A DNA stretch of 64,000 nucleotides. Source: Pseudomonas sp. URMO17WK12:I2 (GTDB taxonomy: Bacteria > Pseudomonadota > Gammaproteobacteria > Pseudomonadales > Pseudomonadaceae). The notes under the pieces are model-generated. The model was not told where the DNA came from. It saw only the letters and a program-made list of their open reading frames with translations, and did not search any database. The stretch spans positions 868,001 to 932,000 of the forward strand of contig NZ_QKYW01000001.1 in assembly GCF_003253735.1 (NCBI RefSeq). The letters run 5' to 3'. Within the stretch, counting starts at the first letter, position 1. Every line of letters begins with the position of its first letter. Of the stretch, positions 1 to 64,000 are shown piece by piece. A program made the position numbers and the translations under genes.

Positions 1-518
1 GCCAGGTGCTCGACGCCCTGCTCGAAGACTGGCGCCCACGGGTGCAGGCCGGCCAGCAGGACGAAACCGCGCGCCAGGAAGCACCGGCCCAGTTCGCCGC
101 CGAGCTGGAGCAGACCCGCTGGGGCCTGTTCTCGCTGAACACCTCGCGCTGGCTGCTGGCCCGTACCTGGACCAGCGCGCGCAACAAGCGTGGCGATCGC
201 CAGGGCGCTGCGGCGCTGCAAAGCTGGCTGCCGACCTTCTTCGCCGAAGAAGGCCGCGACCTGCAACTCAAGCGCTACCAGCAACAACCCGAGGACCTGG
301 CCGAGCAAGTGCCGCGCCTGGAGCGCCTGCTGCTCTGGCTGCACCTGGCTCGTGGCGTGCTGGAGGTTGCCGAGACCGACCGGCTGTTCGGCGAGCTCAA
401 CAAACTGGCTGAACTGGCCAAGCGCCCGTTGAGTCCAGAAGAACTGGAGGCGCGCATGACCCAGGCGCAGATCATCATGAGCCTCAAGCCCTGGAAAGCG
501 CTGCTCAAGAACGGCTGA
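1..518 (+). CDS. CYTH/CHAD-domain protein, C-terminal part (probable inorganic triphosphatase)
   Basis: The reading frame is already open at the left edge (codons in phase with base 3) and ends with TGA at 516-518, so only the last 172 or so residues are visible. They are rich in Arg, Leu and Glu and look like the helical CHAD domain that follows a CYTH triphosphatase domain in the YgiF family, which hydrolyses inorganic triphosphate; CHAD domains bind polyphosphate. The CYTH part with its acidic metal-binding tunnel would lie outside the window, so the enzymatic role is inferred from domain architecture and from Pseudomonas gene order next to a DUF502 protein. I see no conserved His pair that would clinch CHAD in this fragment. 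A GTG at 6 is in frame but is internal, not the start. Confidence 0.55.
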   Translation, partial: QVLDALLEDWRPRVQAGQQDETARQEAPAQFAAELEQTRWGLFSLNTSRWLLARTWTSARNKRGDRQGAAALQSWLPTFFAEEGRDLQLKRYQQQPEDLAEQVPRLERLLLWLHLARGVLEVAETDRLFGELNKLAELAKRPLSPEELEARMTQAQIIMSLKPWKALLKNG

Positions 519-573
519 TGCACACGGCAGGTGGCGCGCCCACTTGCCCCGCTCGACGACAGGATGCCCCTCG

Positions 574-1305
574 ATGTTCAAACTCAGCCTGAAATCCATC
601 GCCGCCACCTGGCTGACCGGCCTGCTGGCGCTGCTGCCGCTGGCCCTGACCATGGTGGTGCTGGCCTGGCTGGTCAGCCTGCTCAACAACCTGATCGGCC
701 CGTCCACGGCCATTGGTCGGCTGTTTGCCGCACTCGGCACGCCGTTCGCCAGCAACCCCTACCTGGCCTATCTGCTCGGCACCCTGGTGCTGCTGATCAG
801 CCTCTACCCCCTGGGCCTGGCGGTGAAGCTGGGCCTGCGCCGCCCGCTCGGCTGGCTGATCGACGTAACGCTGCGGCGTACCCCGCTGATCGGCAATTTC
901 TACAACCTGGCCGACCGCTTCGTCGGCCTGCTCGACAAGAAGAACACCGATATCACCAGCATGCGCCCGGTGTGGTGCTTTTTCGGCGGCGGCGATGGGG
1001 TGGCGGTGCTGGCTCTGCAGCCGACCTCGGAGCCGGTGGAGCTGGAAGGCCGTCCACACCTGGCGATCCTGGTTCCAACCGCGCCGATTCCGGTCGGCGG
1101 CGGCCTGCTCTACGTGCCAGCGGAGTGGGTCAAGCCCGCCAATATGGGCGTCGACGCGCTGACCAGCATCTATGTGTCCATGGGACTCACCCCACCGCCT
1201 TCCCTGCCCCCGCAAAGCCTGGAAGACAGCCGCGAGCCAGACGCGACGAACACGCCTGAGAAACTGCCGTCCGTCAGCGAGCAGCAGCCCAAGGCACAGC
1301 TCTGA
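574..1305 (+). CDS. DUF502 family inner-membrane protein
   Basis: This 243-residue protein has two clear N-terminal membrane helices (about residues 10-38 and 64-90) followed by a soluble part with the DUF502 hallmarks: an RRTPLIGNFYN segment near residue 110 and the glycine-rich LVPTAPIPVGGGLLYVP stretch near residue 170. The last 35 or so residues are a Pro/Glu/Ser-rich tail. No biochemical function is established for the family. The start at 574 is chosen over the in-frame ATG at 544 because the hydrophobic segment begins immediately after it and the extra residues look non-homologous. It follows the CYTH/CHAD gene by 55 bases on the same strand, a neighbourhood I recall from other Pseudomonas, so co-transcription is likely. 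Confidence 0.75.
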   Translation: MFKLSLKSIAATWLTGLLALLPLALTMVVLAWLVSLLNNLIGPSTAIGRLFAALGTPFASNPYLAYLLGTLVLLISLYPLGLAVKLGLRRPLGWLIDVTLRRTPLIGNFYNLADRFVGLLDKKNTDITSMRPVWCFFGGGDGVAVLALQPTSEPVELEGRPHLAILVPTAPIPVGGGLLYVPAEWVKPANMGVDALTSIYVSMGLTPPPSLPPQSLEDSREPDATNTPEKLPSVSEQQPKAQL

Positions 1306-1404
1306 TCCGCGAACCATGAACCGGCGCTTAGTCGGCGCCGGCATAATCAGGCATGCTGGCATCCCGCAAGGGATGCAACCCAACTAGGTTAATCAGGAGC
1401 CCGC

Positions 1405-3189
1405 ATGTCGAGCCTTTCGCCTGCCGCCGCCGACCGTCTGCTGGATCTCAACGAGCTGTTGCGCGAGCTGGTCGGCCAGGGGCGTATCGCCCAGGAAAGC
1501 GCCGAGCAATGCCTGGCGATCCGCCGCAGTGGCGCCAACGCCGACCTGCACCCGCTGGAATTCCTGGCCGCCCAGCAGCTTGAGGATCAGTCGCGGCCGG
1601 GGCGCATTCTCGACCTGGAAAGCCTGACCCTCTGGCTGGCGCAGCTGGCCGGGCAGCCGTACCTGCGTATCGACCCGCTGAAGATCGACGCGGCGGCGGT
1701 CACTCCGCTGATGTCCTACGCCTTCGCCCAGCGCCACAAGATCCTCGCCGTGGCAGTCAATGCCGAGGCGGTGACCATCGCCAGCGCCCAGCCGTTCATG
1801 CACAGCTGGGAAGCCAACCTCGTGCATGTGCTCAAGCGCCCGATCAAGCGCGTGGTGGCCAACCCGGCGGATATCCAGCGCTTCACCGTGGAGTTCTACC
1901 GCCTGGCCCGCTCGGTCAGCGGCGCCACCAATAGCGACGCCAAGATCAGCAATGTCGGCAACTTCGAGCAACTGCTCAACCTTGGCGCCCAGGACCAGGA
2001 ACCGGATGCCAACGATGCCCACGTGGTGAACATCGTCGACTGGCTGTTCCAGTACGCGTTCCAGCAGCGCGCCAGTGACATCCATATCGAGCCGCGCCGC
2101 GAACAGGGCAGCGTGCGTTTTCGCATCGACGGCGTGCTGCACACCGTCTACCAGTTTCCCGCCCAGGTCACCATGGCCATCGTCAGCCGCCTGAAGACCC
2201 TGGGGCGGATGAACGTTGCCGAAAAACGCAAACCCCAGGACGGCCGGGTGAAGACCAAGACGCCGGCCGGCAACGAGGTGGAGCTGCGCCTGTCGACCCT
2301 GCCCACCGCCTTTGGCGAGAAGATGGTGATGCGTATCTTCGACCCCGACGTGCTGCTGCGTGGTTTCGACCAGCTGGGCTTCAGCCCGGATGACCTCAAG
2401 CGCTGGGAAAGCATGACCCGCCAGCCCAACGGCATCATCCTGGTCACCGGCCCCACCGGCTCGGGCAAGACCACCACGCTGTACACCACCCTCAAGCAGC
2501 TGGCCACCGAGGAAGTGAACGTGTGCACCATCGAAGACCCCATCGAGATGATCGAGGGCGCCTTCAACCAGATGCAGGTGCAGCACAACATCGACCTGAC
2601 CTTCGCCAGCGGCGTGCGCGCCCTGATGCGCCAGGACCCGGACATCATCATGGTCGGCGAGATCCGCGACCTGGAAACCGCCGAGATGGCCATCCAGGCA
2701 GCGCTGACCGGCCACCTGGTGCTTTCCACCCTGCACACCAACGACGCACCGAGCGCGATCACCCGCCTGCTCGAGCTGGGCGTACCTCACTACCTGCTCA
2801 AGGCCACCTTGCTCGGCGTCATGGCGCAGCGCCTGGTACGCACTCTGTGCCCGCACTGCAAGGCGCCGGTGGAATTCGACGAAGCCGACTGGCAGGAACT
2901 CACCCGCCCCTGGAATGCGCCGCTGCCGACCGGCGCACAGCGCGCCGTGGGCTGTGTCGAATGCCGGGAAACTGGCTACCGCGGGCGCGCCGGGGTGTAC
3001 GAGATCATGCTGCTGGGCGACAGCCTGAAACCGCTGATCAGTGCCGATACCGACCTCACGCCCCTGCGCCGCCAGGCCTTCAAGGATGGCATGCGCAGCC
3101 TGCGCCTTTCCGGTGCGCAAAAGATCGCTGCCGGGCAGACCACGCTTGAAGAAGTATTGCGCGTGACACCGCAAAGCGAGCAGCGCTAA
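1405..3189 (+). CDS. GspE/PilB-family secretion or pilus assembly ATPase
   Basis: This 594-residue hexameric-type ATPase of the GspE/PilB superfamily powers type II secretion or type IV pilus assembly at the cytoplasmic face of the inner membrane. A GspE N-terminal domain (about 1-150) is followed by the catalytic domain with Walker A GPTGSGKTTTL near residue 349, an Asp box, Walker B with DPDIIMVGEIRD near 411 and a His box LSTLHTND. A four-cysteine zinc finger (CPHC and CVEC) lies near 485-515, typical of assembly rather than retraction ATPases. It stands alone: no pilin, secretin or GspF-like gene is next to it. Its P. aeruginosa counterpart, as I recall PA5210, is also a solitary gene. 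The partner machinery is unknown. Confidence 0.9.
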   Translation: MSSLSPAAADRLLDLNELLRELVGQGRIAQESAEQCLAIRRSGANADLHPLEFLAAQQLEDQSRPGRILDLESLTLWLAQLAGQPYLRIDPLKIDAAAVTPLMSYAFAQRHKILAVAVNAEAVTIASAQPFMHSWEANLVHVLKRPIKRVVANPADIQRFTVEFYRLARSVSGATNSDAKISNVGNFEQLLNLGAQDQEPDANDAHVVNIVDWLFQYAFQQRASDIHIEPRREQGSVRFRIDGVLHTVYQFPAQVTMAIVSRLKTLGRMNVAEKRKPQDGRVKTKTPAGNEVELRLSTLPTAFGEKMVMRIFDPDVLLRGFDQLGFSPDDLKRWESMTRQPNGIILVTGPTGSGKTTTLYTTLKQLATEEVNVCTIEDPIEMIEGAFNQMQVQHNIDLTFASGVRALMRQDPDIIMVGEIRDLETAEMAIQAALTGHLVLSTLHTNDAPSAITRLLELGVPHYLLKATLLGVMAQRLVRTLCPHCKAPVEFDEADWQELTRPWNAPLPTGAQRAVGCVECRETGYRGRAGVYEIMLLGDSLKPLISADTDLTPLRRQAFKDGMRSLRLSGAQKIAAGQTTLEEVLRVTPQSEQR

Positions 3190-3239
3190 TCTGAGCGAAC
3201 GCGGGCTCAGGGCAGCCTGCTCATGCCAGGAGCGGCGCC

Positions 3240-4847
3240 ATGAATATCCGCCAGAAGATGCTCGCCTGTGGGGCCGTCAGTATCGTTGCCACGCTTCTGG
3301 TCGGCGGCATCGGCCTCTGGGGACAGGCGCAGTTGGGCGACGCGCTGGCCGCCAACGAGATCAATGCCAACGCCCTGCGCCATCACATGGATGGCGACAT
3401 GATGCACGATGCCCTGCGCGCCGACGTGCTCGGCGCCTTCCTCGCCGCCCCCGGCGACGCCGCAGCCGCGGCCCAGGTGCGCGACGACCTCAAGCAACAC
3501 AGCGAGCGCTTTCGCCAGGCCATGGCGCAAAACGCCAAGTTGCCGCTGGCCCCGGAAATTCGCCAGGCCATTGATGCCATTGGCCCGGTGCTGGAAGCCT
3601 ACATCCAGTCGGCCACGCGCATCGTCGAGCAGGCCCTGGTCGATCCGCAGGCAGCGCGCACGTTGATGCCCGATTTCTCGCGCAGCTTTGCCGAACTGGA
3701 AGGGCGCAACGAAAGGATCAGCGAACAGATCGAAGCCAGCGTCGCCCAGACCCGTGCACAAACCGAGGCCGTGGTACAGCAGGCGGCCTGGTGGCAATGG
3801 GGTAGCCTGGGCCTGGCCTGCCTGCTGATCCTGGCGATTACCCGGCAGCTGCTGCGCTCGGTGCTGCAGCCGCTGGCGAAAATCATCCAGGCCGCGCGCA
3901 GCATGGCCCAGGGCAACCTGCGCGCGCCGATCAGCGTCGACAGCCGCGACGAAGCCGGCCAGCTGCAACAGAGCCTGGCGGACATGCAGGCCAGCCTGCG
4001 GCAGATGATCGAAACCATTCGCACCGAGAGCGAGGAGTTGCGCCGCGCCTCCCAGTACCTGAGCCAGACCTCCAACGAAGTGGCACGCGGCGCCAACGAG
4101 CAGGCCGAAGGCGCCACCAGCATGGCCGCAGCCATGGAACAGATGATCGGCAATATCGCCCAGATCGCCGAACACACGCGCAGCACCCGGGACATCGCCG
4201 AGCAATCCGAGCAACTCACCACCAGCGGCGGGCAGGTGATCGTCGGTGTGGTCGATGGCATGAACCACATCGCCGATGCGGTCAACCGGTCGTCGCAGAC
4301 GGTCACCGTACTGGGCCAGTCGTCCGAGGAAATCGACTCGATCATCCAGGTGATTCGCGGCATCGCCGAGCAGACCAACCTGCTGGCGCTCAACGCCGCC
4401 ATCGAGGCGGCGCGCGCTGGCGAAGCCGGCCGCGGTTTCGCCGTGGTGGCCGATGAGGTACGCGGGCTGGCGGCCCGCACCGCGCAGTCGACGCAGGAAA
4501 TCACCGGCATGATCCAGCGCATCCGCGAATCAACAGCCCAGGCGGTGAAGAGCATGGACGCCGGGGTCAGCCGGGTCACCGAGGGCGTGGGCCTGGCCAG
4601 GCAGGCCAATACTTCGATCACCGAAATACGCCAGGGCGTGCAGCGCTCGGCGCAGATGGTCGACGAAATCGCCCACACCATCACCGAGCAATCCAAGGCC
4701 AGCAATGAGGTGGCCGAGCGGGTGGAAATGATCAGCGAGGTGGCCCAGCGCAACAACAGGGCCATGCAGGATCTGGCGCAGATGCTGGTGCAGATGGACA
4801 ACTCCGCCCAGGCCATGCAGGCCTCGGTGAGGCGCTTCGAACTCTAG
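3240..4847 (+). CDS. Methyl-accepting chemotaxis protein
   Basis: This 535-residue transmembrane chemoreceptor starts with a membrane helix (about 10-29), then a periplasmic ligand-binding region (about 30-183) rich in Ala and Gln that looks like a four-helix bundle. A second membrane helix (about 184-205), a HAMP linker and the long cytoplasmic signalling hairpin follow. The hairpin tip that contacts CheA and CheW is intact near residues 376-410, including the [19 protein letters not shown] stretch and [10 protein letters not shown]. Glutamine/glutamate pairs for methylation flank it. No CheR-tethering pentapeptide is present at the C-terminus, which ends RRFEL. The ligand cannot be told from sequence. 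It follows the ATPase gene by 50 bases on the same strand. Confidence 0.95.
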
Positions 4848-4882
4848 GCCGGATGCCTGCAGTCGCCAGGCTGGCTGCCTAG

Positions 4883-4906
4883 CGCCCTGGCGCCCTGGCG
4901 CCCTGG
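4883..4906 (+). repeat. Tandem octamer CGCCCTGG, three copies
   Basis: Three perfect head-to-tail copies of CGCCCTGG sit in the 128-base gap between the chemoreceptor and the DUF2388 gene. No function is evident; slippage is the simplest origin. Confidence 0.8.
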
Positions 4907-4975
4907 CAAGACAGTGGAACCAGTGGCGTGCGGCCGTACTCTCACTGAGAGGAAAACCCAACAGGAGTCATTGCC

Positions 4976-5278
4976 ATGCGCCGTTCAAGTTCGCTGTTGC
5001 TCGCCGGCCTTTTTCTGGCCGCTGCCACCCAGGTCCATGCCGTCAATCTGCGTGACGTGCTGTCGTCGGGCGCGACTACCGCGTCGACCTACCTGACGTT
5101 CAAGGACAACAAGATGATCGTCCCCGCCCAGGATGACGCCAGCAGCTATATCGCCAGCAACGGTGAAATCCGCGGCCCTTATCTGGAAGCGGCGCTGCAC
5201 AAGATCCGCACCGACAACCCGGATCTGCAAGCCAGCGACATGGAGCTGGCCAGCGCGATTCTCACTGCCCAGCAGTAA
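4976..5278 (+). CDS. DUF2388 small secreted protein
   Basis: This 100-residue protein has a Sec signal peptide (basic MRR start, hydrophobic core, likely cleavage after THVHA-like TQVHA near residue 22). The mature part of about 78 residues has the features I associate with DUF2388, a Pseudomonas periplasmic family of unknown function: SSGATTASTYLTF near the mature N-terminus and an alternating helical C-terminus ending ASAILTAQQ. The start is supported by an AGGAG-like site just upstream (AACAGGAGTC). The gene sits between the chemoreceptor and the convergent glycine-cleavage genes and shares a bidirectional terminator with gcvH. In P. aeruginosa gcvP lies, as I recall, at this position next to gcvH, but here it is missing. 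Confidence 0.75.
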   Translation: MRRSSSLLLAGLFLAAATQVHAVNLRDVLSSGATTASTYLTFKDNKMIVPAQDDASSYIASNGEIRGPYLEAALHKIRTDNPDLQASDMELASAILTAQQ

Positions 5279-5280
5279 TG

Positions 5281-5308
5281 AAAAAGCCGGCCACAAGGCC
5301 GGCTTTTT
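5281..5308. terminator. Bidirectional intrinsic terminator between DUF2388 gene and gcvH
   Basis: The stem GCCGGCC/GGCCGGC is flanked by five A on the left and five T on the right, so it can stop transcription arriving from either side. It lies three bases after the DUF2388 stop and 14 before the gcvH stop on the other strand. Confidence 0.9.
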
Positions 5309-5321
5309 CGTGCATCACGGC

Positions 5322-5705
5322 TCAGCCGTCGATGCTCGCCTGGTAGCCTGCGCTGTCCAGCAGCTCCTGCAGCTGCGAGGCATCGCTGGGCTGCAGCTTG
5401 AAGAACCAGCTGCCATAGGGATCGTTGTTGACGCTTTCCGGGCTGTCGGCCAGGGCTTCGTTGATGGCAATCACTTCACCGCCAACCGGCGCATAGATAT
5501 CGGAAGCAGCCTTCACCGACTCGACCACACCCGCTTCCTGGCCGGCGTCGAGCACCTTGCCGATTTCCGGCAGCTCGATGAACACCACATCACCCAACGC
5601 TTGCTGAGCATGATCGGAGATGCCCACGGTCACACTGCCGTCGGCTTCCAGACGTGCCCATTCGTGACTGGTGGCGTAACGCAGATCGGCGGGGATAGAG
5701 CTCAT
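5322..5705 (-). CDS. gcvH: Glycine cleavage system H protein
   Basis: This 127-residue lipoyl carrier protein shuttles the aminomethyl group between the P, L and T proteins during glycine oxidation in the cytoplasm. The lipoylation site is visible as ESVKAASD with the acceptor Lys at residue 65, and the family features SHEWAR near the N-terminus and [11 protein letters not shown] near the C-terminus are intact. The start at 5705 is chosen because AGGAA lies seven bases upstream; an in-frame ATG five codons earlier would overlap that site. It is followed by gcvT 82 bases upstream on the same strand, and both are probably co-transcribed. The gcvP decarboxylase gene is absent from the locus, so the complex would need a P protein encoded elsewhere. 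Confidence 0.97.
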
Positions 5706-5787
5706 GTTGTCGTTCCTCATCAGACAGGACGGCGACCGCGCCGTCCGGGGAATTTAGCAGGCGCGCACGGACGCGTCAGCGTGGACG

Positions 5788-6882
5788 TTAGATCAACACC
5801 TTGCCATGGCGCACGAAACTCGGCTGCACCACGCGCAGCGGGTACCACTTGCCGCGGATTTCCACTTCAGCGCGGTCACCGGTCTTGGCCGGCACACGGG
5901 CTAATGCGATGGACTTGCCCAGCGTTGGCGAGAAGCTGCCGCTGGTGATCTCGCCTTCGCCAACGCCATCGACGCGCACCACCTGATGAGCGCGCAGCAC
6001 ACCACGCTCCTCAAGCACCACACCGACCAGACGCGGGTGTTCGCCAGCCTCATGCTGGCGCTGCAGCGCCTCACGGCCGATGAAGGCGCGCTCGCCTGGC
6101 TCCCAGGCTACCGTCCAGGCGAGGTTGGAGGCCAACGGCGAGGACTGCTCGTCCATGTCCTGGCCGTAGAGGTTCAGACCGGCTTCCAGGCGCAGCGTAT
6201 CGCGCGCGCCCAGGCCGATGGTGGAAATACCGGCCCCGACCAGGTCGTTGAAAAACGCCACGGCCTCGCCGGCCGGCAGCATGATTTCCAGACCGTCTTC
6301 GCCGGTATAGCCGGTACGGGCGATGAACCACTCGCCATCTGGCAGGCCCTGAAAGGGCTTGAGCTCGTGAATCAGGTTGGCACGCGCCTGGCTGACCAGC
6401 TCGGCGGTCTTGACGCGGGCCTTGGGGCCCTGCACGGCAAACAGCGCAAAGTCGCTGCGCTCGCGCAGCTCGACATCGAACTCGGTGCTGTGGCCGCGCA
6501 TCCAGGCCAGATCCTTTTCACGCGTGGCAGCATTGACCACCAGCCGATAGGCCGGCACCTCGACGGTACCGAGCAGGTACACGATCAGGTCATCGATCAC
6601 CCCGCCCTGTTCGTTGAGCATGGCGCTGTAGAGCGCCTTGCCCGGCGTCTGCAGACGCGCCACGTCGTTGGCCAGCAGGCGCTGCAGGTAGGGCCTGGCA
6701 TCGGCGCCCTGCACGTCGACCACGGTCATGTGGGAGACGTCGAACACCCCGCAATCGCGGCGCACCTGGTGGTGCTCCTCGACCTGGGAGCCGTAGTGCA
6801 GCGGCATGTCCCAGCCGCCGAAATCGACCATCTTGGCGCCGAGCGCCAGGTGCAGGTCGTAAAGAGGTGTGCGCTGTCCCAT
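5788..6882 (-). CDS. gcvT: Glycine cleavage system T protein (aminomethyltransferase)
   Basis: This 364-residue folate enzyme releases ammonia from the aminomethyl-lipoyl group on GcvH and makes 5,10-methylene-tetrahydrofolate. The N-terminus ([20 protein letters not shown]) and the folate-site segment around GVFDVSHMT are typical, as is the central [11 protein letters not shown] motif and the C-terminal barrel ending RHGKVLI. The start at 6882 is preceded by a strong AAGGAG; upstream in-frame ATGs add residues without family resemblance. Its 5' leader (6883-7089, 207 bases) holds no gene, and I could not find a glycine riboswitch in it. The gene is transcribed towards gcvH. Length agrees with the family (about 360). 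Confidence 0.97.
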
Positions 6883-7089
6883 GGGATCTCCTTCCGGGCG
6901 TTGCAAGGCTGAGGCGCGCGTGAAATGGGCCATTCCAGGTGAATTTGGACATGGCTGCATGGCGGGGCCGCAGCGAATGGCGCGCATTGTAGCCGCATGG
7001 TCGGGGCCGGTCATCTCGCACATTGGCAGGCGGTGTAACAAAGCGCCCGGCAACCTTCGGCGAGCGGCCCTGGGCCGCGGGGTGACCGC

Positions 7090-8706
7090 TTATCCGATTC
7101 GCTGGGCAGAACGACGGATCAGCACAATCACCGGCACCAGCCCGACCAGCACCAGGGTCAGCGCCGGTAATGCGGCGCGCGCCCACTCGCCTTCGCTGGT
7201 CATCTCGAAGATGCGCACGGCCAGTGTGTCCCAGCCGAAGGGGCGCATCAGCAGCGTGGCCGGCATTTCCTTGAGCACATCGACGAAGACCAGCAGCGCT
7301 GCCGACAGCGCGCCCGGCATCAGCAAGGGCAGATAGACACGCAGGAACAACGGCACGCCAGCGACACCGAGGCTGCGCGATGCCTGCGGCAGCGACGGGC
7401 GGATGCGCGCCAGGCTGTTTTCCAGCGGCCCGTAGGCGACGGCCAGAAAGCGGATCAGGTACGCCAGCAGCAATGCGCCCAGGCTGCCGAGCAACAGTGC
7501 CTTGCCGGCGCCGCCGAGCCATGTCGACAGGGGAATGACCAGGCCATTATCCAGCATGCTGAAAGCCAGCATGATCGCCACCGCCAGCATCGAGCCCGGC
7601 AGCGCATAACCGAGATTGGCCAGACCAACGGTGGCGCCCATCAAACGGGTGGGCGCCATTCGCCGCGCGAATGCCAGCAGCAGCGCCACCGCCACGGTAA
7701 TCAGCGCGGCAGCAACGCCCAGATAAAGCGTGTGCTGGATCAGCGCCAGGTAGCGCTCGTCGAGATCGAAACGCCCGCGCTGCCAGCACCACACCACGAG
7801 CTGTAGCACTGGAATGACAAAGGCGCATGCAAATACCAGCAGGCACCAGGCACTGGCCGCGAGCGCGCGCCACCCGGACAGACGATACAGCGCACCACTG
7901 CGCGCACGCTCGGCCGCCGGCCGCACGGCGCCACGGGCACGGCGCTCGCCGTAGAGCACCAGCATCACCGCGAACAGCAGCAGGCAGGCCAGCTGCGCCG
8001 CGCTGCCCAGGCTGTAGAAGCCGTACCAGGTCTTGTAGATGGCGGTGGTGAAGGTATCGAAGTTGAAGACCGACACGGCGCCGAAGTCCGCCAGGGTCTC
8101 CATCAGCGCCAGCGCCAGGCCAGCGCCGATGGCCGGCCGCGCCATCGGCAGGGCCACCCGCCAGAACGCCTGCAACGGCGAGAGACCGAGGGTGCGCGCC
8201 GCCTCTGTCAGCCCCTTGCCCTGGGCCAGAAAGGCATTGCGCGCCAGCAGGTAGACATAGGGGTAGAACACCAGCACCAGGACGATGATCACCCCGGTCG
8301 TGGAGCGCACCCTGGGAAAGCGCACCCCGCTACCCAGCCACTCACGCAGCAGCGTTTGTAGCGGCCCGGAGAAATCCAGCAGGCCGACGAACACGAAGGC
8401 CAGCACGTAGGCGGGGATGGCGAAGGGCAGCATCAGCGCCCAGTCCAGCCAGCGCCGGCCAGGAAACTCGCAGAGGCTGGTCAGCCAGGCCAGACTCACC
8501 CCCAGCAGCGTCACGCCAACGCCCACACCAAGCACCAGCGTCAGCGTGTTGCCGATCAGCCTTGCCAGCTGCGTTTGCCACAGGTGCGACCAGATCTGCC
8601 GGTCCACCTCGTGCCAGCTCGCCAGCAGCACCAGCAACGGCATAAGCACCAGCAGGGCCGCGGCAAAGGCGATCGGATACCAGCGGCGCTGGGCGGGATG
8701 GGCCAA
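7090..8706 (-). CDS. Iron(III) ABC transporter permease, fused two-domain type
   Basis: This 538-residue inner-membrane protein has about twelve hydrophobic helices and two binding-protein-dependent permease domains in tandem. It belongs to the FbpB/AfuB ferric-iron type and carries its substrate-binding partner nearby (9463-10464). An EAA loop is visible in each half: one around EAARTLGLSPLQAFWRV near residue 180 and a second around ASRSLGVAGVPLFLRVYLP near residue 447. These loops dock the ATPase, but no ATPase gene is in this locus, so one must be supplied from elsewhere. The gene is last in a minus-strand run; a lipoprotein gene separates it from the binding protein. GC-rich codon use matches its neighbours. 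Confidence 0.92.
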   Translation of the reverse strand: MAHPAQRRWYPIAFAAALLVLMPLLVLLASWHEVDRQIWSHLWQTQLARLIGNTLTLVLGVGVGVTLLGVSLAWLTSLCEFPGRRWLDWALMLPFAIPAYVLAFVFVGLLDFSGPLQTLLREWLGSGVRFPRVRSTTGVIIVLVLVFYPYVYLLARNAFLAQGKGLTEAARTLGLSPLQAFWRVALPMARPAIGAGLALALMETLADFGAVSVFNFDTFTTAIYKTWYGFYSLGSAAQLACLLLFAVMLVLYGERRARGAVRPAAERARSGALYRLSGWRALAASAWCLLVFACAFVIPVLQLVVWCWQRGRFDLDERYLALIQHTLYLGVAAALITVAVALLLAFARRMAPTRLMGATVGLANLGYALPGSMLAVAIMLAFSMLDNGLVIPLSTWLGGAGKALLLGSLGALLLAYLIRFLAVAYGPLENSLARIRPSLPQASRSLGVAGVPLFLRVYLPLLMPGALSAALLVFVDVLKEMPATLLMRPFGWDTLAVRIFEMTSEGEWARAALPALTLVLVGLVPVIVLIRRSAQRIG

Positions 8707-8769
8707 GCAGACTCCTCAAGAACGGCGCGCGACGCCCCGGCGAAGGCCCGGGCATCGGCTTTACCGCGG

Positions 8770-9387
8770 TTAGATGCCGTCTACGCTGCGCAGCGTGCGC
8801 TCAGCCTTGTCGGCAGCGCTCTTGCTCTGCCATTTGGGCAGGTAGTCGAGCTTGCGGGCGCGGATACTGTCGATGTTGTCCTGATACCAATTGCTCGCCT
8901 TGGGGCCGATCACCATCCATTCGGTGGATTCATCCCAATTGCGAAACTGCTTAGACTGCAGGCCTTCCTTGGCACTGGCATCATTACGAATCGGCAGCAG
9001 CGAAAAACGGGCTCGCCATACTCCCATTCGTGGGGCGACCAGCACGTAGTAGCGCTTGCCGGCTTCCAGATTGGCGGCGAGGAAATCGGCATTTTCGGAC
9101 ACCACCATGAACAGGTGCTGACCGGGCTCGGCCAGATAGGCGACCTTGCTTTTCGAGGAGACGACGCCGGCGAATACGTCATTGCCCTCTGCGCGGGTGT
9201 CATAGACGGAGGATTGCACTGCACCTCCGAGTGACGAGGGGCGCATGAACACCACCAGTGCCTTGTCAGCCGTGGCTTTCGGTTCAGCCTCGGTAGTCGG
9301 CGCAACCATCAATGCCGACTGGCAACCACCCAGCACCAGCAGTACGAAGAGCATTCCCAGCAAGCGGGAAAATATGGAAAACGGCAT
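8770..9387 (-). CDS. Putative lipoprotein, DUF2846-like, unknown function
   Basis: This 205-residue protein begins with a lipoprotein signal ending in the lipobox LVLGGC (lipidated Cys at residue 22). The mature domain has an early beta stretch ALVVFMRPSSLGG and a later GQHLFMVVSENADFL segment, which resemble DUF2846-type envelope proteins; that assignment is from pattern memory. The start at 9387 has AAGGAA upstream and places the signal peptide at the N-terminus; an earlier in-frame start would bury it. It lies between the ferric-binding protein and its permease, 63 bases from the permease, which is not a usual place for such a gene. A terminator precedes it, so it may be driven by read-through or its own promoter. 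A role in iron uptake is only suggested by position. Confidence 0.65.
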   Translation of the reverse strand: MPFSIFSRLLGMLFVLLVLGGCQSALMVAPTTEAEPKATADKALVVFMRPSSLGGAVQSSVYDTRAEGNDVFAGVVSSKSKVAYLAEPGQHLFMVVSENADFLAANLEAGKRYYVLVAPRMGVWRARFSLLPIRNDASAKEGLQSKQFRNWDESTEWMVIGPKASNWYQDNIDSIRARKLDYLPKWQSKSAADKAERTLRSVDGI

Positions 9388-9411
9388 AGAAACTTCCTTG
9401 TGACAGATATG

Positions 9412-9439
9412 AAAAAGCCGCGGCAACTGCACCGCGGCT
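9412..9439 (-). terminator. Intrinsic terminator after the ferric-binding protein gene
   Basis: Read on the minus strand, AGCCGCGG and CCGCGGCT form an eight-pair stem followed by five T. It lies between the ferric-binding gene and the lipoprotein gene, so it would partly uncouple the abundant binding protein from the downstream lipoprotein and permease. Confidence 0.85.
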
Positions 9440-9462
9440 GGCATTCAAGCAAATCGCCGTCG

Positions 9463-10464
9463 TTAATTCCAGCCAGCCCGATCCATCAGGCGGATGGCCT
9501 CGGCCTGGCGCTTGCCGGCCACTTCCACGGCGACGCTGTCGGCCTTGAACTCACCCCAGGAAGCGACTTCCGCCGAAGGCTCCACCTTCGGGTTGGCCGG
9601 GAACTCCTTGTTGGCGTCGGCGAAGATGTTCTGCGCTTCGGCGCTGGTCATCCACTCGACGAGCTTCTGCGCGGCCTCCGGGTTGGGCGCATGCTTGGTC
9701 AGGCCGACGCCGGACAAGTTGACGTGTACGCCGCGATCCTGCTGGTTCGGCCAGAACAGCCTGGCTTTCAGGTCCGGGTTCTGCTCGTGCAGGCGACCGT
9801 AGTAGTAGGTGTTGACGATGCCCACGTCACACTGACCGGCGGCCACTGCGTTGATCACCGAGTTGTCGTCCGGGAACACGTCGGTGGCCAGGTTACCCAC
9901 CCAGCCCTTGATGATCTCCTCGGTCTTGGCTTCGCCGTGGGTTTCGATCAGGGTCGCGGTGAGCGACTGGTTGTAGACCTTCTTGCTGGTGCGCAGGCAC
10001 AGGCGGCCTTCCCAGTTCTTGTCGGCCAGTGCCTCATAGGTGGTCAGCTCGCCGTCCTTCACGCGCTCCGGCGAGTAGACGATGGTGCGCGCGCGCAGCG
10101 ACAGGCCGGTCCAGGCACCACTGGCGGCGCGATACTGGGCAGGGATATTGGCGTCGATGACGCTGGATTTCATCGGTTGCAGAATGCCCATCTGCTCGGC
10201 CTGCCAGAGGTTGCCGGCGTCGACGGTGATCAGCAGGTCTGCCGGGGTGTTCTCGCCTTCGGCCTTGATACGCGCCATCAGCGGCGCTTCCTTGTCGGTG
10301 ATGAACTTCACCGCGACGCCGCTCTTGGCGGTGTAGGCGTCGAAAACCGGCTTGATCAACTCGTCGATACGCGAGGAGTAGACGACCACTTCATCGGCCG
10401 CCTGCACAGCGCTGGCCAGGGTACTGAGGGTGAAAACGGCGAGAAGCGCACGACGTGCCGACAT
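9463..10464 (-). CDS. Periplasmic iron(III)-binding protein (FbpA/AfuA/FutA type)
   Basis: This 333-residue substrate-binding protein has a Sec signal peptide (cleavage likely after AVQA near residue 22) followed by the mature start [10 protein letters not shown], typical of ferric-binding proteins. The adjacent tyrosines of the iron site are visible as NTYYYGRL near residue 217, as in FbpA where two adjacent Tyr coordinate Fe(III). It would capture ferric iron in the periplasm and hand it to the permease at 7090-8706. The start at 10464 is preceded by AAGG; longer upstream readings add no signal-like residues. A terminator follows. A weak Fur-like site lies at 10499-10513, which would fit iron repression. 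Confidence 0.95.
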
Positions 10465-10498
10465 GACAGAGACCTTGCGAGAAATGAGAGAGCCAGGA

Positions 10499-10513
10499 TG
10501 ATAGTGACTCGCA
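10499..10513 (-). promoter_or_regulatory. Possible weak Fur box upstream of the ferric-binding protein gene
   Basis: TGATAGTGACTCGCA matches the 7-1-7 Fur motif at about 10 of 14 informative positions and lies 35 bases upstream of the start codon. The left half is good, the right half poor, so the site is tentative. Confidence 0.3.
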
Positions 10514-10603
10514 TCTGCAGCGCACACCGGCAGGTCATTGCCGGATATTACCGCCGTCGCCGAACGCTGAGTGCCCACGTCACCCTGAGCACCCGATAGC
10601 GCA

Positions 10604-13039
10604 TCAATAGTTGTATTGCAGGCTGGTCATGACGTTGCGCGGTGCGCCATACAAGCCTGCTGCAGTGGTGGTGAGGTACTCCTTGTCGAACAGGTTGTTG
10701 AGGTTCACCGATGCCGAGAGCGCTGCCGTGAGCTGGTACTTCGCCATGAGGTTGACCAGCGCGTAGCTACTCTGCGTGGTTGCATAGCTGAGGTCGTAGC
10801 CGCTCTCGCTTTGCCAGTTCATCCCGCCGCCGACGGTGAGTTTGTCCAGCGCGCCGGGCAGCCGATAGCTGGTAAACAGCTTCACGCTGTTACGCGGGAT
10901 CTCGGTGACGATACGTTTGTCGTCATCATTGAAACTGACGCTGTAGGAGTAGCCCCCGGTGAGCTGCCAACCGTCGGCTAACTCACCATTGACCTCCAGT
11001 TCCACACCTTCGCTGGTGGTGCCATTTTCCGCCCTGTAGGCCTGGAAGCCGTTGGGCTGCAGCAGGCTGCCGTTGGCCACCGCGAGGTTGTCCTGCTCGA
11101 CACGAAACACCGCCAGGCTGCCATTGAGCCGCCCGTCGTAGAAACCGGCCTTCAGCCCGAGCTCGTAGCCGGTGCCTTCCTGAGGATCCAGCGGCGTGCC
11201 GTTGACGTCGCGGATGTTGGCGTTCTGCGGGTTGAAGATTTGCGTGTAGCTGGCGTAGGCCGTCCAGACGTCACTGAGATCGTAGACGAAGCCGGCATAG
11301 GGAATGACGATGCCGGTTTCGGTACGCTCCGTTTTGCTGGTGGCGCCGCCATACAAGCGGCTTTTGCTTTCGCGATTCCAGTCCACCACACGCGCACCAA
11401 GGATCAGGCTGGCCGCATCGGTCAGGTGCCAGCGCGAGGTCAGGTAGGCGGCGTACTGGGTTTCGGTCAGGTCGCTCTCACCGATCTTGTTGAATACCGG
11501 CTTCGGCGCCTGGCCGTTCCAGCCGTAGATGTCGTCGATGCTGCCGGCATAACCGGAGCCCGGACGCTGCCAACCGCCGTAGTTCGACGTTCCCCGCTCC
11601 TCAAGGCGCGACAGGGTCACCCCACCGATAAGCTCGTGTTCTCGGCCCAACAGTGGGAAGAAGCCGGTGAGGTAGGCGTCGAGATTGTCCTGCTCGGGCG
11701 TCGCTTGCCAACGGGTCGGCATGATGTAGGCACCCGAGCCAGTAGCCGGATTGATCAGGCCATCCATGTAGCTGACCACGGTGTCGTAATCGTTGCGCGC
11801 GTGGCTGTACTCCAGCTTGCCGCTCCAGCCATTGGCGAACTGCTGCTCGACGGAGGTGAACAACGTGCTCTGCTGGCGATCGTAGTACGCCCAGCCAGGC
11901 GAGCTATTGAACGAGCGCTTGATGTCGGTTCTTCCGCCGTCGGTAGTGAACAATGGAAAGCCGGTGCGCATCGGCGCGTTGCTGTTGGTCATCTGATGGC
12001 TGAAACCCAGGGTCAGCAGGGTCGATTCGCGCAAATCCAGCTCGGTGATGCCGTAAACGGTGCTCACCTCCTGGCTGAAGCGGTCGATCCAGGCGTGCTG
12101 ATCCTTGTGATCGACGACGAAACGCCCGCGCACGTTGCCACTCTCGGTCAACGCACCACCGACATCCACCCCCAGGCCGTAACGGTCCCAACTACCGGCT
12201 TCAGCCGACAGTTGCACCTGAGGTTCGATGCCCGGGCGTTTGCGGATCAGGTTGATGGTCGCGGACGGGTTGCCCAGGCCGCTGACCAGGCCCGTGGCAC
12301 CACGCACCACCTCCACACGGTCGTACATGGCGGTGTTCTGGGTGTAGTTGTCCATGCCTGCCGAGGTCGGTACACCGTCGATGGCGAAGTTGCGAATGGC
12401 GAAGCCGCGCGACAGATAGGTAGTGCTGTCAGCGCCCAGGCTTTCGCGAATCACGGTGATGCCGGCGGTGGCATCCAGGGCGTCGGTCAGGCTGTCGAGG
12501 TTCTGGTCATCCATGCGCTGGCGGGTCAGCACGGTGACCGATTGGGGCGTCTCCTTGAGTGACAGGTTCAGGCGCGTCGAGCTGCTGGACGATTCCGTGG
12601 TGTAGGAGCCCGTGCCCTCGGTGGTCGAACCCGGTGCCTTGCCGGAAATACTCAGCGCAGGGAGCTCAAGCCCCTGGCCGCGACTGGCAGGTACCAGCAC
12701 ATAACTGCCATTGCCCTGGCGCTGGGCCTGCAAGCCGCTGCCCTGCAGCAGGCGCGCGAGTCCTTCGTCCACGCCATAATCGCCCTGCAGGCCCGGCGAA
12801 TCGAGCCCTTCGGTCTGCACGGCGGCGAATGAAAGCGTCACCCCGGCTACCGTTGCGAACTGGCTCAGCGCGGTACCCAGCGAGCCCGGCGCAATACGGT
12901 AGCTCTGCCCCCCTGCCTCTTGCGCCAGGGCGTGGCCCGGCAAGGCGCAGAGCAAGGGTATCGGCGCACAGGCCAGACCGAACAGGGCCAGGTGAACGGC
13001 GCGGGCCATCGGCTTGGCTGGCGAGAGAAAGCGGGGCAT
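10604..13039 (-). CDS. TonB-dependent siderophore receptor with signalling domain
   Basis: This 811-residue outer-membrane receptor has a long signal peptide ending near ALAQ, then an STN signalling domain (about 41-110, with the typical [20 protein letters not shown] pattern), a plug domain (about 145-260, including [17 protein letters not shown] and IDGVPT) and a 22-strand barrel ending in an aromatic residue (LQYNY). The STN domain means it can signal to the FecR-type protein encoded just upstream. The plug sequence resembles ferrichrome, ferrioxamine or catecholate receptors, but the ligand cannot be assigned. I chose 13039 because AAGGAA is six bases before it; the ATG at 13045 lies directly against that site. 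A Fur-like element is in the 117-base gap to fecR. Confidence 0.93.
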
Positions 13040-13106
13040 GGTCATTTCCTTGTCATGGGCTGGGCAGATCCGCGGTGATGCAAACCGCTTCATGTGCTTG
13101 GCCGAA

Positions 13107-13121
13107 TGAGAATGAAAATCG
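13107..13121 (-). promoter_or_regulatory. Possible Fur box upstream of the TonB receptor gene
   Basis: TGAGAATGAAAATCG, in the gap between the fecR-like gene and the receptor, matches the 7-1-7 Fur motif at about 10 of 14 positions and contains the NAT-type hexamer repeats common in iron-regulated promoters. It lies about 70 bases before the receptor start codon. Confidence 0.42.
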
Positions 13122-13156
13122 GCAACCCCGAATAGCTGTTTTTTTTGCAGTTCCGA

Positions 13157-14092
13157 TCAGGCAGGCTCGATTCGCGCCCAATAACGACTCAGGTAACGCA
13201 CTCGAATCGGCAGCGAGGCGCCCAGGTTTTCCAGAATGGTGTCCGTGTCGTCGATCCGAAAAGCGCCAGAGAGGCGCAGCTCTGCCACCGCGTCCGCACA
13301 GCTGAGATAGCCGGGACGGTAGCGCCTCAGTTCGGCGACGAAGGCGTCCAGGCGCCAGTCGATCACCGTCAGCATGCCCTGCGCCCAGGCACCCTCTCCC
13401 GGCTGCAATGCGCTGGGCGTGCCGACCGCAGCGGCCTCCACATCGACTCGTTGATTGGCGCCGATATGCACTGCCCGACCAGGTTGCCGGGCCGCACGTA
13501 CTTCGACCTCATCTTCCAGCACCGCGACCCGAGTTCTGTCGCCCTCGCAGCGCACGCTGAAACAGGTACCCAACGCCCGTACACTGCCCTGCGCGGTATG
13601 CACCACGAAAGGCCGGCCAACCGGATCGGCAGCGGTACGCACGAATATCTCGCCGCGATGCAACTGCAGTTGCCGCAGGCTGGCGTCGAAACGGATATCC
13701 ACCGCCGTCGCGGTATTGAGATCCAGCACGCTGCCATCGCTCAATTGCAGGTGACGACGCTCACCGGTGGCAGTGCGCTGATCGGCAAGCCAGTCCTGAG
13801 TCCGCGTCAGGTCGAAGGACGCCCAGCCTGCCGCCCCGGAGGCGAGCAGCAGCCCCAGAGTCTTCAGCACCACCCGTCGCCGCGCCCGCACACCGTCCAG
13901 CGCGGGCAGCGCGACATCCGCAGGCAAACCGCCCAGTTGCTGCTGCAGGCGCTCTACGCGTGCCCAGGCCTGGCGGTGCCCGGGATGCTGAGCCAGCCAC
14001 TCGCGGTGCGCCATACGCTCGGCCTCGCTCGGTGGTGTGGCGTTAAGCTGCACGTACCAAGTGGCGGCCGCTTCCAGGGTCTGGCGATCCAT
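13157..14092 (-). CDS. FecR-family transmembrane anti-sigma factor
   Basis: This 311-residue protein is a FecR-type regulator that relays the occupied state of a TonB receptor to an ECF sigma factor. The cytoplasmic N-terminus has the family feature AHREWLAQHPGHRQAWARVE near residue 28. One membrane helix follows (about 76-96) and then the periplasmic FecR domain with LSDGSVLDLNTATAVDI and a beta-rich region. The C-terminal 70 residues around LRLSGAFRIDD look like an STN-like interaction domain. It starts three bases after the sigma-factor stop, which indicates translational coupling, and the receptor gene is downstream, so all three form one cell-surface signalling unit. Confidence 0.92.
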   Translation of the reverse strand: MDRQTLEAAATWYVQLNATPPSEAERMAHREWLAQHPGHRQAWARVERLQQQLGGLPADVALPALDGVRARRRVVLKTLGLLLASGAAGWASFDLTRTQDWLADQRTATGERRHLQLSDGSVLDLNTATAVDIRFDASLRQLQLHRGEIFVRTAADPVGRPFVVHTAQGSVRALGTCFSVRCEGDRTRVAVLEDEVEVRAARQPGRAVHIGANQRVDVEAAAVGTPSALQPGEGAWAQGMLTVIDWRLDAFVAELRRYRPGYLSCADAVAELRLSGAFRIDDTDTILENLGASLPIRVRYLSRYWARIEPA

Positions 14093-14095
14093 GGC

Positions 14096-14596
14096 TCAGT
14101 CTTCCATCAGCAGCAGGCAGTGGGTCATGGCACGGATCATGTGCTTCTTCACCGTGGTCACCGACACGCCGAGGCGCTCGCCGGTGGCCACATAGCTGAG
14201 CCCTTGCAGTTGCACCGCCAGGAAAATGCGCCGTGTGCGCTCACCAAGACCGTCGAGCATGGCATCGACCGCAGTGAGGGTTTCGAGGATCAACAGACGA
14301 GTCTCCGGCGAGATGTCCATGGGCTCGGGACGCTGCGCCAGTACATCGAGATAGGCCTGCTCGACGGCCTGGCGGCGAAATTTGTCGATCATAAGCGCCC
14401 GGGCGATGGCGCTCAGGTAGGTACGCGGCTCACGAATGGCCTGCACGTCGCGGGCGCCGAGCACCCGCACGAAGGTGTCCTGAGCCAGGTCGGCCGCATC
14501 GCTGGCATTGCCCAGGCGTGCCCGCAGCCAGCCCTTGAGCCAGCCGTTGTGTTCACTGTAGAGAAGATGCAAAGCGGAATGATCCGGGCCGGACAT
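14096..14596 (-). CDS. ECF sigma factor, FecI-like (iron starvation)
   Basis: This 166-residue ECF sigma factor has region 2 (about residues 8-75, including DAADLAQDTFVRVL) and region 4 (about 110-160, with LSYVATGERLGVSVTTVKKH forming the helix-turn-helix that reads the -35 element). Its likely target is the receptor gene downstream. The start at 14596 is chosen because the N-terminus MSGPDHSALHLLYSEH fits the family and the sequence directly upstream holds a Fur box; the in-frame ATG at 14632 lies inside that box. Expression is therefore expected to be repressed by iron-loaded Fur and released in iron starvation. No strong ribosome-binding site is visible for this start, which is a mild concern. 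Confidence 0.92.
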   Translation of the reverse strand: MSGPDHSALHLLYSEHNGWLKGWLRARLGNASDAADLAQDTFVRVLGARDVQAIREPRTYLSAIARALMIDKFRRQAVEQAYLDVLAQRPEPMDISPETRLLILETLTAVDAMLDGLGERTRRIFLAVQLQGLSYVATGERLGVSVTTVKKHMIRAMTHCLLLMED

Positions 14597-14617
14597 GGCA
14601 GCACCAGGGCGAAAGAT

Positions 14618-14636
14618 GATAATGCATCGCATTGTC
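14618..14636 (-). promoter_or_regulatory. Fur box of the sigma-factor operon
   Basis: The 19 bases GATAATG-CATCG-CATTGTC match the classical Fur consensus at 13 of 14 positions in the two outer heptamers, with the consensus spacing of five. The site is 22 bases upstream of the sigma-factor start codon, so repressor bound here would block transcription. Confidence 0.8.
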
Positions 14637-14688
14637 TTCCAGCCACCGGTATCACGCAAGGCTGTAAGCCCTGCGCGTCATACAGTGC

Positions 14689-15909
14689 CTAGCTGACCTT
14701 GGCCAGATCCGGCAGGTCGCCGCTCAGGCCGAGGGCCTGGCGCACGAACAGCGCCTTTGCGTCTTCCAGGCCGTCGACCAGATCGAGGCCGGCGTTGCGC
14801 GCCAGGCGCAGGGTCAGTGAATCGCTCTGGAACAGCCGCTGAAAGCCTTCCATCGCTGCCATCATCGCCAGGTTGTGCGGCATGCGGCGGCGTTCGTAAC
14901 GGCTCAGCACCCGCTCATCGGCAAGCCGCTCGCCACGTGCGGCGGCCTGCGCCAGCACTTCGGCCAGTACCGCCGCATCGAGAAAGCCGAGGTTGACGCC
15001 CTGCCCGGCCAGCGGGTGGATGGTATGAGCGGCATCGCCGATCAGCGCCAGGCCAGGTTCGACGTAGCGTTTGGCGTGGCGCTGGCGCAGCGGAATGCAC
15101 AGGCGGCGATCCACGTGCAACACCTGCCCGAGGCGATGCTCGAAGGCCTGGCCGAGGGCAGTGGAAAATGCCTGGTCATCCAGCGCCATGAGGCCGGTGG
15201 CGTGATCCGGCGTGGTTGACCAGACGATCGAGCACCAGTGCTCGCCATCGCGCTCACCCAGTGGCAGGAAGGCCAGCGGACCTTCGTCGGTGAAGCGCTG
15301 CCAGGCCGTGGCTTGGTGCGCCTCGGCGCAGCGCACGCTGGTGACGATGGCATGGTGCAGGTAATCCCACTCGCGGGTCTCGCAGCCCGCCAGGCGACGC
15401 ACCGCGGAATTGGCACCATCGGCGGCGATCACCAGCGGGGTACGCAGCTCGCGGCCATCGGCCAGGGTCAGCAGCCAGTCATCGCCGGAGTGGCGCATGC
15501 GCTCCAGGCGCGCATCGGCCAACAGGCCCACACCGCTGGCATGCAGGCGCTCGACAAGGGCGTCCTGCACGACCCGGTTCTCGACGATATGCCCCAGGGT
15601 CAGCGCATGCACGCTGCCAGCACTGAAATGGATATTGCCGGTGCCGCTGCCGTCCCACACATGCATCTCGCTGTAGGGGCAGCTGCGCCGCGCCAGCACG
15701 CCGGGCCAGGCGCCAAGACGCTCCAGGATACGCTGGCTGGCCATCGACAAGGCGCTGACCCGCGGCTCGTAGCCTGCGCTGGCGTCGAACGGCTCGACGG
15801 TCATCGGCCCGCCGTCGAGCACCAGGCACTCCAGGCCCTGCTCACGCAGGGCGAGGGCCAGGGCACTGCCAACCATTCCGGCACCGACGATGATCAGGTC
15901 TGCACGCAT
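14689..15909 (-). CDS. ubiI: Ubiquinone biosynthesis FAD monooxygenase UbiI/VisC type
   Basis: This 406-residue flavoprotein hydroxylates the ubiquinone precursor ring (C5 in E. coli, by UbiI). The N-terminal dinucleotide fold shows GAGMVGSALALAL, the GD motif of aromatic hydroxylases appears as IAADGANSAVRRLAG near residue 175, and the second FAD motif GDAAHTIHPLAGQG is near residue 290. It belongs to the pepP-ubiH-ubiI set. The start is uncertain: MRADL at 15909 is what I recall in homologs, but an in-frame ATG at 15918, two bases after a GAGG, is possible. It follows the DUF4442 gene by 4 to 13 bases. The next gene on the strand is the fecI-like gene behind a Fur box. Confidence 0.93.
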   Translation of the reverse strand: MRADLIIVGAGMVGSALALALREQGLECLVLDGGPMTVEPFDASAGYEPRVSALSMASQRILERLGAWPGVLARRSCPYSEMHVWDGSGTGNIHFSAGSVHALTLGHIVENRVVQDALVERLHASGVGLLADARLERMRHSGDDWLLTLADGRELRTPLVIAADGANSAVRRLAGCETREWDYLHHAIVTSVRCAEAHQATAWQRFTDEGPLAFLPLGERDGEHWCSIVWSTTPDHATGLMALDDQAFSTALGQAFEHRLGQVLHVDRRLCIPLRQRHAKRYVEPGLALIGDAAHTIHPLAGQGVNLGFLDAAVLAEVLAQAAARGERLADERVLSRYERRRMPHNLAMMAAMEGFQRLFQSDSLTLRLARNAGLDLVDGLEDAKALFVRQALGLSGDLPDLAKVS

Positions 15910-15922
15910 CTCGTTCATATCC

Positions 15923-16405
15923 TCAGGCTGCCTGTCGCACGCGCGGCTTGAGCCGCACGTAAAGCGTCTTGTTGACCCGCGCCACCAGGGCGCCGCTGCC
16001 ATCGCGCACCTCGACCGGCAACTCGGGCAGGTACTTGTCACCGCTGGCGGTACGCTCGCGCACCTGGTCGATAAAGGCCTGGTCGATGGCGAACGAGGCG
16101 AACACCGGGCCGCGGCCCGGCGCGATGAAATCGATGCTGGCGGCCTTGTCCCAGACCACGTAATCGCGGCCGAGGTTCTCCATCAGCATCAACATGTAGA
16201 AGGGATCGGTCATCGAATACAGGCTGCCACCGAACTGGGTACCGACGTAATTGCGGTTGTACCAGCGCAGCGCCATCCGTACCTCGACCTGGCGAAAATC
16301 CGGGGCGATGCGCCGAATCCATATACCGGCACCCAGGTAGGGCGGATAGAGGTTCATGATCCAGCGCAGCACACGGGCCTTGCGCGCCAGCCGGCGCGCA
16401 TTCAT
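15923..16405 (-). CDS. DUF4442 hotdog-fold protein
   Basis: This 160-residue protein resembles the DUF4442 branch of the hotdog thioesterase fold: a central helix region NYVGTQFGGSLYSMTDPFYMLMLME (NYVGTQFGGSLYS is the recognisable part) followed by DKAASIDFIAPGRG and a C-terminal beta strand with LVARVNKTLYVRLKP. No catalytic activity has been shown for the family. Its start codon overlaps the ubiH stop (ATGA), and it lies inside the ubiquinone gene cluster between ubiH and ubiI, as in P. aeruginosa, so a link to ubiquinone or lipid precursors is plausible but unproven. Confidence 0.8.
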   Translation of the reverse strand: MNARRLARKARVLRWIMNLYPPYLGAGIWIRRIAPDFRQVEVRMALRWYNRNYVGTQFGGSLYSMTDPFYMLMLMENLGRDYVVWDKAASIDFIAPGRGPVFASFAIDQAFIDQVRERTASGDKYLPELPVEVRDGSGALVARVNKTLYVRLKPRVRQAA

Positions 16406-17592
16406 TGCGGGCTACCGCGGGTACCCATGCCCATGGCCTGGCGCGCGAACCAGCGTTTGGCAGGCGGCAGTAGTTCCAGCCCGAGCAGGCCCAGGTTACG
16501 ACCGGCAGCGAGCAGCGGCTGGTCGGTGCTGAACAGCCGGGTGACCTGATCGGAGAAGGCCACGGTGCGCGTCTGATCGCCAGCCTGAATGCCGGCGTAA
16601 CGCTGCAACGTGGCCAGATCGCCCAGCGGTGCAGCACTGGCCGACAAGGTGTCGGCTAGCGCCCGTACATCACGCAGCGAAAGGTTGAAGCCTTGCCCGG
16701 CAATCGGGTGCAGGCTGTGGGCGGCGTTGCCCAGCACCACAAGGTTGGCGCGTATTTGCTCGGCCGCCTCGATCAGCACCAGCGGATACGGCACCCGCGC
16801 ACCGACTTGTTTGAGAGCGCCGAGGCGATAACCGAAAGCCTGTTGCAGTTCGGCGAGAAAGGCGCGTTCATCGAGCTTGAGCAGCCGTTCGACATCGCGG
16901 CTGGGGTGCGTCCACACCAGTGCGCAGCGCTTCTCGGAAAGCGGCAGCAGCGCCAGCGGGCCGGATTCGGTGAAGCGTTCGAAGGCCTCGCCAGCGTGGT
17001 CGCGCTCCGGGGTGATATTGGCGATCAGTGCAGTCTGGTCGTATGGCCGCTGGTTGACGCTGATACCCAGTTGCTCGCGCAACGAAGAACGCCCGCCATC
17101 GGCGAGGATGGCCAGCGAGCAGTCGATCAGGGTTTCGTCGTCCAGGGTCAGGCGATAGCCCTCGGTAGTGGGCTCCATGCGCTCGACCTGGGCCGGACAG
17201 CGCCACTGGATCACCTCGGGGTCCAGCGCCTGCCACAGGCAGTGGCCGAGCCAGGCGTTTTCCACCACGTAGCCCAGTGCCGGCACGCCTTCCTGCTCGG
17301 CGCTCAGGCGTGCGGCGGCGAAGCGCCCGCGGTCGGAGACGTGAATGCGTTCGATGGCGGTGGCCTGCTGGGCAATCGCCGGCCACAGGCCGAGGCCTTC
17401 GTAGATCAGCCGCGAGCCGTAGGACAGCGCCGTGGAGCGCGCGTCGTAGCTTGGCTGGTAGCCGTCGCCAGGGGCAAACGGCTCGATCAGCACAACGCGC
17501 CAGCCGCGCTTGCGCGCCTCGCCCTGCAGCGCCAACGCCAGGCTGGCGCCGACCAGCCCGCCACCGATGATCGCCACGTCGACTCGCAGCAT
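16402..17592 (-). CDS. ubiH: 2-octaprenyl-6-methoxyphenyl hydroxylase
   Basis: This 396-residue FAD monooxygenase performs a ring hydroxylation in ubiquinone biosynthesis. The first FAD motif is GGGLVGASLALALQG after a short MLRVDVAIIG lead, a DG motif LADGGRSSLREQLG lies near residue 165, and the second motif GNAAHSLHPIAGQGFNLSLRD near residue 285 uses GNAAH where the UbiI protein has GDAAH. It begins four bases after the pepP stop and its stop overlaps the DUF4442 start. The ATG at 17592 is used because the FAD motif follows directly; an earlier in-frame start at 17613 lies inside pepP. It is 35-40 percent similar in layout to the neighbouring UbiI, consistent with paralogy. Confidence 0.95.
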   Translation of the reverse strand: MLRVDVAIIGGGLVGASLALALQGEARKRGWRVVLIEPFAPGDGYQPSYDARSTALSYGSRLIYEGLGLWPAIAQQATAIERIHVSDRGRFAAARLSAEQEGVPALGYVVENAWLGHCLWQALDPEVIQWRCPAQVERMEPTTEGYRLTLDDETLIDCSLAILADGGRSSLREQLGISVNQRPYDQTALIANITPERDHAGEAFERFTESGPLALLPLSEKRCALVWTHPSRDVERLLKLDERAFLAELQQAFGYRLGALKQVGARVPYPLVLIEAAEQIRANLVVLGNAAHSLHPIAGQGFNLSLRDVRALADTLSASAAPLGDLATLQRYAGIQAGDQTRTVAFSDQVTRLFSTDQPLLAAGRNLGLLGLELLPPAKRWFARQAMGMGTRGSPQ

Positions 17593-17596
17593 GGCC

Positions 17597-18931
17597 TCAG
17601 GCGACCTGCGCACGTGCAGCGGCCATCAGCGCTTCGATCTCGTCGACCGTCTTGGGCACGTCATTGGTAAGGATCTCGCAACCGCCCTTGGTCACTACCA
17701 CGTCATCCTCGATGCGCACGCCAATGCCGCGCCATTTCTTGGCGACGTTCTGGTTGTCCACCGCAATGTAGATGCCCGGCTCGACGGTCATCGCCATGCC
17801 CGGCTCGAGCACGCGCCATTCACCACCGACCTTGTATTCGCCCACGTCGTGCACATCCATGCCCAGCCAGTGGCCGGCGCGGTGCATGTAGAAGGGCTTG
17901 TAGGCCTCGGCGGCAACCAGCTCGTCGACCTTGCCTTCCAGCAGGCCCAGTTCGACCAGGCCCTGGGTAATGACCCGCACCGTGGCCTCGTGGGCCTCGT
18001 TCCAGTGGCGGCCCGGGGCGATGAACTTGAAGGCTTCCATGTTGGCAGCCAGCACGATCTCGTAGATGGCCTTCTGCTCGGGCGAGAATTTGCCACTGAC
18101 CGGGAAGGTACGCGTGATATCGCTGGCGTAGCAGTCGATCTCGCAACCGGCGTCGATCAGCACCAGGTCGCCATCCTTGAGCAGCGCGTCGTTCTCGCGG
18201 TAATGCAGGATGCAGGCATTCTTGCCGGCGGCGACGATAGAGCCGTAGGCCGGCATCTTCGAGCCACCTTTGCGGAACTCGTAGTCCAGCTCGGCTTCGA
18301 GGTGGTACTCGTGGAGCCCGGCGCGGCTGGCCTGCATCGCCTTGACATGGGCGCGGGCGGAAATCCGTGCGGCTTCGCGCATGACCTTCACCTCACCGGC
18401 CGACTTGTACAGCCGCAGGTCATGCAGAAAATGGTTGAGGGCGACGAATTCCTTGGGCGGCGAGGCGCCCTGGCGAGCCTTGGAGCGGATCACATTGACC
18501 CACTCCATCAGGTGCCGGTCGAACTCGGGGTTGGTACCCACGGCGTAATACACGCGCTCACGGCCTTCGATCAGCCCAGGCAGGATGTCGTCGATATCGC
18601 CAATCGGGAACGCATCGTCCGCACCATACTGGCTGACGGCGCCTTCCTGGCCGGCACGCAGGCCGTCCCACAGCTCACGCAGGGGATCGCGCTCACGGCA
18701 GAACAACACGTATTCGCCATGCTCACGACCGGGGATCAGCGCGATCACCGCCTCCGGCTCCGGAAAGCCGGAGAGGTACTGGAAGTCGCTGTCCTGACGA
18801 TAGATATGCTCGACATCCCGGTTGCGGATGAACACCGGCGCCGCTGGCAGGATGGCGATGCTGTTGGGTTCCATCTGCGCCATCAGCGCCTTGCGGCGAC
18901 GGGCGTATTCCGCTTTGGAGATGCTGGTCAT
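17597..18931 (-). CDS. pepP: Xaa-Pro aminopeptidase
   Basis: This 444-residue metallopeptidase cleaves the N-terminal residue from peptides whose second residue is proline. The pita-bread fold carries the metal ligands: Asp in LIDAGCEIDCYASDITRTF near residues 260-273, His in HRAGHWLGMDVHD near 355, Glu in VEPGIYI near 390 and Glu in VRIEDDVVVT near 412. The N-terminal domain starts MTSISKAEYARRRKAL, the typical beginning for the family. The gene is first of the pepP-ubiH-DUF4442-ubiI run on the minus strand, and ygfB lies 39 bases upstream of it, in the same orientation. Confidence 0.97.
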   Translation of the reverse strand: MTSISKAEYARRRKALMAQMEPNSIAILPAAPVFIRNRDVEHIYRQDSDFQYLSGFPEPEAVIALIPGREHGEYVLFCRERDPLRELWDGLRAGQEGAVSQYGADDAFPIGDIDDILPGLIEGRERVYYAVGTNPEFDRHLMEWVNVIRSKARQGASPPKEFVALNHFLHDLRLYKSAGEVKVMREAARISARAHVKAMQASRAGLHEYHLEAELDYEFRKGGSKMPAYGSIVAAGKNACILHYRENDALLKDGDLVLIDAGCEIDCYASDITRTFPVSGKFSPEQKAIYEIVLAANMEAFKFIAPGRHWNEAHEATVRVITQGLVELGLLEGKVDELVAAEAYKPFYMHRAGHWLGMDVHDVGEYKVGGEWRVLEPGMAMTVEPGIYIAVDNQNVAKKWRGIGVRIEDDVVVTKGGCEILTNDVPKTVDEIEALMAAARAQVA

Positions 18932-18970
18932 GGGCAGGCTAGATTCCGATCGGTCGAGTAAAGGGCGATA

Positions 18971-19525
18971 TCAGTGCAGTGAAGGCTTCGGCGCCGGGGC
19001 AGCCGGCTTGGCGCACTCGCTGAACAACAGCAGCGGCGCGACACGCAGGTACTCCATGACCTCCATGTAATCGTTCTCGCCGTCCTCGGATTCGTCCAGG
19101 GCATTCTGCACCTGGGCGATGGCGGACAAATCCTGCAGCACTTCCATGGCCTCGCCGCTCAGCGCGGCATCGCCGACCGTCAGCCCGAAGCCACCGAGAA
19201 AGCCCTGGCACCACTGGCCCAGAGCGACGGCGCGCTCGGCCAGCGGCGCGTCATCGGACGGCAACAGCAGAACCACGGTGACGTCGTCACCGGTCAGCTC
19301 ACCACGTACCATTTCCTGCAGGCCGATCAGTGCCTGGCGGATATTTTCCGGCGGCTCGACGCCGAGCAGCTCGGTGGCATCCACCAGCCAGGGGCCGGCT
19401 TCGAAGCCGGCGCCGGCGCAGCTGCGGCCCAGCAACAGGCCGTGCAGCTCGGCGGGTGAAACGGAGGAACCACCACTGGCGAGCAGGGCAGCGAATGCAG
19501 CATAGGGAGAACTGGAAGTCGGCAT
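18971..19525 (-). CDS. ygfB: UPF0149/YgfB family protein
   Basis: This 184-residue protein is a YgfB homolog: the signature [14 protein letters not shown] near residue 27, a central helix [15 protein letters not shown] near residue 105 and a conserved C-terminal segment [16 protein letters not shown] are visible. In P. aeruginosa YgfB has been reported to affect the AlpA regulatory pathway and beta-lactam tolerance. The gene precedes pepP by 39 bases on the same strand and diverges from the small coiled-coil gene and zapA, an arrangement conserved in gammaproteobacteria. Confidence 0.93.
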
Positions 19526-19670
19526 CGATCACTAGGCGCCAGAGGGCGCAATCACTAGAATGGAGGCTTTCTATCCTAGCATCGGCAGACGCGCCAAGAC
19601 CATCAGCCGGTTTGCGCTGGCGAACCGCTGAATCTATACACTGCGCACACCCCTGCCAAAGCGAGAGCCA

Positions 19671-19880
19671 ATGGAAGACGCCGATCTACACGCCCTGACG
19701 GCAAAGCTGGAGCTGCTGATCCAGCGTGTCGAGCGACTCAAGGCACAAAATCGTCTGCTGCTGGAAAGCGAGCAGGCGTGGCGCGAAGAACGCGCTCATC
19801 TGATCGAAAAGAACGAAATGGCTCGGCACAAGGTCGAATCGATGATTTCGCGCCTCAAAGCCCTGGAGCAGGACTCATGA
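19671..19880 (+). CDS. TIGR02449-type small coiled-coil protein (ZapB-like)
   Basis: This 69-residue protein is almost all amphipathic helix with a heptad-like spacing of Leu and Ile from MEDADLHALTAKLELL onward, so it is a likely coiled coil. It is the type of protein that Pseudomonas carries directly before zapA. ZapB-like proteins bind ZapA and the division ring, so a role at the septum is plausible but not shown by the sequence. Its last four bases (ATGA) overlap the start of zapA, implying translational coupling. Confidence 0.78.
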   Translation: MEDADLHALTAKLELLIQRVERLKAQNRLLLESEQAWREERAHLIEKNEMARHKVESMISRLKALEQDS

Positions 19881-20188
19881 CCCAACCAAATACCGTCACC
19901 GTTCAGATTCTGGACAAAGAATACTGCATCGCCTGCCCCGCTGATGAGCGTAGCAACCTGCAGAACGCCGCCCGCTACCTGGACGGCAAGATGCGGGAGA
20001 TCCGCAGCGGCGGCAAAGTCATCGGCGCCGACCGCGTTGCCGTGATGGCTGCCCTGAACATCACCCACGACCTGCTGCACAAGCAGCAGAACCTCGACAA
20101 GCAGGTCACGGTCACCCGCGATCACGTGCGCGACCTGCTCGGCCGGGTCGACAATGCCCTGCACGAAGACAACGATGGCCGCGCCTGA
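19877..20188 (+). CDS. zapA: Cell division protein ZapA
   Basis: This 103-residue protein is ZapA, which bundles FtsZ filaments. The N-terminal domain has VTVQILDKEYCIACPADER and the C-terminal half is a helix for coiled-coil dimerisation, including AALNITHDLLH. It overlaps the upstream coiled-coil gene by four bases, and the 6S RNA gene follows 33 bases after its stop, the conserved gammaproteobacterial arrangement. A weak hairpin with a T tract (about 20178-20207) may terminate it. Confidence 0.95.
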   Translation: MTQPNTVTVQILDKEYCIACPADERSNLQNAARYLDGKMREIRSGGKVIGADRVAVMAALNITHDLLHKQQNLDKQVTVTRDHVRDLLGRVDNALHEDNDGRA

Positions 20189-20215
20189 CCAACGGTCGGC
20201 CTTTTTTGTTATACT
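20185..20215 (+). promoter_or_regulatory. Candidate promoter of 6S RNA
   Basis: TATACT at 20210-20215 is a good -10 element about six bases before the expected 6S 5' end. The -35 is less clear; CTGACC at 20185-20190, with a 19-base spacer, is the best candidate and overlaps the zapA stop. Confidence 0.45.
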
Positions 20216-20221
20216 GACCGC

Positions 20222-20402
20222 AGCTCCCTGGAGTGTGCGCCAGTTGGTTGATGTCCCTGAGCCGATACGCACAACCCCGGGGGTTGTCAGTTGAGGCCGG
20301 TGTGCATGTCCGCTTGACGGAAAGCCTTAAGGTTTCCTGCAACCTCCACCTTGAACTTTCGGGTTCAAGGGCTAAACCGACAGCGGCATGCTGGGGAGTC
20401 AC
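20222..20402 (+). ncRNA. ssrS: 6S RNA
   Basis: The sequence between zapA and ygfA has the shape and recalled conserved blocks of Pseudomonas 6S RNA: a 5' part CTCCCTGGAG and a 3' part GCTGGGGAGT that pair to close the molecule, TGTCCCTGAGCCGATA near the 5' end, and the central stretches TGAGGCCGGTGTGCATGTCC and CCTCCACCTTGAACTTTCGG. 6S RNA mimics an open promoter and sequesters sigma-70 RNA polymerase in stationary phase. The ends are set from the closing stem and are approximate. The gene order zapA-ssrS-ygfA is conserved in gammaproteobacteria. Confidence 0.95.
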
Positions 20403-20410
20403 AATTCGTA

Positions 20411-20445
20411 GCCCGCTGCTGGCCCAGGCCAGCAGCGGGCTTTTT
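20411..20445 (+). terminator. Intrinsic terminator after 6S RNA
   Basis: A 14-base-pair stem, GCCCGCTGCTGGCC with its complement around a two-base loop, is followed by five T. It lies eight bases after the 6S 3' end and about 65 before ygfA, so ygfA may be expressed by read-through or its own promoter. Confidence 0.92.
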
Positions 20446-20510
20446 ATTGGCCGCTCGCCAGCGACCACTTCAGAATGCAGGGCTCAGTTTGAAAACGAGA
20501 GGATCTGCCG

Positions 20511-21107
20511 ATGATCGAGGCCAGCAACCTGACCCGCGCCCAGTTGCGCCGCACGCTGCGCAAAACCCGGCGAGAGCTGCCCAGAGCTGCGCAACGCAAG
20601 GCGGCCACCGCGCTGTACCGACAGCTGGCCCAGCATCCCATCTTTCGCCGCGCGCGTAGTGTCGCTCTGTACCTGGCCAATGACGGCGAGATCGACCCGC
20701 ATCTGCTGGTCGAAGCCGCCCATGCACGCGGCAAGCGGGTTTTCCTGCCGGTACTGAAATCCTGGCCGCGCACCAGCATGGTGTTCCAGCGACTCGATGC
20801 GCACGAAAAGCTGGCCGCCAATCGCTTCGGGATTCCCGAACCGCGCCGCAACGGCAAACGTCAACGCAAGATCTGGACGCTGGATCTGATTCTGTTGCCA
20901 CTGGTGGGCTTCGATCAGCATGGCGGTCGACTCGGCATGGGCGGCGGCTTCTATGATCGCAGCCTGGCCTATCGGGCGTTGCGCAAAAATTGGCACAAAC
21001 CGACACTGCTCGGATTGGCCCACAGCTGCCAGCAGGTAGACCAACTGGCCATGGCCAGCTGGGACGTAGCGCTGGACGCTACCGTGACCGACGGTGGCTG
21101 GTACTAG
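20511..21107 (+). CDS. ygfA: 5-formyltetrahydrofolate cyclo-ligase
   Basis: This 198-residue enzyme converts 5-formyl-tetrahydrofolate to 5,10-methenyl-tetrahydrofolate with ATP, thereby recycling the folate reserve. The N-terminal arginine-rich helix (RAQLRRTLRKTRREL) and the glycine-rich nucleotide motif RLGMGGGFYDR near residue 145 are the family signature, and ALYLANDGEIDP is the usual N-terminal strand. It is downstream of 6S RNA, which in many gammaproteobacteria is co-transcribed with it. GAGG at 20499-20502 is a reasonable ribosome-binding site. Confidence 0.95.
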   Translation: MIEASNLTRAQLRRTLRKTRRELPRAAQRKAATALYRQLAQHPIFRRARSVALYLANDGEIDPHLLVEAAHARGKRVFLPVLKSWPRTSMVFQRLDAHEKLAANRFGIPEPRRNGKRQRKIWTLDLILLPLVGFDQHGGRLGMGGGFYDRSLAYRALRKNWHKPTLLGLAHSCQQVDQLAMASWDVALDATVTDGGWY

Positions 21108-21109
21108 GG

Positions 21110-21241
21110 TCAGAGCCCGGCGCGAACGGCATCAGCAACCGGTTTACCCTGTTGCCACTGGCTTTGCGTATAACCGGTGGTCACCATGCCAAGGCCAAAC
21201 ACGAAGACCAGTACCCACAACAAATCAGGCTTGCGCCGCAT
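21110..21241 (-). CDS. Small single-pass membrane protein, conserved in Pseudomonas
   Basis: This 43-residue protein starts MRRKPDLLWVLVFVFGLG, with a basic N-terminus and one hydrophobic helix of about 20 residues, then a polar tail. GGAGG lies eight bases before the ATG, which supports real translation. I recall nearly identical starts (MRRKPDLLWVLV) in many Pseudomonas genomes at this locus, but no function. It is squeezed between ygfA and the EVE gene on the opposite strand, its stop being two bases from the ygfA stop. Confidence 0.7.
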   Translation of the reverse strand: MRRKPDLLWVLVFVFGLGMVTTGYTQSQWQQGKPVADAVRAGL

Positions 21242-21309
21242 ACCACCACCTCCAAGCGAATGACCCTTTACGCAGCCCCTGCAGCGCCCCGACTCCGAGA
21301 GCAAAGTTC

Positions 21310-21759
21310 ATGCCCTACTGGCTGATGAAATCCGAACCCGACGAACTGTCCATCCATGACCTGCAGCGCCTGGGCAAGACCCGCTGGGATGGCGTGCGCA
21401 ATTACCAGGCACGCAACTTCATCCGCAGCATGCAGGCCGGCGACCAATTCCTGTTCTACCACTCGAGCTGCCCGCAGCCTGGAGTGGCCGGCATCGCCCG
21501 TATCGAAGGGGCGCCGTACCCGGACCCCACCGCGCTGGATCCGCACAGCCATTACTACGACGCCAAGGCCAGCGCCGAGAAGAATCCGTGGACGGCCGTC
21601 GACGTAAGCTTCGTGGAGGCGTTCCGGCAGGTCATTGCGCTGGCCGAGCTGAAGGCGCAAACGGCGCTGGCGGACCTGGCGCTGGTGCACAAAGGCAGCC
21701 GCTTGTCGGTAATGCCGGTTACCGAAGCGCAGTGGACGGCGATCCTGCTGCTGAAGTGA
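21310..21759 (+). CDS. EVE domain protein
   Basis: This 149-residue protein is a stand-alone EVE domain. Family features are the N-terminal MPYWLMKSEPDELSIHDL, the RWDGVRNYQARNFI motif that forms the PUA-like nucleic-acid pocket, GDQFLFYHSS, GVAGIARI and WTAVDVSF. EVE domains bind modified bases such as 5-methylcytosine derivatives in DNA or RNA; the natural ligand of this housekeeping type is unclear. GAGAG is upstream of the start. Its stop is directly followed by the convergent FliL-like gene. Confidence 0.92.
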   Translation: MPYWLMKSEPDELSIHDLQRLGKTRWDGVRNYQARNFIRSMQAGDQFLFYHSSCPQPGVAGIARIEGAPYPDPTALDPHSHYYDAKASAEKNPWTAVDVSFVEAFRQVIALAELKAQTALADLALVHKGSRLSVMPVTEAQWTAILLLK

Positions 21760-22179
21760 TCAGCCCTGCAGGATCAGGTTGTTGAATAGCAGATCCTCGA
21801 CCAGCGGCACGCCTTCCTCGTCGGTCAGCACTTGCTGTACCTGCTTGAGGGCTTCCTGACGCAGCTTTTCCTTGGCATCCGGGGTGGCCAGGTTCTCTTC
21901 GGTCTGCTGGGAGAACAGCATCACCAGTTGATTGCGAATCAGCGGCTCGTGGTGAGTGACCTTGGCTTCGGCATCGGCACCGGTGACACGCAGTGCCACA
22001 TCGGCCTTGTAGTACTTGAGCTTGGGGCCGGTACCGAAATTGCCGACCAGCGCAGGCGTCAGGGTGTGGTAGATCACCTGGGGCGCGGCACCCTCTCCCT
22101 CACCTTCCTTCTTTTCTTCGTTGGCGAAAGCCGGGATCGACAGCGCGCAGGCAAGCAGAAGGGTGATGAGGGTTTTCAC
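21760..22179 (-). CDS. FliL-like periplasmic or membrane-associated protein
   Basis: This 139-residue protein has an N-terminal hydrophobic segment (about 1-19) that reads as a signal peptide with AFA as a possible cleavage site, a Glu/Gly-rich linker (EEKKEGEGEG), then a FliL-type domain with YHTLTPALVGNF near residue 37 and IRNQLVMLFSQQT. True FliL proteins sit by the flagellar stator and have one uncleaved membrane helix. Here no flagellar gene is nearby, so this is a solitary paralog of unknown partner. It is convergent with the EVE gene, with no gap between the two stops. Confidence 0.8.
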   Translation of the reverse strand: MKTLITLLLACALSIPAFANEEKKEGEGEGAAPQVIYHTLTPALVGNFGTGPKLKYYKADVALRVTGADAEAKVTHHEPLIRNQLVMLFSQQTEENLATPDAKEKLRQEALKQVQQVLTDEEGVPLVEDLLFNNLILQG

Positions 22180-22328
22180 GGGGCAATCTCCATTGGGTTG
22201 CTTGCAAGCATAGCAACGCGCGGCGCAGACCCCAATGCTTATGGTGGGTTATCAGACGGGGTCATGCTCGTTGACCGGCAATCCGGCCCACCTAAACTGC
22301 AGGACTACTCCGTTCGAGGTATACCGCG

Positions 22329-23309
22329 ATGAAAGCACTGCTCTGCAAAGCCTTTGGTCCTGCCGGAACGCTGGTGCTGGAGGATGTCGACAGCCCGTGC
22401 CCGAAAGGCAACGAGGTGTTGATCGAGGTGCAGGCTGCCGGGGTGAATTTCCCGGACACGCTGATCATCGAAGGCAAGTACCAGTTCAAGCCGCCCTTTC
22501 CGTTCTCGCCCGGCGGTGAAGTCGCTGGCGTGGTCAGCGCGGCGGGCGACAAGGTCGCGCACCTGAAGCCGGGCGACCGGGTGATGGCGCTGACCGGCTG
22601 GGGCGGTTTCGCCGAACAGGTCGCGGTGCCCGCCTACAACGTGCTGCCGGTGCCCGAGAGCATGGATCTGACCACGGCAGCCGCCTTCGGCATGACCTAC
22701 GGCACCTCCATGCACGCCCTCAAGCAACGCGCCAACCTGCAGCCCGGCGAAACCCTGCTGGTGCTCGGCGCGGCAGGCGGCGTCGGCCTGGCAGCGGTGG
22801 AAATCGGCAAAGCCATGGGCGCCCGGGTGATTGCCGCCGCCAGCAGCGCCGAAAAACTCGAGGTGGCGCGCAACGCCGGCGCCGATGAGCTGATCAATTA
22901 CAGCGAGCAGAGCCTCAAGGACGAGGTGAAAAAGCTCACAGGCGGCAGCGGCGTGGACGTGATCTACGATCCGGTCGGCGGCCCGCTGTTCGAGGAGGCG
23001 TTTCGCTGCATGGCCTGGAACGGCCGCTTCCTGGTGGTGGGCTTCGCCGCGGGGGGCGGCATTCCGGCACTGCCGGCCAACCTGCCACTGTTAAAGGGAG
23101 CGGCGTTGGTCGGCGTGTTCTGGGGTTCGTTCGCCCAGCGCCAGCCGGCGGACAACGCCGAGAACTTCCGGCAACTGTTCGCCTGGCACGCCGAAGGCAA
23201 ACTCAGGCCACTGATCTCCCGAAGCTACCCGCTGGCCGAGGGCGGTGATGCCATCGACGCGCTCGCGCAACGCAAGGCAGTGGGCAAGCTGCTCATCCAG
23301 ATCCGCTGA
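22329..23309 (+). CDS. Zinc-less NADPH:quinone oxidoreductase family
   Basis: This 326-residue medium-chain reductase is of the quinone oxidoreductase type. It has an N-terminal GroES-like domain (MKALLCKAFGPAGTL, AAGVNFPDTLIIEG) and a Rossmann domain with the NADPH motif VLGAAGGVGLAAVEIGKAMG near residue 145. The zinc-binding cysteine cluster of alcohol dehydrogenases is absent, which supports a reductase for quinones or enones rather than an alcohol dehydrogenase. The segment AVGKLLIQI ends the protein. It stands alone on the plus strand between two minus-strand genes. Confidence 0.9.
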   Translation: MKALLCKAFGPAGTLVLEDVDSPCPKGNEVLIEVQAAGVNFPDTLIIEGKYQFKPPFPFSPGGEVAGVVSAAGDKVAHLKPGDRVMALTGWGGFAEQVAVPAYNVLPVPESMDLTTAAAFGMTYGTSMHALKQRANLQPGETLLVLGAAGGVGLAAVEIGKAMGARVIAAASSAEKLEVARNAGADELINYSEQSLKDEVKKLTGGSGVDVIYDPVGGPLFEEAFRCMAWNGRFLVVGFAAGGGIPALPANLPLLKGAALVGVFWGSFAQRQPADNAENFRQLFAWHAEGKLRPLISRSYPLAEGGDAIDALAQRKAVGKLLIQIR

Positions 23310-23327
23310 CGCACCCTGCGCGCCGCT

Positions 23328-24293
23328 CTAACGCGGCGCGTAGGCGAACACGTCAGCACGCATCTGGTGGGCGTCCATCCCCGCCTCGACCAGCGCATCC
23401 AGTGTCGCGTAGACCATGCTCGGCGACCCGCTGGCGTAGACGTGCAGCGCACGCAGATCCGCGAAATCTTCACGCACAGCCTCGTGCAGCAGCCCGCAGC
23501 GGCCCGTCCAACCACACTGATCACTGACCACCTGATGCAGGAACAGGTTGGGCAACGCCTGCCACTCGTCCCAGTGCGGCAGTTGATAGAAGTCTTCAGG
23601 GCGGCGCGCGCCCCAGTACAGGTGCACCGGATGCTGGAAACCGCGCGAGCGGCACTCCTCGATCAGGCTGTGCATCTGCGCCATGCCGGTACCGGCCGCG
23701 ATCAGCACCAGCGGCCCGTCCGGCAGCTCGGCCAGGTGGGCATCGCCGAACGGCAACTGCACCCGCGCGGTGCCCTGCTCGCGCAGTTGCTGCAGCAGGT
23801 TCAGGGCGCTGGCTTCACGGCCGAGGATATGCAGCTCCAGATCGCGGCCTTGCTGGGGCGCCGAGGCCAGGGAGAAGGCTGACTTCTCACCATCCTGGCG
23901 TTCGACCAGCAGGTACTGGCCGGCGTGATAGCGCGGCGGCTTGCCGGCCGGTGCACGCAGCAGCACGCGCCACACATCGCCCCCCGCCTCGACGCAATCC
24001 AGCACCTGGCAACCCAGGCTGCGCAACGGCAGCTCGCCGGGTAGCAGCACGCCATCCCAGTGCAGCACGCAGTCTTCCAGCGGTTCGGCGATACAGGTGT
24101 GCAGCTCGCCATGATCCAGCTCGACGCCATTCTGGCGCACGCGGCCCTCGACCAGCAGTGCGGCACAGACATGGCAGTTGCCGTTGCGACAGCTCTGCGG
24201 GCAGGTGTAGCCCAGGCGCCGGGCGGCATCGAGGATGGCTTCGCCAGCGTCGACATCGAGCACCGCGCCGGAGGGTTGCAGGGTGACCTTCAT
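23328..24293 (-). CDS. 2Fe-2S ferredoxin/flavin reductase (CDP-6-deoxy-delta-3,4-glucoseen reductase-like)
   Basis: This 321-residue electron-transfer protein has an N-terminal plant-type ferredoxin domain with SCRNGNCHVC (C-x4-C-x2-C) near residue 44 and a fourth Cys in LHTCIAE near residue 75. It is followed by an FAD domain (YHAGQYLLVE, near residue 130) and an NAD(P)H domain with AAGTGMAQM near residue 210 and a C-terminal DVFAYAPR. It would pass electrons from NAD(P)H through FAD to the iron-sulfur centre. Its start codon shares one base with the ubiD stop, and the pair is conserved in Pseudomonas, so it may support the prenylated flavin chemistry or ubiquinone pathway; that is an inference. 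Confidence 0.88.
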   Translation of the reverse strand: MKVTLQPSGAVLDVDAGEAILDAARRLGYTCPQSCRNGNCHVCAALLVEGRVRQNGVELDHGELHTCIAEPLEDCVLHWDGVLLPGELPLRSLGCQVLDCVEAGGDVWRVLLRAPAGKPPRYHAGQYLLVERQDGEKSAFSLASAPQQGRDLELHILGREASALNLLQQLREQGTARVQLPFGDAHLAELPDGPLVLIAAGTGMAQMHSLIEECRSRGFQHPVHLYWGARRPEDFYQLPHWDEWQALPNLFLHQVVSDQCGWTGRCGLLHEAVREDFADLRALHVYASGSPSMVYATLDALVEAGMDAHQMRADVFAYAPR

Positions 24294-25759
24294 CAATCGA
24301 TTCCCAACTCGCTCCACATTTCATCGACCCGCTTGGTGACCGCCTCGTCCTTGACGATCGCCCGGCCCCACTCGCGACTGGTCTCTCCTGGCCACTTGTG
24401 GGTAGCGTCGAGGCCCATCTTCGAGCCCAGCCCGGAGATCGGCGAAGCGAAATCCAGGTAGTCGATCGGCGTGTTCTCGATCATCACCGTGTCGCGCTTG
24501 GGATCCATGCGCGTGGTGATGGCCCAGATCACGTCGTTCCAGTCGCGGGCATTGATGTCGTCATCGGTGACGATAACGAACTTGGTGTACATGAACTGTC
24601 GCAGGAACGACCACACACCCAGCATCACCCGCTTGGCATGGCCCGGGTACTGCTTCTTCATGGTCACCACCGCCATGCGGTAGGAGCAGCCTTCCGGCGG
24701 CAGGTAGAAGTCGGTGATCTCCGGGAACTGCTTCTGCAGGATCGGCACGAACACTTCGTTCAGCGCCACGCCGAGGATCGCCGGCTCGTCTGGCGGCCGG
24801 CCGGTGTAGGTGCTGTGGTAGATCGGCTCGCGGCGGCGGGTGATGCGCTCGATGGTGAACACCGGGAAGGTGTCGACCTCGTTGTAATAACCGGTGTGGT
24901 CGCCATACGGACCTTCCGGCGCCGTCTCGCCCGGGTGGATCACCCCCTCGAGGACGATCTCGGCGCTGGCCGGCACCTGCAGGTCGCTGCCACGCGCCTT
25001 GACCAGCTCGGTGCGATGACCACGCAACAGGCCGGCGAAGGCGTACTCGGAGAGGGTATCCGGCACCGGCGTCACCGCGCCAAGAATGGTCGCCGGATCG
25101 GCGCCCAACGCCACGCATACCGGATAGGGTTTGCCCGGATGCTTCTGGCACCACTCGCGATAATCCAGCGCGCCGCCGCGGTGGCTGAGCCAGCGCATGA
25201 TCACCTTGTTGCGGCCGATCACCTGCTGACGGTAGATGCCGAGGTTCTGACGTTCCTTGTTAGGCCCCTTGGTGATGGTCAGGCCCCAGGTGATCAGCGG
25301 CGCCACGTCGCCGGGCCAGCAGTGCTGGATTGGCAGTTTGGCCAGGTCGACATCATCGCCCTCCTCGATCACTTCGTGGCACGGCGCATCCTTGAGCACC
25401 TTGGGCGCCATGCTGATGACCTTCTTGAAGATCGGCAGCTTGTTCCAGGCATCCTTGAGCCCCTTCGGCGGCTCGGGCTCCTTGAGAAAGGCCAGCAGCT
25501 TGCCGATTTCGCGCAGTTCCGACACCTCCTCGGCGCCCATGCCCAGCGCCACGCGCTTGGGCGTGCCGAACAGGTTGCCGAGTACCGGTACGCTGTGACC
25601 AGTGGGGTTCTCGAACAGCAGTGCCGGGCCGCCCTTGCGCAGGGTACGGTCGCACACCTCGGTCATTTCCAGGATCGGCGATACCGGCGCCTTGATGCGC
25701 TTGAGCTCGCCGCGCGCTTCCAGGCCGCGGATAAAGTCGCGCAGATCGCGATACTGCAT
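24293..25759 (-). CDS. ubiD: 4-hydroxy-3-polyprenylbenzoate decarboxylase
   Basis: This 488-residue prenylated-flavin-dependent decarboxylase removes the carboxyl group of the ubiquinone precursor. The N-terminus [22 protein letters not shown] is the typical UbiD start. Motifs include the [16 protein letters not shown] segment near residue 165 and the catalytic-glutamate region [20 protein letters not shown] near residue 275. UbiD needs the prenylated FMN made by UbiX, not encoded in this window. The gene precedes the ferredoxin reductase with a one-base overlap and is the first of this minus-strand pair; a terminator lies just upstream. Confidence 0.96.
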
Positions 25760-25840
25760 GCTGGAACCTCACTCGAATCGGGGCGCAAAGTTTAGCGCCG
25801 AAGTCGGACTTGCAGAAACAGTCGATACTACAGACAAACA

Positions 25841-25865
25841 AAAGCCGGGTTTCCCCGGCTTTTTT
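25841..25865. terminator. Intrinsic terminator between ubiD and rho
   Basis: GCCGGG and CCCGGC pair around a four-base loop and are flanked by A on the left and T on the right. On the minus strand it is about 210 bases downstream of rho and would stop its transcript; it can also work in the other direction. Confidence 0.82.
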
Positions 25866-25868
25866 GTG

Positions 25869-26075
25869 CCACCAGCAAATGCTGGATCGTAGCGAGCGAA
25901 GGTCAGGCGAGGGCTAGGCGCCCCCACGAAAGCCGGCGAAAAAGCGGAGTGTACTTTCGTACATGAGCATGACTCGCTCCGCTCGCCCCTTCGGGGCCGC
26001 ACTAAAGCGCGTTAGCCGCAAGCGGCTTTCTGAGCCGGTTTTCAACGAAGCATGGCATTCGCGCAGTAGATCCGC
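25869..26075. repeat. Probable dispersed intergenic repeat between ubiD and rho
   Basis: This 207-base gap has no gene but contains a short palindrome GTAC-NNN-GTAC inside GAGTGTACTTTCGTACATGAG, and the ends AAAGCGGAGTGTAC and CGGTTTTCAACG resemble a repeat I have seen in many Pseudomonas intergenic regions. The assignment rests on memory, not on a second copy in this window. Confidence 0.35.
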
Positions 26076-27335
<1,260 letters not shown>

Positions 27336-27537
27336 ATAGGAATGACGTAGTCGTATAAGGAGGGAATGGTAAGCATTGAGCTTGAGAGGCCGCACCGCGA
27401 GGAGGCGACAGGCGCCCGCTTTATTGTCGAATGTTCGATAAGGAATGCGTCGGCAGCGGCGTGCAGGGGGTCACTTAGGAAAAGCGACGGCCCCGAATGT
27501 AACATCGGCTTTGCGAAGGCGTCTAGCCTTCGGGCAG

Positions 27538-27566
27538 AAAAAAGCCCCGTTGTCTACGGGGCTTTT
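27538..27566 (-). terminator. Intrinsic terminator after trxA
   Basis: On the minus strand GCCCCG and CGGGGC pair around a seven-base loop, followed by six T, ten bases after the trxA stop. The T tract on the opposite side is shorter, so it works best for trxA and separates it from rho. Confidence 0.9.
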
Positions 27567-27575
27567 CGACGACGC

Positions 27576-27902
27576 TTAAAGGTTAGCGTCGATGAAGGCA
27601 GCCAACTGCGACTTGGACAGTGCGCCGACCTTGGTGGCTTCGACGCTGCCGTTCTTGAACAGCATCAGGGTCGGAATGCCACGTACGCCGTACTTGGGCG
27701 GAGTGTCCTGGTTTTCGTCGATGTTTAGTTTGCAGATCTTCAGCTTGCCCTGGTACTCCTTGGAGATTTCGTCCAGCACCGGCGCGATCATCTTGCACGG
27801 GCCGCACCACTCGGCCCAGTAGTCGACCAGTACCGGGCCATCTGCCTGGATGACGTCCTGATCGAAGCTGGCATCGCTTACATTGGTGATGAATTCACTC
27901 AT
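27576..27902 (-). CDS. trxA: Thioredoxin 1
   Basis: This 108-residue disulfide reductase has the active site WCGPC at residues 31-35 in the context [13 protein letters not shown], the cis-proline in GIPTLMLF near residue 75 and the usual start [10 protein letters not shown]. It reduces cytoplasmic disulfides and delivers electrons to ribonucleotide reductase and peroxiredoxins. The start at 27902 is preceded by GGAG-like sequence. It is divergent from ppx and upstream of rho, the conserved Pseudomonas order. Confidence 0.98.
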
Positions 27903-28156
27903 GGGAAGTCTCCGTGTTGGCACGCAATAACGATAAAAGTGGCGGCCATGATAGCCCGGCTAGCGTGACACAGGAAGGCGCTGACCATTGAGCGTAGCCA
28001 TAGAGGCTATCGATACGGCCAATGGCCGAGGCCACACAGAATGCCTACAGCAGGGTGCCTGGAGACCGCCGGCACATGCCAGCCATGCGCGTATGCGTTG
28101 GCGTGCGCGGCCTATCGTGGCACGATGGCGGGGTTCTGCCTCGAGATTGACTGATC

Positions 28157-29662
28157 ATGCCGCAAACCCATTCCGAGTCCTTTCCGCTGGTTGCCGCCAT
28201 CGACCTGGGCTCCAACAGCTTTCACATGGTGCTGGCCAAGGCCGACCATGGCGAGATTCGCATCCTCGAGCGACTCGGCGACAAGGTACAGCTGGCGGCG
28301 GGCATCGACGAGCAGCGCCAGCTCAGCGAAGAAGCCATGCAGCGCGGCCTCGACTGCCTGAGCCGCTTCGCCCAGCTGACCAACAGCCTGCCCCAGGGCG
28401 CGGTGCGCATCGTCGGCACCAATGCCCTGCGCGAGGCGCGCAACCGCGCCGAATTCATCCGCCGGGCCGAGGCACTGCTGGGCCATCAGGTGGAAGTGAT
28501 TTCCGGGCGCGAGGAAGCGCGCCTCATCTATCTGGGTGTGTCGCACACCATTGCCGACACCCCGGGCAGGCGCCTGGTCGCCGATATCGGCGGCGGCAGT
28601 ACCGAATTCATCATCGGCCAGCGTTTCGAGCCGCTGCTGCGCGAGAGCCTGCAGATGGGCTGCGTCAGTTACACCCAGCGTTACTTCAAGGACGGCAAGA
28701 TCACCCCGGCACGCTACGCCCAGGCCTATACCGCCGCGCGCCTGGAGATCATGGGCATCGAGCATGGCCTGAATCGCCTTGGCTGGCAGGATGCTGTAGG
28801 CGCCTCGGGCACCATCAAGGCGATCGGCCTGGCGATCCAGTCCGCCGGCCTGAGCAACAACGGCGAAGTCACCGCCGAAGGCCTGGCCTGGCTCAAGCGC
28901 AAGGTATTCAAGTGCGGCGATGTCGAGCGCCTTGACCTCGATGGCCTGAAACCCGACCGCCGGCCAATCTTCCCGGCCGGCATGGCCATCCTCGAAGCCA
29001 TCTTCGATGCCTGCGAGTTGACCCGCATGAGCCATTCCGAGGGTGCGTTGCGCGAAGGTGTGCTCTACGACCTGCTCGGTCGTCATCAGCATGAAGACGT
29101 CCGCGAGCGCACCCTGTCGGCGTTCATGGAGCGCTACCACGTCGACCAGGAACAGGCTGCACGGGTAGAAGCCAAGGCCTTGTCGGCCCTGGACAAGGTC
29201 GCCAAGGACTGGCAGCTGACCGACGACTGGCACCGCGAACTGCTCAGTTGGGCCGCCAAGGTGCATGAAGTCGGCTTGGACATCGCCCACTATCAGTACC
29301 ACAAGCATGGCGCCTACCTGATCGAGCACTCCGACCTGGCCGGCTTTTCGCGCCAGGACCAGCAGATGCTGGCCCTGCTGGTACGCGGCCACCGCCGCAA
29401 TATCCCCAAGGAAAAGCTCACCGAGTTCGGCGCCGAGGGTGTGAAGCTGGTGCGCCTGTGCGTGCTGCTGCGCTTCGCCATCCTGTTCCACCACATTCGT
29501 GGCAGCCAGAACATGCCCAGCGTGCGCCTGAAAGCCGGCCCTTCCAGCCTGGCCATCGAGTTTCCCCAGGGCTGGCTGGCGGCCAACCCGCTGACCCAGG
29601 CGGATTTCGAAAGCGAAGCCGAGTGGCTCAAGCGCATCGACCTGACCCTGACCGTCAGCTGA
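28157..29662 (+). CDS. ppx: Exopolyphosphatase
   Basis: This 501-residue enzyme releases phosphate from polyphosphate chains; it can also convert pppGpp to ppGpp in some species. The sugar-kinase-like fold shows phosphate motif 1 [14 protein letters not shown] near residue 13 and phosphate motif 2 [14 protein letters not shown] near residue 142. The C-terminal helical HD-like domain includes [14 protein letters not shown] near residue 370. It diverges from trxA. In P. aeruginosa ppk follows tail to tail, but here the next gene is an unrelated antiporter, so polyphosphate kinase must be elsewhere. Confidence 0.96.
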
Positions 29663-29669
29663 CACCCGG

Positions 29670-29692
29670 GATGGGCAGCGCCGCTGCCCATC
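29670..29692 (+). terminator. Hairpin after ppx, possible terminator
   Basis: GATGGGCAGCG and its exact complement form an 11-base-pair inverted repeat seven bases after the ppx stop. No T tract follows, so it would be a weak or Rho-assisted terminator. Confidence 0.45.
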
Positions 29693-29883
29693 CGCCGCGC
29701 CCCGGAACAACGCTTCCAACACCTCTGAATAACGCTGCAGCGCGGTGACCCTCAATCATACAACCCCGCCTGCGCCATTCATGGCGGGCGCGCCTACACC
29801 TTTGACTTGTAACTATTTTTGACAGCCGCGCAGACACGCAGGCTAGAATCGGGCTCGCCTCACGAATCCGGAGTTACGCCACC

Positions 29884-31626
<1,743 letters not shown>

Positions 31627-31654
31627 CAACCGCCCGCCACCCCGCCTGTCAGCG

Positions 31655-31673
31655 CCCTGCCGAGCCGGCAGGG
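31655..31673 (+). terminator. Weak hairpin after nhaP2
   Basis: CCCTGCCG and CGGCAGGG pair around a three-base loop, 29 bases after the stop. No T tract follows, so terminator activity is uncertain. Confidence 0.3.
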
Positions 31674-31756
31674 TTGATGCGCGGCAGCTTGTGACAGATC
31701 GCCGCGCGGGACTTCTCACCAGTCTGTAGACTCAGCAGGACTCCACCCCCGCGATC

Positions 31757-36561
<4,805 letters not shown>

Positions 36562-36571
36562 GGCCGTGCTA

Positions 36572-37081
36572 ATGCTCTTTCCCTACTTCAGAGACCCCGA
36601 CAACTTCGCCTATCGCCTCGCCGAGGCCGCGCCTTGCTCGCTGTGCAGTGCGCATGGGCTGTGGTTCTCGGCCGGAGGCTTCTACGGCCGCGAGACGATC
36701 GACTGTATCTGCGACACCTGCCTGGCTGCCGGCAAACTCAAGGCACTGGGGATCGAAACCAATGACGCCATGGAAGGTTCGCAGGAAGAGATAGACATCA
36801 TCGTCTACGCCACACCGGCACTACCGACCTGGCAAGACCGTGTCTGGCCGCGGATCGACGGCCGTTTCTGCGTCTTCGAGCGCTTTGCTTCCCGGGAAGA
36901 CTTCATCGACAAGGCCGAATTCATTGCATCCTTCGGCGACCGCTACCCAGGCTCCGACCTGGACTGGCTCTGGGAAATTCTCCCAGCAAAGCGCCTGACC
37001 CATCACCGCCAGGGCGGCGACGTGACTGTCTACCTGTTCACGAGCAACGGCACCAAGCACTGCACTTGGGACGCCAACTGA
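36572..37081 (+). CDS. CbrC-family (UPF0167) cysteine-rich protein
   Basis: This 169-residue protein resembles CbrC. Cysteine-containing motifs APCSLCSAHG near residue 22 and CICDTCLAAGK near residue 47 may bind zinc, and the segment PYFRDPDNFAYRL is the usual N-terminus. The E. coli member is regulated by the CreBC system and affects colicin E2 tolerance; nothing more is known. The ATG at 36572 is used because a GAGG lies eight bases upstream; an in-frame GTG at 36566 is closer to the selO stop. It is the last gene before a 366-base gene-free stretch and the integron array. Confidence 0.75.
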   Translation: MLFPYFRDPDNFAYRLAEAAPCSLCSAHGLWFSAGGFYGRETIDCICDTCLAAGKLKALGIETNDAMEGSQEEIDIIVYATPALPTWQDRVWPRIDGRFCVFERFASREDFIDKAEFIASFGDRYPGSDLDWLWEILPAKRLTHHRQGGDVTVYLFTSNGTKHCTWDAN

Positions 37082-37447
37082 CAGCTACGTAGGGCCAGTA
37101 ATCCGCCAGCATGCCTGCCCGTCCCGCAACGCGGCGTGCAGCATATTGCTCGGCAGACACTTGCCGTTTACCGGGCAACCTCTTATCGTCAAAATCCTCC
37201 GCGGCTGGATGCCCGCACGCGTAAACCATTGCCAAAGGGAACTTGCAGTGCACTTCGCCCTTATTCGCAGCTGCGCCACGACCTCGCCGGGCAGAGGTGC
37301 TGTGCAGACACAAGTCACGCGAATACGCGAGGGCTTTGTATGCGCATGCGGCAACCTATTGTTTTTTCTGAAAAACCAGCCTGCACCGTCAATGACGCAG
37401 CGACGTTATGCGGAACTCTGCAATAACGCATTAATGAAGAATTCTAT
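37082..37447. other. 366-base stretch with no supported gene, before the integron array
   Basis: I find only random overlapping reading frames on both strands; none has a good ribosome-binding site, a recognisable domain or codon use like its neighbours. I looked specifically for the C- or N-terminal end of an integron integrase on the minus strand and found none. No attC-like hairpin with a CTAAC/GTTAG pair and no promoter I would trust are visible. The base composition becomes AT-richer towards the array. Confidence 0.6.
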
Positions 37448-37463
37448 CTAATCACTGTTAGGG
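37448..37463 (+). other. attI-like simple recombination site at the head of the cassette array
   Basis: CTAA-TCACT-GTTAGGG resembles the L/R pair of an integron attI (in class 1 attI: CTAA-AACAAA-GTTAG). GTTAGGG at 37457-37463 has the GTTRRR core and begins the first cassette. No R''/L'' partner or hairpin lies upstream, as expected for attI rather than attC. No integrase gene is adjacent, so this may be a relic or a chance match. Confidence 0.45.
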
Positions 37464-37470
37464 TTGCCCC

Positions 37471-38436
37471 TTGAAGAAAGCATTAGAGTACACCGCCGCG
37501 TTACTAGCAACTCTTTCATGCGCTTCGGTTTTCTTGTATGTGTATATTGGTCTGTACGACTTAATAGGTAACTCATTTGGCCTGGGTTTGGGAGCGGTAA
37601 TCTTCATTGCACCATTGTGCATGGTTGCGGCCCTAGTCTTGTCATATATATTCTATCAACTTGAATATGTAAAACCTTTCGAACCATCAAATACAGCTCC
37701 GCGAATTAAATTCTTACTAATTTTCGTTGCTGCTATTAGTGCTCACGCTTATTTTGGTGGAAGCCTTGAGCGCTTCGAATCAAGCCACTCTAAAAAAACA
37801 AATATTGACGAACGATACACAAACAAAATCATAGAAATTGATATGCGGCCAGCAGGTTCAACCTTCGCGATACCTGCTAACCATTTATTCTCCATAGAGA
37901 ATAGCCGCATAATGAGCCCTCCCAACAAGGGACGCATGCAGGATAGAATTGAAATAAGATTTTTATTACCTGGTTTTGATCCTCGCACAGCCGAACACGA
38001 GAAAGTTTTCTCCGACCCAGATGGCAAAGAGATTCTTGTCCTTATAATTAAAAACAAAAGAAATGGCGGGGACGGAGATATTCGCAGGTGGCGTTATGTA
38101 ATACCGAGAAATACCACCAACCTGTCTCAGGTGACCTCAGAGCTTCTTGACACAGCAACAGAACAAAGAAAAAATTCTCCGGAATTGGCAGTAAAACATG
38201 ACAACCTAGGTCTACTTGAATACTACAGCAATGATGGGGTTTCAAGTTACTTTGAGTCTGGAAAAACTATATTTCGTTGCTGGAGCAAGTCGAATTATGC
38301 GATTTGCAAAGGCTCACACACTCTCACGCCGCAAATTATAGTCAATTACACTTTCCCTCGCTCATATTTGCCACAGTGGAAAGAAATTGATAATTTCGTA
38401 AAACAAACCACATCTACATATCTTGTCAATGAATGA
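37471..38436 (+). CDS. Cassette 1: unrecognised membrane protein
   Basis: This 321-residue protein starts at a TTG with AGGG (from the GTTAGGG core) seven bases upstream; no ATG alternative gives the hydrophobic start. Three membrane helices are predicted (about 8-27, 37-60 and 77-95), then a soluble domain of about 220 residues, rich in Asp, Asn and Arg, with two Cys (FRCWSKSNYAICKGS near residue 270). It reads much more AT-rich than its surroundings, which supports transfer. I do not recognise any family, catalytic motif or immunity pattern. It lacks a good start codon context for strong expression, so it would rely on an upstream promoter. Confidence 0.75.
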   Translation: MKKALEYTAALLATLSCASVFLYVYIGLYDLIGNSFGLGLGAVIFIAPLCMVAALVLSYIFYQLEYVKPFEPSNTAPRIKFLLIFVAAISAHAYFGGSLERFESSHSKKTNIDERYTNKIIEIDMRPAGSTFAIPANHLFSIENSRIMSPPNKGRMQDRIEIRFLLPGFDPRTAEHEKVFSDPDGKEILVLIIKNKRNGGDGDIRRWRYVIPRNTTNLSQVTSELLDTATEQRKNSPELAVKHDNLGLLEYYSNDGVSSYFESGKTIFRCWSKSNYAICKGSHTLTPQIIVNYTFPRSYLPQWKEIDNFVKQTTSTYLVNE

Positions 38437-38473
38437 AGAAAATCATGTCAATCAGGGATATTTACTCTAGCAA

Positions 38474-38549
38474 CCCTAACTAGTGGTTCAAGCCGTTCGC
38501 TGCGCTCACTGGGACGGGCTAAAGCCCGCCCCGTAACCAAACGTTAGAG
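38474..38549 (+). repeat. attC site 1
   Basis: R'' CCCTAAC (38474-38480) and R' GTTAGAG (38543-38549) frame an imperfect hairpin. The centre has CGGGCTAAAGCCCG. L'' TGGTTCAAG against the L' region leaves one unpaired C, the extrahelical base that sets strand choice in attC recombination. Confidence 0.9.
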
Positions 38550-38555
38550 AACACT

Positions 38556-38759
38556 ATGGAAGTCCTCGCTCGCACACTGATCATTGCCTGCAAATACATC
38601 AATGATCGAAGCAACTCGGACAGCGATGAAGATATTGCATTGCTAGAAACAATTGCTTCCGAACTTGGCGCAGCATCGGAGGATGAAAAACAGTGCTTAA
38701 TCCAAGCTGCAAAAGCATTAGGCGACGAAGCATGGCCCGAAGAGTTAGGTATTCTCTAA
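38556..38759 (+). CDS. Cassette 2: unrecognised small acidic protein
   Basis: This 67-residue acidic protein begins MEVLARTLIIACKYIN and has two likely helices (about 3-18 and 29-57) with many Asp and Glu. AGAG from the attC R' core is seven bases before the ATG and could serve as ribosome-binding site. Its stop lies inside the R'' core of the next attC, so the gene fills its cassette with almost no spare sequence. I do not recognise a family. Small acidic helical cassettes are sometimes antitoxins or immunity proteins, but there is no partner gene here. Confidence 0.68.
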   Translation: MEVLARTLIIACKYINDRSNSDSDEDIALLETIASELGAASEDEKQCLIQAAKALGDEAWPEELGIL

Positions 38760-38829
38760 CAATGCGCTCAAATCGCTCACGTCGTTCGCTGGGACGGGCT
38801 AAAGCCCGCCCCTTAACTAACCGTTAGAT
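38754..38829 (+). repeat. attC site 2
   Basis: R'' CTCTAAC (38754-38760) and R' GTTAGAT (38823-38829) frame a hairpin with centre CGGGCTAAAGCCCG. The L'' is altered (GCTCAAATC instead of GGTTCAAGC), and L' reads CTTAACTAAC, so the L arms pair less well than in the other sites. Confidence 0.88.
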
Positions 38830-38834
38830 TACTT

Positions 38835-39482
38835 ATGTCCGAAATCTCCGAAGATCCCAGAATTCAGCCCCTTCTAGAATGGAATCGGCTAGCGCGTGAA
38901 AACACTGAGAACGCCATCGTTTCCTCAATGTTTGAGGCAGCTGCTTGCGCAATTGAACCTATTGAAAAATTTTCCACTTGGCTACTTGTTGGTGCCGCTG
39001 CTATAGCTTCATTTTTTATCGCCAACTCAGAAAAAATAACACCCTTCTTGAGCAAGCATGGTTTTCTGATTTGCGGAGGGCTTCTATGTGCATCCTGCTT
39101 CTTTGGGCTCTTGGCAAAATTGGCTGCGCTCAGATCCAACATAGCCAGCCAAATCAACTTAGCAGTTTTAAAAACATTTAAAGAACACTTGGTAAATCAC
39201 GAAGAAGAAGAACAAAAAATACAAGGAGGCGCGGAATTCTGGGGTATAAATTTACAAACCGGAGTTCGCATCGAGAGAATTCTATCTGAATTTTCAAAGC
39301 CACTGCCTTGGTGGGCAAAGCTTCTGATGAAGTGGAAGCTAAAAAACCATGAAAACAACCCGCAAGTTGGCTACCTACCACTTATCAACAACCTGACTTG
39401 GCTCGGTTATTTTACAGCAGGGCAATCATTAACTTTCTTATCATTTCTTATTGTCGGCTTCATATACGCCGCCGCAATCTAA
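38835..39482 (+). CDS. Cassette 3: unrecognised membrane protein
   Basis: This 215-residue protein has an N-terminal soluble segment, then two adjacent membrane helices (about 49-65 and 74-92), a cytoplasmic or soluble middle with a Glu-rich patch (HEEEEQK) and a C-terminal pair of helices (about 180-213, ending FLIVGFIYAAAI). No known family was recognised. The ATG lies five bases after GTTAGAT, without a strong ribosome-binding site. The last codons overlap the R'' core of the next attC. Membrane-bound cassettes of this size are common in chromosomal integrons but are rarely characterised. Confidence 0.72.
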   Translation: MSEISEDPRIQPLLEWNRLARENTENAIVSSMFEAAACAIEPIEKFSTWLLVGAAAIASFFIANSEKITPFLSKHGFLICGGLLCASCFFGLLAKLAALRSNIASQINLAVLKTFKEHLVNHEEEEQKIQGGAEFWGINLQTGVRIERILSEFSKPLPWWAKLLMKWKLKNHENNPQVGYLPLINNLTWLGYFTAGQSLTFLSFLIVGFIYAAAI

Positions 39483-39553
39483 CAACTGGCTCAAGTCGTT
39501 CGCTTCGCTCACTCGGGACCGGCTAAAGCCGGCCCCTTAACCAAACGTTAGAA
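39477..39553 (+). repeat. attC site 3 (compensated centre)
   Basis: R'' ATCTAAC (39477-39483) and R' GTTAGAA (39547-39553). Its centre is CCGGCTAAAGCCGG, where the other sites have CGGGCTAAAGCCCG: a G-C pair has been swapped to C-G on both sides, keeping the stem. It is one base longer than the other sites. Confidence 0.9.
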
Positions 39554-39566
39554 GGCAGATCAAGTA

Positions 39567-39950
39567 ATGCGCTGGTTGTACATAAGGGTAGATGGCTCGG
39601 ACCTTTCAGCGTGCGAAAAATCCTTGATGATCGAGTTTGAAGATCTTGCAGCTCGCTTACATGAATTAGAGCCAAAATTGGTAAATTTCCAGCATCCAAA
39701 AGCGCCGGACATGAGCCCCCAAGATCTACCCGACTGGGACATTGGGTTAGATTTAAACCTGGAAGCAATTACTAAAAATCATGCCACGGCTATCACGTCC
39801 AACCTTCGGCAAATCGCAGTTGAAAAAAAAAGAGATTTCGTAGTGGGGCTTACGAACGAGTTCGGCATCAACGAAGACATTATTTTTATCCATGAAAACT
39901 CTGGAAACGCCGAAGCGGAAGCATTATGCAGCATCGTAACTGCCGTCTAA
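39567..39950 (+). CDS. Cassette 4: unrecognised small soluble protein
   Basis: This 127-residue protein starts MRWLYIRVDGSDLSACEKSL and alternates strand and helix segments, without signal or membrane segments. It contains two Cys and a run HPKAPDMSPQDLPDWD that looks like a flexible loop, then LTNEFGINEDIIFIHENSG near the end. I do not recognise a family. AGAAGG lies 11 to 12 bases before the ATG. Size and solubility would fit an immunity or regulatory protein, but nothing in the sequence proves it. Its stop lies inside the next R'' core. Confidence 0.68.
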   Translation: MRWLYIRVDGSDLSACEKSLMIEFEDLAARLHELEPKLVNFQHPKAPDMSPQDLPDWDIGLDLNLEAITKNHATAITSNLRQIAVEKKRDFVVGLTNEFGINEDIIFIHENSGNAEAEALCSIVTAV

Positions 39951-40020
39951 CTAGTGGTTCAAATCGCTCGCTCCGCTCACTGGGACGGGCTAAAGCCCGC
40001 CCCTTAACCGAACGTTAGGT
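39945..40020 (+). repeat. attC site 4
   Basis: R'' GTCTAAC (39945-39951) and R' GTTAGGT (40014-40020) with centre CGGGCTAAAGCCCG and L'' TGGTTCAAA against L' CTTAACC. All canonical parts are present. Confidence 0.9.
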
Positions 40021-40027
40021 AATACAC

Positions 40028-40381
40028 ATGCAGTGTCCAATATGTGCCGGACCTCTCCAAGAAATAGACGTAGCCCCATGCTATGACTGCGGCCATGAAC
40101 CTAATGAACTGGACGATCTGAAAAACGGAGAACACGAATACTATTTATTTGAGCTGTGGGCTAACAAGATAGTGCTTTGTGATTTTTGTGACCCAGACTT
40201 CGGCTCTTACTTCCCAAGGTACTTTGGGCTCCCGGACAACGCCTCAACAGACTATCCATTAAAGCTCATAAAAAAGATTGAGGCTCCTAAAACCATTCGT
40301 GACTTGTACTGCGAAAAATGTAAGCATCGACTAGCCTTTTTGAAATTCTTAGAAAGTGCACGCAGCCATAATAAAACCTAA
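40028..40381 (+). CDS. Cassette 5: zinc-ribbon-like cysteine-rich protein
   Basis: This 117-residue protein has four CxxC-type pairs: MQCPICAGP, APCYDCGH, LCDFCDPD and LYCEKCKH. Two zinc-ribbon-like knuckles at the N-terminus and one pair in the middle and one near the C-terminus are plausible, which suggests metal binding and perhaps nucleic-acid or protein contacts. The middle FGSYFPRYFGLPDN is a distinctive loop. AGGT from the attC core precedes the ATG by seven bases. No family was recognised with certainty. Such small zinc-ribbon proteins are found near polymorphic toxins, but that is context knowledge rather than evidence here. Confidence 0.7.
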   Translation: MQCPICAGPLQEIDVAPCYDCGHEPNELDDLKNGEHEYYLFELWANKIVLCDFCDPDFGSYFPRYFGLPDNASTDYPLKLIKKIEAPKTIRDLYCEKCKHRLAFLKFLESARSHNKT

Positions 40382-40451
40382 CAGATGGTTCAAATCGCTC
40401 GCTGCGCTCACTGGGACGGACTAAAGCCCGCCCCTTAACCAAACGTTAGGC
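40376..40451 (+). repeat. attC site 5 (mismatched centre)
   Basis: R'' ACCTAAC (40376-40382) and R' GTTAGGC (40445-40451). The centre has CGGACTAAAGCCCG, so one A-C mismatch breaks the stem that the other sites keep. Confidence 0.9.
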
Positions 40452-40460
40452 TTTCTAAAA

Positions 40461-40763
40461 ATGATCACGAAAGAGCAAGCTCATAAACTTGTCGCAGAGG
40501 CCGTTGGAGGAAAGCGTGATTGGCTGTCTGAGGGCGATGAGATAATTATTGTTGAAACAAAAACTATTGAAAGGTCGTGGGGTTGGGCCATCTTCCATAC
40601 ATCTAAGCTGTGGCTAGAAACTAACGATATTAAATATGCTTTGGCTGGTAATGCTCCGACGCTTGTAGAGCGTGAAACTGGGAAGCTCATTCCGACTGGC
40701 ACAGCCTTTAGCATTGACCGATACATTGAAAATTATGAGGCAACTGGCAATCCCCATGCCTAA
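40461..40763 (+). CDS. Cassette 6: Imm35/YrhB-like immunity protein
   Basis: This 100-residue protein matches the pattern I recall for the YrhB/Imm35 family of bacterial immunity proteins: an N-terminal helix MITKEQAHKLVAEAV, then ETKTIERSWGWAIFHTSK with a tryptophan pair, the YALAGNAPTLVERETGK segment and a final helix SIDRYIENYEATG. Imm35 proteins neutralise nuclease or other polymorphic toxins in the neighbouring gene. Here no toxin is present, so this is an orphan immunity gene captured as a cassette. The stop is inside a truncated attC. TTAGG precedes the ATG by about 11 bases. Confidence 0.72.
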   Translation: MITKEQAHKLVAEAVGGKRDWLSEGDEIIIVETKTIERSWGWAIFHTSKLWLETNDIKYALAGNAPTLVERETGKLIPTGTAFSIDRYIENYEATGNPHA

Positions 40764-40795
40764 CCAGTAATTCAAACCGTTCGCTTCGCTCACTG
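40758..40795 (+). repeat. attC site 6, truncated
   Basis: R'' GCCTAAC (40758-40764) and the left half match the other attC sites up to CGCTCACTG; from 40796 the sequence is unrelated and the centre, L' and R' are missing. This marks the end of the array. Confidence 0.88.
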
Positions 40796-40811
40796 CAGCA
40801 AAAAGGGGACC

Positions 40812-40893
40812 AGCAAAAAAGGGATAGATTTATTTATGGCGCAATGCTATTAGTCAAAAATAGATCCAAAATAAACCTGTTCCTTTTTCTGCT
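40812..40893. repeat. Palindromic element at the broken end of the integron array
   Basis: The left arm AGCAAAAAAGGGATAGATTT (40812 onward) and the right arm, read on the other strand, AGCAGAAAAAGGAACAGG are inverted near-copies of about 24 bases, separated by about 33 bases. A third partial copy of the left arm lies at 40797-40811. The motif GGGACAGATTTATTT is typical of mobile palindromes I associate with RAYT/REP-type elements, but no transposase is in view. Confidence 0.6.
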
Positions 40894-40923
40894 TTCATAG
40901 GCCCTATAAAGCGAGCACTTCGC

Positions 40924-41241
40924 TTAAATGCCGGTTATGAGTAGATCAAGCGCCGCGATGATTTCGTCACGCCGCGCCGATAAATCCGCCACCACGGGCC
41001 CCAGCTGTTTGTTGGCAATACCGGCCATTTGCGGCGTCATCATCACGTAAAGCTCGCCCTCGATATCAAACTGCGGGGTGAGGGTTTTCAGCATTTTTCC
41101 CTGCAGGGTGCTCGCCGCATAAAGCGGCACGACAACCCGCGTGCCGAGTTCTGCGAGCAGGTCGCTCTGTACATTGAGTAACAGGGGCACGGCGGCCCTG
41201 GTGGCAGGATTGATGTTTCTGTAAACGGCAAACTGCGCCAT
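40924..41241 (-). CDS. ccdB: CcdB-family toxin
   Basis: This 105-residue protein is CcdB-like: the N-terminus MAQFAVYRNINPATRAAVPL, the strand LLLNVQSDLLAEL and the C-terminal helix DEIIAALDLLITGI are typical of this gyrase poison. CcdB traps DNA gyrase on DNA; the C-terminal three residues are important in F-plasmid CcdB, where they end WGI. Here the end is TGI, so the tryptophan is missing, which would likely reduce gyrase poisoning or indicate a different target. Its start shares one base with the ccdA stop (TAATG). It lies on the minus strand, opposite to the cassettes, and has no attC of its own. Confidence 0.85.
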   Translation of the reverse strand: MAQFAVYRNINPATRAAVPLLLNVQSDLLAELGTRVVVPLYAASTLQGKMLKTLTPQFDIEGELYVMMTPQMAGIANKQLGPVVADLSARRDEIIAALDLLITGI

Positions 41242-41486
41242 TAGAAGCTCCGCAATTCGTCGCTGAACACGCCATTGGTCTCTACGTGCTCATTGTAGGC
41301 AGCGATGGCCTGACGGTTGTCCGCCAACCATTGCTCACGCTGCTTTTCCTTTAGCGCCAGGGCCAAGGCCTTCTCCAGCGTGGCGGAGAGGTTGATGTCG
41401 AGCGACTTGGCCTTGTTGAGCAGATCTTCATTGATGCGAAGGTTGGCCGCTCGTTTTGGGGCATTGAGATCGTACGAAGGCAGCAT
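41241..41486 (-). CDS. ccdA: CcdA-family antitoxin
   Basis: This 81-residue protein carries a ribbon-helix-helix N-terminus (APKRAANLRINEDLLNKAK) and a C-terminal toxin-binding segment ending with Phe (EHVETNGVFSDELRSF), as in CcdA. It would repress its own operon together with CcdB and neutralise the toxin. The start at 41486 has GGAAA upstream and gives the usual MLPSYDLN beginning; earlier in-frame ATGs add unrelated residues. The antitoxin-first order is standard for ccdAB. Confidence 0.85.
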   Translation of the reverse strand: MLPSYDLNAPKRAANLRINEDLLNKAKSLDINLSATLEKALALALKEKQREQWLADNRQAIAAYNEHVETNGVFSDELRSF

Positions 41487-41664
41487 GAGAGTTTCCTTGC
41501 CAGGTAATGCGCACAATCTATGCGCATAAGAATTCTCGGTAAAGCGGCTTTTCGAGGCATTCAGCCAAGGGGCCACCACTCAGCCGCCATCCAGGCCCCG
41601 CACGAGACTTCCCCGCGAAAACCCGGATAATGCCGGCCATTCGTTTGCTCGCCGGTGCCGCTCC

Positions 41665-43866
41665 ATGGAAATCAAGGTCAACTTTCTCGACAACCTTCGC
41701 CTCGAAGCCAAATTCGACGACTTCACGGTGATCGCCGATCAGCCGATTCGCTACAAGGGCGACGGCTCGGCGCCGGGGCCGTTCGACTACTTCCTGGCCT
41801 CCTCGGCCTTATGTGCGGCGTACTTCGTCAAGCTGTACTGCCAGACACGGGACATCCCCACCGAGAACATTCGCCTGTCGCAGAACAACATCGTCGACCC
41901 GGAGAACCGCTACGCGCAGATCTTCAAGATTCAGGTCGAGCTGCCGGCGGATATCTCGGAGAAGGATCGTCTGGGCATCCTGCGCTCCATCGACCGCTGC
42001 ACGGTGAAGAAGGTGGTGCAGCAAGGCCCGGAGTTCATCATCGAGGAAGTCGACAACCTCGACGCCGATGCCCAGGCGCTGCTGATGCCGGGGTCCGATA
42101 CCACCACCTACATCCCGGGCAAGGACCTGCCGCTGGAGCAGACCATCGCCAACATGTCGGGCATCCTCGCGGATCTCGGGATGAAGATCGAGATCGCCTC
42201 CTGGCGCAACATCGTGCCCAACGTCTGGTCGCTGCATATCCGCGATGCGCAGTCGCCAATGTGCTTCACCAACGGCAAGGGTTCGACCAAGGAAAGCGCA
42301 CTGGCCTCGGCACTGGGCGAATTCATCGAGCGGCTCAACTGCAACTTCTTCTACAACGACCAGTTCTGGGGCGAGGACATCGCCGCGGCCAAGTTCGTGC
42401 ATTACCCGAACGAGCGCTGGTTCAAGCCGGGCCCGAAGGATGCGCTGCCCGCAGAAATCCTCGACGAGCACTGCCTGGCCATCTACAACCCGGACGGTGA
42501 GCTGCGCGGCTCGCACCTGTACGACACCAACTCGGGCAACACGCTGCGCGGCATCTGTTCGCTGCCGTTCGTGCGCCGCAGCGATGGCGAGACGGTGTAT
42601 TTCCCCTCCAACCTGATCGAGAACCTGTACCTGTCCAACGGCATGAGCGCCGGCAATACCCTGGCCGAAGCCCAGGTGCAGTGCCTGTCGGAAATCTTCG
42701 AGCGGGCGGTGAAACGCGAAATCCTCGAAGGCGAGCTGTGCCTGCCGGACGTGCCGCAGGAGGTGCTGGCCAAGTACCCGGGAATCGTCGCCGGCATCCA
42801 GGGCCTGGAGGAGCAAGGCTTTCCGGTGCTGGTCAAGGATGCCTCGCTCGGCGGTGAATTCCCGGTGATGTGCGTGACCCTGATGAACCCGCGCACCGGC
42901 GGCGTGTTCGCCTCCTTCGGCGCCCACCCGAGCCTGGAAGTGGCGCTGGAGCGCAGCCTTACCGAGCTGCTGCAGGGCCGTAGCTTCGAGGGCCTCAATG
43001 ACCTGCCGCAGCCGACCTTCGACAGCCTGGCGCTGACCGAGCCGAACAACTTCGTCGAGCACTTCATCGACTCCAGCGGTGTGGTGTCGTGGCGCTTCTT
43101 CGGCGCCAAGGCGGACTTCGAGTTCGTTGAGTGGGATTTCTCCGGCGCGGGCAGCGATTCCAACGAGCAGGAAGCCGCGACGCTGTTCGGCATCCTCGAA
43201 GACCTCGGCAAGGAAGTCTACGTAGCCACCTATGACGACCTCGGCGCCAATGCCTGCCGCATCCTGGTGCCGGGTTACTCGGAGATCTATCCGGTCGAAG
43301 ATCTGGTCTGGGACAACACCAACAAGGCGCTGCTGTTCCGCAAGGATATTCTCAACCTGCATAGCCTCAGCGACCGCGAGCTGAAGTCGCTGCTGCGTAA
43401 CCTCAACAACACCGAGGTCGACGACTACACCGACATCAGCACGCTGATCGGCATCGAGTTCGATGACAACACGGTGTGGGGCCAGCTGACCATTCTCGAG
43501 CTGAAACTGCTGATCAACCTGGCGCTGAACAAATACGACGACGCCAAGGAGCTGGTCGAAGCCTTCCTGCAGTACAACGACAACACCGTCGAGCGCGGCA
43601 TCTTCTACCAGGCGGTCAACGCCGTGCTGGAGATCCAGCTGGAGGATGACCTCGAGCTGGCCAACTTCGAGCACAACCTGCGGCGCATGTTCGGCGGCGA
43701 GCGCATGGACGCGGCCATTGGCTCGGTAGCCGGTGGCGTGCGCTTCCACGGCCTGACGCCGACCAGCATGCAGCTCGAAGGCCTGGACCGTCACCTGCGC
43801 CTGGTAGAGAGCTACAAGAAGCTGCATGCGGCGAGGGCCAAGGCGGCTGGTCTGAGCAGCAACTAA
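41665..43866 (+). CDS. OsmC-YcaO fusion protein
   Basis: This 733-residue protein joins an OsmC-like domain (about 1-130, including GSAPGPFDYFLASSALCAAYF) to a YcaO domain (about 190-540). The OsmC peroxidatic cysteines are expected near residues 50 and 110; Cys is seen in SSALCAAYF and in SIDRCTVKK. The YcaO part has SALASALGEFIERL and SEIFERAVKREI, which are typical ATP-binding elements of this family; YcaO enzymes activate amide backbones with ATP, and E. coli YcaO helps RimO in beta-methylthiolation of ribosomal protein S12. About 190 residues of helical C-terminus follow (from 545), perhaps TPR-like. The start has no close ribosome-binding site, but the N-terminus is typical. Confidence 0.9.
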   Translation: MEIKVNFLDNLRLEAKFDDFTVIADQPIRYKGDGSAPGPFDYFLASSALCAAYFVKLYCQTRDIPTENIRLSQNNIVDPENRYAQIFKIQVELPADISEKDRLGILRSIDRCTVKKVVQQGPEFIIEEVDNLDADAQALLMPGSDTTTYIPGKDLPLEQTIANMSGILADLGMKIEIASWRNIVPNVWSLHIRDAQSPMCFTNGKGSTKESALASALGEFIERLNCNFFYNDQFWGEDIAAAKFVHYPNERWFKPGPKDALPAEILDEHCLAIYNPDGELRGSHLYDTNSGNTLRGICSLPFVRRSDGETVYFPSNLIENLYLSNGMSAGNTLAEAQVQCLSEIFERAVKREILEGELCLPDVPQEVLAKYPGIVAGIQGLEEQGFPVLVKDASLGGEFPVMCVTLMNPRTGGVFASFGAHPSLEVALERSLTELLQGRSFEGLNDLPQPTFDSLALTEPNNFVEHFIDSSGVVSWRFFGAKADFEFVEWDFSGAGSDSNEQEAATLFGILEDLGKEVYVATYDDLGANACRILVPGYSEIYPVEDLVWDNTNKALLFRKDILNLHSLSDRELKSLLRNLNNTEVDDYTDISTLIGIEFDDNTVWGQLTILELKLLINLALNKYDDAKELVEAFLQYNDNTVERGIFYQAVNAVLEIQLEDDLELANFEHNLRRMFGGERMDAAIGSVAGGVRFHGLTPTSMQLEGLDRHLRLVESYKKLHAARAKAAGLSSN

Positions 43867-43886
43867 GCCACCCGCAGCGGCAACGG

Positions 43887-43912
43887 GAAAGCACCTTCGG
43901 GTGTTTTCTGCG
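43887..43912 (+). terminator. Intrinsic terminator after the OsmC-YcaO gene
   Basis: GAAAGCACC and GGTGTTTTC form a nine-base stem (one G-U pair) around a short TTC loop, starting 20 bases after the stop. The T-rich right arm is followed by further Ts (CGTTTTCT). Confidence 0.8.
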
Positions 43913-43932
43913 TTTTCTAGGCCCCAAAAGGT

Positions 43933-43964
43933 CGTTACCAGAACGGCGCGGGGCGTTACCAGAA
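43933..43964 (+). promoter_or_regulatory. Direct 11-base repeat spaced two helical turns, upstream of the BCCT gene
   Basis: CGTTACCAGAA occurs at 43933-43943 and again at 43954-43964, exactly 21 bases apart, so both copies face the same side of the helix. This would suit a dimeric or cooperatively bound regulator of the transporter gene that starts at 44085. No regulator is identified. Confidence 0.45.
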
Positions 43965-44084
43965 AGAGAAATCGAGTGCCGGGTACGCATCATCGTTGGC
44001 GCACCGTGCAAACGCGACAAGCCAGGGCCGGCCCCAACTTGCGTAAGCAGACCAACAAGAACCCATAGAGGGCATTCAGCAGCC

Positions 44085-45824
44085 ATGGCAACCCAAGGCA
44101 ACCTTGAAACACCCGAGCTCGGCATAACCGACCCGTCGCAGAACGAAGAAGCCAGACGTGATCGCCATCTCGAAGGCAAGCTGGACTGGGTCGTGTTCGG
44201 ATTCACCAGCCTGCTCGCTCTGGCCTTCGTGGCCTGGGGCTTTCTCAGCCAGGCCAGCCTGGCGAAAAGCGCCGCCACGGCGCAGGCCTGGGTGATCGTC
44301 AATTTCGGCTGGTTCTTCGTGCTCACCTCGACGATCTTCGTGGTTTTCGTGCTGTGGCTGGCAGCCAGTCGCTACGGCAGAATCCCCCTGGGCAAGGACG
44401 GCGAAGAACCGGAATTTCGCACCACATCGTGGATCGCCATGATGTTCAGCGCCGGCATGGGTATCGGCCTGATGTTCTTTGGCGTGGCCGAGCCGCTGTC
44501 GCATTACGTGAGCCCGCCACCGGGCACCGCCGAGGCGCAGACCAACGGCGCCATGCAGGTCGCCATGGCGACCACGCTGTTCCACTGGAGCCTGCACCCC
44601 TGGGCGATGTACGCCATTGTCGGCCTGGCGATCGCCTACGGCACCTTTCGCCGTGGCCGCTCGCAGTTGATTTCCGCGGCCTTCCGGCCGCTGATGGGCG
44701 AACACGCCAATGGCCCCATCGGCCGCGCCATCGACATGATGGCGATCTTCGCCACGCTGTTCGGCTCGGCCGCCTCGCTGGGCCTCGGCGCGCTGCAGAT
44801 CGCTGGCGGGCTGGAGTACAACGGCTGGGTCGAGCAGCCCGGCAAGCTGTTCTATATCGGCCTGATCACCCTGTTGACCATCGCCTTCGTGGCCTCGGCA
44901 GTGTCCGGGATCGACAAGGGTATCCAGTGGCTGTCCAACACCAACATGGCGCTGGCCTTGCTGCTGGCCGCCTTCGTGTTCATCGCCGGGCCGACCCTGT
45001 TGATGCTCAATCTGCTGCCGACCTCCCTGGGCGACTACATCGACACGCTGCCGGAAATGATGGCCCGCACCAATGCCAGCGGCGGCGACAACATGGACAG
45101 CTGGCTGTCCAGCTGGACGGTGTTCTATTGGGCCTGGTGGATTTCCTGGACGCCCTTCGTGGGCATGTTCATCGCCCGTATCAGCCGGGGCCGCACCATT
45201 CGCCAATTCGTTACCGGCGTGCTGCTGGTGCCGAGCCTGGTCAGCCTGGTGTGGTTCGTGATCTTCGGCGGTGCCGGTATCGATGCGCTGCGCGAAGGGG
45301 TGTTCAGCCTGAACAACGGTGCAGTGGACAGCAACATCGCCCTCTACGAACTGCTGGAAAGCTACCCGTTCATCTCGGTGACCTCGGTGCTGGTGATGGT
45401 CCTGGTGGGTATCTTCTTCGTCTCTGGCGCCGATGCGGCGTCTCTGGTGATGGGCACCCTGTCCGAACACGGCACCACCGAACCGTCGCGCGGCACCATG
45501 ATCTTCTGGGGCGCCCTGACCGGCGCGGTGGCGGCGATCATGCTGGCCATCGGCGACCCGCGCGATCCGGGCGCGGCACTGACAGGTCTGCAGAACCTGA
45601 CCATCGTCGTGGCACTGCCCTTCGTGGTGGTCATGGCCCTGCTCTGCGTGGCCCTGTACCGCGACCTGCGCAAGGACCCAATGATGCTGCGCGACCTGCG
45701 CGGTACCGAACTGATCGAGAAAGCGGTGCTCTACGGCGCAGTGAAACACGGCGAAGAGTTCTACTTCGTGGTCAAGGAAAAGAAGGACAAGGGCGAAGCG
45801 GCTGAAAGCAAGCCACGCGTCTGA
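44085..45824 (+). CDS. BCCT-family transporter (betaine/carnitine/choline)
   Basis: This 579-residue permease has 12 membrane helices of the BCCT family. Family features are GMGIGLMFFGVAEPL near residue 125, the AMATTLFHWSLHPWAMY region near residue 165 and WAWWISWTPFVGMFIARIS near residue 350. It would import choline, betaine or carnitine by proton or sodium symport for osmoprotection or as nutrient. The C-terminal tail is short (KDKGEAAESKPRV), without the long osmosensory extension of BetT/BetP-type members, so it is closer to a carnitine/choline uptake type; that is an inference. An 11-base repeated motif lies in its upstream region. Confidence 0.92.
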   Translation: MATQGNLETPELGITDPSQNEEARRDRHLEGKLDWVVFGFTSLLALAFVAWGFLSQASLAKSAATAQAWVIVNFGWFFVLTSTIFVVFVLWLAASRYGRIPLGKDGEEPEFRTTSWIAMMFSAGMGIGLMFFGVAEPLSHYVSPPPGTAEAQTNGAMQVAMATTLFHWSLHPWAMYAIVGLAIAYGTFRRGRSQLISAAFRPLMGEHANGPIGRAIDMMAIFATLFGSAASLGLGALQIAGGLEYNGWVEQPGKLFYIGLITLLTIAFVASAVSGIDKGIQWLSNTNMALALLLAAFVFIAGPTLLMLNLLPTSLGDYIDTLPEMMARTNASGGDNMDSWLSSWTVFYWAWWISWTPFVGMFIARISRGRTIRQFVTGVLLVPSLVSLVWFVIFGGAGIDALREGVFSLNNGAVDSNIALYELLESYPFISVTSVLVMVLVGIFFVSGADAASLVMGTLSEHGTTEPSRGTMIFWGALTGAVAAIMLAIGDPRDPGAALTGLQNLTIVVALPFVVVMALLCVALYRDLRKDPMMLRDLRGTELIEKAVLYGAVKHGEEFYFVVKEKKDKGEAAESKPRV

Positions 45825-45891
45825 TGGAGCGGCTGCCACCAAAGCTTGAGGATGGCTGGTGATAGTTACGGAAACTGAGGCAACAGATTAA

Positions 45892-45957
45892 CTGTGGGAG
45901 CGGGCCATGCCCGCGAAATTCGCGCGTGTGGCCTAGGCGTCCCCCGCGCGCCCACAG
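45892..45957. repeat. REP-type palindrome, degenerate inverted pair
   Basis: TGTGGGAGCGGGCCATGCCC followed by GCGAA is the typical Pseudomonas REP hairpin. A second, degraded copy in the opposite orientation (GCGCGCCCACAG at its end) follows, making an imperfect REPIN between the BCCT gene and the convergent hydrolase gene. Confidence 0.82.
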
Positions 45958-45982
45958 CAGCCCGCATCTACCCATTACTCAG

Positions 45983-47437
45983 CTACTCACCTAGCAACCC
46001 GGCATGCTCGCGCAGCCGCTCGATCATGTACGGGTAGAAGGGATTCGACGTCACCCGCTGCAGCGCCTCCATGCTCACCAGCAACACGCCGCGCTCACCA
46101 CGAATGGACAGTGCACCGAGGTGCACGCCGTAGTCCTCCGGCTCGTCAGGCTGCAAGCCATACAGCGAATCACTCATCGGGAATGGCAAGGCAACGTGAG
46201 ACAGCGAGAACACCTCACGCGGGAAGGCCAGGCCGATGGGCGTGAGCTGCTCCTCGGTGGCGCCGGCCTCGGTAGTGCGTGCGGCGGCGTCCAGGGTGTG
46301 CGGTGAAACATTGCCAATCAGGGTGGTGCGATAGCGGCGTGGCGCCGCAGGTAGCAGGTCATACGGCGACTTGGCGTGGGCGCCGAGCAGCGGGCCGAAG
46401 TCGACGAAACGGTTGAGGTCGAACAGCACCAATTCACTACCGTTGTCCGGCAGGCGCCCATATAGCGCATCGACCACGGCCGGGGTGCTCACGGTGTAAT
46501 CGACCAACGACTGGAAGGTCAGTACCGGCGCCAGCTCCCCCAGGGCATTACGCCCAGCGAGCACGTCGATCTGCTCCTGCAGGGCGCTGGTGAACAGGTA
46601 CGACTGGCGAGCCGCATTGAGGGCGAAGGAGTTGTACTTGAACGGGTTGTACTCGGGCAGCACGTCCAGCCAGGCGGCCTTGGCGAAGGCCGGAAACACC
46701 GCCGGCAACCCGGCCAGACCAGCGAAGCGGGCATAGCCGGCCACGCCGATCATCGGCGAGATCAGGGTCAGGCGCGTCGGCCGGGCCAGCTGATCGTTGC
46801 CCAGTGCGTCCAGCGCATACTTGAGCGCCAGGCCGCCACCAGCGGAATAGCCTACCAACTGCAGCTCATCACCCGGCTCGATCAGCCGCTGGGCTTCGCG
46901 CACCGCCAGGCGAGTGGCAGCCAGCCAGTGCTGCCAGGTCACGCTGGTCAACGCGCCAGGCGTGGTGCCATGTCCGGGCAGGCGCAGGCCGACCACCACG
47001 AAGCCGGCATCGCGGTACAGCCTGGCGATATGCCGCAGGCTGTAGGGCGAGTCGGTCAGGCCGTGCAGCAACACCGCGGCGCCTTTCGGCTTGCCCTCGG
47101 GCTCCAGCACGTAGGAGCGGTTCCAGTCCCACTCGAAGCGCGAGGCGTTGAGCGGGCTGTCAGCGAAATAGCGGTTGTCCGGTACCCGCTCGGCATCGTC
47201 CAGACGCTGGTAGACCTTGGCGGGCAGCGCAGCGAACAGCGCCTGCTCGGCGAGCAGGTAATCCTGCCAGGTGGAGGCGTCGAGTTCGTCGGCGCTCAGC
47301 TCACGGGGCACGAAGGTATGCCAGGGGCCAAGATCGGGCTTGTTGTGGGCGTCATAGATGCGCAGGGCGAAAAAAGTCAGCGCGACCACCGCCACCACCA
47401 GGCCGCCCAGGCGCATCCATTTTTTCACCGCCTTCAT
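45983..47437 (-). CDS. Alpha/beta hydrolase with N-terminal membrane anchor
   Basis: This 484-residue protein has an N-terminal hydrophobic helix (about residues 9-27) and then an alpha/beta hydrolase domain. The oxyanion region HGLTDSPYSLRH is near residue 124, the nucleophile elbow GYSAGGGLALKYAL near residue 197 and a late His in LSHVALPFP near residue 415. The hydrophobic start suggests membrane attachment with the catalytic part in the periplasm. It resembles lipase- or serine-aminopeptidase-like families. The ATG at 47437 is used since GGAG is eight bases upstream; a GTG 9 bases earlier lies on that site. No partner genes tell its substrate. Confidence 0.82.
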   Translation of the reverse strand: MKAVKKWMRLGGLVVAVVALTFFALRIYDAHNKPDLGPWHTFVPRELSADELDASTWQDYLLAEQALFAALPAKVYQRLDDAERVPDNRYFADSPLNASRFEWDWNRSYVLEPEGKPKGAAVLLHGLTDSPYSLRHIARLYRDAGFVVVGLRLPGHGTTPGALTSVTWQHWLAATRLAVREAQRLIEPGDELQLVGYSAGGGLALKYALDALGNDQLARPTRLTLISPMIGVAGYARFAGLAGLPAVFPAFAKAAWLDVLPEYNPFKYNSFALNAARQSYLFTSALQEQIDVLAGRNALGELAPVLTFQSLVDYTVSTPAVVDALYGRLPDNGSELVLFDLNRFVDFGPLLGAHAKSPYDLLPAAPRRYRTTLIGNVSPHTLDAAARTTEAGATEEQLTPIGLAFPREVFSLSHVALPFPMSDSLYGLQPDEPEDYGVHLGALSIRGERGVLLVSMEALQRVTSNPFYPYMIERLREHAGLLGE

Positions 47438-47600
47438 CACTGCCACTCCACACCTGCAAACGGGCCATCATAACGCTCGTGCGCCGATAACGCTGGCGCC
47501 GTCCGGCACAACTGATCGAAGCATAGAGGTTCGCTGGCGCCTTGCGATGGCGTGCCACAGCCCATAGGCTTCGGCCATGCAAATCCTCTCGGAGCCCACA

Positions 47601-48035
47601 ATGAGTGACTCAGCGATCATCCCCTGCCCCAGCTGCAGCAGCCTGAACCGCATTCCCCGTGCACGCCTGGCCGAGGCGCCGCGCTGTGGCCATTGCAAGG
47701 CCGAGGTGCTGCCGGGTACACCGTTCGACCTCGACCAGGGCAACTTCGCCAGCCAGCTCAAGGGTGATCTGCCGTTGCTGGTCGATGTGTGGGCCGCCTG
47801 GTGCGGGCCGTGTCGCAGCTTCGCGCCGACCTTTTCCCAGGCGGCGGGCGAGCTGCGTACCCGCTGCCGGCTGGGCAAGCTGGACAGCGAGGCCAACCAG
47901 CAGCTTTCCGCGCAACTGGGCATCCGTTCGATCCCCAGCTTGATCCTGTTTCGCAGCGGCCAGGAAGTCGCCCGACAAAGCGGCGCGCTGCCCCTGCCAC
48001 AGCTGCTCGCCTGGCTGAACGCCCAGGGCGTCTGA
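47601..48035 (+). CDS. trxC: Thioredoxin 2
   Basis: This 144-residue protein carries an N-terminal zinc-binding domain (CPSC near residue 9 and CGHC near residue 30) and a thioredoxin fold with the active site WCGPC near residue 65 and the cis-proline in SIPSLILF near residue 110. The family is induced by oxidative stress and reduces disulfides in the cytoplasm. GGAG lies seven bases before the ATG at 47601; an in-frame ATG at 47577 is not preceded by a site. Divergent from the hydrolase gene. The 233 bases to the ParA gene hold no supported gene. Confidence 0.93.
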   Translation: MSDSAIIPCPSCSSLNRIPRARLAEAPRCGHCKAEVLPGTPFDLDQGNFASQLKGDLPLLVDVWAAWCGPCRSFAPTFSQAAGELRTRCRLGKLDSEANQQLSAQLGIRSIPSLILFRSGQEVARQSGALPLPQLLAWLNAQGV

Positions 48036-48268
48036 GGACGCGCGGCGGCGACGCCTCATGGGCCCGCTCATCGCCCCACGCGCTCACGGCGCGATGGCCT
48101 GCCGCTGCCTGACAGCCTAGCCAGGCACCTCCTGCAAAAGAAGCCCTCACGTGCTGGCGGCGCACCGAGAGGCGCCCCGGCTATCGCTGCGCTCGGTGCC
48201 AACGACACACGCGATACCGGCCGCCCGGGGTTGAGCGCCGCGACACGCCAGGGTTTGCCCCGCTGCGA

Positions 48269-49039
48269 TCAGCCGCGCTGCAGCAGGTCGTGCAACTCGA
48301 CGTACTGCTGGGTCAGCTTGTGCCGGGGATCGAGGTAGATCAGCGGCATGCAGGCCTGGTGGGATTCACGCATCTTCACCGAGCTCATCAGGTTGACGGG
48401 CAGCACCGGCAGGCCTTCGGCCACCAGCTCGTCAAGCAATTGTTGCGGCAGCGAGGCGCGAGGCTGGAACTGGTTGACCACGATGCCTTCGACCTGCAGC
48501 GCTTCGTTGTGGTCTTCCTTCAGCTCCTCGATCTCGCGCAGCAGGCCGTACAAGGCATTGCGCGAGAAGGTGTCGCAGTCGAAGGGGATCAGCACGCGAT
48601 CGGCTGCGATCAATGCGGAAACCGTATAGAAATTCAGCGCTGGCGGGGTATCGAGGTAGATCTGCTCGTAATCTTCGTCGAGCTCTTCGAGCAGTTTGCG
48701 CAGCTTGTTGATCTTGTGCTTCTGCTCCAGCTTGGGCTGCAGGTCGGCCAACTCTGCCGTGGCGGTGATCACGTGCAGGTTCTCAAAGGGCGTTTCGTAG
48801 ATATCCACCTTGCCCTTCTTGGAGAACGGCCCGCTGGACAGGGTCTGCTTGAAGAAGTCGGCGATGCCCATGGGAATGTCGTCGCCCGTCAGCCCGGTCA
48901 GGTAATGGGACGAATTGGCCTGGGCATCGAGATCGACCAGCAGCGTTCGGTACCCTTGCGACGCACTGACCGCCGCCAGATTGCAGGCAATGCTGGATTT
49001 GCCCACGCCACCTTTCTGATTGAAAACCACGCGCCTCAT
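48269..49039 (-). CDS. ParA-family ATPase, no ParB partner nearby
   Basis: This 256-residue protein has the deviant Walker A KGGVGKSS near residue 9, the ParA switch [17 protein letters not shown] near residue 35 and the [10 protein letters not shown] region near residue 128. ParA proteins position DNA or protein cargo on the nucleoid. It lacks the N-terminal helix-turn-helix of plasmid ParA proteins and no ParB or McdB gene is adjacent. It diverges from the aryl polyene operon, 235 bases away, with no other gene between. Whether it is functionally linked to the pigment genes is unknown. Confidence 0.88.
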
Positions 49040-49274
49040 TCGAATCTCCCTTCTCCACTAGTACATAGATACTAGGCAAAACCTCGTGACAGTCGTGCAT
49101 GGCAAGCGAAACGGGTCATCCATCAGAAAATCGCTACTTAATGTTTGCGAGCCCTTGCCATCCCCCGGATAATGCCCGCGCAGCATCGCTCCCCATCGAC
49201 AAGGCTCTTGTCGCACAGGACAGTCGTACAGACAAGGAAATGCCCCGGCGGGCCAAGCAGAGTTTCATCTAGAA

Positions 49275-49988
49275 ATGCATTTCAGGATCGATCAATGGCG
49301 TGCCTGGGCTCCCGGCCTGGACAGTACGGATGACTGGCTCGCCTGGAGCAAGGCGCCCGAACGCCTGCTAGATGGTGGTGAGCAGCCCGATGTCAGCTTT
49401 CTGCCCGCCCTGCAGCGCCGCCGCTTGAGCCGCCTGGCACGCATGATATTCCAGGTCGCCTGGCCGTTGGCTGAAGGCCACTCGGCGCTGCCCCTGGTGT
49501 TCGTTTCGCGGCATGGCGAAACCCCGCGCAACCTGGCCATCCTCAAGGATCTTGCAGTTAAAGAACCGCTGTCGCCGACACAGTTCAGCCTTTCTGTGCA
49601 CAACGCGATCATCGGTCAGTGGTCGATCATGCGTGGCGACACCAGCGAGATGAGCGCCCTGGCCGGCGAAGGCGACGGCCTGGAAATGGCCGTGCTCGAG
49701 GCCCTGAGCTTTCTGGCCGAGGGCGCGCCGGCCGTGCTGCTGGTGATCGGCGAGGAAGCCCAGCCGCAGCCCTACGCCCCCTTCATCGACGACGTGCCAT
49801 TCCCTTATGCGCTGGCCCTGCTGCTGACGCCCGGCGATGACTGGAGCCTGACCCTGCACCACGGGCAAGGTCCGCGAGCTGCCTGGCCACACCCGTTGAG
49901 CCTGATCCAGGGCCTGTGCCTGCACAGCGCCGCCCTCCAACACAGCTGGAAAGAGCGCCAATGGATCTGGTCACGCAAAAGCCCATGA
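49275..49988 (+). CDS. Aryl polyene beta-ketoacyl synthase-like protein (chain-length type)
   Basis: This 237-residue protein is of the ketoacyl-synthase-2 type found at the start of aryl polyene operons. Family features are the N-terminal WAPGLDSTDDWLAW, a Ser-His segment FSLSVHNAIIGQWSIMRGD near residue 105 and a C-terminal helix. The full catalytic Cys-His-His set of active ketosynthases is not present, so it is likely a partner or acyl-transfer component rather than an active enzyme. It is the first gene of the run; its stop overlaps the next start (ATGA). No promoter is obvious upstream. Confidence 0.82.
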   Translation: MHFRIDQWRAWAPGLDSTDDWLAWSKAPERLLDGGEQPDVSFLPALQRRRLSRLARMIFQVAWPLAEGHSALPLVFVSRHGETPRNLAILKDLAVKEPLSPTQFSLSVHNAIIGQWSIMRGDTSEMSALAGEGDGLEMAVLEALSFLAEGAPAVLLVIGEEAQPQPYAPFIDDVPFPYALALLLTPGDDWSLTLHHGQGPRAAWPHPLSLIQGLCLHSAALQHSWKERQWIWSRKSP

Positions 49989-50770
49989 AGCGTTACAGCC
50001 CGCCCTACTGGTGGCGGCTGATCGCCACGGCGGCCAGCTTCACGCTGTTCGGCATCGGCGGCGTTTTGCTGCGCATCCTGGTATTTCCGGTACTCTCGCT
50101 GCTGCCCGGCGACGCTGCCGACCACCAGCGCCGCGCCCGACGCGTGGTCAGCCTGACCTTTCGCAGCTTCGTCGAATTCATGTACCGCAGCGGCGTGCTC
50201 ACCTATGAGGTCGACGGCGCCGAGCGCCTCGGCCGTCCCGGGCAGATGATCATCGCCAACCACCCGTCGCTGATCGACGTGGTGGTCACCATCGCCTTTA
50301 CCCGCGACACCAATTGCGTGGTCAAGCAGAGCCTGTGGAACAATCCCTGCATGCGCGGGCCGATCCGTTCGGCAGGCTATATCAGCAACAGCGGCAGCAT
50401 GGACATGCTCGACGAGGCCGCCGGCGCGCTGCAGCAGGGCCAGACCCTGGTGATTTTCCCGGAAGGCACGCGCACCACACCCGGCCAGGCGCCGGAGTTT
50501 CACCGCGGCGCTGCGGCCATCGCCTTGCGCGGCGCCCGGGTGATCACCCCGGTGGTGATCAGCGTCTCACCTACCACCCTGACCAAGGCCGAGCCCTGGT
50601 ACCGCATCCCAGCGCGGCGCTTCCATATCCGCTTGCGCGTCGGTGAAGACATCGACCCGGCGCACTTCGCCGCCATGGGCGCGGCACCGGTAGCGTCGCG
50701 CAAACTCAACGATCATCTGCATCAGCATTTCATACAGGAGCTCGCCAAAGATGAGCGCTCTACAGCTTGA
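49985..50770 (+). CDS. Aryl polyene 1-acyl-glycerol-3-phosphate-like acyltransferase
   Basis: This 261-residue membrane-associated acyltransferase has the HX4D catalytic motif as NHPSLIDVV near residue 92 and the substrate motif FPEGTRTT near residue 160, with an N-terminal hydrophobic helix (about 13-36). It would pass a fatty or polyene acyl group to a lipid anchor. The ATG at 49985 overlaps the previous TGA and is preferred for coupling; another ATG at 49961 has a better GGAAAGAG site and would add eight residues, so the start is not settled. Confidence 0.88.
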   Translation: MKRYSPPYWWRLIATAASFTLFGIGGVLLRILVFPVLSLLPGDAADHQRRARRVVSLTFRSFVEFMYRSGVLTYEVDGAERLGRPGQMIIANHPSLIDVVVTIAFTRDTNCVVKQSLWNNPCMRGPIRSAGYISNSGSMDMLDEAAGALQQGQTLVIFPEGTRTTPGQAPEFHRGAAAIALRGARVITPVVISVSPTTLTKAEPWYRIPARRFHIRLRVGEDIDPAHFAAMGAAPVASRKLNDHLHQHFIQELAKDERSTA

Positions 50771-51011
50771 GATCAAAAACCTGATCATCGACTCCCTAGG
50801 CCTGGAGGATGTTACCCCGCAGGATATCGACGACGACCTGACCCTGTTCGGCGAAGGCCTGGGCCTGGATTCAGTCGATGCCCTGGAACTCGGTCTGGCG
50901 ATCCAGAAACGTTTCGGCATCAAGATCGACGCCGAAGCCAAGGACACCCGTACCCACTTTGCCAACGTCGCCAGCCTCGCTGCCTTCGTTGCCAGCCGCC
51001 AGGCAGCCTGA
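50751..51011 (+). CDS. Aryl polyene acyl carrier protein 1
   Basis: This 86-residue carrier protein has the phosphopantetheine serine in GLDSVDALELG near residue 41 and an acidic surface typical of ACPs. It starts within the last 20 bases of the acyltransferase gene. It would carry the growing chain or the aryl starter. A second ACP gene follows 12 bases later. Confidence 0.93.
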   Translation: MSALQLEIKNLIIDSLGLEDVTPQDIDDDLTLFGEGLGLDSVDALELGLAIQKRFGIKIDAEAKDTRTHFANVASLAAFVASRQAA

Positions 51012-51022
51012 GGACGATGACC

Positions 51023-51280
51023 ATGCAAACCCGTGAGGAAATCTTCGCCATCTTGCGCGACGCCCTGGTGGAACTGTTCGAACTGAGCCCCGAGCGCATC
51101 AGCCTGAACGCCAACCTGTACGAAGACTTGGAAATCGACAGCATCGACGCCGTCGACCTGATCGACCACATCAAGCGCCAGACCGGCAAGAAGATTGCCG
51201 CCGAAGCGTTCAAAACGGTACGCACCGTCGGCGACGTGGTCGAGGCGGTGTACCAGATGGTCAACGCGCAACCGCTATGA
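51023..51280 (+). CDS. Aryl polyene acyl carrier protein 2
   Basis: This 85-residue carrier protein has its attachment serine in EIDSIDAVDLIDHI near residue 36. The ATG at 51023 is eight bases after AGGA, whereas an earlier ATG at 51017 would be only two bases from it, so 51023 is preferred. Two ACPs of different type are normal for aryl polyene clusters, one for the starter and one for chain extension; which does which cannot be told. Confidence 0.92.
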   Translation: MQTREEIFAILRDALVELFELSPERISLNANLYEDLEIDSIDAVDLIDHIKRQTGKKIAAEAFKTVRTVGDVVEAVYQMVNAQPL

Positions 51281-51822
51281 GCCGTCTGTTCGGCCTGCTG
51301 GTCGCGCTGGTCAGCCTGGCCTACCCGCTCGCCGTGTACTTCGGCGCCGGCCACCTGTCGCCAACGCTGTTCGCCGCGCTGCTCGGCGGCCTGTGGCTGG
51401 CGCGGTTGCTCAGCAACCCGCATGACCGCAACAGCCAGCGCATGACCGGCGCCGTACTGGTGTTCTGCCTGCTGCTGGTGCTCGCCGACGAGCCGGCACT
51501 GCTGCGCTGGTACCCGGTGCTGGTCAGCCTGGCGCTCGGCCTGCTGTTCGCCAGCAGCCTGAGGATCGGCATGCCGATGGCCGAGCGCTTGGCGCGCCTG
51601 CGCGAGCCCGAACTGCCCCCGGTAGCGGTGCGCTACACCCGACGCGTCACCGAAGTGTGGGCCGCCTTCATGCTCGCCAACGGCCTGCTGGTGGTGGCGC
51701 TGAATCTGTGGGCACCGCTGTCGTGGTGGGCGCTGTACACCGGGCTGATTTCCTACCTCCTGATGGGCCTGCTATTCGCCGGCGAATGGTTGGTGCGTCA
51801 ACGTGTAAGGAGAACCGCATGA
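51277..51822 (+). CDS. Aryl polyene cluster inner-membrane protein (COG4648 type)
   Basis: This 181-residue protein is almost entirely hydrophobic, with about five membrane helices, and ends with a basic RQRVRRTA tail. It is the kind of membrane protein found after the ACP genes in aryl polyene operons; its function is unknown. Start and stop overlap the neighbours by four bases (ATGA), so it is translated in step with them. Confidence 0.82.
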   Translation: MSRLFGLLVALVSLAYPLAVYFGAGHLSPTLFAALLGGLWLARLLSNPHDRNSQRMTGAVLVFCLLLVLADEPALLRWYPVLVSLALGLLFASSLRIGMPMAERLARLREPELPPVAVRYTRRVTEVWAAFMLANGLLVVALNLWAPLSWWALYTGLISYLLMGLLFAGEWLVRQRVRRTA

Positions 51823-53477
51823 GCTGGCTGAACCTTGAAGACCTGCTGCTGGCGGCCGATGCCGACCGCCAGGTCACGCCAGAACTGAACCACGCCGAGC
51901 TCTGCCAGCGCGCCCTGAGCCTGGCAGCCCACTGGCAGGCCGCTGGCGTGCAGCGCGTCGCCCTGCACCTGCAGGATGCCGCCGAGCTGGCTGTCGCCCT
52001 GCTCGCCGCCTGGCAGGCCGACATCCACGTACTGCTGCCGGCTGATGCCCAACCGCATACCCGCCAGCGCCTGGGCGCCCAGGTCGATCTGTGGCTGGAA
52101 CAACTCGACGACTCGATGAGCGCCGCGCCGCTGACCGCCAAAGCGCTCGACCGCGAGTGCTGCCGCCTGACCCTGTGCACCTCGGGCTCCAGCGGCGAAC
52201 CCAAGCTGATCGACAAGAGCCTCGGCCAACTGGCCAACGAAGTGCAGGCGCTGGAGGCGCTGTGGGGCGAACGCCTCGGCAACGCGCTGATCATCGGCAG
52301 CGTGGCCGCGCAACATATCTACGGCCTGTTGTTCCGCGTGCTCTGGCCACTCTGTGCCGGCCGCGTGTTCCTGCCCAAGGCCCAGCCATTCCCGGAAGAC
52401 CTGCAACTGACCAGCCTGCCGCACCCGAACTTCGCCTGGATCACCAGCCCGGCGCTGCTCAAGCGCATGGGCGACAACCTCGACTGGGCGGCGCTGAGCC
52501 GCGTGCGCAAGGTGTTTTCTTCCGGTGGTGCGCTGCCCGCCGAAGCGGCTGCCTCCGTGCAACAACGCCTGGGCCAGTGGCCGACGGAAATCTACGGCAG
52601 CTCGGAAACCGGCGGCATCGGCTGGCGTGAAGGCGGCGAAAAGTGGCAACCCTTCGCTAACGTGAGGCTTGAGCTGAATGAACAAGGTGCCTTGCGCCTG
52701 ACCTCGCCCTACCTGCCCGCAGGCCACTGCGAGCAGATGGCCGACGCCGCGCAGATCGACGCCGACGGCCGTTTCACCCTCGGCGCGCGCCTGGATCGCA
52801 TCGTCAAACTGGAAGAAAAACGTATTTCCCTGCCCTTGCTCGAACAGGCTCTGGCCCAGCACGCCTGGGTCAGCGAGGCGCGCATGGGCGTACTGCAACA
52901 AGGCCGCGCCTTTCTTGGAGCGCTGGTCGCACTGTCAGCGGAAGGCCTGCACGTACTGCGCAACCAGGGTCGTCGACACCTCACCGAAGGCCTGCGCCGG
53001 CACCTGGCCGGCCATTGCGAAGCCATCGCCCTGCCGCGCCGCTGGCGCCTGCTGGCGCACCTGCCGTACAGCAGCCAGGGCAAGCTGGGCCAGGCCCAGG
53101 TCAACGAATTGCTGGCCGCCGCCCGCCCGACCCGGGTCGAGCCGGCCAGCGCCAGCGAAGACAACGGCGAATGGCACCTGGAGCTTGACGTGCCGCTGGA
53201 CCTGGCGCATTTCAGCGGCCACTTCCCCGGCACGCCGGTGCTGCCGGGCGTGGTGCAAATCGACTGGGCACAACAACTGGCTCGCGCCCTGATCGCCGAT
53301 CTGCCGCCCCTGTTCGGCGGCATGGAAGTGCTCAAGTTCCAGCAACTGGTACGCCCCGGCGACCGCCTGCAGCTGACCCTGCGCTTCGACCGCGAGCGCA
53401 ACAAGTTGTACTTCACCTTCCGCAACGGCGAAGCCAACTGCTCGTCCGGGCGCATCCTGCTCAAGGCGTCGCCATGA
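51819..53477 (+). CDS. Fused AMP-ligase and hotdog dehydratase of the aryl polyene cluster
   Basis: This 552-residue protein joins two enzymes that I recall as separate genes in other aryl polyene clusters. Residues about 1-430 are an acyl-AMP ligase with the P-loop LCTSGSSGEPKLIDKS near residue 118, YGSSETGGIGW near residue 262 and a C-terminal subdomain with ARLDRIVKLEEKRIS. Residues about 455-552 are a hotdog domain with HFPGTPVLPGVVQIDW, where the His and surrounding residues fit 3-hydroxyacyl-ACP dehydratases. The ligase would load the aryl starter onto an ACP and the second domain would dehydrate extended intermediates. It overlaps both neighbours by four bases. Confidence 0.86.
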   Translation: MSWLNLEDLLLAADADRQVTPELNHAELCQRALSLAAHWQAAGVQRVALHLQDAAELAVALLAAWQADIHVLLPADAQPHTRQRLGAQVDLWLEQLDDSMSAAPLTAKALDRECCRLTLCTSGSSGEPKLIDKSLGQLANEVQALEALWGERLGNALIIGSVAAQHIYGLLFRVLWPLCAGRVFLPKAQPFPEDLQLTSLPHPNFAWITSPALLKRMGDNLDWAALSRVRKVFSSGGALPAEAAASVQQRLGQWPTEIYGSSETGGIGWREGGEKWQPFANVRLELNEQGALRLTSPYLPAGHCEQMADAAQIDADGRFTLGARLDRIVKLEEKRISLPLLEQALAQHAWVSEARMGVLQQGRAFLGALVALSAEGLHVLRNQGRRHLTEGLRRHLAGHCEAIALPRRWRLLAHLPYSSQGKLGQAQVNELLAAARPTRVEPASASEDNGEWHLELDVPLDLAHFSGHFPGTPVLPGVVQIDWAQQLARALIADLPPLFGGMEVLKFQQLVRPGDRLQLTLRFDRERNKLYFTFRNGEANCSSGRILLKASP

Positions 53478-54223
53478 ATCAGGTGACAAGCGATCATCGC
53501 CCCTGCGCGCTGATCCCGGTATACAACCATGAAGGCCCGCTGCCCGGAGTGGTGGCGAGCTTGTTGGCTGCCGGCTTGCCGTGTGTGCTGGTCGACGACG
53601 CCTCCGGGCCGACCTGCGCCGCAGTGATCGACAGGCTCGCCGGTGAAACCAATACCTATTTGCTGCGCCTGCCGGAGAATCAGGGCAAGGGCGGCGCGGT
53701 AATGGCCGGTCTGCGCGAGGCAAAGCGCCTGGGCTTCAGCCATGCGCTGCAAGTGGACGCTGACGGCCAGCACGACCTGCAGGCGGTCGAGAGGTTTCTC
53801 GGCGAATCCCGCGTGCACCCCGAGGCGATCGTCTGTGGCTACCCGCAATACGACGCCAGCGTGCCCAAGGGTCGTCTGTACGCGCGCTACCTGACCCACG
53901 TATGGGTATGGATCAACAGCCTGTCGCTGCAGATCCGCGACTCCATGTGCGGTTTCCGGGTCTACCCGCTGGCCGCCAGCGTGGCGCTGATCGATTCGGC
54001 GAACCTCGGCAAACGCATGGACTTCGACTCGGAGATTCTCGTGCGCCTGTCCTGGCGTCAACAGCCGATGCGCTGGCTGCCAACCCGTGTGCACTACCCC
54101 GCGGACGGCGTCTCGCATTTCCGCCTCTGGCAGGACAACGTGCTGATCTCGAAAATGCACGCCCGGTTGTTCTTCGGCATGCTCTGCCGCGCGCCATGGC
54201 TCTTGTACCGGCGGTGGCGTTGA
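53474..54223 (+). CDS. Aryl polyene family 2 glycosyltransferase
   Basis: This 249-residue enzyme has the GT2 fold: ALIPVYNHEGPLPGVVASL at the N-terminus, the acidic VDDASGPT near residue 39 and the metal-binding QVDADGQHD near residue 93. The C-terminus has one hydrophobic stretch at most (MLCRAPWLLYRRW), so it may sit at the membrane. It would transfer a sugar or polyprenyl-linked unit in making the lipid anchor. Its stop shares one base with the next start. Confidence 0.9.
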   Translation: MNQVTSDHRPCALIPVYNHEGPLPGVVASLLAAGLPCVLVDDASGPTCAAVIDRLAGETNTYLLRLPENQGKGGAVMAGLREAKRLGFSHALQVDADGQHDLQAVERFLGESRVHPEAIVCGYPQYDASVPKGRLYARYLTHVWVWINSLSLQIRDSMCGFRVYPLAASVALIDSANLGKRMDFDSEILVRLSWRQQPMRWLPTRVHYPADGVSHFRLWQDNVLISKMHARLFFGMLCRAPWLLYRRWR

Positions 54224-55158
54224 TGGCTCGTTCCAGCCACTGGGCCGCCCAGCGCGAGCGCGGCAGTTTCGCGGCCATGAAATTCACCGCCCTGGCGTCT
54301 CGTTACCTCGGCCGCCGGGCATTGACCCCGTTGCTGTACCTGATCGTCGCCTACTTCTTCCTGTTCGGCGCGAAAGCGCGGCGCAGTATTCGCCAGTACC
54401 AGCACAACCTGGCGACCTGGAGCGCGCGCCCCGAGCTGCGCCCGACCCGCCGCTCGGTGTTCGCCCAGTTCATGGCCTTCGCCGACAGCCTGCTCGACAA
54501 GCTCGATGTGTGGAGCGGCCGCCTGAACTTCGGCGACATCGAGCTGAACGATCCCCACGGCCTGCATGGGCAGATGAGCGGCACACGCGGCCAACTGCTG
54601 GTCGGCGCCCACCTCGGCAATCTGGAAGTGTGCCGCGCCCTGGCCGAACTCAGTGCCCAGGTACGCATGAACGTGCTGGTGCACACCCGACACGCCGAGC
54701 AGTTCAATCGCCTGCTCAAGGAAAGTGGCGCCAACAACCTGCGCCTGATCCAGGTCAGCGAGCTGGACCCGGCGGTGATGATGCGCCTGGCCGAGTATCT
54801 GGAACGCGGCGAGTGGCTGGCGATTGCCGGCGACCGCGTGCCACTGCATGGCGAGCGCACCGTCGACGTCGATTTTCTCGGCCACTCGGCACCGTTGCCG
54901 CAGGGGCCCTGGCTACTGGCCGGGCTGCTGCAATGCCCGGTCAACCTGATCGACTGCCTGAAGATCGACGGCCGCTATCAGGTCATGTTGCAACCCTTTA
55001 CCGCTGCCGTGCAGTGGAAGCGCAGCGAGCGCGAGGCGGTGATTCAGGGCTGGGCACAACGCTACGCCGATCATCTGGCCCACCGCTGCCTGCAAGCCCC
55101 GCAGCAGTGGTTCAATTTCTATCCGTTCTGGAACGACCATGACAACACAGCAGCCTGA
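54223..55158 (+). CDS. Aryl polyene LpxL/HtrB-type acyltransferase
   Basis: This 311-residue acyltransferase resembles late lipid A acyltransferases: a membrane helix near residue 37-55, then the active-site variant GAHLGNLEVCRAL (HX4E) near residue 128 and an IAGDRVPLHGE loop near residue 205. It probably adds an acyl chain or the polyene to a lipid. The start at 54223 shares a base with the previous TGA. It overlaps the ammonia-lyase gene by 20 bases. Confidence 0.88.
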   Translation: MARSSHWAAQRERGSFAAMKFTALASRYLGRRALTPLLYLIVAYFFLFGAKARRSIRQYQHNLATWSARPELRPTRRSVFAQFMAFADSLLDKLDVWSGRLNFGDIELNDPHGLHGQMSGTRGQLLVGAHLGNLEVCRALAELSAQVRMNVLVHTRHAEQFNRLLKESGANNLRLIQVSELDPAVMMRLAEYLERGEWLAIAGDRVPLHGERTVDVDFLGHSAPLPQGPWLLAGLLQCPVNLIDCLKIDGRYQVMLQPFTAAVQWKRSEREAVIQGWAQRYADHLAHRCLQAPQQWFNFYPFWNDHDNTAA

Positions 55159-56680
55159 AACGGTGACCTTCGGCGCGCAGCCGCTGCGTCTTGAGCAGAT
55201 CGTCAGCCTGGCCCAGCGCACCGCGCGCGGCGAGCTGGACAACAGTACCGAGTGGCGCGACCGTATCGGCCGTGGCGCGCGCTTCGTCGACAGCCTGCTC
55301 GATCGTGAAGGCATGATCTACGGCATCACCACCGGCTACGGCGACTCCTGCGTGGTGGCCGTGCCGCTGCATCAGGTCGAGGCGCTGCCGCGCCATCTGT
55401 ATACCTTCCACGGTTGCGGCCTGGGCAAGCTGCTCGACGAGCAGGCCACCCGCGCCGTGCTGGCCGCGCGGTTGCAGTCACTGTGCCAGGGCATGTCCGG
55501 CGTGCGCCTGGAACTGCTGGAGCGCCTGCAGGCGTTCATCGAATTCGATGTGCTGCCGCTGATCCCGGAAGAAGGCTCGGTAGGCGCCAGCGGCGACCTG
55601 ACGCCGCTGTCCTACATCGCTGCAACCCTGTGCGGCGAGCGCGAAGTCATGTACCGCGGTGAGCGCCGCAGCGCCGCTGAGGTGCACGCCGAACTGGGCT
55701 GGACGCCACTGGTACTGCGGCCCAAGGAAGCCCTGGCGCTGATGAACGGCACCGCGGTGATGACCGCACTGGCCTGCCAGGCTTATTCACGTGCCGATTA
55801 CCTGCTCAAGCTTGCCACGCGCATCACCGCGCTCAACGTCATCGCCCTGCAGGGCAACCCGGAGCACTTCGACGAGCGCCTGTTCGCCGCCAAGCCGCAC
55901 CCGGGCCAGAACCAGGTCGCCGCGTGGATCCGCCAGGACCTGGCCATCGACGCGCCGACCGCACCGCTGCACCGCCTGCAGGATCGTTACTCGATCCGCT
56001 GCGCGCCGCATGTGCTCGGGGTGCTGGCCGACAGCCTGGGCCTGCTGCGCCAGTTCATCGAAACCGAGCTGAACAGCGCCAACGACAACCCGCTGATCGA
56101 CCCGGATGAAGAGCGCGTCCTGCACGGCGGGCACTTTTACGGCGGGCATATCGCCTTCGCCATGGACAGCCTGAAGAACCTGATCGGCAACCTCGCCGAC
56201 CTGCTCGATCGCCAGCTCGCCCTGCTGGTTGACACCCGCTACAACCACGGCCTGCCGAGCAACCTGTCCGGCGCGCCGGCGGAAACCGCGATGATCAACC
56301 ACGGTTTCAAGGCCGTGCAGATCGGCGCCAGCGCCTGGACCGCCGAAGCCCTGAAGAACACCCTACCGGCCAGCGTGTTCTCGCGCTCCACCGAGTGCCA
56401 CAACCAGGACAAGGTAAGCATGGGCACCATCGCCGCCCGCGACGCCCTGCGCAGCCTGGAGCTGGCCGAGCAGGTCGCCGCCGCCACCTTGCTGGCCGCC
56501 AACCAGGGCGTGTGGCTGCGTCAGCGCGCCGAAGCCACCGTACTGCCGACAGCGCTGGCCGAGATGCACAGGCAGTTGGGCGAGGACTTCCCGCCGCTGA
56601 TCGAGGATCGTGCCCTGGAAGGCGAACTGCGCCTGTGCCTGCAACGCATCCGCGCCCAGCACTGGAGCCTGTATGCCTGA
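55139..56680 (+). CDS. Aromatic amino acid ammonia-lyase (HAL/PAL/TAL family)
   Basis: This 513-residue lyase makes its MIO cofactor from the A-S-G triad at residues 150-152 within GSVGASGDLTPLSY. It would deaminate tyrosine, phenylalanine or histidine to give the aryl-acrylate starter of the polyene. The selectivity pair is Phe-90/His-91 (YTFHGCGLG): known bacterial HALs have Ser-His, PALs Phe-Leu and TALs His-Leu or His-Gln at the corresponding positions, so the substrate is not obvious. Conserved YGITTGYGDSC near residue 60 and the NDNPLIDPDE region near residue 315 are present. It is 20 bases into the previous gene. Confidence 0.92.
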   Translation: MTTQQPETVTFGAQPLRLEQIVSLAQRTARGELDNSTEWRDRIGRGARFVDSLLDREGMIYGITTGYGDSCVVAVPLHQVEALPRHLYTFHGCGLGKLLDEQATRAVLAARLQSLCQGMSGVRLELLERLQAFIEFDVLPLIPEEGSVGASGDLTPLSYIAATLCGEREVMYRGERRSAAEVHAELGWTPLVLRPKEALALMNGTAVMTALACQAYSRADYLLKLATRITALNVIALQGNPEHFDERLFAAKPHPGQNQVAAWIRQDLAIDAPTAPLHRLQDRYSIRCAPHVLGVLADSLGLLRQFIETELNSANDNPLIDPDEERVLHGGHFYGGHIAFAMDSLKNLIGNLADLLDRQLALLVDTRYNHGLPSNLSGAPAETAMINHGFKAVQIGASAWTAEALKNTLPASVFSRSTECHNQDKVSMGTIAARDALRSLELAEQVAAATLLAANQGVWLRQRAEATVLPTALAEMHRQLGEDFPPLIEDRALEGELRLCLQRIRAQHWSLYA

Positions 56681-56689
56681 CCTGATTGT

Positions 56690-56738
56690 TGTGGGAGTGG
56701 GCCATGCCCACGATTCGCGGGCATGGCCCGCTCCCACA
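56690..56738. repeat. REPIN (inverted REP pair) inside the aryl polyene operon
   Basis: TGTGGGAGTGGGCCATGCCC and the inverted TGTGGGAGCGGGCCATGCCC face each other across a short CGATTC-type linker, giving a large hairpin. The left copy carries T-A where the right has C-G in the stem, so both arms keep pairing. It fills most of the only non-overlapping gap within the operon, 9 bases after the ammonia-lyase stop. Confidence 0.93.
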
Positions 56739-56769
56739 GGAATAGCCATCGTTCTCGAGGACGCTACCC

Positions 56770-57195
56770 ATGCGCGCTAAAGGCGTTCTGCAGGCCGAGG
56801 TGGAAATCCTCGTGCCGTTCTTCGACGTGGACATGATGGAAATCGTCTGGCACGGCCACTACGTCAAATACTTCGAGCAGGCCCGCTGCGCCCTGCTCGA
56901 CAAGCTCGACCACGGCTACCCGCAGATGCGTGACAGCGGCTATGCCTGGCCGGTGATCGACCTGCAACTGCGCTATATCCGCGGCGCCACCTTCGGCCAG
57001 CGCATCAGCGTGTGCGCGGATCTGGTGGAATGGGAAAACCGCCTGAAGATCCACTACCTGATCAGCGACACCACCACCGGCGAGCGCATGACCCGTGGCA
57101 GCAGCGTGCAGGTGGCAGTGGAAATCGCCAGCCGCGAAATGCAGCTGGCCTCGCCCAAGGTGTTTATCGATGCCGTGCAGCGGGTGATCGGATGA
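56770..57195 (+). CDS. Acyl-CoA thioesterase-like hotdog protein
   Basis: This 141-residue 4-hydroxybenzoyl-CoA-type thioesterase has FFDVDMMEIVWHGHYVKYFE with its Asp near residue 19 followed by a His, the catalytic pattern of the family. It would release a thioester-bound acyl group in the pathway. It overlaps the next gene (ATGA). GAGG is eight bases before the ATG, and the REPIN lies upstream. Confidence 0.88.
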   Translation: MRAKGVLQAEVEILVPFFDVDMMEIVWHGHYVKYFEQARCALLDKLDHGYPQMRDSGYAWPVIDLQLRYIRGATFGQRISVCADLVEWENRLKIHYLISDTTTGERMTRGSSVQVAVEIASREMQLASPKVFIDAVQRVIG

Positions 57196-57800
57196 AAGCC
57201 CTGACGCGTTTCACGCTGCTGATCGGCCTGCTGCTCACCGCTCTGAGCAGCCAGGCCGAGCAACTGACCCTGGATCAGCTGAGCCAGCAACTGTCGCAAC
57301 ACCCGGTGGTGCGCGGCCCGTTCATCCAGGAAAAACACCTGCGCGCCCTGCCGCAACCGCTGACCAGCAGCGGCACCTTCGTGCTGGCAGCCGACGCAGG
57401 CCTGCTGTGGAAGCTGGAAAAACCGCTCAAGCAGGATTACCGCATCGACGCCAACGGCATCGCCAAACGCACCGCCGATGGTTGGCAGATGCAGCCGGGG
57501 CGCGACGTGGCCGCCCAGCAGAGCAAGCTGTTTCTCGACGTGCTCAAGGGCAACCACAGCGGCCTGGCGCGCAATTTCGACCTGCAGCTGAGCGGCGACG
57601 CCAAGGCCTGGACGCTGGCGTTGACGCCGACCTCGCTGCTGCTCAAGCAGGTGTTCAGCCGTATCGATATCAGTGGCGGTAAGTTGGTCGAGCGTATCGA
57701 GCTGCATGAAACCCAGGGCGACCGCACGCTGATGCGCATGCCCGCAAGCAGTGCCGGAGACACCTTGAGCGACCAGGAGCGCAGCGATTTTGCGCACTGA
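57192..57800 (+). CDS. LolA-like outer-membrane lipoprotein carrier protein
   Basis: This 202-residue periplasmic protein has a signal peptide (hydrophobic to about residue 19, then SQAEQ) and a LolA-like beta domain, with FIQEKHLRALPQPLTSSGTF near residue 42 and GLLWKLEKPLKQDYR near residue 70. Such proteins in aryl polyene clusters are thought to carry the lipid-linked polyene across the periplasm. The start overlaps the thioesterase stop; the exporter gene starts 11 bases before this gene's end. Confidence 0.87.
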   Translation: MKALTRFTLLIGLLLTALSSQAEQLTLDQLSQQLSQHPVVRGPFIQEKHLRALPQPLTSSGTFVLAADAGLLWKLEKPLKQDYRIDANGIAKRTADGWQMQPGRDVAAQQSKLFLDVLKGNHSGLARNFDLQLSGDAKAWTLALTPTSLLLKQVFSRIDISGGKLVERIELHETQGDRTLMRMPASSAGDTLSDQERSDFAH

Positions 57801-60123
57801 GCACAGCCTGATCGAACGCCGCCTGCCGCGGCTGTTCGCCGTGCTGCTGTTGGCGCTGCTGGCGTTGACCGCCTGGCAATGGCGCGACGGCCCGCCGGTG
57901 GCAGCGAGCATGCTCGCCCTGCTGCCCAGCGGCGCGGGTGATGCACGGCTGCAACAGGCCGAAGCGCGCATGCAGGAGCCGATCCAGCGTGATGTGCTGG
58001 TGCTCGTCGGCCACCCCAAGCGCGAGCGTGCTATCGCCCTGGCTACCAGCCTTGGCCAGCAATGGCGCGACAGCGGCGATTTCGCCCAGGTGCGCTGGCA
58101 GCTCGACAGCGACCTCGACGCCCTGCGCCAGCACCTGCGCGACAGTCGCCTGAACATGCTGCCCGCCGCTGACCGCAAGCTGCTAATCGAGCAGCCGGGC
58201 ACGTTCATCGAGCAACGTGCAGCCGGGCTGTTCGACCCCTTCGCCTCGTTCAGCCTGCTGCCGCCAGAGCAGGATTGGTTCGGCCTCGGCATGCGTGCCC
58301 AACAGGCACTCAATTTTGGCGGCCGCGTGCAGCCGGACCTGGCCAGCGGCACGCTGCTGGTCAACGCGCCCGGCATGACCTGGGCCGTGGTACACCTGCG
58401 CAGCCGAGGCGACGCCTTCGACATGCAGGCGCCATTGGCCGTCGCACAGCGCATCGAAGCTGCCCGCGCCGCGACCGAGGCAGCCGGCGGGCAGCTGCTC
58501 GCCACCGGCGGCGCGCTGTATGCCGCTGCCGGCCAGAACAAGGCGATGAGCGAGATGACCCTGATCGGCGGTGCGGCCAGCCTCGGCACCCTGCTGCTGT
58601 TGCTGATCGCCTTCCGCCGCCCGCGCGTGTTGCTCAGCCTGCTGCCCATCGGCGTGGCGCTGGTGACCGGCTGCGCGGCCTGCGTGCTGCTCTTCGGCAA
58701 GATCAACGCCCTGACGCTGGTGCTCGGCGCCAGCCTGATCGGCGTCGCGGCTGACTATCCGCTGCATTACCTGAGCAAAAGCTGGGGCCACGCCGAGTGG
58801 CGCAGCTGGAGCGCGCTGCGCAGCACCCTGCCGGGCCTGAGCCTGAGCCTGGGCACCAACCTGATCGGCTACCTGGCGCTGGCCTTCACGCCGTTCCCGG
58901 CGCTCACCCAGATCGCCGCATTCTCCGCCGCCGGGCTGATCGGTGCCTACCTGTGTTCGGTGTGTCTGCTGCCCGCCTGGCTCAATGGCATGCAGCTGCG
59001 CCCGGCGCCGCGCCTGCTGGCCATCGCGACCCGCCTGCTGAGCTGGCACGGTCGCCTGCAGAACCGCCGCACCAGCCTGTGGCTGCTCGGCGGGTTCCTG
59101 CTGTTCTGCGCCGGCGGCATCTGGCAGCTGCACAGCCAAAACGATCTGCGCCAGTGGCTCGGCAAGGATCCGGCGCTGTTCGCACAGTCACAACGCATCG
59201 TCGAGTTGACCGGCCAGCAGCCCACCAGCCAGTTCTTCCTGGTCCGCGCCGCCGATGAGGCGCAATTGTTGCAGCGCCAGCAGGCGCTCGGCGCGCGCCT
59301 CGATGCACTGGTGAAAAACGCCCAGCTGCGCAGTTACCTGTCCCTGAACCAGCTGGCCGCACCGGCTGCCGACTTGCAGGCGCTGCGTGCCGCCCTGGCT
59401 GATCTGCCGGGCCACTGGCAGGCGCTGCTCGACCTGGGCATCCCGGCCGAGACGCTGCAGGCAGAACTGCAGCACCTGCTGGAGCAGCCACAGCCAAACC
59501 TGGAGCAGGCGCTCGCCAGCCCACTGGCCGAGCCCTGGCGCGCGTTGTGGCTGGGCCGCGACGACAATGGCGTTGCCGCGGTGGTCAGCCTGCAGGGCCA
59601 GACCGACAGCAACGTGCTGCAAGGCGCTGCCGAGGGCCTGGAAGGTGTGCAGCTGGTCGACCGCCTCGGCGAGCTGAACCGCCTGTTCGCCGCCACCCAG
59701 ATCAGCGCCGCCGAGCTCAAGCTGATCTCCTGCCTGGCCATCGTGCTGCTGCTGTGCATCCCGTTCGGCCTCGGCGGCGCCCTACGGGTGGTCTGCCTGC
59801 CGTTATTGGCCGCCCTCGCCGCGCTCGCCTGCCTGGGCTGGCTGGGCCAGCCGCTGACCCTGTTCAGCCTGTTCGGTTTGCTGCTGATCACCGCCATCGG
59901 CGTCGATTACGCCATCCTGATGCGCGAGAACATCGGCGGGCCGGCGGTCAGCCTGCTCGGCACCCTGCTCTCGGCAGTGTCCAGCTGGCTGTCGTTCGGC
60001 CTGCTGCTGCTCAGCCAGACGCCGGCCATCGCCAACTTCGGCCTGGCGATCAGCCTGGGGCTGATGTTCTGCTTCCTGCTCTCGCCGTGGGCCGGCACGC
60101 AACAGCATGAGGTGAAGGGATGA
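57790..60123 (+). CDS. MMPL/RND-type exporter of the aryl polyene cluster
   Basis: This 777-residue protein has two repeats of a periplasmic domain and membrane bundle, around 12 helices, typical of MMPL exporters (COG4258). The first helix is at about 13-32 and the paired bundles are at about 255-420 and 640-770. It would flip or export the lipid-linked polyene from the inner membrane. Start: TTG at 57790 with AGGAG about nine bases upstream, giving MRTEHSLIERRLPRL. It overlaps the LolA-like gene by 11 bases and the antiporter-like gene by four. Confidence 0.85.
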   Translation: MRTEHSLIERRLPRLFAVLLLALLALTAWQWRDGPPVAASMLALLPSGAGDARLQQAEARMQEPIQRDVLVLVGHPKRERAIALATSLGQQWRDSGDFAQVRWQLDSDLDALRQHLRDSRLNMLPAADRKLLIEQPGTFIEQRAAGLFDPFASFSLLPPEQDWFGLGMRAQQALNFGGRVQPDLASGTLLVNAPGMTWAVVHLRSRGDAFDMQAPLAVAQRIEAARAATEAAGGQLLATGGALYAAAGQNKAMSEMTLIGGAASLGTLLLLLIAFRRPRVLLSLLPIGVALVTGCAACVLLFGKINALTLVLGASLIGVAADYPLHYLSKSWGHAEWRSWSALRSTLPGLSLSLGTNLIGYLALAFTPFPALTQIAAFSAAGLIGAYLCSVCLLPAWLNGMQLRPAPRLLAIATRLLSWHGRLQNRRTSLWLLGGFLLFCAGGIWQLHSQNDLRQWLGKDPALFAQSQRIVELTGQQPTSQFFLVRAADEAQLLQRQQALGARLDALVKNAQLRSYLSLNQLAAPAADLQALRAALADLPGHWQALLDLGIPAETLQAELQHLLEQPQPNLEQALASPLAEPWRALWLGRDDNGVAAVVSLQGQTDSNVLQGAAEGLEGVQLVDRLGELNRLFAATQISAAELKLISCLAIVLLLCIPFGLGGALRVVCLPLLAALAALACLGWLGQPLTLFSLFGLLLITAIGVDYAILMRENIGGPAVSLLGTLLSAVSSWLSFGLLLLSQTPAIANFGLAISLGLMFCFLLSPWAGTQQHEVKG

Positions 60124-61268
60124 CCATCGCCCTGTGCTGGCTCGGCCTGATCGGCCTGTTCGCGCTGGCCACCTGGTTCGGCAAACGCCTGGGCCTGATC
60201 GCCATCGTCAGCCAGCTGCTGCTGGGCACCTTTGCCCTGCCCGTGCTGTTGTACTGGAGCACGCCGCTGGGCGTCGGCGCCGAGCAACTGCTCGCACCGG
60301 GCTGGCTCAGGCCGCTGTACGGCATCGCCTTCAGCCTGTTGCTGGCGCATATTCTCAGCGACGTGATCGACCTCGACCTGCAGGCGGCAAGCCTGAAGAT
60401 CGCCCTGCCGAGCTTCTTCGTGCCGTTCTTCTGCGGCCTGGCCTGCGCGCTGTGGCTGCTGCCGCCGCTGGACAGCCTGACGGCCATCGCCATCGGTCTG
60501 CTGTTCGCCCTGACGGCGATTCCGGTGCTGTTTCTGTACCTGCAGGATCTCGCCTACCCTGCCGCACGCACTCGCACGCTGATGCAGGCGGCGATTCTCA
60601 TGGACCTGCTGTGCTGGTCGATCTTCGCCCTCGCCCAGGGCAGCCGCGACCCGAGCAGCCTGGCGTGGCCGCTGCTGGCAGCAGCCAGCCCATTGGTGCT
60701 GCGCCTGCTTGGCCTGCGCCACGCCGTGCTCAACGGCAGCCTGTTCCTCGGCCTGCTGCTGCTCCTCCAGCAACTGGGCTACAACGTGCTGGTGTTCGGC
60801 ATCGTCTACCTGCTGCTGGCCGCCGGTCTGCGTCTGCCAGTGCGCTTGCCGCTACCGGCGAAGGCGTTCACGGCATTGCAGACCTGGCTTGCCGTGCCGC
60901 TGATCCTCGCCTACGGCCTGCTGCAGATCGATTGGCACGGCCTGGCCGCCGACTTCGGCTTTACCGCCACGCAATTCATCGCGCTGCTGGCCTTGCCGGC
61001 GCTCAGCAAACTGGCCGGTAGCTGGCTGGGGCTGTCCTGGGCCGCAGGTGGCCTGGGGCTGAGCCAGAGCAAGTGGCGCGAGAGCATTCTGCTCAATACT
61101 CGCGGCCTGACCGAAATCGTCTTTCTCAACCTGCTGCTGCACCAGCAGGTCATCAGCACCCAACTGTATTTCGCCCTGATGCTCATGGGGCTGCTGTGCA
61201 CCTTGCTGCCGGCGACCCTGCGCAGATCAACCAAACTCGAGGCAAAGAGCCGCTATGAAGTCTCCTGA
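60120..61268 (+). CDS. CPA2-type cation:proton antiporter-like membrane protein
   Basis: This 382-residue protein has about 11-12 membrane helices and resembles the KefB/CPA2 antiporter group by its layout, with LLLAHILSDVIDLDLQAASL near residue 75, FALTAIPVLFLYLQD near residue 145 and a late NTRGLTEIVFLNLLLHQQVI near residue 325. It lies between the exporter and the flavoenzyme and overlaps both, so it is part of the operon. I do not recall such a gene in the best-known aryl polyene clusters. A role in driving polyene export or in ion balance is speculative. Confidence 0.75.
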   Translation: MTIALCWLGLIGLFALATWFGKRLGLIAIVSQLLLGTFALPVLLYWSTPLGVGAEQLLAPGWLRPLYGIAFSLLLAHILSDVIDLDLQAASLKIALPSFFVPFFCGLACALWLLPPLDSLTAIAIGLLFALTAIPVLFLYLQDLAYPAARTRTLMQAAILMDLLCWSIFALAQGSRDPSSLAWPLLAAASPLVLRLLGLRHAVLNGSLFLGLLLLLQQLGYNVLVFGIVYLLLAAGLRLPVRLPLPAKAFTALQTWLAVPLILAYGLLQIDWHGLAADFGFTATQFIALLALPALSKLAGSWLGLSWAAGGLGLSQSKWRESILLNTRGLTEIVFLNLLLHQQVISTQLYFALMLMGLLCTLLPATLRRSTKLEAKSRYEVS

Positions 61269-62499
61269 AGTCCAACACCACCCGATCGTCGTCGTCGGTG
61301 CCGGCCCTTCGGGCGCCATCGCCGCCGCCCTGCTCAAGCGCAAAGGCCACGATGTGCTGATTCTCGAGCGCCAGCGCTTCCCGCGCTTCTCCATCGGTGA
61401 GAGCCTGCTGTCGCACTGCCTGGACTTCGTCGAAGAAGCCGGGATGATCGATGCGGTGCGCGCGGCGGGCTTCCAGACCAAGCACGGTGCGGCCTTCGCC
61501 TGGGGTGATCGTTACACCGACTTCGACTTCCGCGACACCTTCACCAAGAGCTTCGGCTCGACCTTCCAGGTGCAGCGCGCCACCTTCGACAAGGTGCTGG
61601 CCGACGACGCCGAGCGCCAGGGCGTGACCATCCGCTACGAAGAGGAAATCCATGCCGTGGACTTCAGCGGCGAGCAACCGCTGCTGTCGGTGCGCCGCCT
61701 CGCCGATGGCTACGAATACCAGGTGAGCTGCACCTTCGTGCTCGATGCCAGCGGCTATGGCCGTTTGCTGCCGCGCCTGCTCGACCTCGAACTGCCGTCC
61801 AACCTGCCGATGCGCAAGGCGCTGTTCACCCATATCGAAGACCGCATCGAGCACCCGGCCTTCGACCGCGAGAAGATCCTCATCACCACCCACCCGACCC
61901 TGCGCGATGTGTGGTTCTGGACCATTCCGTTCAGCAACGGCCGCTGCTCCCTCGGCGTGGTCGGCCTGGCCGAGCGCTTCGACGGCTACCCGCAAGACAA
62001 GGACGCCGCCCTCAAGCAGTTCGTCGCCGAAACCCCGAGCCTGGCCAAGGTGCTGGGCAACGCCGTGTGGGACACCCCGGTGAACGAAATCAAGGGCTAC
62101 TCGGCCAACGTCAAGGCGCTGCACGGCAAGGGTTTCGCCCTGCTGGGCAACGCCGCCGAATTCCTCGACCCGGTATTCAGCTCCGGCGTGACCATCGCCA
62201 TGCGTTCGGCGAGCATGGCCGCCAACCTGCTGCACCGCCAGTTGAGCGGCGAGGCCGTGGACTGGGAACAGGACTTCGCCATCCCGCTCAAACGCGGCGT
62301 CGACACCTTCCGCGTGTACGTGGAAGGCTGGTACGACGGCAGCTTCCAGGACGTGATCTATTACCCCAAGGCCTCGCCGGATATCCGCGCCATGATCAGC
62401 TCGATCCTCGCCGGCTACGCCTGGGACCAGCGCAACCCCTACGTGGCCGAGCCGCGTCGCCGTCTGCGGGTACTCGCGGAGCTGTGTGCCAGTGCCTGA
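61255..62499 (+). CDS. Flavin-dependent halogenase-like oxidoreductase
   Basis: This 414-residue flavoprotein has the FAD motif GAGPSGAIAAALL near residue 16 and the halogenase signature WFWTIP at residues 220-225, fitting the W-x-W-x-I-P motif that blocks ordinary monooxygenation. A lysine that could be the catalytic Lys of halogenases lies in TKHGAAFAWG near residue 80. The C-terminus has the typical GNAAEFLDPVFSSGVTIAM segment. Xanthomonadins are brominated, so a ring-halogenating role is plausible. But related proteins without halogenase activity exist in aryl polyene clusters. It overlaps the antiporter gene by 14 bases. Confidence 0.8.
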   Translation: MKSPEVQHHPIVVVGAGPSGAIAAALLKRKGHDVLILERQRFPRFSIGESLLSHCLDFVEEAGMIDAVRAAGFQTKHGAAFAWGDRYTDFDFRDTFTKSFGSTFQVQRATFDKVLADDAERQGVTIRYEEEIHAVDFSGEQPLLSVRRLADGYEYQVSCTFVLDASGYGRLLPRLLDLELPSNLPMRKALFTHIEDRIEHPAFDREKILITTHPTLRDVWFWTIPFSNGRCSLGVVGLAERFDGYPQDKDAALKQFVAETPSLAKVLGNAVWDTPVNEIKGYSANVKALHGKGFALLGNAAEFLDPVFSSGVTIAMRSASMAANLLHRQLSGEAVDWEQDFAIPLKRGVDTFRVYVEGWYDGSFQDVIYYPKASPDIRAMISSILAGYAWDQRNPYVAEPRRRLRVLAELCASA

Positions 62500-62509
62500 G
62501 AACGCTTCG

Positions 62510-63232
62510 ATGAACCGCGTTGCGGCCACCTATGTCGAGGAAACCGGTTTCGGTTTCTGGTTCCTGCGCAGCCACGTGTGGCAGCACCATGTGTTGCGCG
62601 TGGCGGTCGCTGATCTGCGCGGGCTGATCGACGGCCCGCTTCCGGGTGCCCCGGTGCTGCTGGATGCCGGCTGCGGCCAGGGCAAGTCGTTCGCGCTGCT
62701 GCAGCGTGCCTTTGCGCCGGCGCGCATCATCGGCCTGGACGCCGACCCGCACAGCCTCGACTGCTCGCGGGCCGAAGCCCGGCGCCTGGGCCTGGACGTG
62801 GAGCTGATCGCCAGCGACTGCGCGGCGATCGGGCTGCCAGACGCCAGCGTGGACATGCTCTTCTGTCACCAGACCTTCCATCACCTGGTCGAGCAGGAGC
62901 AGGCGCTGGCCGAGTTCTGGCGTGTGCTCAAGCCCGGCGGCCTGCTGCTGTTCGCCGAATCGACCAAGTACTACATCGACACCTGGGTGATCCGCTGGCT
63001 GTTCCGCCACCCGATGGAGGTGCAGAAGAGTGCCGACGAATACCTCGGTATGCTGCGCCAGCAAGGCTTCGAATTCACCGAGCGCAACGTTTCCTACCCG
63101 TACCTGTGGTGGAGCCGCTCGGAGGACTTCGGCCTGCTGGAGCGCTGGGGCATTCGCAAGGCCAAGCCGTTCGGCCAGCGCAATGAAACCCTGGTCAACG
63201 CCGCGGTGCGCAAACCCCTGGAGCCTGCATGA
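62510..63232 (+). CDS. SAM-dependent methyltransferase of the aryl polyene cluster
   Basis: This 240-residue class I methyltransferase has the SAM motif LLDAGCGQGKSFALLQ near residue 48 and motif II region VDMLFCHQTFHHLVEQ near residue 115. It could methylate the aryl ring (as in E. coli aryl polyene, where the ring is 3-methylated) or a hydroxyl. The ATG at 62510 has GAGAA eight bases upstream; in-frame GTGs at 62486 and 62492 are alternatives and would overlap the flavoenzyme gene. Its stop overlaps the next start (ATGA). Confidence 0.85.
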   Translation: MNRVAATYVEETGFGFWFLRSHVWQHHVLRVAVADLRGLIDGPLPGAPVLLDAGCGQGKSFALLQRAFAPARIIGLDADPHSLDCSRAEARRLGLDVELIASDCAAIGLPDASVDMLFCHQTFHHLVEQEQALAEFWRVLKPGGLLLFAESTKYYIDTWVIRWLFRHPMEVQKSADEYLGMLRQQGFEFTERNVSYPYLWWSRSEDFGLLERWGIRKAKPFGQRNETLVNAAVRKPLEPA

Positions 63233-63708
63233 AACGCCTGCTGACCCTCGCCTGCATCCAGCTGCTCAGCGCCTGCGCCGCGCACACACCGCTGCCCGCC
63301 GCCTCACCACAACTGGCGCAGCCGCTGCCGATGTCACTGCAGGTGAGCACCGCCGATGGCCAGGACTGGCTGCTGGTGATCCAGGCCGAGGGCTCGGCCC
63401 TGCGCTGGTCGCTGTTCGACCCACTCGGCGTGCCGCTGGCCCGACAATCCCTGGCAGACGGTGCCTGGCACAATGACGGCCTGCTGCCGCCCAATGCCGC
63501 TGCCCGCGAGCTGTTCGCCGCGCTGTTGTTCGCCCTCACGCCAGATGATCAACTGGCCGCTAGCTACCCTGGCAAGCGGTGGCGCCAGGGCGCCGAGGGC
63601 CGCCAGCTGGCCCCGGACTGGCGTATTCGCTACGGCGCCGGGCAGGCCATCGAACTGGGCAACGCCACGCAGCAGTACCGCGTGCGCCCGCTGGAGACGC
63701 AACCATGA
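63229..63708 (+). CDS. DUF3261 lipoprotein of the aryl polyene cluster
   Basis: This 159-residue protein starts with a lipoprotein signal with lipobox LLSAC (Cys near residue 16) and fits DUF3261, a family characteristic of aryl polyene clusters. DWLLVIQAEGSALRWSLFDPLG near residue 46 is part of the conserved domain; only fragments are quoted. It is likely anchored to a membrane and may help with outer-membrane placement of the polyene. It overlaps both neighbours by four bases. Confidence 0.85.
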   Translation: MKRLLTLACIQLLSACAAHTPLPAASPQLAQPLPMSLQVSTADGQDWLLVIQAEGSALRWSLFDPLGVPLARQSLADGAWHNDGLLPPNAAARELFAALLFALTPDDQLAASYPGKRWRQGAEGRQLAPDWRIRYGAGQAIELGNATQQYRVRPLETQP

Positions 63709-64000
63709 TCGCTCGACTCGACGCCCTCGGCGTGATCTGCGCCCTTGGCCAGGGCAAGCAGTCGGTGGCCGACGCGTTGTTCGCCGGCGACACCAGTGGC
63801 ATGCACCGCCAGGAGGGCTGGATACCCGAACGCGCCGTTACCGTCGGTGCAGTCGATGCGCCGCTGCCCGAGATGCCCGCTGGTTTCGAGCACCTCGCCA
63901 GCCGCAACAACCGCCTGCTGCTGGCTGCCGCCCTGGAAATCCACGACGACATCCAGGCGGCCATCGCGAACTACGGCAGCAGCCGCATCGCCGTGGTGCT
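63705..64000 (+). CDS. Beta-ketoacyl-ACP synthase, N-terminal part (cut by the window edge)
   Basis: The reading frame starts with the ATG at 63705, overlapping the DUF3261 stop, and is open to the edge, giving about 98 residues. These start MIARLDALGVICALGQGK and include ASRNNRLLLAAAL, typical of FabF-like ketosynthases. The catalytic Cys and His are beyond the edge. It continues the operon, where the second ketosynthase, ketoreductase and dehydratase are expected. Confidence 0.88.
   Translation, partial: MIARLDALGVICALGQGKQSVADALFAGDTSGMHRQEGWIPERAVTVGAVDAPLPEMPAGFEHLASRNNRLLLAAALEIHDDIQAAIANYGSSRIAVV

Follow-up and report, generated by a model that had tools for sequence, protein, structure and literature searches.

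An attI-led cassette array without an adjoining integrase gene in the chromosome of a Pseudomonas strain

The array and its flanking genes

The window, which is the whole 64-kb stretch of DNA analysed here, comes from Pseudomonas sp. URMO17WK12:I2 and contains a six-gene cassette array in the region 37457-40795. The array has five complete attC sites and a terminal half-site, is led by an attI, and has no adjoining intI. It locates between a gene that we take to be selO (YdiU) on the left and ccdBA and ycaO on the right, as listed below.

35098..36561, plus strand: selO (YdiU, presumed name), left flank
36566..37081, plus strand: UPF0167 (PF03691) gene, between selO and attI
37312..37459, plus strand: attI platform without intI, assigned by homology, from the box AAGTCACGCGAATACG (37312-37327) to the crossover G|TT (37457/37458)
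37471..38436, plus strand: cassette 1 ORF, 321 aa, TTG start in the ORF listing; N-terminus hydrophobic on visual inspection; no family above cut-off
38476-38547, plus strand: attC 1, 95.2 bits
38556..38759, plus strand: cassette 2 ORF, 67 aa; no family above cut-off
38756-38827, plus strand: attC 2, 81.7 bits
38835..39482, plus strand: cassette 3 ORF, 215 aa; hydrophobic stretches on visual inspection; no match to any family
39479-39551, plus strand: attC 3, 94.4 bits
39567..39950, plus strand: cassette 4 ORF, 127 aa; no family above cut-off
39947-40018, plus strand: attC 4, 97.2 bits
40028..40381, plus strand: cassette 5 ORF, 117 aa; CxxC pairs that look like a zinc ribbon; no family above cut-off
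40378-40449, plus strand: attC 5, 92.2 bits
40461..40763, plus strand: cassette 6 ORF, 100 aa; Imm35 (PF15567)
40760-40795, plus strand: truncated terminal attC (half-site), 31.1 bits, E 2.4e-6
40924..41579, minus strand: ccdB and ccdA, right flank
41665..43866, plus strand: YcaO-domain gene (ycaO), right flank

The attC scores come from model R1, which rests on 27 attC sites taken from other genomes (29 were extracted and two short ones left out) and is mostly a sequence model, with 9 base pairs. E values of the five complete sites range from 1e-19 to 1e-23. On the plus strand of the window, no match outside the array sites reaches E 10, and the five minus-strand matches are weak and all fall within the same attC sites. 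An earlier note, made from the sequence alone, had proposed five attC sites of 76-77 bases and a half-site, and had named a failure of attC models to score them as evidence to the contrary. R1 scores all six sites (82-97 bits, and 31 for the half-site), which upholds their number, but their length is 72-73 bases. Aligned, they are repeats of ~72 bases with a mean column identity of 90%. Chromosomal integrons of the Pseudomonas stutzeri type (InPstQ, InPstBAM) reportedly have attC sites of similar length, ~72-77 bases.

The six ORFs are co-oriented, with a GC content of 41-46% versus 63.5% for the window, in line with the low GC described before. In a consensus scan of 37080-40930, we find 7 promoter-like sites versus 5.1 +/- 2.1 in shuffles, which is chance level, and no cassette promoter Pc above chance. 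Pfam and NCBIfam contain no family above its cut-off for products 1-5, and product 6 matches Imm35. The earlier statement that five of the six products are unrecognised thus agrees with the family search, and the phrase 'reservoir of unstudied functions' may fit these five, going by their lack of a known family. Searching plasmids with tblastn gave no match for cassettes 1, 3 and 5 and three distant matches for cassette 6, whose distant plasmid relatives are annotated YrhB. A defence-gene reading of the cassettes was dropped, the best PADLOC match having an E value of 0.0081 and none being worth keeping.

Homology with empty loci, which carry no array, picks up again at ~40898-40915. At the empty locus of P. 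argentinensis, selO is followed by what is presumably a GFA-type gene and then by ccdBA and ycaO. We rejected the idea that ccdBA arrived with the array because ccdBA adjoins ycaO in empty loci too. In trees of selO and ycaO, occupied and empty loci are interleaved.

The attI platform and the integrase genes of the genome

The 5' end of the array, at 37457, is the attI crossover. The attI is homologous over ~150 bp to attI sites adjoining intI in other Pseudomonas, e.g. genomes G137 and G081, and its box lies ~130 bp from the crossover, outside the pattern by which the sites were found. Among 29 intI-less sites, which include orthologues and are therefore not independent, 21 keep the box at an identity of at least 0.8, versus 0 of 336 background windows. 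The LexA/Pint stretch is kept at that identity in 6 of the 29 and is absent from most, and no fixed left edge of the attI-led module was found across them. Since the 5' end is a recognisable attI, we regard the array as an integron that lost its intI and not as cassettes that landed at a random site.

A profile search of the whole genome (E<=0.001), which the earlier note had called for, detects no IntI inside the window. Its only match is a frameshifted intI of another lineage on contig 2, adjoining a gene that we take, from its sequence, to be rimO. A tblastn search of intact IntI against 36500-37460 gives a best E of 0.23. The claim that no IntI adjoins the array therefore holds, and an intI next to the array in the full genome, named beforehand as counterevidence, did not appear. 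We also made local alignments of 37082-37400 with three intI regions, running 100 shuffles for each. The scores are 66 for G137 (shuffle maximum 69), 61 for G081 (63) and 66 for the C2 array of the same genome (60), so that only the C2 score exceeds its shuffles. As the C2 alignment is gap-ridden and the tblastn E value is 0.23, we see no firm case for coding remains of intI ahead of the array, although some may persist. A candidate upstream element common to the array in the window (C1) and G081.C59 scores 53 versus a shuffle maximum of 45, and 40 versus 36 in the other direction.

The first IntegronFinder paper, by Cury et al., is reportedly connected with CALINs. By the rule of IntegronFinder 2, a CALIN consists of two or more attC sites away from any integrase, and CALINs are 'proposed to be degraded integrons' (PMC9024848). 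The array shows both features, with five and a half attC sites close together by R1 and no IntI nearby by profile search and tblastn. Of the components of a complete integron, the attC array and, by homology, the attI are present and the adjacent intI is absent. The name CALIN given in the earlier note is thus correct by the IntegronFinder 2 rule, but it leaves out that the array starts at a recognisable attI, a difference from CALINs as defined there, and that the genome has arrays and an IntI elsewhere.

The genome holds four further attC arrays. Homologues of cassette 6 occur in two of them, placing Imm35 in three arrays, and one cassette is common to C2 and C6; both observations fit exchange between loci. 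In the comparison that gave the latter cassette, 15 of 32 cassette matches, of ~1.35-1.39 kb, were left out as copies of an IS110-family element, the family having been tested on the C6 copy only. The window attI belongs to a second IntI lineage (lineage B), ~50% identical to the rimO-adjoining lineage also present in this genome, which may be that of the P. stutzeri type, and the lineage-B intI is missing at the locus. We rejected the idea that the rimO integron seeded the array, as the two attI sites belong to different lineages. For a lineage-B locus common to G326, G269 and others, flank pieces lie on contigs 2 and 15 of this genome, with no attI, intI or attC in the examined stretches.

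The locus in other species and sites across the genus

The arrangement selO-attI-array-ccdBA-ycaO (the C1-type locus) without intI is also present in three other species, represented by G163, PA27 and P. punonensis. A search of 392 relatives (E<=1e-15) found only the present locus and that of G163, and the other two came from separate searches. Upstream homology among the four runs into attI without an intI-sized gap, at 80-92% per HSP. The present strain, G163 and PA27 are collinear, with single HSPs that span about -3299 to 0, and P. punonensis shares the same junction over the last 0.3-0.4 kb. The UPF0167 gene is also in G163 and PA27; a search of the P. punonensis locus revealed none. Downstream, the flanks are 90-92% identical. 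The four sequences diverge at the attI crossover, and the cassette zones have no common stretch of at least 110 bp in any of the six species pairs (blastn, E<=1e-5), so that the comparison across relatives proposed in the earlier note yields entirely different contents. By model, the attC counts are five and a half in the window, 9 in G163, 7 in PA27 and 1 in P. punonensis. The crossover triplet of P. punonensis is TTT, not GTT, and the attI there may be non-working. We notice a copy of the selO 3' end beyond the platform in P. punonensis and, likewise, one of the 3' end of an MMPL-type gene at C6 of the present strain.

An intact lineage-B intI is present in G163, and its attI matches the intI-less attI of G163 at 20 of 21 core bases. 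Intact IntI was not found in the other three C1-type genomes, with no IntI at E<=1e-15 in PA27 and none at E<=1e-40 among the best five candidates in P. punonensis.

Across 398 sampled genomes of the genus, 39 such attI sites occur in 23 genomes, up to four per genome, and 27 of the 39 lack an intI in the 2.5 kb upstream; reversed-pattern controls gave 0. Four sites are present both in G112, which has no IntI match at E<=1e-40, and in G007, which has one intI elsewhere. At C6, the upstream regions of the present strain and G381 are 93% identical over 3.8 kb, and the arrays have no common cassette. Orthologous flanks with and without intI are seen in G011 versus G326 and others, G112.1780k versus G176.C22, and G137.279k versus G179. 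Two other ortholog groups each keep one common segment, of 219 and 368 bp, at non-corresponding positions.

Origin of the array and its significance

Based on these sequence comparisons, we consider it likely that the array is a chromosomal integron that lost intI, kept its attI and cassettes, and later exchanged cassettes in trans. The loss at the C1-type locus would have occurred before the four arrays diverged, and an integron integrase from another locus in the cell may since have moved cassettes in and out at attI and attC, a candidate source being an intI of lineage B, as still intact in G163. That the same enzyme-less site carries quite different captured genes in relatives suggests that it went on swapping via an outside enzyme. 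The attI homology, the turnover at C1 and C6 without intI, the orthologous flanks with and without intI, and the attI match in G163 favour such exchange. Against it weigh the three C1-type genomes in which no intact IntI was found, the TTT of P. punonensis, the interleaving of occupied and empty loci in the selO and ycaO trees, the two ortholog groups with common segments, and the preference of IntI enzymes for their own attI that the title of Collis 2002 reports. The array is probably static now in the strain analysed here, because the only IntI found in its genome is frameshifted.

The main rival, which we think rather unlikely, is that homologous recombination swaps cassette blocks or whole locus alleles via the flanks or the attC repeats, with no need of an integrase in trans. 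The interleaved alleles in the selO and ycaO trees indicate that whole alleles may move in this way, and the similar attC repeats could anchor the exchange; however, none of the four known occupied loci has intI, all four arrays differ from the crossover onward, and different arrays beside an intI-less attI still need a builder. Recent independent decay, in which each species held intI in cis until recently and then deleted it on its own, leaving a frozen array, seems improbable to us. Decay of intI is common, nearly one third being pseudogenes (PMC2426708), and other loci do exist in both versions, but the shared collinearity into attI and the common junction in P. punonensis mean that four deletions would need to coincide. 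Least of all do we expect a plain CALIN, in which cassettes sit at a secondary attG-like chromosomal site that looks like attI by coincidence. CALINs lie away from the integrase locus in about half of the Xanthomonas genomes, as given in the passages cited (PMC12444791), yet the ~150 bp of homology, including the distant box, and the empty reversed-pattern controls speak against a chance resemblance.

Beyond the preferred reading of trans exchange at this locus, we tentatively raise a distributed integron, in which one integrase lineage might serve scattered attI-led satellites, enzyme-less cells might keep the docking sites, and spread of the platform could leave a copy of a gene 3' end on the far side.

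In Xanthomonas, intI is often lost, CALINs lie at conserved chromosomal loci and 'can be mobilized in trans by a functional IntI', and two species without full-length intI hold many singleton cassettes, according to the portions of the study cited (PMC12444791). The array in the window is therefore a variation on a known theme. It differs in that its locus has an attI; those portions report no retained attI at dispersed loci. They also describe the intI-less X. citri pv. citri with the same two cassettes throughout, in contrast to the turnover at the C1-type locus.

Since the usual software ignores attI outside class 1, tallies of complete integrons overlook arrays led by an attI. Integrase-less arrays are commonly taken for dead relics. 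At the locus described here, several species share a docking site that has outlived its enzyme and whose cargo has changed completely, which makes these loci natural test material for whether enzyme-less arrays can still be filled in trans.

The attC array and the attI at its left end

The genome of Pseudomonas sp. URMO17WK12:I2 is a 5.28-Mb draft in 29 contigs, and the window covers 868001–932000 of contig 1. Between the UPF0167 gene and ccdBA-ycaO of the window, a 3.4-kb stretch of ORFs has 41–46% GC, against 63.5% for the window, and includes five full-length attC sites plus a half-site of 36 bases. Scored with a covariance model of 27 attC sites, none from this genome, the full-length sites reach 82–97 bits and the half-site 31 bits, and a central 9-pair hairpin is common to all five predicted bottom-strand folds. 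The 40 bases 3' of the half-site (40796–40836) are a short dispersed repeat where the last attC is cut; contig 10 of the same genome has a copy, and several other genomes have scattered ones. 6S RNA (20222–20401) and a Pseudomon-Rho RNA leader (27389–27497), also in the window, are both ordinary.

Judged by sequence homology, the left end of the array is an attI. Among 149 genomes searched, the 52 bases 5' of the first cassette match G137 and G081, in both of which the matching stretch adjoins an intact intI; a third genome, G059, matches the query outside these 52 bases. The G081 protein is an integron integrase by TIGR02249 (416.7 bits, cut-off 265). The homology reaches a box at 37312 (AAGTCACGCGAATACG), beside the expected place of Pint and intI. 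Over 37082–37400, tblastn gives no intI remnant, and alignment scores to intI regions lie at the shuffle edge, one of three above the shuffles. Around 37207–37247 (about 213–252 alignment columns before the crossover), the four species with an occupied locus are 97% identical, above the surroundings.

The same locus in other species

The right flank of the window array was looked for in named genomes. Besides that of the window, we know three occupied loci of the selO-attI-array-ccdBA-ycaO type: G163 (one contig), P. punonensis CECT 8089 (L224; taken to be G357) and Pseudomonas sp. PA27. At these loci the upstream homology runs into attI with no intI-sized gap. The window, G163 and PA27 give single upstream alignments from about -3299 (88–91%), and the absence of UPF0167 splits that of P. 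punonensis in two. The ccdBA-ycaO flank agrees at 90–92% among species. Within the cassette zone, none of the six species pairs has a common stretch of at least 110 bases (E ≤ 1e-5) until the sequence past the last attC is reached, and the arrays hold five attC and a half (window), nine (G163), one (P. punonensis) and seven (PA27). The four sequences diverge at the crossover: mean pairwise identity is 0.90 over -52 to -13 and 0.35 from +28, with 0.69–0.97 further upstream of -52. The crossover triplet of P. punonensis is TTT rather than GTT, and its attI copy may therefore be inactive.

The locus is empty, with no attC, in P. argentinensis, sp. G34 and P. seleniipraecipitans. The next gene after selO in the P. 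argentinensis locus is what we take to be a GFA-type gene. P. punonensis and PA27 carry this gene past the array; in the window's genome and G163 it was looked for and not found.

attI sites across the genus

We searched 398 genomes, drawn evenly from a larger group and including that of the window, with an attI core pattern allowing up to two mismatches. This gave 39 sites in 23 genomes; reversed-pattern controls gave none in the 398. Within 2.5 kb upstream, intI is present over most of its length at 10 of the 39 sites (that of G176.C22 has an internal stop), as an N-terminal remnant at two, and is not detected at 27 (tblastn, E ≤ 1e-3), a few of which show an apparent intI start by eye. At least one attC lies downstream at 20 of these 27 by a simple pattern; among the other seven, G132, G186 and G357.C7 have less than 2 kb of contig downstream. 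When the best five candidates per genome are scored, 47 of 398 genomes have an IntI at E ≤ 1e-40, and nine of the 23 attI genomes have none (G011, G077, G112, G132, G186, G302, G316, G357, G381). The one-contig genome G112 carries four attI-led arrays (contig 1, L207–L210) with no IntI match at E ≤ 1e-40.

Conservation of the attI core proves nothing, because the core was the search key. A box about 130 bases upstream of the crossover was not part of the key, and reaches an identity of at least 0.8 at 21 of 29 intI-less sites, all 11 intI-bearing sites and none of 336 background windows. The LexA/Pint stretch reaches this level at 6 of 29 intI-less versus 10 of 11 intI-bearing sites. Here the intI-less sites include the added contig 6 site of the window's genome and PA27, orthologues being counted, and the intI-bearing sites include the added G063.

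The contig 6 locus of the window's genome has intI-less counterparts in G381 (93% identity along 3.8 kb of upstream sequence) and P. punonensis (89%). The contig 6 and G381 arrays have no cassette in common; the P. punonensis locus has only 1.7 kb downstream on its contig. G077 and G302 share sequence only past the last attC, and G112.957k/G176.C10 and G062/G176.C20 have one segment each in common (219 and 368 bp) at non-corresponding positions. We compared 162 cassettes of at least 120 bp; the 51 loci examined include 10 in which no cassette was delimited. Boundaries were set by a simple pattern, and a match had to cover 60% or more of the shorter cassette. Of the 32 matching pairs, 15 are IS-sized matches, and none of the remaining 17 joins orthologous loci.

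Other arrays of the genome and the origin of array divergence

At E ≤ 0.01, the attC model gives 29 matches in the whole genome: six in the window, 10 and three at two places on contig 2, six on contig 6 and four at the end of contig 12, where the array head lies off the contig. An integron of another lineage adjoins a gene, presumably rimO, on contig 2. Its IntI is 49–61% identical to those of the lineage matching the window attI. The intI (366887–367829) lies in two frames, covering profile positions 1–226 and 228–314, and is therefore broken, either in the assembly or by sequencing error. The contig 6 array is headed by an attI of the window's lineage (75% identity over 57 bases), has no intI within 2.5 kb and adjoins a gene that we take to be MMPL-type. 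The small array at 168 kb on contig 2 is headed by an attI resembling the rimO-side lineage (alignment score 90, shuffle maximum 48). Two features of these arrays lie as follows:

L037 11173–12339: IS110-family transposase in two reading frames, inside the contig 6 array
Window 40461–40795: last cassette, Imm35 family, with its attC half-site
L037 13165–13464 (contig 6): last cassette, Imm35 family
L039 8799–9098 (contig 2, at 168 kb): last cassette, Imm35 family

The IS110-family element resembles the IS1111-attC group, and matches of similar size occur in other arrays. The Imm35-family cassette is the last in three arrays whose attI sites span two lineages. Its proteins in the contig 6 array and the small contig 2 array are 86–88% identical to that of the window, and the attC behind it is truncated in the window and the small contig 2 array and degenerate on contig 6. 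No Imm35 cassette is found at E ≤ 1e-5 in the compared loci of other genomes.

Copies of an upstream gene's 3' end lie beyond two arrays: selO in P. punonensis (L199, G357 contig 10; 204 bp, 89%, +3259 to +3462 from attI), and the MMPL-type gene on contig 6 (L037; two pieces totalling about 160 bp, 79%, +4836 to +4992). Upstream and downstream flanks share repeats at 9 of 42 loci (E ≤ 1e-3) versus 3 of 168 mismatched pairs. Short flank repeats may be ordinary dispersed repeats, and the 3'-end copies may be a clue to the way in which attI platforms reach new sites.

As read from the aligned loci, attI stands without intI between shared junctions, the arrays differ, and divergence begins at the crossover. 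We propose that intI would have been lost at the locus before the arrays diverged, and that an integrase would later have acted on them in trans. The main rival, exchange of whole alleles through homologous recombination, is plausible because occupied and empty loci interleave in the selO and ycaO trees. Both trans integrase action and allele exchange may be at work. In its own strain the window array is probably static now, because the search for an intact IntI was negative and the last attC is cut short.

attI sites outside class 1 escape IntegronFinder 2.0 (PMC9024848); nearly one third of intI genes are reported to be pseudogenes, and 20% of bacteria to have more than one integrase gene (PMC2426708). 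CALINs (attC clusters without a nearby integrase) at conserved loci and mobilisable in trans are already known from Xanthomonas (PMC12444791). In titles and abstract openings, a scope outside which most subscription journals lie, we found no description of orthologous loci whose arrays are headed by attI, lack intI and have turned over all their cassettes.
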